From positions 2,460 through 39,487 of the forward strand of contig NSIQ01000011.1 of the NCBI GenBank assembly GCA_002737415.1: a stretch of DNA of 37,028 nucleotides. Direction: 5' to 3'. The translations under genes and the position numbers were made by a program. Below the pieces are notes generated by a model. That model did no database searches and was not told the origin of the DNA. It saw only the letters and a list, made by a program, of their open reading frames with translations. Source of the stretch: Alcaligenaceae bacterium. GTDB lineage: Bacteria; Pseudomonadota; Gammaproteobacteria; Burkholderiales; Burkholderiaceae_B. This document shows, piece by piece, positions 1 to 37,028 of this stretch. Within the stretch, counting starts at the first letter, position 1. Each line of letters opens with the position of its first letter.

Positions 1-42
1 AACGAGAGCTACACACAAAGTAAAAAGGATTTTTTTAAACAT
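1..42 (-). CDS. N-terminal signal-peptide fragment of a protein continuing off the left edge (possibly a Bug/TctC-type receptor)
   Basis: Minus-strand ATG at 42..40 reads MFKKILFTLCVALV, in frame to base 1; resembles the signal-peptide starts of the other Bug proteins here. Confidence 0.45.
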   Translation of the reverse strand, partial: MFKKILFTLCVALV

Positions 43-44
43 CG

Positions 45-1913
45 TTAACGTCCTACCGCATAACCTTGCATGCCGCGGGGATTCGCAGCTGCGCGTAATA
101 ATAATCTACCATTCAAACTCGACTCGCGCGTGCAGGCAGACATGCGTCCTTCAGACCACTCTGCACCCACCTTCACCTCGTGCCCAGCGTCGCGCAACGC
201 TTTTAGCGTTGCCTCTGGGAAACGTGACTCTAAGACGATTTGGTTGTAGCGCAATGAACGCGGCCAAAACGAAATCGGAAAATGATCAACGTGCCACGCC
301 GGGTATTCGATCGCCTCTTGAAGATTCATGCCGTACACCGCATGACGCAAAAAGAATTCAGTACTCCATTGATCTTGTTGATCGCCGCCCGGCGTACCAA
401 ACACCATGTACGGAATCCCATCTCGCAGCGCCATCGAAGGCGACAAGGTCGTGTTGGGTCGCTTACCGGGCATAAGCTGCCCTGGTACGTCGTCATCAAA
501 CCACGTCATTTGCAGACGCGTACCGAGCGAAAACCCAAGAGCAGGAATCGCTGGGCTAGAAGATAACCAACCGCCCGACGGGGTGGCAGAGACCATGTTA
601 CCTTGCGCATCGATCACATCAATATGGCAGGTATCACCAATAAATACTTCTCGCTTTGCCCATTCGCTGACGGGCGGCAACGCTGCAAAAGTTGGCTCGC
701 CCACACCGAAGCGTGTGTCTGACACTTTAAGCGTGCGCGCTGCCACTTCAAGATCGGGTAGCTTTGCTTGAAGCCCGCCAGGCTGGCCCGCTTCAAACAG
801 TTTTGCGCTCAATTCGCCGATACGCTCATAACGTGCTTTTCCATATTCGTCTGACAGCAGCTCTGCCATTGGGATCTTCGCAAACAAAGGATCCCCATAC
901 CAAGCCAGGCGATCGGCCATGGCAAGTTTTGCAGCCTCAGCCACTCGATGTACAAACTCAACAGAATCAGGCGCAAAGCGTTCAAGACCCGCGTGCTTAA
1001 GAATGGATAGCTGCTGCAACATGACCGGGCCCTGCGACCATGGGCCACACTTAGCCACCGTGTAGCGACCAAAGTCAACGGTGTATGGCTCTTCATAAGC
1101 CGGTGTCCAATTTGCCAGATCGTCGACACGTAACAAGCCGGTGTTGCGTTCACCCGTCGTGTCGCGTATCGGTTGGTCGGTATAAAACTGATCGATTTCT
1201 TGCGCGATGAAGCCGCGATAAAAAATCTCAAGCGCAGCCTCAATTGTCCGTACGCGATCGCCCGCTCCCACTGTTGCAGCCTCGGTCAATAAGCGTGTGT
1301 AGGTCTGCGCAATCACCGGGCATTGAAATAATTCACCTGGCTGAGGGACCTGCCCCTTTGGGATCCACACTTCAGCTGAAGATTTCCATTCACTGACAAA
1401 TAAACTTTGCACCGCCAAAATCGCTTGTACCGTGCGCGGAAGTATCGGGAAGCCCTCGCGCGCATAAGCAATCGCCGGTGCCATGACCTCAGCCAAGGTC
1501 ATCTTGCCGTAATCACGCAGCATCGTCAGCCAGGCACCAAACGCCCCTGGCACGGTAGCCGGCAGCAAACCGATTCCCGGCACGAGCTCTAGGCCAAGTG
1601 CTTTAAAGTAGGCGCAGGTTGCCAATTTTGGTGCAGGTCCTTGCCCGCAAAGTACCCGCATGCGCTGCTCTTTTTCAGACCAAAGCATGATCGGCACTTC
1701 ACCACCGGGCCCATTTAAATGCGGCTCGACAATTTGCAAGACAAAGCCTCCGGCGACTGCCGCATCAAACGCGTTACCACCTTTTTCAAGAATACCCATT
1801 GCGGTTTGCGAAGCCAACCAATGGGTTGATGCCACAACCCCAAAGGTGCCGACAATCTCGGGACGGGTGGTAAAGGTAGAGTCTTGTACTGCGGATTTAT
1901 TTGCTACGGGCAT
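45..1913 (-). CDS. Gamma-glutamyltransferase family protein (Ntn hydrolase)
   Basis: 622 aa; GGT-like GGNAFDAAVAGGFVLQIVEPHLNGPGG and FGTPGGDQQDQW motifs; TCH at the usual autoprocessing TTH position. Confidence 0.88.
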   Translation of the reverse strand: MPVANKSAVQDSTFTTRPEIVGTFGVVASTHWLASQTAMGILEKGGNAFDAAVAGGFVLQIVEPHLNGPGGEVPIMLWSEKEQRMRVLCGQGPAPKLATCAYFKALGLELVPGIGLLPATVPGAFGAWLTMLRDYGKMTLAEVMAPAIAYAREGFPILPRTVQAILAVQSLFVSEWKSSAEVWIPKGQVPQPGELFQCPVIAQTYTRLLTEAATVGAGDRVRTIEAALEIFYRGFIAQEIDQFYTDQPIRDTTGERNTGLLRVDDLANWTPAYEEPYTVDFGRYTVAKCGPWSQGPVMLQQLSILKHAGLERFAPDSVEFVHRVAEAAKLAMADRLAWYGDPLFAKIPMAELLSDEYGKARYERIGELSAKLFEAGQPGGLQAKLPDLEVAARTLKVSDTRFGVGEPTFAALPPVSEWAKREVFIGDTCHIDVIDAQGNMVSATPSGGWLSSSPAIPALGFSLGTRLQMTWFDDDVPGQLMPGKRPNTTLSPSMALRDGIPYMVFGTPGGDQQDQWSTEFFLRHAVYGMNLQEAIEYPAWHVDHFPISFWPRSLRYNQIVLESRFPEATLKALRDAGHEVKVGAEWSEGRMSACTRESSLNGRLLLRAAANPRGMQGYAVGR

Positions 1914-1918
1914 GATAT

Positions 1919-2887
1919 TTAGTTTGCTTTGATACCGGCTTGCTTCGTAACGGGGCCATACAAGTCAAAGTCGCGCTTAATTTCAGAAGCAAAATCAGTC
2001 GCAGACCCCGAGGCGGCGATGATGCCATAGCCTTGTAATTGTGCCTTGACTTCAGACTCACCCAACACTGCATTGATTTCGACGTTTAGTTGCCGGATGA
2101 TTGCATCGGGCGTGTTTGCGGGGGCAAGTACGCCAACCCACGAATTTAACTCGACGCCTTGCACTCCTGACTCAGCGAAGGTCGCGACATTTGGAAAGAC
2201 TACCGAACGCTTTGGACTAGGGACACCAATTGGGATCAGGCGACCGGCTCCGATAAATTGCGTGACAGAGGACGCCGAAGCAAAGGCCAAGGGAATATGC
2301 CCAGCCACCACATCGGCAGCTGCTGGGCCACCACCCTTATAGGGCACATGCACCAGATTTGCTCCTGACCGTTGCTTGAGCAGCTCTCCGGCCACATGCG
2401 TGATGCTGCCACTACCAGAGGTACCAAATTCAAGGCCTTTGCCATTTGTCTTAGATAAGGCAATAACCTCTGCCAAGGTTTTGACTCCAACCGAAGGATG
2501 CGCCACGATAATGATGATCGAGTCACCCACCTTAGCGATAGGCGCAAAATCATTTAACGCATCAAAGCCAGTGCGCTCGTAGACGTGAGGATTAATCACC
2601 AACGTGCCGTCTAACGCCAGCAAAAGCGTATAGCCGTCAGGTGCTGCTTTGGCAACGAGTTGAGCTCCGATATTGCCCGAGGCCCCAGGTTTGTTCTCAA
2701 CGATCACCTGTTGATTCAGCCGTTTGGCTAAGGCGGTTGCAACAATACGCCCGCTGACGTCGGTGACACCACCGGGGGCGAAGGGAACAATTAAGCGAAT
2801 AGGCTTGCTTGGATACGGTTGCGCCTGGACGCTTAAGACTGCAAACAGAAGCGTTGCAATCAATATTGATTGAATAATTTTTTTCAT
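1919..2887 (-). CDS. Bug/TctC family tripartite tricarboxylate transporter substrate-binding protein
   Basis: 322 aa; signal peptide; YPSKPIRLIVPFAPGGVTDVSGR, GASGNIGAQLVAKAAPDGYTLL and HVPYKGGGPA motifs. Confidence 0.93.
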   Translation of the reverse strand: MKKIIQSILIATLLFAVLSVQAQPYPSKPIRLIVPFAPGGVTDVSGRIVATALAKRLNQQVIVENKPGASGNIGAQLVAKAAPDGYTLLLALDGTLVINPHVYERTGFDALNDFAPIAKVGDSIIIIVAHPSVGVKTLAEVIALSKTNGKGLEFGTSGSGSITHVAGELLKQRSGANLVHVPYKGGGPAAADVVAGHIPLAFASASSVTQFIGAGRLIPIGVPSPKRSVVFPNVATFAESGVQGVELNSWVGVLAPANTPDAIIRQLNVEINAVLGESEVKAQLQGYGIIAASGSATDFASEIKRDFDLYGPVTKQAGIKAN

Positions 2888-2916
2888 GAGAGGATCGATC
2901 CTAAAGACAGACTACC

Positions 2917-4116
2917 TTAGCCTAACCCGCCCGTGGCGCGCAGCGTTTCGATTTCGTCTGCTGTCATGCCAAGCACGTCGCCCAATACCACCTCGGTATG
3001 CTCTCCCAACGATGGTGATGGTGTACGCACCGATCCAGGCGTTGCTGACATTCGAATGGGTACACCCACTACATGCACTTTGCCTGCACGCGGATGATCC
3101 ATCTTGACAATTGCACCACGCGCAACAACCTGCGGGTGCTCAACGACTTGCTTGACGTTATTGATCGAGCCCATCGGGATGCCTGCACCAACGAGGATGG
3201 TTTCCCATTCAGCAAAGCTACGCGTCAAAAAGACCTCTTGCAGCCTGTCAATCAACGCTTTGCGATTTTGCATCCGCACGCTATTCGTCGCAAACCGTGG
3301 ATCATGTGTCATGTCAGAGCAACCGATCAGCGGGCAAAACTCGAGCCATAACTTATCGCTACCCACCGCCAACGCAAGGTCTTGTGTTTTTGTACGAAAG
3401 GTTTGATACGGCAACAAGGCCTTATAAGCTGTGCCCATCGGGCCCGCAATCGTACCCGTCGAAAAATAATCACCGATCATCGTGCTCAGCAGCGAGAGCT
3501 GGCCCTCTAACATCGAGATATCGATCGATTGCCCGACACCCGTTGCGTCTTTGACGCGCAAAGCCATCATGATGCCTAAAGTAGCATTCATGCCCGCAGT
3601 GAGATCCGCGATCGACACGCCCGCACGCGCACCATGCCCACCCTCATCGCCTGTTGCGCTGATCATGCCGCTCTCGGCCTGTACGATTAAATCGAGGGCC
3701 GGACGATCTCGGTAAGGACCATCTTGCCCAAAGCCTGAGATCGAACAATAAATAATGCCGGGGCTACGCTTGCGCGCAACTTCATAATCAACCCCTAGCT
3801 TAGCGAGCGTACCGGGACGAAAGTTTTCAAGTACCACATCGCAGCGCTCGACCATTCGTAAAAATGTCTCTTTGCCCTCGGCGTTTTTTAAGTCGAGCAC
3901 GATACCTTGTTTATTGCGATGAAGCCCAACAAAATAATCGGTTTCACCACCAGGCAATTTTGTGCCCCAAGCACGCGCAATATCACCTTTGCCTGGGGGC
4001 TCGATTTTAATGACCTGCGCACCATAGTCAGCCAGCATCGTCGAACAAAAAGGCCCCGCCAAAGCATGGCTAAGGTCTAGAATTTTGAGGCCTTCAAGAG
4101 GTAATTTCATGAGCAT
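2917..4116 (-). CDS. CaiB/BaiF family (family III) CoA-transferase
   Basis: 399 aa; LEGLKILDLSHALAGPFCSTMLADYGAQVIKIEPPGKGD, VVLENFRPGTLAKLGVDYE, ISGFGQDGPYRDRPALDLIVQAESG. Confidence 0.95.
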   Translation of the reverse strand: MLMKLPLEGLKILDLSHALAGPFCSTMLADYGAQVIKIEPPGKGDIARAWGTKLPGGETDYFVGLHRNKQGIVLDLKNAEGKETFLRMVERCDVVLENFRPGTLAKLGVDYEVARKRSPGIIYCSISGFGQDGPYRDRPALDLIVQAESGMISATGDEGGHGARAGVSIADLTAGMNATLGIMMALRVKDATGVGQSIDISMLEGQLSLLSTMIGDYFSTGTIAGPMGTAYKALLPYQTFRTKTQDLALAVGSDKLWLEFCPLIGCSDMTHDPRFATNSVRMQNRKALIDRLQEVFLTRSFAEWETILVGAGIPMGSINNVKQVVEHPQVVARGAIVKMDHPRAGKVHVVGVPIRMSATPGSVRTPSPSLGEHTEVVLGDVLGMTADEIETLRATGGLG

Positions 4117-4126
4117 GTTCTGTGAA

Positions 4127-5521
4127 TTAACTTTGCTCCATCACCTCAAGGTCGGGCGACACCGCAAAGTCAATCTCGCCCAGCGCTTTGACTTCTTCAG
4201 GTGTAAAGCCAGGAGCAATTGCCTCAAGTACGAAGCGATCGTTAACCCAATGCAAAACCGCCAAATCGGTGACCAACCAATCCACGCACTCGCGACCTGT
4301 CAGTGGATACTTGCAGCGACGGGGCAATTTAGTTCTGCCCTTGCTGTCAGCGTGTTCCATGACAATGATGAGTTCGACTTCACCAGAGATCAAATCCATC
4401 GCGCCACCGATCCCGCCACGACGCGCATCCGTGATGCTCCAGTTCGCCACGTTACCGTCTTGATCGACCTCATAGGCGCCCAAGATGACGGTATCGATAT
4501 GACCACCGCGGGCCATTTCAAAAGACATCACACTCTCAAAGAATGAAGTGCCAGGCACGGCCTCAACGAATTGACCACCCGCATTAAAGACATCGGGGTC
4601 GACTGCATCGCCAGACACGATGCCACCGTAGCCAAGTACACCGTTTTCAGCGTGTAGCCACACGCCGCGACCACCTAGAAAGTTTGAGACTTGCGTGGGG
4701 ATACCAACGCCCAGATTCACATAGGTATTGTCTTTAACGATCTTCGCTGCATTTTTGGCAATGCCGTTGCGGGTCAATGCTTGCTTGCCGTTATAGGTGC
4801 GGGCGCTATCGGCCGCGCGTTTTTCAGCGCGCGTTAGGGTTTTGACATCAATCATGTCAGTGATCTTCAAGACGCGCGTAATAAAAATGCCAGGCAGATC
4901 GATTAACTCGGGGGGCAACTCACCCACCTCAACAATTTCTTCGACCTCAACGATCGCAATCCTTGCCGCTTTAGCAAAGGCTGAATTGAAGTTAGCGCTA
5001 CCACCACGAAATTGGACATTGCCTGCACGATCAGCGCGATAGGCGCTCAAAAAAGCATAGTCAACCTGAATGGCATGCTCAAGCACGTGAGGCTTGCCAT
5101 TGAAATAACGAACGTCTTTACCCTCAGCTAGGTCGGTATCGACCCCGGTTGGCGAGTAGAAAGCTGGGATACCAGCGCCCCCTGCACGACAGCGTTCAAC
5201 CAAAATGCCTTGAGGTACGAGTTCGACGTCAAGTGTGCCTGCGGCGATTCTTTTTTCGCCTTCGGTTTGCATACCGGCCCTGATTGAAAACGCAGCCACC
5301 AGTTTTTTAACCTGATTGTTTTCAACCAAAAGTTGGCCTTTTTCACCAGCGGCGCCCAATGAGTTACAAACCAAGGTCAAGTCTGTTGTGCCTTTGTCTC
5401 GCAAAGCAAAGATCAAATTGTTCGGAAAACGATGTGCCAAACCAAATCCAGCGATCGCGACACTTGCGCCCGCTTGAATATCTGCGATTGCCTGTGCGGC
5501 TGAGGCAACTACCTTATCCAT
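4127..5521 (-). CDS. Fused family I CoA-transferase (A and B subunit domains in one chain)
   Basis: 464 aa; A-type half with IAGFGL and GAGGIPAFYSPTGVDTDLAEGK; B-type half with NLGVGIPTQVSNFL, AENGVLGYGG and ARGGHIDTVILGAYEVD. Confidence 0.92.
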   Translation of the reverse strand: MDKVVASAAQAIADIQAGASVAIAGFGLAHRFPNNLIFALRDKGTTDLTLVCNSLGAAGEKGQLLVENNQVKKLVAAFSIRAGMQTEGEKRIAAGTLDVELVPQGILVERCRAGGAGIPAFYSPTGVDTDLAEGKDVRYFNGKPHVLEHAIQVDYAFLSAYRADRAGNVQFRGGSANFNSAFAKAARIAIVEVEEIVEVGELPPELIDLPGIFITRVLKITDMIDVKTLTRAEKRAADSARTYNGKQALTRNGIAKNAAKIVKDNTYVNLGVGIPTQVSNFLGGRGVWLHAENGVLGYGGIVSGDAVDPDVFNAGGQFVEAVPGTSFFESVMSFEMARGGHIDTVILGAYEVDQDGNVANWSITDARRGGIGGAMDLISGEVELIIVMEHADSKGRTKLPRRCKYPLTGRECVDWLVTDLAVLHWVNDRFVLEAIAPGFTPEEVKALGEIDFAVSPDLEVMEQS

Positions 5522-5570
5522 ACTGATCCTTTGTTCATAAAGTTCGCATACAAGAATTAAGCGTAACGAC

Positions 5571-6527
5571 TTAATCCATCTTAATATTCAAAATCTTGTT
5601 TAGCTCGGCCAGTTGACGTTTTTCTTTAGTCATCGCGGCCAAAAACTGTTGCGGGTTGAGCATTTTGAACTCTGACCCCGTCGCTTCGACCCTGGCACGC
5701 ACTTCAGGCTGTGAAAAATACTTCACGCTCGCATCGTACAACACCCGTACAACATTCGCGGGTGTGCCGGCAGGGGCGAGTAATCCGTACCACGAGCCCG
5801 TGTCGTTGGGCACGCCTTGCTCACCCAAGGTCGGCACCTCAGGCAACGCCTTTGCACGCGTCTGAGAAGACAGACCAATGGCGCGAAGCTTGCCCGACTT
5901 AATATGTGGCAGCATGGCCGATAAATTTAAGAACGAGACGTCAACATGCCCACCTAGCATGTCGTTGACCACAGGCGTTGCCCCTTTATAGGGCACATGG
6001 GTCATTTTGATCTTCGCTTCAATTTGAAAAATCTCGCCTGCTATGTGGGTTGAGCTACCTGTTCCGCTTGAGCCATAGGTCATGACTTTTGTTTTGGCTA
6101 ACTCGATGAACTCTTTGACGTTGGTCGCTTTGATGTGGGGGCCAATCACCATCACGTTTGGCACATCGATCATCATCAAAATCGGCGAAAATTCTTTAAT
6201 GCCGTCATAAGGTGGATTAGAGCTAAAGACAGGCACTGCGGTATGAGGTGCACCGGCGCTGGCTAACAGCGTGTAGCCATCAGGAGCGGCTTTGGCGACA
6301 TAGCCCGTGCCAATCGAACCACTACCCCCACCTTTTGTTTCGATCACAAAGGTTTGCCCCAGCGCCTGCGACAACCCGTTTGCAAGTTCACGGGCGATCT
6401 GATCAGCAGGGCCGCCTGCGGGGTAGGGCACAATCATTTTGACCGGTTTGTCTGGGTAGGTCTGCGCCGTCGCGAGCAAAGGCGCAAGCGCCATTATCAA
6501 AAGAACAGCCTGTAAGATTTTTTTCAT
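5571..6527 (-). CDS. Bug/TctC family substrate-binding protein
   Basis: ORF 5571..6587; start at MKKILQAVLL (6527) preferred because of the GGGAG ribosome-binding site and signal peptide; YPDKPVKMIVPYPAGGPADQIAR and HVPYKGATPVVNDMLGG. Confidence 0.9.
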   Translation of the reverse strand: MKKILQAVLLIMALAPLLATAQTYPDKPVKMIVPYPAGGPADQIARELANGLSQALGQTFVIETKGGGSGSIGTGYVAKAAPDGYTLLASAGAPHTAVPVFSSNPPYDGIKEFSPILMMIDVPNVMVIGPHIKATNVKEFIELAKTKVMTYGSSGTGSSTHIAGEIFQIEAKIKMTHVPYKGATPVVNDMLGGHVDVSFLNLSAMLPHIKSGKLRAIGLSSQTRAKALPEVPTLGEQGVPNDTGSWYGLLAPAGTPANVVRVLYDASVKYFSQPEVRARVEATGSEFKMLNPQQFLAAMTKEKRQLAELNKILNIKMD

Positions 6528-6602
6528 TGTGATCTCCCTTTTATCCTTTTCTTCGTTCTGCACGAACCGCACTAAAATAACGCGCAACGCGCTCTTTCTG
6601 AG

Positions 6603-7502
6603 TTACTCGCCACGCGCTTCAGGCTCAACCGGCTCAAAGCGATACCCTTTCGTGCTGTCGCCGCGTATATAACCACAGTGTGGCCAGCCAAAATGCACCG
6701 GAAAAATCATGGCATTACGCTCAGCTGCACGTTTCAAAAACAAGGCGCGCGATACGCGCGCCTGTTCGGCGTGAGCATCAATCCAGGTGTTGATATGCGG
6801 CATCGCAATCTGCAAGGGGCTATGCATCACATCCCCCGCAAAGATCGCTTCTTGCCCTTTTGACTGCAGTCGAAAGTGCAACGAACCCGGCGTATGACCC
6901 GGCATGGCTTCAGCCTTCAAGCAACCCGCCACCACATCGCCATCATCGATTAGATCAATCAAGCCCAGTTCATAAAGCGGCAGCACGCTATCTTCAAACG
7001 AGCCACTGATCACACCCTTGTCACCATTTTTATACGCCGCGTGTGCAGCTTCAAAATCAACCCTCGGCATCAAGTGGCGGGCATTCGGAAACATAGGCTC
7101 CCAGCGACCATCCACCATGCGCGTGCCCCAACCCACGTGGTCCGGATGAAAGTGCGTGACAATCACGTGCGTCACTGATCTTGCACTCGCGCCGGCCGCG
7201 TCAAGCCAAAGTGGCGTCAAGGTGTTGAGCATGTTCATCCGCTCTGAGCCGCGCTTTTTATGATTACCAACCCCCAGGTCAATCACGATCACGTTCTCGC
7301 CCATGTGCATCACCCACAACTGCATGGCAACGATAAAGCGCTGCAGTTTGATGTTGTAGTGATGCGGAGCCAGCCACGACAGATGCGGCACGATGTCGCG
7401 CACATCTAACGCAGGAAACACAAAATCAGCTGCGTGGGTCGGGCCGCTATATTCAAGCACGTTATAAATTTTTGCGTCGCCGATGTGACGGGAGTAGATC
7501 AT
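6603..7502 (-). CDS. MBL-fold metallo-hydrolase
   Basis: 299 aa; THFHPDHVGW (HxHxDH), PGHTPGSLHF and AGDVMHSPLQ metal-binding motifs. Confidence 0.92.
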   Translation of the reverse strand: MIYSRHIGDAKIYNVLEYSGPTHAADFVFPALDVRDIVPHLSWLAPHHYNIKLQRFIVAMQLWVMHMGENVIVIDLGVGNHKKRGSERMNMLNTLTPLWLDAAGASARSVTHVIVTHFHPDHVGWGTRMVDGRWEPMFPNARHLMPRVDFEAAHAAYKNGDKGVISGSFEDSVLPLYELGLIDLIDDGDVVAGCLKAEAMPGHTPGSLHFRLQSKGQEAIFAGDVMHSPLQIAMPHINTWIDAHAEQARVSRALFLKRAAERNAMIFPVHFGWPHCGYIRGDSTKGYRFEPVEPEARGE

Positions 7503-7538
7503 GGTGATACCTTTGACATCTGAGAGGTGCTAAAAAAA

Positions 7539-8264
7539 TTAACCAACCAAACGATACGTCAAGCGCCACTTCGTGTCGCGATTTTGCCAAGGGGGTGGAC
7601 CATCAGAAAAAGGGCTCGCTCCAGGCACGGCGGCCAACCGATCTTTCATAAACGACTTGGCCGCTGCCTCATCCTTGATGCCATACATCGCCAAAAAGTT
7701 TGGCGCACCGGGCTCGGGGTGCAGAAAGGTACGCATATTTTTATAGCGTGCGCCAGTCACAAAATCATAACCTGCCAACACTTCTGGCACATGGATCGTA
7801 TTGTAAAACTCATTGAATTGCGCCAACTCAGCCTCGCCTGAACCCGCCGCTTCATTCATCCCGACCAGATACATGTAAGGCGAAGCAGACACTTTAGCGG
7901 CTGCAGGGTTGTTTAGTACGTGCTGCCACATCAAACGCCACTTGGTGTTGCGCTGTTGCCAAGCTGCGGGGCCGTCGCTATACACAGGCCGCCCGCTTGC
8001 TGGCCCATCATTGCGACTGATATAAAGTTGTGCCGTCTCTTTGCTTTCAATGTCGTAAGCAGCGATAAATCGTGGCCCACGCGCACCACGCGTGTCGTCT
8101 TGCGCAAGCTCATAACGGCGCCCACGCAAAAAGCCTGGATTGCCCGCCAACACTTCAGGCTTGTGCACATTTGAGTAAAAGTCATTAAACGCTGCAACAT
8201 CGGCAGCACTGGTGTCGACGGGGATATCCATCCCGACCCAGTAGGTGTAAAGCGCGTCGCTCAT
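7539..8264 (-). CDS. Uncharacterised tandem-duplicated protein, probable dimeric alpha-beta-barrel type
   Basis: 241 aa; two homologous halves sharing FN(D/E)FY, HxPEVLAG, GxRY, SDGPxxWQxRxTKWRL. Confidence 0.7.
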   Translation of the reverse strand: MSDALYTYWVGMDIPVDTSAADVAAFNDFYSNVHKPEVLAGNPGFLRGRRYELAQDDTRGARGPRFIAAYDIESKETAQLYISRNDGPASGRPVYSDGPAAWQQRNTKWRLMWQHVLNNPAAAKVSASPYMYLVGMNEAAGSGEAELAQFNEFYNTIHVPEVLAGYDFVTGARYKNMRTFLHPEPGAPNFLAMYGIKDEAAAKSFMKDRLAAVPGASPFSDGPPPWQNRDTKWRLTYRLVG

Positions 8265-8280
8265 TTTTTATCCTCTGGAC

Positions 8281-8682
8281 TCAAGCCAGTTTAAACATCG
8301 GAATCGCGGGACCCTCTTCGCTGGGCTTGAAGGTCACCGCGACCTTCTGTCCACAACGAATCGTATCCAAGTCGCAATCAACGATATTGGTCAGCATCGT
8401 AATGCCTTCGTCAAGCGTGACATAAGCGATGGCATAAGGCACAGGCCCCGAGGTACGCGTAACACTATAGCTATACACCGTACCCGTACCTTGGACTTGT
8501 TTAAATTCAGTTTTATCACTGAAGCAAAACGGGCAAAGCGCACGAGGATAGTGATGATATTGTTTGCAGTCGTTGCAAAACTTCAGCATCAACTTGCCTT
8601 GCGTGGCCGCGTCAAAATAAGGCTCATCGCCGAAGTTTAACTTGGGGGCGGGGATTTTTCTGTCTTGATAGGGTGTGGTCAT
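8281..8682 (-). CDS. DUF35 / OB-fold zinc-ribbon acyl-CoA-associated protein
   Basis: 133 aa; zinc ribbon CNDCKQYHHYPRALCPFC then OB-fold GTVYSYSVTRTSGPVPYAIAYVTLDEG; adjacent to the thiolase-like gene. Confidence 0.9.
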   Translation of the reverse strand: MTTPYQDRKIPAPKLNFGDEPYFDAATQGKLMLKFCNDCKQYHHYPRALCPFCFSDKTEFKQVQGTGTVYSYSVTRTSGPVPYAIAYVTLDEGITMLTNIVDCDLDTIRCGQKVAVTFKPSEEGPAIPMFKLA

Positions 8683-8686
8683 GGCT

Positions 8687-9844
8687 TTACTCTCTTTCCA
8701 TAATCAGTGTGGCACTGCCGTGACGGGTGCTCAGCGAGCCGCCGGTTCCGTGCGCCAAGGCAATATCGCAGTTTTTAACTTGCACTAAGGGATGCGCTTC
8801 GCCGCGTAATTGGCGTACGGCCTCAATGATCTTGGTAATGCCGCCACGGTTCACCGGATGGTTGTTACACATCCCACCCCCATCTGTGTTGAAGGGAAGT
8901 TTGCCAACACCCGAAATCAAGTTCCCATCCATCACAAACTTGCCACCCTCGCCCTTTTTACAAAAGCCAAGATCCTCAAGCGTCATCACCACAGTGATCG
9001 TGAAGCTGTCGTAAATTGACGCGTACTTGATATCGCTGGGCTTAACGCCTGCTTCAGCAAACGCGATCGGCCCCGAGCGCACAGCCCCGGTATACGTAAT
9101 ATCAATCTTGCCGCCCATCTGCCCCTTGGGTGATTCGCCAGCGCCAATTAACTTTACTAACGGACGTTTCAAGCGCTTAGCAATCTCTGGGCTCACCACA
9201 ATGACCGCGCCACCACCATCGGTGACCACGCAGCAATCCATCCGATGCAGCGGGTCGGCAATCAAGGGGGAGTTGACGACGTCTTCAACGGTGACCACTT
9301 TTTTCAAGTATGCGTTGGGATTGTGTTGCGCATGGTGCGATGCAGAAACCTTGACCCAAGCCAGTTGTTCACTGGTGGTGCCAAACTCATACATATGCCG
9401 CATCGCAGCAAGCGCATACAGGTTGACCGTGACAGGCCCATATGGCGTTTCAAAAGGGGTGTCTGGGATAGCAGTATCCAAATCACGCGCGATCGTGCCG
9501 GGGCGTCCAAAACCCGCACAGGTAATCAAGGCAACACTGCACTTGCCCGCCGCAATGGCTTCAGCCGCATGCGCGACTAAATACATATAAGACGACCCGC
9601 CTGTGTTGGTCGAGTCAGAGTGTTTAACCGTCAACCCCATGTAGTCAATCATGTTGATGCCACCCAGGCTGCCAGGCGCATCGGTCGAGCAGTAATAGCC
9701 GTCGACGTCATGAATGGTCAGGCCGGCGTCTTCAAGCGCCCCTTTGGCACACTCAGCGTGCAAGTGCGCCAGCGACATATTGGTGATTTTGCGAGCCGGA
9801 TGCTCGAAGATCCCGGCGATATAGGCCTTGCCTTTAATACTCAT
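8687..9844 (-). CDS. Thiolase-superfamily (SCP2/Ltp-like) protein
   Basis: 385 aa; thiolase-like HAAEAIAAGKCSVALITC, MDCCVVTDGGGAVIVVS, YDSFTITVVMTLEDLGFC and GGMCNNHPVNRGG segments. Confidence 0.88.
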   Translation of the reverse strand: MSIKGKAYIAGIFEHPARKITNMSLAHLHAECAKGALEDAGLTIHDVDGYYCSTDAPGSLGGINMIDYMGLTVKHSDSTNTGGSSYMYLVAHAAEAIAAGKCSVALITCAGFGRPGTIARDLDTAIPDTPFETPYGPVTVNLYALAAMRHMYEFGTTSEQLAWVKVSASHHAQHNPNAYLKKVVTVEDVVNSPLIADPLHRMDCCVVTDGGGAVIVVSPEIAKRLKRPLVKLIGAGESPKGQMGGKIDITYTGAVRSGPIAFAEAGVKPSDIKYASIYDSFTITVVMTLEDLGFCKKGEGGKFVMDGNLISGVGKLPFNTDGGGMCNNHPVNRGGITKIIEAVRQLRGEAHPLVQVKNCDIALAHGTGGSLSTRHGSATLIMERE

Positions 9845-9865
9845 TGTGTTGTCCCTGTGAAGCTT

Positions 9866-9879
9866 TTGGTTTGAACCAA
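9866..9879. promoter_or_regulatory. Inverted repeat TTGGTT-TG-AACCAA in the divergent intergenic region; candidate operator
   Basis: Perfect 6-bp arms, 2-nt spacer, just upstream of the minus-strand operon start at 9844. Confidence 0.4.
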
Positions 9880-10024
9880 TATTAGAGTGAGTCCGCTGTC
9901 AGCCTTGTCTTAGTTTTATAACATTCAAACCACGTCTTTAGGCAGTGGTTTTTCTTTTTTCACCGAAAAGGATAATTTGCTCTAAGCTAGTGCTTAAGGT
10001 ACTTAGATACCACTCGGAGATAAT

Positions 10025-10822
10025 ATGCCAGAGCAGTCATCACCATTACTCAGGTCAGTGCACGAGGGCGTCATGACGCTCGTCATGAATCGACCAGAGC
10101 GCCTCAATGCGCTCAGTCCCGAGCTGTACGACCAGCTAGGCCAGACCCTGCTTGAGGCTAAAGATAATAAGCAGATTGGCGCAATCGTGCTGACCGGTGC
10201 GGGCAATGCCTTTTGCGCAGGTGGCGACGTGGCCCGCATGGCGAACTCACCCGCAGAGTCTATATCTTTTGAGCAAAAAGTCGCGCGCTTACGGCAGCGC
10301 AATCTAATTACAGAATTGCTTCATACCCTACCCATCCCCACCATCGCGATGATTCGCGGCCCAGCTGCGGGCGCCGGACTGTGTTTGGCGCTGGCTTGCG
10401 ACTTTCGCTATGCAGATGATTCGGCAAAATTCAAAACGGCGTTTATCAACGTGGGCTTGCCCGGTGATTTTGGTGGGCATTATTTTTTACCGCGTATCGT
10501 CGGTTTTGCGAAGGCTCGCGAACTGTATTTGCTATCGCCCACCCTCAGTGCGCAGCAAGCGCAAGATTTGGGGTTGCTGACGGGCCTTTGCTCGCGTGAA
10601 AATCTTGAATCAGAGGTCATCGCAATTGCTCAGAAACTTGCTAAAGGCCCTCGACAAGCACTCACATTGATGAAAGACAATTTAAACCAAGCCTTGCAAA
10701 ACACCCTAGATCAAGTGCTGAATCAAGAAGCTTTTAATCATGTGACCGCAACGCTTGCCGCCGATCACAAAGAGGCTGCACTAGCGTTTATCGAAAAACG
10801 ACCACCCAAATTTGAACGATAA
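10025..10822 (+). CDS. Enoyl-CoA hydratase/isomerase (crotonase) family protein
   Basis: 265 aa; GAGNAFCAGGDVARM, IRGPAAGAGLCLALACDFRYAD, FINVGLPGDFGGHYFLPRIVG. Confidence 0.93.
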   Translation: MPEQSSPLLRSVHEGVMTLVMNRPERLNALSPELYDQLGQTLLEAKDNKQIGAIVLTGAGNAFCAGGDVARMANSPAESISFEQKVARLRQRNLITELLHTLPIPTIAMIRGPAAGAGLCLALACDFRYADDSAKFKTAFINVGLPGDFGGHYFLPRIVGFAKARELYLLSPTLSAQQAQDLGLLTGLCSRENLESEVIAIAQKLAKGPRQALTLMKDNLNQALQNTLDQVLNQEAFNHVTATLAADHKEAALAFIEKRPPKFER

Positions 10823-10867
10823 CCATTAGCCAGTATTCTGATAACTACACAGGGAGCCTAGTCAATC

Positions 10868-11767
10868 ATGAGCCGTTTATGTGAAGGACGCGTCGCAATC
10901 GTTACCGGCGCTGCACGTGGAATTGGGCGCGAATATGCCTTGCAATTAGCCGTCTGTGGGGCCAAAGTCGTTGTCAATGACCTTGGCGTGTCACGCGAAG
11001 GTTTAGGCAAAGACACGACTGCCGCGCAACAAGTAGTTGACGAAATCAAAGCAGCGGGCGGTGAAGCCATCGCAAACTGTGACGACGTTTCTGAATGGAA
11101 AGAAGCCGAGCATATGATCCACAGCACGGTCGAGCACTTTGGCAAGCTCGACGTCGTGATCAATAACGCAGGCATTCTTCGTGACCGAATGCTTGTGAAC
11201 ATGGAAGAAAGCGAGTGGGATGCCGTCATCAAGGTTCATTTAAAAGGAACCTTCGCACCTTGCCACCACGCTGCCGTGTACTGGCGAGCTCAGCAAAAAC
11301 TCACCGGCGAATCTGTGAACGCACGACTCATCAATACCACTTCATTTTCGGGCTTGCTCGGCAACATTGGGCAAAGCAATTACGGCGCCGCCAAAGCCGG
11401 GATCGCTGCATTCACCATCATCGCTGCGCGTGAATTAAAACGTTATGGAATCACGGTCAATGCCATTAGCCCGCATGCACAAACGCGCATGACAGAAAGC
11501 TTACGCGAGCGCACGCCCGAAGAAATCGCGCAGCGGCACCCTCGTTGGATCGCCGCTGCTGCAACCTGGCTTGCCAGCGCTGAAAGCGCCGAAGTCACCG
11601 CGCGGGTGTTTGAATTGGGTGGCGGGTTTCTTGCAGCGATGGAAGGCTGGCATCGCGGGCCTCAAACCGAACCGATCGACAACCCAAATGCAATCGGCAC
11701 TGTCATGTTGGACTTGGCGCGTCGAGCGCGACGCAATGCAGACATGCGCGGTAACGATCTGGATTAG
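10868..11767 (+). CDS. SDR family oxidoreductase (hydroxyacyl-CoA dehydrogenase-like)
   Basis: 299 aa; VTGAARGIGREYALQLA, NNAGILRD, YGAAK catalytic motif. Confidence 0.93.
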   Translation: MSRLCEGRVAIVTGAARGIGREYALQLAVCGAKVVVNDLGVSREGLGKDTTAAQQVVDEIKAAGGEAIANCDDVSEWKEAEHMIHSTVEHFGKLDVVINNAGILRDRMLVNMEESEWDAVIKVHLKGTFAPCHHAAVYWRAQQKLTGESVNARLINTTSFSGLLGNIGQSNYGAAKAGIAAFTIIAARELKRYGITVNAISPHAQTRMTESLRERTPEEIAQRHPRWIAAAATWLASAESAEVTARVFELGGGFLAAMEGWHRGPQTEPIDNPNAIGTVMLDLARRARRNADMRGNDLD

Positions 11768-11769
11768 CC

Positions 11770-12438
11770 ATGATCAACAAGCGTGTTGACTCAATGGCGC
11801 AAGCGTTGCAAGGCATCAAGGATGGCGATGTTCTGCTGATCGGCGGTTTTGGTACGTCGGGGCAACCTACAGAATTGTTAGCGGGTGTTCTTGAACTCGG
11901 GGCAAGAGACCTGACCTTAGTCGCTAACAATACCACCATGGGTAATGATATTGTGGCCGACTTGATGCGAGCCAATCGCGTGAGAAAATGCGTATGCTCG
12001 TTTCCGAGAGGCTTGCTTGGAAAGACAATCTTTGACGAACTCTACAGCGCCGGCAAGATCGAGCTTGAACTTGTCCCACAGGGCACTTTGGCCGAACGCA
12101 TTCGCGCGGGCGCCGCGGGTATTGGCGGGTTCTTTACGCGCACCGCCGCAGGTACCGACTTAGCGCACGGCAAAGAGACACGCCTCATTGACGGCAAAGA
12201 GTATGTTTTTGAAAAACCCTTAGTTGGAGATGTGGCCTTAATTAAAGCAAAAAAAGGTGATCGCTGGGGTAATTTGGTTTATCACCGTGGCGCCCGCGTG
12301 AATAACCCCGCGATGGCGGGAGCAGCGAAGCTTGTCGTCGCGCAAGTCGATGCGTTTGTCGAATTGGGAGAACTCGATCCAGAGCATATCGTCACACCTG
12401 GGTTGTTCATCGACCGCTTATTTGAGATAAAAAAATGA
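11770..12438 (+). CDS. Family I CoA-transferase subunit A
   Basis: 222 aa; LIGGFGTSGQPTELL, GAAGIGGFFTRTAAGTDLAHGKETRLIDGKEYVFE. Confidence 0.93.
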   Translation: MINKRVDSMAQALQGIKDGDVLLIGGFGTSGQPTELLAGVLELGARDLTLVANNTTMGNDIVADLMRANRVRKCVCSFPRGLLGKTIFDELYSAGKIELELVPQGTLAERIRAGAAGIGGFFTRTAAGTDLAHGKETRLIDGKEYVFEKPLVGDVALIKAKKGDRWGNLVYHRGARVNNPAMAGAAKLVVAQVDAFVELGELDPEHIVTPGLFIDRLFEIKK

Positions 12439-13130
12439 AAGGGCTCAATAGGCAAGATATCGCCCGCATCGCGGCAGAAGATATTCCCGAAGGCTTGTGC
12501 GTCAATCTTGGTATTGGTTTGCCCACCATGATCGCAGATTACATCCCGCTTGGTCGCGAGGTTTTGCTGCACAGCGAACAAGGACTAATGGGGCTCGGAC
12601 CGGCTCCAGCAGCAGGGCAAGAGGATAGCGATATCGTCAACGCAGGCAAGTTGCCCGTCACGCTCCTAAAAGGTGCCTCGATTTTTAGCCATAGCGATTC
12701 TTTCTTGATGATCCGCGGAGGCCACATCGATATCGCCTGCCTTGGCGCCTTTCAAGTCGCTGAAAATGGAGATCTCGCCAACTGGTCAACGGGCTTGTCG
12801 ACAGAAACCCCAGGGGTAGGCGGGGCGATGGATCTTGCCGCGGGCGCTGCAAACGTTTGGGTGCTGATGGAGCATTGCCAAAAGGATGGTACACCACGCC
12901 TACTCGAACGCTGCACTTATCCATTAACCGGTCACAAATGCGTGACAAGAATTTATACAAATTACGCTTTAATCGAAATCTGCTCGACTGGTTTTGTCGT
13001 AGAAAGAATCGCCAACGACATCGACTTCGAAACACTGCAAAAAATAACCGGTGCACCACTGCAACTTAGCCCACAATGCGCACCCTACCTGCCGGGCGTG
13101 GCGCGTGACACAGGAACTCATCATGCTTGA
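12435..13130 (+). CDS. Family I CoA-transferase subunit B
   Basis: 231 aa; NLGIGLPTMIADYIP, HSEQGLMGLGP (catalytic Glu region), RGGHIDIACLGAFQV; start overlaps subunit A stop. Confidence 0.93.
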   Translation: MKGLNRQDIARIAAEDIPEGLCVNLGIGLPTMIADYIPLGREVLLHSEQGLMGLGPAPAAGQEDSDIVNAGKLPVTLLKGASIFSHSDSFLMIRGGHIDIACLGAFQVAENGDLANWSTGLSTETPGVGGAMDLAAGAANVWVLMEHCQKDGTPRLLERCTYPLTGHKCVTRIYTNYALIEICSTGFVVERIANDIDFETLQKITGAPLQLSPQCAPYLPGVARDTGTHHA

Positions 13131-13578
13131 AGTCGAATTCCCTTCAGATATGAAGCAATACGTGGGTCAAAAGGTTGGCAGCAGTGACTGGCTGACCGTG
13201 GATCAAAAACGGATCGATGACTTTGCCGCGGTCTCTGGTGACCATAACTGGATTCACATTGATCGCGAGCGTGCAAAACAACAGATGCCAAATGGCAAAA
13301 CAATCGCCCATGGCATGCTCACGCTTTCGCTCGTGACCTATTTGGCTAGTCAAATTGTTCGTATTAAGCAACGCTCGCGCGGGGTCAACTATGGCCAAAA
13401 CAAAGTTCGCTTCGTCAGCCCCGTGCAGTGTGGTGCTCGCATTCGCTTACACCGCACACTCGAGAAATATGACGAGATCGAGGGCGGTGCGCGGCTGACT
13501 TACAGCAACACCATCGAGATTGAAGGGGTCGCGAAGCCAGCGCTAGTCGCCGAGACGCTGACCGTTGTTTATCGATAG
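13123..13578 (+). CDS. MaoC-like (R)-specific enoyl-CoA hydratase
   Basis: Start MLEVEF at 13123 overlaps the preceding stop; VSGDHNWIHIDRERA and IAHGMLTLSLV. Confidence 0.9.
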   Translation: MLEVEFPSDMKQYVGQKVGSSDWLTVDQKRIDDFAAVSGDHNWIHIDRERAKQQMPNGKTIAHGMLTLSLVTYLASQIVRIKQRSRGVNYGQNKVRFVSPVQCGARIRLHRTLEKYDEIEGGARLTYSNTIEIEGVAKPALVAETLTVVYR

Positions 13579-13706
13579 GCAACGCTGCAACATGCATTGA
13601 GGTAATCATCGTCTGAGCTGATGCTATAGGATTTGCCGTTAATTTTTGTGCGGACAAGGCGTTCTTCTGACGAGCGAAGGGCGGCCCGCGGACGTAACAG
13701 CGACAT
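13569..13706 (-). pseudogene. 45-aa remnant ORF, possibly an N-terminal fragment of a larger gene
   Basis: MSLLRPRAALRSSEERLVRTKINGKSYSISSDDDYLNACCSVAYR; below the ORF-track cutoff, ends at the stop of the MaoC gene. Confidence 0.25.
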
Positions 13707-13762
13707 GACCTTAGCGAAGCGTTTAATATATGTTCTACTAATCGTGTCCGGTGATTTGACTC

Positions 13763-13807
13763 AAGCTTAACCGATGGGGTTAGGTTGCTTAGTGAGCGGT
13801 TAAGCTT
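13763..13807. repeat. 11-bp perfect inverted repeat between convergent genes; possible terminator or hairpin
   Basis: AAGCTTAACCG (13763-13773) and CGGTTAAGCTT (13797-13807), 23-nt spacer. Confidence 0.6.
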
Positions 13808-13828
13808 ATTCTAAACGGTCACCCAACC

Positions 13829-15433
13829 CTACCGTGCGTACACAACCCCTGCCCCACCCCTTGGGTCAGCACCGCCCCGCATACGGCCCCCAATGGTTGA
13901 AATCACGTGCGCACGCGACATGCTGGGCTCAAAGCTATGCGCGCTCTGATGAACCGTATGACCTAACGCCCGTAACTCTTTAATAACCGAGCGCGGCACG
14001 GTGGCCTCAGTGTGTATCCCCAGACCCTCGCAATGAATACGCGGAACAGTGACCGCTTCCACCGGCGACATCCCAAAATCCACCACGTTCAAAATAGCTT
14101 GCAACGTAGCGCTGATGATCACGCTCCCCCCTGGCGCGCCAGCTAACAGCACAGGCTTGCCGTCCTTGAGCAACATGGTGGGTACCATCCCGGTGGTACG
14201 CGCTTTACCTGGGGCCATCGAATTCTTTTTATTCGGGACTGGATCAAACAGCTTCATCGAGTTGTTATAGTTAAAACCTAAGCCCGGGCTGACGACGCCC
14301 GCGGCTGTACCGAGCGTATGGGTCATCGATACCGCATTACCTTCGCTATCCATGACGCAGACATGCGTGGTGCATCCCGGTGGCGCCTCTTCTTGGCCAC
14401 CTGCATACCGACCCGACTGAATCCGTTCAGCCCAATACGCCGCACGCTTTTTAGAAATCAGCATCTCGGTGGGGACGTCTGCAAAACGTGGATCGCCTAA
14501 ATATGCATTGCGATCAACGTGGGCGGCAGCCATTGCGCGCGCCACTAAATCTATGTGCTGTGCCGAGCCATGGTCGAGTGCGCTCAAATCAAAATGCTCT
14601 AGGATCTGCAACATTTCAATCAAGGTTGCACCACTGCCTGGTGGCGGATTAGAGCGCACCTCATAGCCCCGATAAGACCCCACCAAGGGCGCACTTTCTT
14701 CGGGTTGATAGTCGGCCAAGTCTTGGCGGGTGACAAAGGCGCCATTCGCTTCTAGGTCACGGGCGATTTCATCGCCGAGCGCACCTCGATGAAACTCGCG
14801 CCACCCCCCTTTGGCGAGTCGCTCTAGTGTGCGTGCATAGTCAGGCAGGTGCATCACATCACCAACCTTAAACAAACGCCCTTTGGGATGCAAATACACA
14901 CGCGCGCATTCGGCGGTTTTGCGAATGCGTGTGAGACCATCCGGAATACCAAGCTGAGCGTAACCGCTCCAGACAGTTGCCAAATTTGGTGTGATCAGGA
15001 TGCCCTCGTCGGCTTGCTCAATCGCCGGTACGATCAAATCGGTCCAAGGCATCGAGCCTAGCTTTTCATGAAATAAACCGAGTCCCGCTGGCGTACCAGG
15101 CGTCATGATCGCGGTGTAGCCGATCTCGCTTCGAAAATCATCAAACAAGCTATAGCCAGAAATCGGTGTGCGACCCTTGCAGTCTTTTTCCCACATATTA
15201 GGACGCACTTTAGAGCCCGCGCGGTTATAGAAATCTATCATCCCGCTTGTGCCCGTCGCTGCATGAAAGTAGTGCAAGGTCCCCATGCCGCCCAAGCCGC
15301 ACATAAAAGGGTCATTGACCATTTGCGAGAAAGCCGTTGCCAACGCGGCATCAAAGGCGTTGCCGCCCTTCTCAAGCACCTCTGCTCCCACCTCAGCAGC
15401 ACGCGGTTGCGGACACACGACAACACCTTTCAT
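13829..15433 (-). CDS. Gamma-glutamyltransferase
   Basis: ORF 13829..15496; start MKGVVVCPQPRAAEVG at 15433 preceded by GGGGAA; TTHVCVMDSEGNAVSMTHTLG and GAPGG motifs. Confidence 0.93.
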   Translation of the reverse strand: MKGVVVCPQPRAAEVGAEVLEKGGNAFDAALATAFSQMVNDPFMCGLGGMGTLHYFHAATGTSGMIDFYNRAGSKVRPNMWEKDCKGRTPISGYSLFDDFRSEIGYTAIMTPGTPAGLGLFHEKLGSMPWTDLIVPAIEQADEGILITPNLATVWSGYAQLGIPDGLTRIRKTAECARVYLHPKGRLFKVGDVMHLPDYARTLERLAKGGWREFHRGALGDEIARDLEANGAFVTRQDLADYQPEESAPLVGSYRGYEVRSNPPPGSGATLIEMLQILEHFDLSALDHGSAQHIDLVARAMAAAHVDRNAYLGDPRFADVPTEMLISKKRAAYWAERIQSGRYAGGQEEAPPGCTTHVCVMDSEGNAVSMTHTLGTAAGVVSPGLGFNYNNSMKLFDPVPNKKNSMAPGKARTTGMVPTMLLKDGKPVLLAGAPGGSVIISATLQAILNVVDFGMSPVEAVTVPRIHCEGLGIHTEATVPRSVIKELRALGHTVHQSAHSFEPSMSRAHVISTIGGRMRGGADPRGGAGVVYAR

Positions 15434-15701
15434 GCTATTTCCCCTATTTACCTTGGGCAAATCCCATTGACTGACAAACCGCAGCCTGCACATCAAGAGT
15501 TTGGACCATTTTTGTCAGTCGCACCATTCAGTTTTGGTATTTAGTCTACTTTGGCCCCAGAATCAATCACGACTCACCACCGATTCCCTCCGTCATGCGC
15601 CCAGCTGCAAACAATCGACGGTCGTCAAAGACCTCTACCTTTTCTAAGGGACTACGTGATCCTAGGGATATTGGCGGACTATTTTTTTAAAAAAATACAT
15701 A

Positions 15702-16106
15702 TTAATTAGTTTCACTACCGCCCAAATATCCACAGCAATTAATTTCAATACGTGTTGGTGGCACAGCCTTAGGGCTACCAACTCTTGATACCTGTATCAA
15801 AGTAGAACAGGGAAAATCACCAGAAAAAAACTCTTGTCGTGCGCGCCAGATATCATGATTTTCGTCTAGATCGATGACGAAGATTTGCATGGCCATAATA
15901 TCGTTCATTGCTCCACCAGCAGCCTCAATCAAATCTTGAATGTCAGTAAAAATTTTCCTTGCTTGTTCGTAAGTACTTGAACCATCTGCGACCATACCAG
16001 CGACATAAAAATGTCCATTTTTATGAACCTTAAAATTCGACCAAGTTTTCGGCGGAGGAGCAGGAACTTTGGAACCTTCAGGGACGTTTATTACTTTGTA
16101 GCTCAT
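15702..16106 (-). CDS. RidA/YjgF/UK114 family protein
   Basis: FKVHKNGHFYVAGMVADG, AGGAMNDIMAMQIFVID, FPCSTLIQVSRV; start could also be 16118. Confidence 0.85.
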   Translation of the reverse strand: MSYKVINVPEGSKVPAPPPKTWSNFKVHKNGHFYVAGMVADGSSTYEQARKIFTDIQDLIEAAGGAMNDIMAMQIFVIDLDENHDIWRARQEFFSGDFPCSTLIQVSRVGSPKAVPPTRIEINCCGYLGGSETN

Positions 16107-16329
16107 TTGGGCTCTCACTTTTCAAAATTAATCTAAAATTCACTTTAACTAAAAAGGAGGTGCAGATAAAAACCTGGACTGGTTTATTCCGTAAGTGCGA
16201 GACTTTGTCGGTATACCGTATCCGCATCCAAGCACTTCACATCGAGTGGTGATGTCGCACAACAAAACGCTTTAGAGTCCGCTAATAATTACTGTACGGC
16301 CTTGGGTAAGGAGGTCTTGGTAAAAAAAC

Positions 16330-16470
16330 ATGGCAAACAGTAGCGAAGGTCAGGGTACATTTTATACACACACCGTGACTTTTCAATGTTTAAGTAAAAA
16401 TGATTCTGATCTTTCGAGACCAACATATAGGGCTGTCCCGAACGTGGTGATTGAGAACCGCAGAGACTAA
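16330..16470 (+). CDS. Small hypothetical ORF (46 aa)
   Basis: MANSSEGQGTFYTHTVTFQCLSKNDSDLSRPTYRAVPNVVIENRRD; open reading only. Confidence 0.2.
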   Translation: MANSSEGQGTFYTHTVTFQCLSKNDSDLSRPTYRAVPNVVIENRRD

Positions 16471-16798
16471 GGTATACGCCTACAGTGAGCTCGATGACTC
16501 TGCGCGTCGAGCAAGACGTGCAAGTAATGCAAGCTCAGTGGATGAATTCAACGACGAGATAAGGAAGGCCGTTCGGGACTTTAATTCCGGCATTGATGCG
16601 GTACGTTCGTGCTCTCGACGGTAATCACCTTCGAAAACGTGATGAAGCCGAGGCGAAAAGCTCGAACAAATTTTAAGTTTTTGTGTTTCACTTGGGTAAG
16701 TCAGTAAGTGACTGGTCGAGGGGCGTCGAAGGCTTTGGCTTGTTGGCGCCGATCCAATATTGACCAGCTTCGGTGAAGACCTTTTCTTGGATTGAGCT

Positions 16799-17248
16799 AT
16801 GACAAATATAAACGGGGTGGTAAGTTTTTTTTTCACAGCGAGCACATTGCTTATATCGAACAATGCTGTTGGCCAGTCACTCGAAAAATGTCTCAAAACA
16901 GGCAATGGAGACTCATCTGAGTGCAACAGCTATCGCTCTAACGGAGGAATAAATAACGATAGTAAATTTTATGGCCTGAAGGTAACAGAGATTAAGACTT
17001 ACAGACCTTTTCAACTCATACTGGCATCATCAAATAAAAAAGATGATGTGATAAAAGGCGTGAGAAAACTTTGCGGAAATATGGTGCTCAGGGAGTACCC
17101 TAACTCAGAACTTTGGTACCTTGATACTCCGAACACTGCAGAAAGCCCTGCAAAACCTTGTACGCCTGCCTGCGGTGCGAGGAACCTACCGAGCAATGGG
17201 ACATATCAAGTACAGGTGTCACGATGGTCGGGAGAATGTAAAAACTAG
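16799..17248 (+). CDS. Hypothetical protein with possible N-terminal signal/TM segment
   Basis: 149 aa ORF; hydrophobic VVSFFFTASTLLISNNAVGQS then a Cys-containing domain. Confidence 0.5.
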   Translation: MTNINGVVSFFFTASTLLISNNAVGQSLEKCLKTGNGDSSECNSYRSNGGINNDSKFYGLKVTEIKTYRPFQLILASSNKKDDVIKGVRKLCGNMVLREYPNSELWYLDTPNTAESPAKPCTPACGARNLPSNGTYQVQVSRWSGECKN

Positions 17249-17331
17249 ATTACCTCATTCAGATAGATTAGGAATACGCAACGTTAAAAGGCTTTTCAAT
17301 TGAACATGGCGGTTTTAAGAGCCTAGATTGA

Positions 17332-17655
17332 CTAATTTTTATGGCATACCGCATAACCTGTCGCCTCGTAAACCGATGCGCCCGTAGCGAATCCCTCGGT
17401 TATGCAAATTATGTCGTTCGGCTTTTCAATGCTGAAATATCCGCCCGTAATCTGTCCGCCAGATAAAAATCTCTTATCACCATCGGGGGCGATAAATTGA
17501 AGTGAGCAAATATCGCCTTTTATCCTAATCGGGATAACTAGCTTGCCTTCTGACAGTTTGACCCCTTGCGGCTTGGTACCCTTGCGTTTCAAGTAAGGAT
17601 GATCGTATAAGGCTTGCGCCGCCAGTTTCCATATTCTGCTCCGTGAGAGGGTGAT
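17332..17655 (-). pseudogene. Truncated Toprim-domain primase/helicase-like remnant (phage or integrative-element type)
   Basis: Reading frame opens upstream of the TTG start: AAQALYDHPYLKRKGTKPQGVKL...LVIPIRIKGDICSLQFIAPDGDKRFLSGGQITGGYFSI...IICITEGFATGASVYEATGYAV then stops. Confidence 0.75.
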
Positions 17656-17676
17656 TTATGGGAGGATTTAAGGAGT

Positions 17677-17700
17677 AAAAAAATCCCGTGAGATGGGATT
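17677..17700 (-). terminator. Rho-independent terminator (minus strand)
   Basis: AATCCC-ATCTCAC-GGGATT followed by a T tract on the minus strand. Confidence 0.55.
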
Positions 17701-17791
17701 CTGGCGGGGCAGCGTTGACAACATCACAAACCGCCTGAGGTGCTGCAATCTCAGGTTTTTTGCTTTTGATCTGCGAGAGGGATACTAGCCA
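17701..17791. repeat. Diverged direct repeat R2, copy 1
   Basis: About 88% identical by eye over ~91 bp to 20347-20437. Confidence 0.8.
17734..17761 (+). terminator. Rho-independent terminator-like hairpin inside R2 copy 1
   Basis: CCTGAG-gtgctgcaat-CTCAGG followed by TTTTTT. Confidence 0.5.
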
Positions 17792-17931
17792 ACTACAACA
17801 CAAGAGTTTTGCGCTTTACCAAACGCGAATTCAAGAACGGCTTAGTCTTCTCGCTTGTCGATATAAAACGTAAACTATGTGTTCGGTACTGCATTTGGTC
17901 TAGCCGATTTGAGTAAAGTTTAGGATCGCTG

Positions 17932-18345
17932 CTATTTTTTCCCTGTACAGGAAAAATTTTTAAGCTCTTGCTCAACGCTTCGCGGATTGATAGCTTTCCA
18001 CGGCCCATAAATCTTTTGTGTATTGACCACAGCGCCGCGGGCCATACGCTCTTCAAACAGCTCAATCGTGTAGGTCCTCACACGATTATCAGGGCAGTCA
18101 TATTGCGCCTTGATGACTACCGAATGAAATAAATGCCCTTCTTCATTACGCATCTTGCGTTTGTAGTCAAGCATCTCTGCCACATTTACAAACCTATCCA
18201 TTTGAATAAGCTCACTGCGTTCGGTATAGGTAGTGAGGGTTGCGTCCTCATGCATACTCAACCACTGCGCCTCGGCGCGGCTACCGAATAGCCCGTGCAG
18301 CAGCACCAACACACAGAACATCAAAACGGTCGCGCTGTCTCTCAT
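17932..18345 (-). CDS. Exported protein resembling the surface-adhesin protein E family
   Basis: 137 aa; signal peptide; WLSMHEDATLTTYTERSELIQMDRFVNVAEMLDYK, SVVIKAQYDCPDNRVRTYTIELF, PWKAINPRSVEQELKNFSC. Confidence 0.6.
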   Translation of the reverse strand: MRDSATVLMFCVLVLLHGLFGSRAEAQWLSMHEDATLTTYTERSELIQMDRFVNVAEMLDYKRKMRNEEGHLFHSVVIKAQYDCPDNRVRTYTIELFEERMARGAVVNTQKIYGPWKAINPRSVEQELKNFSCTGKK

Positions 18346-18397
18346 ACTTTTCCTTTTCAGGGACTAAAACTGAGGTCGAAGTCTTACACCGAGCACC

Positions 18398-18862
18398 GTG
18401 CCATTGACTGACATAACCTTTGCATCATTACTAGCGTCATACGCCTATACAAAATTTAACAGTTTTAGCGTGCCAGATCACCCAGAAACCTTAGGGGATT
18501 CTTTCTTACCCGCCTATTCGAGTGCTCCTCCGTGGACGGGATGCGCGATGTTAACCATCGCAGCCTACACCCAGTACCAGTGCAATCGCTGCGGACAGAT
18601 CCATATCAAAGCTGAGTACGGGTCAATCAGCATCTTCGTACCAGTCGACATCGCATTCAAATCAACAGACTTAAAAATCTGCGCGCGCTGCGGCGAGTCA
18701 CAGCAAGTTCAAGAATATATCAACATGGGTCGAATATCCAAAAGCGTAGAGATTGATACCTACCTTGAACAACCAACGTGGTGGCAGAAAATAAGACGCC
18801 GCTGGAATGATAGGTACGGGGTCAAGGATGTATATGTAACCGATTTATATCCAAGAATTTAA
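18398..18862 (+). CDS. Hypothetical protein with two CxxC motifs (possible zinc ribbon)
   Basis: 154 aa; CNRCGQIH ... CARCGES; internal start at 18548 also possible. Confidence 0.5.
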   Translation: MPLTDITFASLLASYAYTKFNSFSVPDHPETLGDSFLPAYSSAPPWTGCAMLTIAAYTQYQCNRCGQIHIKAEYGSISIFVPVDIAFKSTDLKICARCGESQQVQEYINMGRISKSVEIDTYLEQPTWWQKIRRRWNDRYGVKDVYVTDLYPRI

Positions 18863-18876
18863 CTCAAGGAACGACA

Positions 18877-19140
18877 ATGTCAGTTGTTTTCGCAGTTCAC
18901 AATTGCCCCATAATTGAAATCTGTGGCCAGAAATGGGAAAACCTTTACCCAACGCCCGATCCGAGAAAGCGAAAATGCGGCGAGTGCAAGAAAGAAGTCG
19001 TTTTATGCGAAGACCGAGAACATTTTGATCACCTGGAAGCAGCGGGTACTTGTGTTGGTTATAAAAGCTATACCGAGCGGGATCCGAGTCTGGGACCAGT
19101 CGAAATAAGCATTACGGTTGGGATACCAAAGAAAAGTTAA
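18877..19140 (+). CDS. Small Cys-rich hypothetical protein
   Basis: 87 aa; KRKCGECKKEVVLCEDREHFDHLEAAGTCVGY; closely downstream of 18398..18862. Confidence 0.6.
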   Translation: MSVVFAVHNCPIIEICGQKWENLYPTPDPRKRKCGECKKEVVLCEDREHFDHLEAAGTCVGYKSYTERDPSLGPVEISITVGIPKKS

Positions 19141-19269
19141 TTTCGTACCGCGGAACATTTCTCTTTTAAATGGCATACACTGACATGAATTAGCCTCCTA
19201 GATTCGAACATTTAAAAAGTTAAGATTTATAATGGAACCCCACGCTATTTTTAATAAACTTAATTAATT

Positions 19270-19947
19270 ATGCTGAGCGACAAAACAAAAAAAAACATTG
19301 AGGCTGAAGAGACTTTTCGATACGCTTTAAAAGCAAAGCTGGAGGAAGAACATTTTAAAACTACGCTCTTATTATCTGAACAGTTAAAAAATGTTCAAAA
19401 GAACACAAGTAGACAAAGGAACGAAAATGGTGTGAACCATGTATTTTTTCGCTTTTTTAATTCAACTCTAGGTATTTGGATTTTATCTACTATATTTATT
19501 TCTGGAGGTGCTTCGTTATTTCAATATACTCAAAACAAATATAAAATTGAAGCTGCTAATAAAGAGTCGGCTTTAAAGTATGAATTTGATATAAGTGCGC
19601 GTATTGAAAATATGAAGTATTTCCTAGATAGCGCATTGACTGTTGGTGATGCGCAGATTGCTTTATCAGGCTTGTATCATAATAAATTTAAAACAAATGA
19701 AGATCTATCTGGCCAAACTTTAAATACGATCTATTTGCATTTATTTGCACTGGGCGACAAAGATGCAAAAGAGGTAGTCAAGCGCTCCATGGAAATAGTA
19801 AAAAAACTGGAGCGCATAAATTTCGATTTAAGTCTGAGGCAGAAGAGTCTTCTACTAAATAAGGAAGAAAAAGAAAATTTACTGGAAATGGTCAAAAACA
19901 TATATAAATTACATTTAGATGTTATCGAGAATCTAAGCTACCTGTAA
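19270..19947 (+). CDS. Hypothetical protein: coiled coil, one TM segment, helical C-terminal region
   Basis: 225 aa; STLGIWILSTIFISGGASLF TM segment; AT-rich codon usage unlike neighbours. Confidence 0.6.
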   Translation: MLSDKTKKNIEAEETFRYALKAKLEEEHFKTTLLLSEQLKNVQKNTSRQRNENGVNHVFFRFFNSTLGIWILSTIFISGGASLFQYTQNKYKIEAANKESALKYEFDISARIENMKYFLDSALTVGDAQIALSGLYHNKFKTNEDLSGQTLNTIYLHLFALGDKDAKEVVKRSMEIVKKLERINFDLSLRQKSLLLNKEEKENLLEMVKNIYKLHLDVIENLSYL

Positions 19948-20154
19948 TTTTTAAGGATTGTCGAGTATTTAACGAGCCACATATACGGTTGGGCGTTTGA
20001 CTAGGCGTTCAATTGACCTAACGTTTGGCAAAAATAAAAAAATAAAAAATTACCGGTACTTTTAAAAATGGACGGGGGGGGTGTTTCGAAAACTCGATCG
20101 TCGTTCGTTCAGAACAAGGTGTAAAGGTAGCCGGATGGGACCCAAATGAATTTC

Positions 20155-20187
20155 GGGGGGTGGGGGGTACGGTTGGGTGTCGCTGGG
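20155..20187 (+). other. G-quadruplex-compatible motif
   Basis: GGGGGG-T-GGGGGG-TACGGTT-GGG-TGTCGCT-GGG. Confidence 0.5.
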
Positions 20188-20346
20188 CCCAAGCAAGGGT
20201 GGCTAAGCGCGACCGGACTGTGCACTGCAAGCAACCAACAATCGTGGTGAGTGATACTTGATCTGAAATCAAGCGAATATTCTTGGGTATGCTTTTGGGT
20301 ATGTAGGAATAAAAATTGCCACGAGAGGCGCATATTCATTGACATA

Positions 20347-20437
20347 CTGGCGGGGCAGCAATAACAACATCACAAACCGCCTGAAATGCTGAAATCTCAG
20401 ATTTTTTGCTTTTGGTCTGCGGAAGGGATACTAACCA
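20347..20437. repeat. Diverged direct repeat R2, copy 2
   Basis: Same orientation as 17701-17791; ctggcggggcagc...caacatcacaaaccgcctga...ttttttgctttt. Confidence 0.8.
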
Positions 20438-20764
20438 GCGTCTGAAGTCATCCGTTTGATGTGGAGTTTTCACAGCTAGGCTGGTCAGGCTCCTGAATAA
20501 TCCAAGGGGGTAAATATTGAATCGATGCCAACAGTGCTGGGCCTTAGTGGCAAGAGTGTTGACCTGCTCTAAGTATTTCCTTAAAAACAACAGATGATGA
20601 GGATACTTGATTGCCTGTGGGTGCAGCTTTACACTCTATCGAGGTTTTTAGCTGCTTTAGATGGTTGAAAACGAACACACGAATTGGACGCCTTGAGTGC
20701 CGCGGTTCTTCCAGACGTGATACCAGATTTAACACCGTCAATAATGCTAAGTTGACCTGAAACT

Positions 20765-21712
20765 ATGCCACCCATGCGACGCATTTCAGTTGTTGTGCCG
20801 GTTTATAACGGCGCTGAGACTGTACCCAAACTCATCGAACAGCTGGACAAACACCTGAGACCACAAAACTCTTTAGAGCTTATTTTGGTCAACGATGGCA
20901 GCACACGCGACAATTCCGATGAGGTTTGCGAGGTTGCGGCGCAACAAAACGACTGGATTGTTTATATAGAACTTTCAACAAATTTCGGAGAACACAACGC
21001 CGTCATGGCGGGGTTAAACCACTGCACAGGTGACTATGTCGTGATCATGGATGATGATCTACAAAACCCGCCTCATGAAGCCATTCGACTTGTTGATGAG
21101 CTCGACCGAGGGGGCTATGACGTGGTTTTTTCTTGCTACAAGAAAAAAAAACATGGGTTGTCGAGAAACTTAGGGAGTTCTTTTAATAACCTGATCGCAA
21201 GCTATGTCCTAAAGAAACCAAGAGATCTCTACCTTTCCTCATTCAAGTGTATCCGTCGGTCGGTGGTTAAACAGATCATTAAATATGATGGCCCTTACCC
21301 CTATATTGATGGCCTGATCCTTAGAAGCACCACCCGTTACGGTCGGTTAGAGGTAGAGCATTTCAGTCGAGAGGTCGGACGCTCTGGTTATTCGCTGCGC
21401 AAACTTGTGAGCCTTTGGCTCAATATGTTCACAAACTTTTCGATCTTGCCGCTGCGCATTGCCAGTGCCATTGGATTACTGCTTGCAACCCTTAGCGGCT
21501 TGGCAGGGGTTGTTGTCATTATCGAAAAAATCATGAACCCGGATCTCCCCACGGGTTGGGCATCAGTTTTTGTTGCAATCTTATTTATGTCTAGCGTGCA
21601 GCTTTTAGCGATCGGTCTGATGGGCGAGTATCTAGGGAGAGTGCTGATGAAGCTAAATAAGATACCTCAGTTTGTGGTGCGCAGAACCATCCGCAACAAG
21701 GAGCAAGCCTAA
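20765..21712 (+). CDS. Family 2 glycosyltransferase, polyisoprenyl-phosphate hexose transferase type (GtrB/ArnC/DPM1-like)
   Basis: 315 aa; ISVVVPVYNGAETVPKLIEQL, MDDDLQNPPHEAIRLVDEL, two C-terminal TM helices. Confidence 0.92.
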   Translation: MPPMRRISVVVPVYNGAETVPKLIEQLDKHLRPQNSLELILVNDGSTRDNSDEVCEVAAQQNDWIVYIELSTNFGEHNAVMAGLNHCTGDYVVIMDDDLQNPPHEAIRLVDELDRGGYDVVFSCYKKKKHGLSRNLGSSFNNLIASYVLKKPRDLYLSSFKCIRRSVVKQIIKYDGPYPYIDGLILRSTTRYGRLEVEHFSREVGRSGYSLRKLVSLWLNMFTNFSILPLRIASAIGLLLATLSGLAGVVVIIEKIMNPDLPTGWASVFVAILFMSSVQLLAIGLMGEYLGRVLMKLNKIPQFVVRRTIRNKEQA

Positions 21713-22711
21713 TTGGTTTATGACGAAAGCTGGTATTCGGGTCGATCAGTGCTCATCACAGGGGGGCTCGGATTCATCGGAAGCTCACTTGCCATCCGCA
21801 TGGTGGCCCTTGGGGCTAAGGTTACTTTGTTAGACGCCATGATTAAGGAATTTGGCGGCAACTGGAAAAATATCGAACCCATCCGAGAGCAAGTCCATGT
21901 CTTCCAAGATGATATGCGTAACTTTCAAGCCTTATCTCAGATTGTTAAAGGGCAAGAAGCAATATTTCATTTGGCAGGACAGGTCAGTCACGGCGACAGC
22001 ATGCTCGAGCCCTTGACTGACTTGGGGGTGAATTGCGTGTCAACCATGAATTTGGTTGAGGCTTGTAGGATACACAACCCTAACGCCCGGATTGTCTACA
22101 CCTCGACAAGGCAAGTCTACGGTACTCCACAGAAGCTTCCCGTTAAGGAAGACCACCCAGTATTACCAATTGATGTAAACGGCATCAACAAACTCGCCGC
22201 TGAGTACTACCACCTGCTGTACCACCAAGTTTACGACGTTAAGTCAACGGTTTTACGGCTAACAAATACTTACGGACCAAGGCTTCAAATCCAGAACGAC
22301 CGACAGGGGTTTATCGGTGTATTTCTCAAGCGGTGTCTCAGTGGAAGAGAGATTCATATATTTGGCGATGGGATGCAGGTACGCGACTTCAACTACGTGG
22401 ATGATGTGGTGCAAGCGCTAGTCCTTGCGCTACTACATGACCAATGCTTTGGACATGTTTTTAATCTCGGGTCCCCAGATCGATACGATCTCTTAAATTT
22501 TGTACAAACACTGGCCACCCTAACTGATGTAACCTACCAACTTGTACCGTTTCCCTCAGACAAGAAACTGATCGATATTGGCGACTATTATGGTGACTAC
22601 TCTGCATTTTCTGAAGTGACTGGTTGGCAGCCCCAAATAAATCTCCGCGAAGGCTTGGCTAAGACGCTGGCTTACTACCAAGCCCACCGCATCAATTACT
22701 TAACCCCGTGA
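21713..22711 (+). CDS. NAD-dependent epimerase/dehydratase (extended SDR)
   Basis: 332 aa, TTG start; VLITGGLGFIGSSLA, YTSTRQVYG, LRLTNTYGPR, RDFNYVDDVVQAL. Confidence 0.92.
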   Translation: MVYDESWYSGRSVLITGGLGFIGSSLAIRMVALGAKVTLLDAMIKEFGGNWKNIEPIREQVHVFQDDMRNFQALSQIVKGQEAIFHLAGQVSHGDSMLEPLTDLGVNCVSTMNLVEACRIHNPNARIVYTSTRQVYGTPQKLPVKEDHPVLPIDVNGINKLAAEYYHLLYHQVYDVKSTVLRLTNTYGPRLQIQNDRQGFIGVFLKRCLSGREIHIFGDGMQVRDFNYVDDVVQALVLALLHDQCFGHVFNLGSPDRYDLLNFVQTLATLTDVTYQLVPFPSDKKLIDIGDYYGDYSAFSEVTGWQPQINLREGLAKTLAYYQAHRINYLTP

Positions 22712-23817
22712 CTGTAAAAACCATCAAGATGTTTGATTATCGGGATCAGTATCTTGATCTTGAAAAGGAAGTGCTCGGTGCGGTGCAACGCGTGCTGCGC
22801 TCGGGCGAATTGATTCTTGGATCAGAAGTTGAGAAATTTGAGTCAGGCTTTTCAGAATTTTTGGGTCATGGCACCCACAGTTTAGGCGTAGCCAATGGCA
22901 CGGATGCCTTAGTTATTTGTCTGATGGCGCTAGGCGTTGGGCCGGGTGATGAGGTCATCACGGTAGCGAATACCGCTGTACCAACTGTCAGCGCGATAAG
23001 GATGGTGAGGGCGACGCCAGTGTTTGCCGACGTGGACCCCGAAACCTCTCTAATGGACTTAAAGCTCGTACCAGAGCTCATCACGTCAAAAACCCGCGCG
23101 ATCATCCCTGTCCATTTGTTTGGCAATGCAGTCAATATGCCATTACTTTTAGACATCGCGCGACCCTACAATATCTCTGTTGTAGAAGATTGCGCGCAAG
23201 CTCACGGTACTCTGATCAATGGGCGCGCGGCTGGAACGTTTGGTCACGCGGCTGCATTTTCGTTTTATCCAACGAAGAACCTTGGTGCCTACGGTGATGG
23301 TGGGCTGTGCGCAACTGCAGATGCATCGCTCGCCAAAGAAATGCGGCGGATTCGTAAGTACGGTTTTGATGACCTGTATTACGCGGAACGCGAGGGAATT
23401 AACAGTCGACTCGACGAAGTACAGGCGGCAATCCTAAATATTAAACTCAGATACCTGCCCGCACAATTACAAAAACGACGAGCACTTGCTGAGGTATACA
23501 AGGCTGGCCTGCCCACCTCTCTGAGACACATGGCAGCGCCATCGAATATTGAGCATGCTTATCACCTGTTTGTGGTGCGCTCAAAGGAACGTGACGCCCT
23601 CAGGGCAGCGCTTGCCAGTCACAATATACAGACTGGCATTCACTATCCGTTCCCGATTCATCGAATGAGAGGCTACACATTTTTAGGCTATCAGGACCAA
23701 AGCTTGCCCATTACAGAGGCTCTTGCCAACGAGATCGTTTCTTTGCCTCTATATCCAGAATTACCTTTAGAAAGTGCTCATCGGGTACTCGATACACTGC
23801 ATGAAATCCTGGATTGA
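22708..23817 (+). CDS. DegT/DnrJ/EryC1/StrS family sugar aminotransferase
   Basis: 369 aa, GTG start overlapping the preceding TGA; GVANGTDALVICLMALGVGPGDEV, FSFYPTKNLGAYGDGGL (PLP lysine), INSRLDEVQAAIL. Confidence 0.94.
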   Translation: MTVKTIKMFDYRDQYLDLEKEVLGAVQRVLRSGELILGSEVEKFESGFSEFLGHGTHSLGVANGTDALVICLMALGVGPGDEVITVANTAVPTVSAIRMVRATPVFADVDPETSLMDLKLVPELITSKTRAIIPVHLFGNAVNMPLLLDIARPYNISVVEDCAQAHGTLINGRAAGTFGHAAAFSFYPTKNLGAYGDGGLCATADASLAKEMRRIRKYGFDDLYYAEREGINSRLDEVQAAILNIKLRYLPAQLQKRRALAEVYKAGLPTSLRHMAAPSNIEHAYHLFVVRSKERDALRAALASHNIQTGIHYPFPIHRMRGYTFLGYQDQSLPITEALANEIVSLPLYPELPLESAHRVLDTLHEILD

Positions 23818-23959
23818 AACTCTTAAAATTTTAAGATATTGGCACCAGAACCACCTGCGCATTAACTTTACAAGTACATTCAAGCACCATCAACCCTTTG
23901 CTATGATTTTTTTTGACGACGGTAAACTTTGTGGTTCAACGTAGTTGGGTGTTTAAGTC

Positions 23960-24715
23960 ATGATCGATAATCGTCGTGAGTATGAAGTGATGGCTGAAGT
24001 GGAGACCAATCACTGGTGGTACCGCATTCTGCATAGCCTCGTTTTGGAGAGCATCGAACGCGAACTAATGTCACCGAACATCCATGTATTAGACGCAGGT
24101 TGTGGAACTGGCGGACTCATACATAGTCTCAAAGCGGCTGGCTATCGACAGGTCAAGGGATTTGACCTTTCTCCAATTGCGGTCGACATTTGTCAAAAGA
24201 AAGGGCTTGATGTTCAATTAGGTAGCCTGAACGACATTGCAACGATACAAGCTCCCTCAAAGTTTGATGTCATTATCAGCAATGACACGCTCTACTATTT
24301 GTCTGCCGACCAACAGTTGGCCTTCCTTAAAAATGCCAACACGCGCTTGAACAGGGGCGGGCTTATTCTGATGAATATGCCCGCACTGGCGGCATTTCGC
24401 GGTACACATGACCGAGCTGTTGGAATTCTTCATCGCTTTAATCGGCTCGAGGTGAAGGAGCTTATTCAGTCAGCTGGTTTTGAAGCACTAACACTGCGCT
24501 ACTGGCCCCTCAGTCTATCGCCTGCTATTTTTGTTGTACGGGCATGGCAAAGACTCAAATACGACCCCGCCAGTTTAATCAAACCGTTGTCCGACCTGAA
24601 ATCTCACAGTGTTTTGCTCAACACCCTGCTTTATCGCTTAATTAGACTCGAAATACGCTTAGCCAGAAACACACCATTTGGTAGTTCTTTGTTTACTGTC
24701 CTTCGGCGAACTTAA
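23960..24715 (+). CDS. Class I SAM-dependent methyltransferase
   Basis: 251 aa; NHWWYRILHSLV, VLDAGCGTGGLIHSLKAAGY, KFDVIISNDTLYYL. Confidence 0.9.
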   Translation: MIDNRREYEVMAEVETNHWWYRILHSLVLESIERELMSPNIHVLDAGCGTGGLIHSLKAAGYRQVKGFDLSPIAVDICQKKGLDVQLGSLNDIATIQAPSKFDVIISNDTLYYLSADQQLAFLKNANTRLNRGGLILMNMPALAAFRGTHDRAVGILHRFNRLEVKELIQSAGFEALTLRYWPLSLSPAIFVVRAWQRLKYDPASLIKPLSDLKSHSVLLNTLLYRLIRLEIRLARNTPFGSSLFTVLRRT

Positions 24716-24840
24716 TGGTCAGAACAGCGGTACACAGCATTTTTGATGATTGATAGAAATTAAGCTCTTATTTTTATTTATAAACTTCATCGTGCCTAAT
24801 GACTAGAGAGCCGGAATCATTTGCGACCAAACGGTGTTGC

Positions 24841-26457
24841 TCAACGAAGTGCGTCTGCGGACATGCAGCAATAGCGACCAAACTCTATTGCTCGCGAACG
24901 GTCCGCTTCTGGAATGTTAGCGCAAAGGGCGACTAGGCCCTGGACGCGACGCTTTCGAAACGTTTCGCGAACATTAGACTCCGCGGCCCACCAACCAGCC
25001 GCATAATCAAGAAAAATCGGCTGCTCATGGGCCCAAAACGCTTGATAGGTGTCTTTATCCAATACCAGGCGTTGCGCGCTGCCTTCGATACCACACTCCT
25101 TTCTGGCAAAGTCGCGCAAGCCTTGGTTTTGGCGGTCAACCATCTCCACTTGCTGCAAACGAGCTTGGCGCCAACCCGGCACAAACTCACCGAACCTTTC
25201 TTCACGCAAAATACCCGAGAGTAGTGCCACAACCATCAGCACGGCAATTATTATGCGAACACGCCCACGGCTTGATTCACTGACCGGCCGACCAAAACTA
25301 AAAATTGCGAGTAATAACACCAGCGGCCATACGATTGAAACTTCATAAAAGTTCTTTTGCGTTTGCAACACAACGATAGAAGCTAGTGAGAGCAAGATTG
25401 AGAAGAACAGCAAGAGGTCAACGCGTCCTCTTGGTCTTCTGTCAAAAAACCAGTTTGAAGCGATAACCAGCACAGCGACTAAAAGGGGTATCCATAAAAG
25501 AATGTTCGCCACTGAACTAGCCTGTGTACTAATCACTCCACCCTTCCTCGCAGGTAGCCAATCCACAACGTATTGCTCTTGAAAATTAAGACTTCTGACG
25601 TAAGCACCAAAATCAAGAGCGTTACTCCAGCCTTGTTGAATAAATGTTAAGGGCTTGGATAATAGAACATCTGGTTTGAGCGTAAGCCCACTAAGAGTTG
25701 ACATCAATCCAGGAAACTCTGGGCATGTCGTTCGTAGCTGCCAGACTTGTGAGGTGTCGTAGGCAGTCCACCCAAGAACTAATCCTAGCAGGACTAGCAA
25801 GGGCCATGATTTCAATTGTCGCCAAGCCAGCACCAGTAAAACGGGAAATAAAAACATGCCCTTGGGGTGAATCCCCGCTAAAAGCATTGCCACCAGAGCA
25901 AAGCTTAAGACCACCAGAAGGCCAATTAGCCAACTCAAACGATTTGCAGGTGCCCTATACAAAGTCACCAAAAGACTGAGTGTTAGTAAAAGCAAAAGGG
26001 GCTGCTCGGGCCGTGCGTAAACCAAAAGAAACGGCAGTACGCCAACTGACAAAAACGCACTGACTGCTAGGAATGCGTCAATCACTCTAAGGCCAGTGCG
26101 GTGTTTCAGCAAACAAGTCCAGAGCGTTAGTAAAACCAAAAAGAAGAACCAGCCGTGAACACGAAGACGCCAAGGATGACCGGCATCCTCATAAAGCCAT
26201 GAATTAATTGACATAGCAGGGTACCAAGTCAAGGGTGCATCGATCCACTGACCTTCACTGCATTGCGCAAATATATAAACGAGCTTGCCGTGGTCGGTTT
26301 CAAGCCGAGCAATCATCAGCTTCCAAAAAATCTCATCTGTGTATACCGGGAAATAAAAAACTATCCACAGCGTCAACAGAAATGACAAGACGAAAGCAAG
26401 CGTGAGCAGAGCATAGAGACTGCGTGGTAAATATCTAAGTAACGATTGAGGCTGCAT
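24841..26457 (-). CDS. Polytopic membrane protein, probable GT-C fold glycosyltransferase (ArnT/PMT-like)
   Basis: 538 aa, many TM helices; acidic YTDEIFWKLMIAR motif after TM1. Confidence 0.75.
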   Translation of the reverse strand: MQPQSLLRYLPRSLYALLTLAFVLSFLLTLWIVFYFPVYTDEIFWKLMIARLETDHGKLVYIFAQCSEGQWIDAPLTWYPAMSINSWLYEDAGHPWRLRVHGWFFFLVLLTLWTCLLKHRTGLRVIDAFLAVSAFLSVGVLPFLLVYARPEQPLLLLLTLSLLVTLYRAPANRLSWLIGLLVVLSFALVAMLLAGIHPKGMFLFPVLLVLAWRQLKSWPLLVLLGLVLGWTAYDTSQVWQLRTTCPEFPGLMSTLSGLTLKPDVLLSKPLTFIQQGWSNALDFGAYVRSLNFQEQYVVDWLPARKGGVISTQASSVANILLWIPLLVAVLVIASNWFFDRRPRGRVDLLLFFSILLSLASIVVLQTQKNFYEVSIVWPLVLLLAIFSFGRPVSESSRGRVRIIIAVLMVVALLSGILREERFGEFVPGWRQARLQQVEMVDRQNQGLRDFARKECGIEGSAQRLVLDKDTYQAFWAHEQPIFLDYAAGWWAAESNVRETFRKRRVQGLVALCANIPEADRSRAIEFGRYCCMSADALR

Positions 26458-26977
26458 GTCGTTTTCGCGTTTATCGTTCTATTAATAGAATCATATCGGA
26501 GCCTGTTGAAGCCAGTGTCAATAATTGGCGTGTAGCTGTGGCATTCCGCACGCGCAACGACTGTCAACACGGCCGATACCCAGCTTAATAATAAAGACAA
26601 ATAACTCCAAAGGACTTTTCGCTGAGTGATGGGACCACACGAGCAGGTCAATGCTCAGACTGAAAAGCACGACAAACTGCCGCACGTTTATACGTGTGAC
26701 TCAGTGCGCAGTCTAAAAAGCGAAACAAACCCCTCATTTAAAAAACCAAAAAATAAAGACGCTGTGTCACCTAATGAGTCACTGACTGAGTGGCGTCAAC
26801 AGAATGTATCCTAAGGCTCACCAAATAACCCCTCGAAGGCGCCACTTAGCCGCGCGACTGCACAAAAAAAATAAATACCCGCCCGATTCTTCTAGGAAAA
26901 CATAAGGGGGTATTTCTATAGATTACCCCACCAGTTCCGCGATCGCTTTCGAGGTCCCCGGTGGGGACGCTGTTTGA

Positions 26978-27073
26978 GCAAAATACAGTGCATAGCTCAG
27001 CGCAACGAAGCCGTCGATTTACGGGGGTGGGGGTACGGTGGGGTGTCGGTTGGCTGAAATCGACAAGGGGTGG
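26978..27073. repeat. Diverged direct repeat R1, copy 1
   Basis: About 86% identical by eye over ~96 bp to 28061-28156: gcaaaatacagtgcatag...aagccgtcgatttacgggg...caaggggtgg. Confidence 0.8.
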
Positions 27074-27219
27074 TGACCTGCCCCGGACCATCATCTGAAC
27101 CTGAAAAAGCCCCTGCCATCGCGCTGGGTTTTTTGCTTTTGTGGCAAGCACCACTTCTTTAAAACTATTGCACGTACACTAAATAGGATGCGTATTAACC
27201 ATATTTCGGGGGGGCTTTA

Positions 27220-27810
27220 ATGAAATGGTTTCTGCTGATCGTATCGACAGCTTTAATGGTAGCGAACGCCCACAGCTTTGAAATACTGGCTCTTGGCACA
27301 AGCAACACCAATTGCCAAGCAGGTGGTCATGCCTACACAAATACCTTGAATGAGCAATTGTCTGCCCAAGGAATAAAGGCGAGCGTGATCAACGCGGGAG
27401 TGAATGGCGATAAGCCAACGTTTATGTTGAGTCGTCTTGAGCAGGCCTTGAAAAGTTATCCAAACATTAAATTGGTTCTATTCGAGCCAGGGCCAAATGA
27501 GCAAAGAAAACGCTTCAACGTGGAATATACGGAAAAAATATTATCCTATCTTCAAGACATAAAAATGCCAACTATCTACTCTTCGACTGGAGCGGCTCAA
27601 ACAAGAGAAGAGGCCAAGATGACTGCCCAAAAATACGGAGCCTACTATTACGGGCATTGGGGCAGAGACGTTCCGAGGGATAAAGAGCATTACACCTTTG
27701 ACGGGGTGAATAGCGCCTCTGGACATATGAACAAAACGGGTTGCACGCTGTGGGCCAAAAACACACATCCGTTAATTCTTCAGGTGATTAAAGATAAAAA
27801 CATCAATTAA
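27220..27810 (+). CDS. Exported SGNH/GDSL-like hydrolase
   Basis: 196 aa; signal peptide; ILALGTSNT, INAGVNGD, EPGPNEQ and SGHMNKTGCTLWA blocks. Confidence 0.78.
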   Translation: MKWFLLIVSTALMVANAHSFEILALGTSNTNCQAGGHAYTNTLNEQLSAQGIKASVINAGVNGDKPTFMLSRLEQALKSYPNIKLVLFEPGPNEQRKRFNVEYTEKILSYLQDIKMPTIYSSTGAAQTREEAKMTAQKYGAYYYGHWGRDVPRDKEHYTFDGVNSASGHMNKTGCTLWAKNTHPLILQVIKDKNIN

Positions 27811-28015
27811 GATCTGGTCCGCTCAGGCCCCGTTCGATTCCGCCCTGGCTTGGGTACTCAACCTTGGAGTCTGCTCTGAATATTGGACTTGATGAAGTCG
27901 TCGTACAGGATGTCTTTGATGGTGCACTGGAACTGGCTGCCGCTAGTGGGCAGTGGTGTGCATACACTGAATACTAAGATTGTGGACCGGTATGATCTAT
28001 AGCCACTTGGGTTCT

Positions 28016-28037
28016 AGCCACATTCGGGTGGCTTTTT
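28016..28037 (+). terminator. Rho-independent terminator-like hairpin
   Basis: AGCCAC-ATTCGG-GTGGCT followed by TTTT. Confidence 0.5.
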
Positions 28038-28060
28038 AACGCCTGAGCAGCATCGTATAA

Positions 28061-28156
28061 GCAAAATACAGTGCATAGGTCTGAACAATAAAGCCGTCGA
28101 TTTACGGGGTTGAGTGTACGGTGGTGTGCCGGTTGGCTCAAATCCACAAGGGGTGG
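28061..28156. repeat. Diverged direct repeat R1, copy 2
   Basis: Same orientation as 26978-27073. Confidence 0.8.
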
Positions 28157-28330
28157 AGTGTCGCTGGAAAGAAATAAGGGTGGTTAAGCTCTGCCGGTCC
28201 GTATGCTTCGTACAGATAAGTGCCCCTCTGCGCTGAGGCCCGACACCACCACAGTCACCAACCTACGGCCAAGTCAGCATCGCTTGATTACGGATGCCTA
28301 AGTAACGTGTGTGGGGAAAACCGTGGGGAA

Positions 28331-28355
28331 AAAACAAAAAGCACCCGAAGGTGCT
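28331..28355 (-). terminator. Rho-independent terminator downstream of tRNA-Ser
   Basis: Minus strand AGCACC-TTCG-GGTGCT followed by TTTTTGTTTT. Confidence 0.8.
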
Positions 28356-28372
28356 TGATTTGCTTGACTTCT

Positions 28373-28463
28373 TGGCGGACAGAGGGGGATTCGAACCCCC
28401 GATACGCTATGAACGTATACACGCTTTCCAGGCGTGCGCCTTCAACCGCTCGGCCACCTGTCC
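28373..28463 (-). tRNA. tRNA-Ser (anticodon GGA), encoded CCA
   Basis: GGACAGGTGGCCGAGCGGTTGAAGGCGCACGCCTGGAAAGCGTG...GGGGGTTCGAATCCCCCTCTGTCCGCCA; long variable arm and GGA anticodon. Confidence 0.96.
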
Positions 28464-28559
28464 GCTGTAACAAGCCCCGCATTCTAACAGAGGCACTTGC
28501 GCCACCCCGCTTGAACCATGCCTCTGCAATCAAGGTCGCCGATGCCTATACTATCGGCC

Positions 28560-29174
28560 ATGTCAACCAGCCCGCTCACCCCAACGCCCCCGGCCTTGCC
28601 AACGCCAACCCCCACTCTCGGGCTGCTTTTTATTCTGTTCGCCAAAATTGGCGCAACCAGTTTTGGTGGAGGCATCTCAGGCTGGATGTACCGTGACTTT
28701 GTCGATCGCTATCACTTTTTGACCGAAGACGAGTTTATGAGTGCGCTCACGATCAGTCAGATTTTGCCCGGGCCCAATGTGGCCAACTTAGCCCTGCATA
28801 TCGGCCACAAACTGCGTGGCGGTCTGGGCGGACTGGTATCGGTCATGGCTTTAATCGTGCCCCCAATGATCTTGGCAGTGCTGCTCAGTATTGTCTTGCT
28901 TGATTTGGGTTCAATCACTTGGATCCACGATTTTCTTGAAGGCTTGGCCGCAAGTGCGATGGGCCTCACGGCGTCAATTGGGATACGCGGGCTCAAACGC
29001 TCATATCGCTTAGGCTTATGGCCACTCGCGCTTAGTATTTCAGTTTTTATCGCACTTTTTTTATTAAAACTCCCGCTGGTACCGGTCATTTTGGGCCTGG
29101 CGCTTGTTGGGTTGGTGTTTGCCAATATTCATCAAAAGCGTATCGGCTCTAAACCGACAAGGCCGCGTGCCTGA
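28560..29174 (+). CDS. Chromate transporter (short-chain CHR), first half-protein
   Basis: ORF from 28518; likely start MSTSPLTPTPP at 28560; LLFILFAKIGATSFGGGISGWMYRDFVDRYHFLTEDEFMSALTISQILPGPNVANLALHIGHKLRG. Confidence 0.88.
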   Translation: MSTSPLTPTPPALPTPTPTLGLLFILFAKIGATSFGGGISGWMYRDFVDRYHFLTEDEFMSALTISQILPGPNVANLALHIGHKLRGGLGGLVSVMALIVPPMILAVLLSIVLLDLGSITWIHDFLEGLAASAMGLTASIGIRGLKRSYRLGLWPLALSISVFIALFLLKLPLVPVILGLALVGLVFANIHQKRIGSKPTRPRA

Positions 29175-29713
29175 TGAAAACCTCAAACATTTATCTGGAT
29201 TTGTTTGTTGTCTTTGCGCCCCTATCCCTAATCTCGGTAGGCGGTGGGCAAAGTGTCGTGGGCGATATGCATCTGCAGGCAGTCGACATCTATCACTGGC
29301 TCACGCACGCTCAATTTATCGATTTGTTTGCGATCTCGCGCGCGGCGCCTGGCCCAGGCGCCTTGTTGGCAACCTTAATTGGCTGGCAAGTCAGCGGCTG
29401 GCAAGGTGCCTTGGTCGCCTCTTTTGCATTGTTTGGGCCTTCAACCATCTTGGCATATTTTGTCACGCGCGCCTGGCATAAAAGTCATGACAGACCCTGG
29501 ACAACAATCGTGCAAAACGCCCTCGCCCCCTTAGCTTCGGGGCTGTTGCTGACCAGCGCAATCATCATCCTGCGCTCAACCTCGGGTGGCGTCACGCCTT
29601 GGTTAATCGCAGCTGTATCTGCTGGGATATTTTGGCGTTTTAAAACAATCAACCCACTGCCCGTGCTTTGCGTGGGCGGACTGGTGTTGGTGCTTGCTCG
29701 ATTATGGTTTTAA
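29174..29713 (+). CDS. Chromate transporter (short-chain CHR), second half-protein
   Basis: 179 aa; SVGGGQSVVGDMHLQAVD, FIDLFAISRAAPGPGALLATLIGWQVSGWQGALVASFALFGPSTI; overlaps upstream stop. Confidence 0.88.
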   Translation: MKTSNIYLDLFVVFAPLSLISVGGGQSVVGDMHLQAVDIYHWLTHAQFIDLFAISRAAPGPGALLATLIGWQVSGWQGALVASFALFGPSTILAYFVTRAWHKSHDRPWTTIVQNALAPLASGLLLTSAIIILRSTSGGVTPWLIAAVSAGIFWRFKTINPLPVLCVGGLVLVLARLWF

Positions 29714-29777
29714 CTGACGCAATAAACTTTAGCGACAAATAAAGTCTCGTGATTAACGGTTTCGCAACCTATCCTAA

Positions 29778-30395
29778 CTATTTCGACAACGACAACATCC
29801 GCTGCACATAGCGCGCGATCGTATCCACTTCAAGATTAACGCGTTGACCCACCTTTAAATGTTGCAAGGTGGTCACGGCAATCGTATGCGGGATCAAATT
29901 AATACTAAAGCGGGTGCCACCCGCTACATCGTCTACACGATTCACAGTTAGGCTCACGCCATTCACGGTGATCGATCCCTTGTAGGCTAAAAAGGCTGCG
30001 AGCGCGGCGGGCGCTTGAACGACAAGCTCCCACGACTCACCCACGGGCTCAAACTTCACCACTTCGCCCAAGCCATCCACATGACCCGAAACCAAATGCC
30101 CACCGATCTGATCGCCAATGCGCAAGGATTTTTCTAAGTTCACAGGGCCTAACGCGTCAAGTCCCATCGTCAGGCGCAGGCTTTCGCGCGAAACATCAAC
30201 CGAGAAACCATCAGCGTGTTTGGACACCACCGTCATGCACGCGCCTTGAATCGCGATTGAATCCCCAAGGCCCACGTCAGCTAACGGTAAACCGCCCGCG
30301 TAAATCTTGATATGCACGCCCGTCTCAGCCTTGTCGCCCGCAAAGGGTTCGATACTCTGAATTTGACCAACGGCTGCGACGATTCCAGTAAACAT
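29778..30395 (-). CDS. ribE: Riboflavin synthase, alpha subunit
   Basis: 205 aa; MFTGIVAAVGQI start, GDSIAIQGACMTV, GGHLVSGHVDGLGEV, GSITVNGVSLTVN duplicated lumazine-binding domains. Confidence 0.97.
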   Translation of the reverse strand: MFTGIVAAVGQIQSIEPFAGDKAETGVHIKIYAGGLPLADVGLGDSIAIQGACMTVVSKHADGFSVDVSRESLRLTMGLDALGPVNLEKSLRIGDQIGGHLVSGHVDGLGEVVKFEPVGESWELVVQAPAALAAFLAYKGSITVNGVSLTVNRVDDVAGGTRFSINLIPHTIAVTTLQHLKVGQRVNLEVDTIARYVQRMLSLSK

Positions 30396-30396
30396 C

Positions 30397-31608
30397 CTAT
30401 TGCACCTTACCTGTGTTGCTTTCGATTAAGTGAATGCTTTGCATCAGTTCGCGCCACCGCTCAGGCAGGCGCGCACGCACTCTAATATCTACGCCCAACC
30501 GCTTGACCTCAATAAACTCAAAGCGCTTAGCGCCCTCAAGTTGCGTCAGCACCGGCAACTGCGCCATGCTTCTACCTTCGCCGAGCAGCATCGGTGCCAT
30601 GTACATCAGCAACTCATCGACACAGCCCGCGTCAAGCAGCGCACCGTTTAAGCCCGAACCCGCTTCACAATGCACTTCGTTATGCCCTTGCGCAGCCAAC
30701 CATCGCATCATCGCGCGCATATCAATGCGACGGCGTGTTTGACTGACTGGCGGTGCGCCAGCCTCTGGCACACACACCACTTGCACACCACGTGCAGCGA
30801 ACCGTGCAGCCTTTTCGGGGTTGCTGTCACCGACAAAAACAAACGCATCGCCGCCCGTCAGCACGGCGGCGTCCTCATCAATTTCAAAGCCGGGATCAAT
30901 CACCGCACGCCTGGGCTGCCGTGGGGTCACGACATGTCGCACAGTCATTTTTGGATTATCGGCGCGCACAGTGCCAATGCCCGTTAGCACCACGCAACTA
31001 CGTGCACGCCAGTGGTGTCCATCGGCACGCGCCTCGGGGCCCGTAATCCATTGCGAGACGCCATTGTTTAAGGCGGTGCGCCCATCAAGCGACGCAGCCG
31101 CTTTCATCCAGACATAGGGCAACCCACGCGTCATGCGCGAGACAAACCCCGGATTCAGCTCAAGTGCCAGTTCTGCGCAAACACCCACGTTGACCTCAAT
31201 GCCAGCCTCGCGCAAGCCGCGCATACCGCGCCCAGCAACACTAGGGTTCGGATCAAAGTGGGCAAATACCACGCGCTTGGGTCCCGCCGCGGTTAAGGCA
31301 TCCACGCAAGGCGGCGTGCGACCATGATGGCTGCACGGCTCGAGCGTGATATAGACCGTTGCACCCTGAGCATTAAACCCTTTGGCCTTCATGTCGTTTA
31401 ACGCCATGATCTCGGCATGATGGCTGCCCACCACCTGCGTCGCACCTCGGCCCAATACTTGGCCATCGCGCACGATCAGGCAACCGACACGCGGATTAGG
31501 CGAGGGCACATACAGCGCCCCCTCGGCTAAGGCAAGCGCCTGACGCATGAAAAAAACATCCTGCTCAGGATTGCGCGCCTCAAGACCACGGGTATAAGGC
31601 CGGTTCAT
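30397..31608 (-). CDS. ribD: Bifunctional diaminohydroxyphosphoribosylaminopyrimidine deaminase / 5-amino-6-(5-phosphoribosylamino)uracil reductase
   Basis: 403 aa; deaminase HAE and [11 protein letters not shown] motifs; reductase domain [25 protein letters not shown]. Confidence 0.97.
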
Positions 31609-32075
31609 GTCTTACGTCGCAAAGGTGGGCCCTGCATCTCGCGAATCGCCTCAACAAATTCGCCAATGTCTTCAAAGCTTTTATATACCGAGGCAAACCG
31701 CACGTAGGCCACTTTATCAAGTTTTTTAAGTTCGGCCATCACGAGTTCACCCAAAAATTCGGTAGACACTTCGCGCTCACCACTTGTCAGTAACTTGTCT
31801 TCAATCCGCATCACTACTGCATCAACATCTTCGGTACCGATCGGGCGTTTGCGTAACGCAAGCGATAAGCTCGCGCGCAACTTACCTGCCTCATAATCGT
31901 GACGACTCCCATTGCGCTTAACCACCGAAGGCATCGAAAGCTCGGGACGCTCGTAAGTTGTAAAGCGCCGATCGCACTCGACGCAGCGCCTTCGACGGCG
32001 AATAAAATCACCCTCATCCGCCCCGCGCGAGTCGACCACTTGCGTATCGGGATGCCCGCAGAATGGACACTTCAT
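31605..32075 (-). CDS. nrdR: Transcriptional repressor NrdR
   Basis: 156 aa; [42 protein letters not shown] zinc ribbon plus ATP-cone. Confidence 0.98.
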
Positions 32076-32087
32076 CGGCGCCCTTGG

Positions 32088-33332
32088 CTATCGATAAACC
32101 GGGAAGCCTGCCGTCAGCGCATTGACACGTGCGCGCACGGCTGCGATGTTGGCTGCGTCACGTGGCTGATCAAGCACATCAGCAATCAAGTTACCGGTGA
32201 GTTCGGCCTCGGCTTCTTTGAAGCCACGGGTTGTCATCGCTGGCGTCCCTAAACGAATACCGCTTGTAACAAAGGGTTTTTCGGGGTCGTTCGGGATGGC
32301 GTTTTTATTGACCGTGATGTGCGCCTGGCCCAACGCAGCTTCTGTCTCTTTGCCGTTGACGCCTTTAGCGCGCAGATCGACAAGCATCACATGGCTTTCG
32401 GTGCGGCCCGACACAATGCGCAAGCCGCGCTTAACCAAAGTCTGCGCCAGCACCTGTGCATTTTTAACAACTTGCGCGGCGTAGGTTTTAAATTCTGGCG
32501 TGGCCGCTTCGTGAAACGCCACAGCCTTGGCTGCAATCACATGCATCAAGGGGCCGCCCTGAATACCCGGAAAAATTGCCGAATTAATTGCTTTTTCGTA
32601 CTCGGCTTTCATCATGATGACCCCGCCACGTGGGCCACGCAAAGACTTGTGCGTGGTTGAGGTAACAAAATCCGCATACGGCACAGGGTTAGGATAAGCG
32701 CCACCGGCCACCAAGCCTGAATAATGCGCGATATCAACAAGCAACAAGGCGCCGTTGTCTTTCGCAATGCGGGCCAAGCGTTCAAAATCCATACGCAATG
32801 AATAGGCTGAAGCACCGGCGACAATCATTTTGGGCTTTTGTGTTTTAGCCAAGTGCTCAACCTTATCGTAATCGAGCACTTCGTTGGCGTCTAAACCATA
32901 TTGATGAAAGTTATACAGTTTGCCCGAGGAGTTGACGCTTGCACCATGGGTTAAATGGCCGCCCTCAGCCAAACTCATGCCCAGCACAGAATCACCGGGC
33001 TTTAAATACGCCAGATACACCGCCTGATTCGCCTGCGAGCCCGAGTTAGGCTGAACGTTGGCCGCCTCTGCACCAAACAAAACCTTCAGACGATCAATGG
33101 CGAGCTGCTCGACGATATCGACATACTCGCAGCCACCGTAATAACGCTTGCCAGGATAGCCCTCTGCATACTTGTTCGTCATCTGCGAACCCTGCGCCTG
33201 CATGACTGCAGGGCTGGCGTAGTTTTCAGACGCGATCAGCTCGATGTGCTGCTCTTGGCGAGTGTCTTCTTGTTGGATCGCAGCCCAAACAGCTGGGTCA
33301 ACGCGATCAAGGGTCAATTTACGGTCAAACAT
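32088..33332 (-). CDS. glyA: Serine hydroxymethyltransferase
   Basis: 414 aa; [55 protein letters not shown] (PLP lysine). Confidence 0.98.
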
Positions 33333-33461
33333 AAGGGTTCCTGGCGAGCCTTCAAAATTAGTTGTCTTTAGTGTACTTCGCCTAGCGGGGTCTCGCCCGT
33401 GGGCAACACGTATGCCCCTGCTAGCCCCTGTGTTCTGGCGTCATGTTCAAGGGCTCAAGGG

Positions 33462-34688
33462 CTAGGCTAGAGTGACGCGCGCAAACTTACGCTTGCCGAC
33501 CTGAATCACATAGGTGCCAGCCGGCAGTTGCAAACCTTTGTCTTCAACTTTAACGCTATCGATCTTGACACCACCTTGTTCAACGTTGCGCTGCGCTTCA
33601 GTACCCGAGGCGACCAGACCGGCCTCACGCAGCACCTTAAGCACCCCAAGCGGGGCGCCTGCCAAGGTCATTTCGGGCATATCGTCTGGCACGGCACCGT
33701 CGCGAAACCTTGCCTCGAAGTTGGCCAGCGCCTCTTGCGCAGCCTGCTTTGAGTGAAAGCGCGTAATGATTTCTTGAGCCAACTGGACTTTAGCGTCGCG
33801 AGGATTACGCCCAGCTTCGGTTTCGGCACGCAGCTTGGCGATGTCTTCAAGGCTGTCAAACGACAGTAGCTCAAAATAGCGCCACATCAAGGTGTCAGAA
33901 ATCGACATCAGTTTGCCAAACATCGAGTCGGGCGCCTCACCAATCCCGATGTAATTGTTTTTGGACTTAGACATCTTTTCGACGCCATCAAGGCCTTCTA
34001 AGAGCGGCATGGTCAAAATGCATTGCGGTTCTTGACCATACTCTTTTTGCAGCTCGCGCCCCACCAGTAGATTAAATTTTTGATCGGTGCCGCCCAGTTC
34101 AAGATCAGATTTCAGGGCGACCGAGTCATAGCCCTGCATCAGAGGGTATAAAAACTCATGCACTGAGATCGGCACACCACCCTTAAACCTCTTGGTAAAG
34201 TCGTCGCGCTCCATCATCCGAGCTACGGTGTAACGCGAAGCAAGTTGAATAATGCCGCGCGCGCCCAAAGGATCGCACCATTCAGAGTTGTAGCGAATCT
34301 CGGTTTTAGACGGATCGAGTACTAAGCTTGCCTGCGCGTAATAAGTTTTTGCGTTTTCAGCGATTTGCTCGCGAGTGAGCGGGGGCCGCGTGGTGTTGCG
34401 ACCCGAGGGATCCCCAATCATTGACGTGAAATCGCCAATCAAAAAAATGACGGTATGCCCTAAGTCTTGCAACTGGCGCATCTTATTGAGCACCACGGTG
34501 TGACCAAGGTGGATATCCGGTGCCGTAGGGTCTAAGCCAAGCTTAATTCTGAGCGGAATCCCAGTCACTTGACTGCGTGCCAGTTTTTGAGCAAATTCGG
34601 CTTGCACCAGCAATTCATCGCAGCCGCGCAGAGCTACCCTCAGTTGGGCTTCAGTGTCTTGGGTGATCGTATATTTTTGCATTGACAT
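33462..34688 (-). CDS. tyrS: Tyrosyl-tRNA synthetase
   Basis: 408 aa; [42 protein letters not shown]-terminal S4 domain. Confidence 0.97.
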
Positions 34689-34881
34689 ATCAGAAATAAG
34701 CCGCTAGGTGTATTAAACATATTAAAAAAAGACCCGATAAAGCAAAATCGGCTAAGATTGTTGTTTTCTTGCATGGACTTTGCCGTACATCATACGCAAA
34801 CCCACAGCAACGCGTTCGGCGCCCCCAAGTGTAATCGCGCGGGGTGGCGCGCACGACCAAACAAAACAGGATTATCGCTTA

Positions 34882-36309
34882 ATGACTCAACAAAACGACC
34901 TAGCCAACGCAGGAGCACTCGCCCCCAACCGACTAGGCACTTCAGGCCAACTCGCACTCGGTTCGCGTTTTTTGCGCAGCCTGCTGCTCGGCACGGTCCT
35001 CTTGCTTTGTGTCGGCGCCGCAGCCGTTGGCACGGTGCAGCCAGCGCCAACAGAACCAATCGCGCCCGAGCAAAGTCTGGTACAAAACGTGTTGCCGTTT
35101 CCGCTTGAGGCATACCCGACGCCGACTGAACACACTGCAGCGGCAGCCAACACCCCCTACGTGACCGAGGCACGTATTCGCTCGGGTGACACGATTGCCA
35201 CGATTCTTAAACGCTTAGACATTACCGACCCAAGCCTGTCGGCTTATTTGGCTAAAGAACCAAAAGTTCGCTTCGCCAGCAAGCTCGTACCTGGGCGGTC
35301 GGTGCAGGCAGCAATGGATCACAACGCTCAGCTACAGTGGGTGCGCTACTTTCACACGCCCAACAGTGACTCCAACGGCCAGCCAACCGTCAAACTTTTG
35401 CAAATCAGTGCCAGCAGCACAGGCTTTACCGCTGAAGAGCTCGAACTGCCCAGCGAGGTCCACATTGAGGTCGCCGTGGGTACCATCGAACGTTCGCTTT
35501 TCGCGACCGCTGACGCCGCACGTATCCCCGAGGGCATCACCACGCAAATAGCTGAGGTCTTAGGCAGTAAAATCGACTTTTTTCGAGGAATTCATCGCGG
35601 CGATCAGTTCAGAGTCGTCTACGAGAACCGCACGTTTGAAGGTCGTCCAGCCGGTTCTGGACGGGTGTTAGCCGTCGAGTTCATCAACAAGGGCAAAGCC
35701 GCCACTGCGGTTTGGTTTAGCCCAGATGGCAAGACCGGCAGCTATTACGACCTTGAAGGCGAAAGCCTGCGCGGGGCGTTTCTGCGTAATTCGATCAAGT
35801 TCTCTCGGGTGAGCTCAACCTTCGGCATGCGTACGCTGACTGCCAATCAAGCCTGGTCAGGCCACCACCCTGGGGTAGATTACGTCGCCCCGACTGGCAC
35901 GCCGATTCACGCAACTGCTGATGGCGTCGTACAACTTGTGGGTTGGCAATCCGGCTACGGCAACACCATTATTCTGAAGCATCACAGCAAAATTACGACC
36001 TTGTATGCACACCAAAGCCGCTTCGCAGAAGGCATTACGGTGGGCACTAAGGTCGCACAGGGCCAGCTGATCGGCTATGTGGGCTCGACCGGCTGGTCAA
36101 CGGGTGCACACCTGCACTACGAGTTCCGGGTAGCTGACAAACCGATTGATCCTTTGTCTGCCACAGCCGCGATGCCTGCAGCGACCCCGCTTGAACCTGA
36201 GCAACGCGTTCAGTTTGCGCATGCGATTGCCCCCTATCGGCAGCAGCTTCAAGTCTTAGCTCAGTTTCAAGAGGTCGTGCCCGAAATCAGCAGCGTCGCC
36301 GTGCGCTAG
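34882..36309 (+). CDS. M23 family metallopeptidase (murein endopeptidase-like), membrane-anchored
   Basis: ORF from 34780; start MTQQNDLANAG preferred; HHPGVDYVAPTGTPIHATADGVV, HLHYEFRV. Confidence 0.92.
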   Translation: MTQQNDLANAGALAPNRLGTSGQLALGSRFLRSLLLGTVLLLCVGAAAVGTVQPAPTEPIAPEQSLVQNVLPFPLEAYPTPTEHTAAAANTPYVTEARIRSGDTIATILKRLDITDPSLSAYLAKEPKVRFASKLVPGRSVQAAMDHNAQLQWVRYFHTPNSDSNGQPTVKLLQISASSTGFTAEELELPSEVHIEVAVGTIERSLFATADAARIPEGITTQIAEVLGSKIDFFRGIHRGDQFRVVYENRTFEGRPAGSGRVLAVEFINKGKAATAVWFSPDGKTGSYYDLEGESLRGAFLRNSIKFSRVSSTFGMRTLTANQAWSGHHPGVDYVAPTGTPIHATADGVVQLVGWQSGYGNTIILKHHSKITTLYAHQSRFAEGITVGTKVAQGQLIGYVGSTGWSTGAHLHYEFRVADKPIDPLSATAAMPAATPLEPEQRVQFAHAIAPYRQQLQVLAQFQEVVPEISSVAVR

Positions 36310-36323
36310 CGCGAACGTCGGTC

Positions 36324-37028
36324 TTGAGCGCCTCACACTACATCGGTCTAATGTCAGGCACGAGCCTCGATGGGATCGACGCCGTGCTGGCCCGCTTTGA
36401 TGTAAACGGCAAACCCACCGTCCTTGCGCGCGCAGACTGCGCGTTTGAACCGTCGCTGCGTGACGCGTTCTTTGCCCTGAATACCTCGGGCCCCGATGAG
36501 CTTGCGCGCGCCGCACTTGCAGCGAACCGTTTGGCAAAGCTCTATGCCAGCCTGGTCGAACAAACACTCAACCACGCCAAACTTTCAGCTCGACAGATTG
36601 CAGCCATCGGCGCGCACGGCCAAACGGTCAGACACCAGCCAAACCTTGGCTATACGATTCAACTGAATGCGCCTGCGCTATTGGCCGAGCTCACCGGTAT
36701 CGCGGTGGTCGCCGACTTTAGAAGCCGAGATGTCGCAGCCGGCGGGCAAGGCGCCCCACTGGTACCAATGTTTCATGCCGGTATTTTTTCGACAAACTAT
36801 ACCCGCGTTATTTTGAACTTGGGTGGCATCGCAAACATCACGATTTTACGACCAGGCGCCGAGCCGCTAGGTTTTGATACGGGCCCCGCGAACGCGCTCA
36901 TGGATAGCTGGTGTCAGTTGCATACCGGACAAGCCTTTGATACTGACGGCGCTTGGGGCGCGCAAGGGCGAGTGCACGAGGCCTTGCTTAAGCGACTCAA
37001 CGACTCAGAGCCTTGGCTGTCGCTGCCA
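36324..37028 (+). CDS. anmK: Anhydro-N-acetylmuramic acid kinase, partial (runs off right edge)
   Basis: TTG start; YIGLMSGTSLDGIDAVLARFD, IGAHGQTVRHQP, ADFRSRDVAAGGQGAPLVPMFHAGIF, ILNLGGIANIT, GFDTGPANALMDSW; not in the ORF track because it is incomplete. Confidence 0.93.
   Translation, partial: MSASHYIGLMSGTSLDGIDAVLARFDVNGKPTVLARADCAFEPSLRDAFFALNTSGPDELARAALAANRLAKLYASLVEQTLNHAKLSARQIAAIGAHGQTVRHQPNLGYTIQLNAPALLAELTGIAVVADFRSRDVAAGGQGAPLVPMFHAGIFSTNYTRVILNLGGIANITILRPGAEPLGFDTGPANALMDSWCQLHTGQAFDTDGAWGAQGRVHEALLKRLNDSEPWLSLP

Follow-up and report, generated by a model that had tools for sequence, protein, structure and literature searches.

The thiolase-like gene and its DUF35 partner

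The window, i.e. the whole stretch of 37,028 nucleotides that was analyzed, carries on its minus strand two co-directional genes, situated where the first-pass annotation had placed them, which encode a thiolase-like protein and a DUF35 protein:

8687..9844, minus strand: thiolase-fold protein without the nucleophilic Cys, 385 aa, candidate catalytic subunit of an acyl-CoA retro-aldolase (ORF, NF006010, Thiolase_C_1, AlphaFold2, Foldseek)
8281..8682, minus strand: DUF35 partner (zf-ChsH2 and OB fold), 133 aa (Pfam PF12172 and PF01796; phmmer; C4 motif)

Four bases separate the stop codon of the thiolase-like gene from the ATG of the DUF35 gene, the spacing that had been noted before. The thiolase-like protein is a clear member of NCBIfam family NF006010 (PRK08142; 695.7 bits, cut-off 462), a sequence family named ‘thiolase domain-containing protein’ that has no assigned reaction, and it also matches the Pfam model Thiolase_C_1 (172.8 bits). 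The DUF35 protein contains a C4 zinc ribbon (C36-x2-C39-x10-C50-x2-C53) and finds its best phmmer match in ChsH2(DUF35), 6ok1_B. In a context comparison of 90 homologous loci, a DUF35 gene lies near 89 of them.

Active-site residues

Alignment with thiolases and with related aldolases singled out four codons:

9596..9598, minus strand: Gly83, where thiolases have the nucleophilic Cys (alignment; invariant in 45 homologues)
9011..9013, minus strand: Tyr278 in YDSF, equivalent to the catalytic bases Tyr294 of TcLtp2 and Tyr302 of CtSal (alignment, PMC12329534; invariant in 45)
9005..9007, minus strand: Ser280, aligned with Sal Cys304 (acid), Ltp2 His296 (oxyanion hole) and the Cys of SCP2-thiolase HDCF (alignment; invariant in 45)
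8858..8860, minus strand: His329 in the HP motif, aligned with Ltp2 Tyr344 and Sal Gln352; putative general acid (alignment; invariant in 45)

The three motifs quoted in the first-pass annotation read exactly as given there, namely STNTGGSSYMY around residue 83, NNHPVNRGG at 327-335 and AHGTGGSLSTRHGSA at 364-378. Its claim that the nucleophilic Cys is missing is borne out, as Gly83 aligns with the nucleophilic Cys of 7yvy, 6esq, BbsB, SCP2-thiolase and a thiolase from the same genome (L008). A conserved Cys at this position, which would have spoken against an aldolase, was sought in the alignment and not found, and Gly is likewise present there in Sal, Ltp2 and IpfD. The further claim that both Cys are replaced stands insofar as the second catalytic Cys is absent, but the C-terminal CxG site named for it was wrong. 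This site was rejected because the thiolases 7yvy, BbsB and L008 also have no Cys there in the alignment; the relevant residue in the SCP2-thiolase lineage, of which the query is a member, is the Cys of HDCF (PMC12329534). In the query the HDCF site reads Y278-D-S280-F, and both the His and the second Cys of an SCP2-type thiolase are thus absent. The same exchange of the HDxF His for Tyr is seen in Ltp2, Sal and the ibuprofen protein IpfD, in contrast to five genuine thiolases, which have Cys and His. The His of the thiolase GHP motif is kept as His329 in NNHP, as the HP motif had been read at the outset. Across 45 aligned homologues with 70-97% identity, drawn from Proteobacteria, Bacilli and other phyla, Gly83, Tyr278, Ser280 and His329 never vary, and the residue set can therefore be attributed neither to chance nor to sequencing error.

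Comparison with characterized enzymes

The steroid C3 side-chain aldolase Ltp2-ChsH2(DUF35) of Thermomonospora curvata (6ok1) resembles the query pair in its thiolase fold, the Gly at the nucleophile site, the Tyr base in Y-D-x-F and a DUF35 protein with a C4 zinc ribbon. The catalytic pair of TcLtp2, established by mutagenesis and structure, consists of Tyr294 in Y294-D-H-F and a second Tyr, Tyr344 (PMC12329534), whereas the query has YDSF and His329, with 32% identity in the fold alignment. Sal-Shy(DUF35) of Comamonas testosteroni (9myr), a bile-acid C5 side-chain aldolase, also combines Gly at the nucleophile site with a DUF35 partner and a catalytic Tyr302 that corresponds to Tyr278. CtSal carries the motif Y302-D-C304-Y together with Gln352, and mutagenesis and structure identified Tyr302/Cys304 as its catalytic pair (PMC12329534). 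At 31% identity, the query differs from Sal in having Ser280 and His329 in place of Cys304 and Gln352, and its DUF35 protein is free-standing with a C4 site, whereas that of Sal is fused to a MaoC hydratase and has a C3H1 zinc site. On these sequence features the query is excluded from the Ltp2 subfamily, since YDHF and the second catalytic Tyr (Tyr344) are absent and it sits on a separate branch, and from the Sal subfamily by Ser280, His329 and the free-standing DUF35.

IpfD-IpfE, encoded on plasmid pIBU218 and involved in ibuprofen degradation, shares the Gly/Tyr exchange and an adjoining DUF35-type protein with the query, and growth on ibuprofen depends on the IpfD gene (PMC9195938). IpfD is Ltp2-like, with the motif YDAF and a Tyr in place of His329, and the query differs from it in both respects. 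The closest solved structure, 4u4e, is a thiolase-like protein of Sphaerobacter thermophilus with 41% identity and the same Gly/Tyr/Ser/His set; no function was found for it beyond the entry title, ‘putative thiolase.’ SCP2-thiolases and BbsB have the fold and the HP motif in common with the query, but their Cys nucleophile and the His of HDxF are absent from it.

Predicted structure and family-wide distribution

The thiolase-like protein was modeled with AlphaFold2 (pLDDT 82.8, pTM 0.89), and this model was used as the query of a Foldseek search. The first match was 4u4e, followed by Sal-DUF35 (9myr) and Ltp2-DUF35 (6ok1) at ranks 2-4, and every thiolase ranked lower than these aldolases. PhlC, BbsB and MucABC were also among the matches. 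The loop 325-331, which carries His329, was predicted with low confidence, so its modeled geometry is tentative.

Relatives were gathered from the source genome, related genomes, plasmids, GTDB genomes and a phylum-wide Pfam search, and were reduced at 70% identity to 38. Among these, Tyr278 is found in 25/25 relatives with Gly83 versus 0/12 with Cys83 (Fisher p = 5e-10), and DUF35 is fused to the protein or encoded close by in 24/25 versus 3/12 (p = 2e-5); the rows are related by descent, so both p values overstate independence. The Gly/Tyr/Ser/His set is the commonest in the sample (10/38), which, being centered on the query, is not a census. The reference sequences of solved structures are partial and were copied by hand from printed alignments; the columns used agree with print, while single-letter slips are possible elsewhere.

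When the three motif regions that hold the active-site columns are left out of the tree, the switch from Cys to Gly/Tyr needs one change, with weak support (52/15) for the branch between the two sides. An all-column tree with fewer rows sets the thiolases apart at 100/100. The tree without motif regions unites Sal, the Ltp2/IpfD branch and the query branch in one set (95/98), with the query outside the Ltp2/IpfD branch. Three features of the broad class of DUF35-dependent thiolase-fold aldolases are found in the query: a fold nearest to Ltp2 and Sal, Gly combined with Tyr in YDxF/Y, and an adjoining gene for a zinc-ribbon DUF35 protein. The class itself is already known from Ltp2, Sal and IpfD. 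The query branch is widespread, and our literature search of open-licence papers found neither a characterized member of it nor a paper naming the family or the residue set.

In the source genome (3.4 Mb), which belongs to a freshwater bacterium, seven thiolase-fold proteins, the query among them, show the Gly/Tyr exchange, and each of these has a DUF35 neighbor; two others have the Cys/His of the thiolase type (loci L002-L008, L184).

Genomic neighborhood

The gene pair is followed on the minus strand by a series of genes, and a divergent operon starts on the plus strand:

7539..8264, minus strand: EthD/DUF4286-like protein with two similar halves or repeats, beside the pair in most close relatives (profile match, relatives' context)
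6603..7502, minus strand: metallo-beta-lactamase-fold hydrolase, lactonase type (profile match; kept in the operon)
5571..6587, minus strand: TctC-type periplasmic binding protein of a tripartite tricarboxylate transporter (profile match, relatives' context)
4127..5521, minus strand: fused 3-oxoacid-type CoA-transferase, A and B halves (TIGR02429 and TIGR02428)
2917..4116, minus strand: class III CoA-transferase (CaiB/BaiF), in several relatives (profile match)
10025..10822, plus strand: enoyl-CoA hydratase/isomerase, first gene of the divergent operon and possible supplier of 3-hydroxyacyl-CoA
10868..11767, plus strand: SDR oxidoreductase (PRK07791 type), homologous to SDRs near the gene pair in Rhodococcus, Mycobacterium and Variovorax
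11770..13578, plus strand: 3-oxoacid CoA-transferase subunits A and B and a MaoC-type hydratase

Within the genus, many genomes carry a near-identical locus, and the cultured Zwartia hollandica LF4-65, which also has the gene pair, encodes a protein 93% identical to the query. Within the query's own lineage the pair is followed in order by the EthD-like protein, the metallo-beta-lactamase-fold hydrolase, TctC and the fused CoA-transferase, the last being the most persistent neighbor after DUF35; shorter versions consist of the pair with the CoA-transferase, an arrangement also seen in Agrobacterium vitis, or of the pair alone. The divergent operon (enoyl-CoA hydratase, SDR, CoA-transferase A/B, MaoC) is found only in the closest relatives and is absent in more distant ones that keep the pair, and several distant bacteria combine the pair with acyl-CoA dehydrogenases, hydratases, CoA ligases and an SDR. 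Across the 90 loci, neither reference proteins nor unsupervised clustering revealed a general neighbor other than DUF35, and conserved context was dropped as a guide to the substrate for this reason. Given these mixed sets of acyl-CoA genes, the neighbors point to acyl-CoA catabolism and not to one substrate.

Several other observations concern the window and its relatives. The listed start of the MaoC ORF (GTG at 13051; ORF 13051-13578) overlaps the CoA-transferase B gene by 80 bases, and the true start probably lies further downstream. Among 72,556 plasmid records the EthD-like protein (7539-8264) has one weak match, with 29% identity, in Rhizobium jaguaris. Two separate genes of the gamma-glutamyltranspeptidase family (45-1913 and 13829-15496) lie on either side of the catabolic cluster, and a 538-aa ORF (24841-26457) with no Pfam match adjoins a set of methyltransferase, aminotransferase, epimerase and glycosyltransferase genes (20765-24715). 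Public MAGs titled Candidatus Methylopumilus and Bordetella parapertussis (L048, L049, L053) hold copies 81-99% identical to the query, and these titles look unreliable; L048 and L049 (97-99% identical) also share its operon.

Proposed reaction and alternative explanations

The gene pair is likely to encode a DUF35-dependent, two-subunit retro-aldolase that would cleave a 3-hydroxyacyl-CoA. This interpretation, in keeping with the aldol cleavage suggested in the first-pass annotation, is supported by the predicted fold, the loss of Cys, the residues Tyr278, His329 and Ser280, the linkage to DUF35 and the kinship with proven aldolases; fold search, residue alignment and phylogeny each place the query with Sal and Ltp2, apart from the Cys-dependent thiolases. 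Both the Tyr base and the need for DUF35 are experimental results in relatives of the query (PMC12329534, PMC12502768).

We infer all steps of the mechanism from Ltp2 and Sal. A carboxylate would be converted to its CoA ester by a neighboring CoA-transferase and, where needed, hydrated by the enoyl-CoA hydratase or the MaoC hydratase. Tyr278 would remove the proton of the 3-hydroxyl, upon which the C-alpha/C-beta bond would break, releasing an aldehyde or ketone and leaving a short acyl-CoA as its enolate. Protonation of the enolate would follow, with His329 as the most likely donor and Ser280 either helping or forming part of the oxyanion hole, and DUF35 would complete the substrate cleft. 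By analogy with the two mutagenized relatives, Tyr278 is most likely the base. His329 is probably the acid, because it is a conserved ionizable residue located where Ltp2 has its acid and because Ser280 is a poor acid. The C304S variant of Sal is inactive (PMC12329534), and Ser280 is therefore unlikely to act as an acid in the way of Sal Cys304. Against the aldolase assignment, the second catalytic residue is unlike that of both characterized aldolases (His329 for Ltp2 Tyr344; Ser280 for Sal Cys304), the loop with His329 is poorly predicted, and no aldehyde dehydrogenase is conserved beside the pair in the 90 loci.

The main alternative is a Cys-free retro-Claisen cleavage, in which an SDR would oxidize the 3-hydroxyacyl-CoA to a 3-ketoacyl-CoA and the thiolase-fold protein would cleave the latter with water or CoA, without an acyl-enzyme. 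Genes for SDRs of a single family adjoin the pair in Rhodococcus, Methylobacterium and Mycobacterium, lie in its vicinity in Pseudonocardia and form part of the divergent operon here; counted over all loci, an SDR of this family lies within 8 kb at 13/90, directly adjoining in several, which would fit a 3-ketoacyl-CoA route, as would the 3-oxoacid type of the neighboring CoA-transferases. Most of the 90 loci, however, have no such SDR nearby, and distant relatives keep the pair without the divergent operon. Moreover, the aligned thiolases keep Cys83 and His278, and those relatives with this Gly/Tyr exchange whose function is proven are aldolases, so we regard the retro-Claisen route as unlikely.

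Acyl transfer or condensation by a C-acyltransferase or synthase of the PhlABC/MucABC or BbsAB kind, acting with DUF35, would be in keeping with the shared fold, the DUF35-type partners and the presence of PhlC, BbsB and MucABC in the fold search. It appears highly improbable, given that BbsB keeps the nucleophilic Cys where the query has Gly83, that the entry title of the PhlC-type structure gives a C88S variant, which points to a catalytic Cys, and that the query groups with the aldolases and apart from BbsB in both trees. Similarly, we see very little chance that the query is a catalytically weak or structural thiolase-like protein comparable to the SLP of Trypanosoma brucei. TbSLP has a related YDCF motif and no established function, its only known activity being a very low decarboxylation of malonyl-CoA (PMC12329534), but the invariance of the active-site residues of the query in 45 homologues across several bacterial phyla argues for a catalytic role.

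Returning to the retro-aldolase, we tentatively raise the possibility that the Gly83/Tyr278/Ser280/His329 set is a third catalytic solution for thiolase-fold aldolases, one that would combine a Tyr base with the kept HP His as acid and that may be widespread in non-steroid catabolic routes of many bacteria.

Conclusions

The characterized examples found in open-licence papers act on steroids and ibuprofen only. Many bacterial proteins annotated as ‘thiolase’ or ‘acetyl-CoA acetyltransferase’ have no catalytic Cys, which makes the standard mechanism impossible, and the rule of Gly83 and Tyr278 beside DUF35 marks such proteins as likely aldolases. If the assignment is correct, a common class of enzymes that split C-C bonds in acyl-CoAs with branches or rings would be misannotated, and the known mechanism would have a third active-site version.
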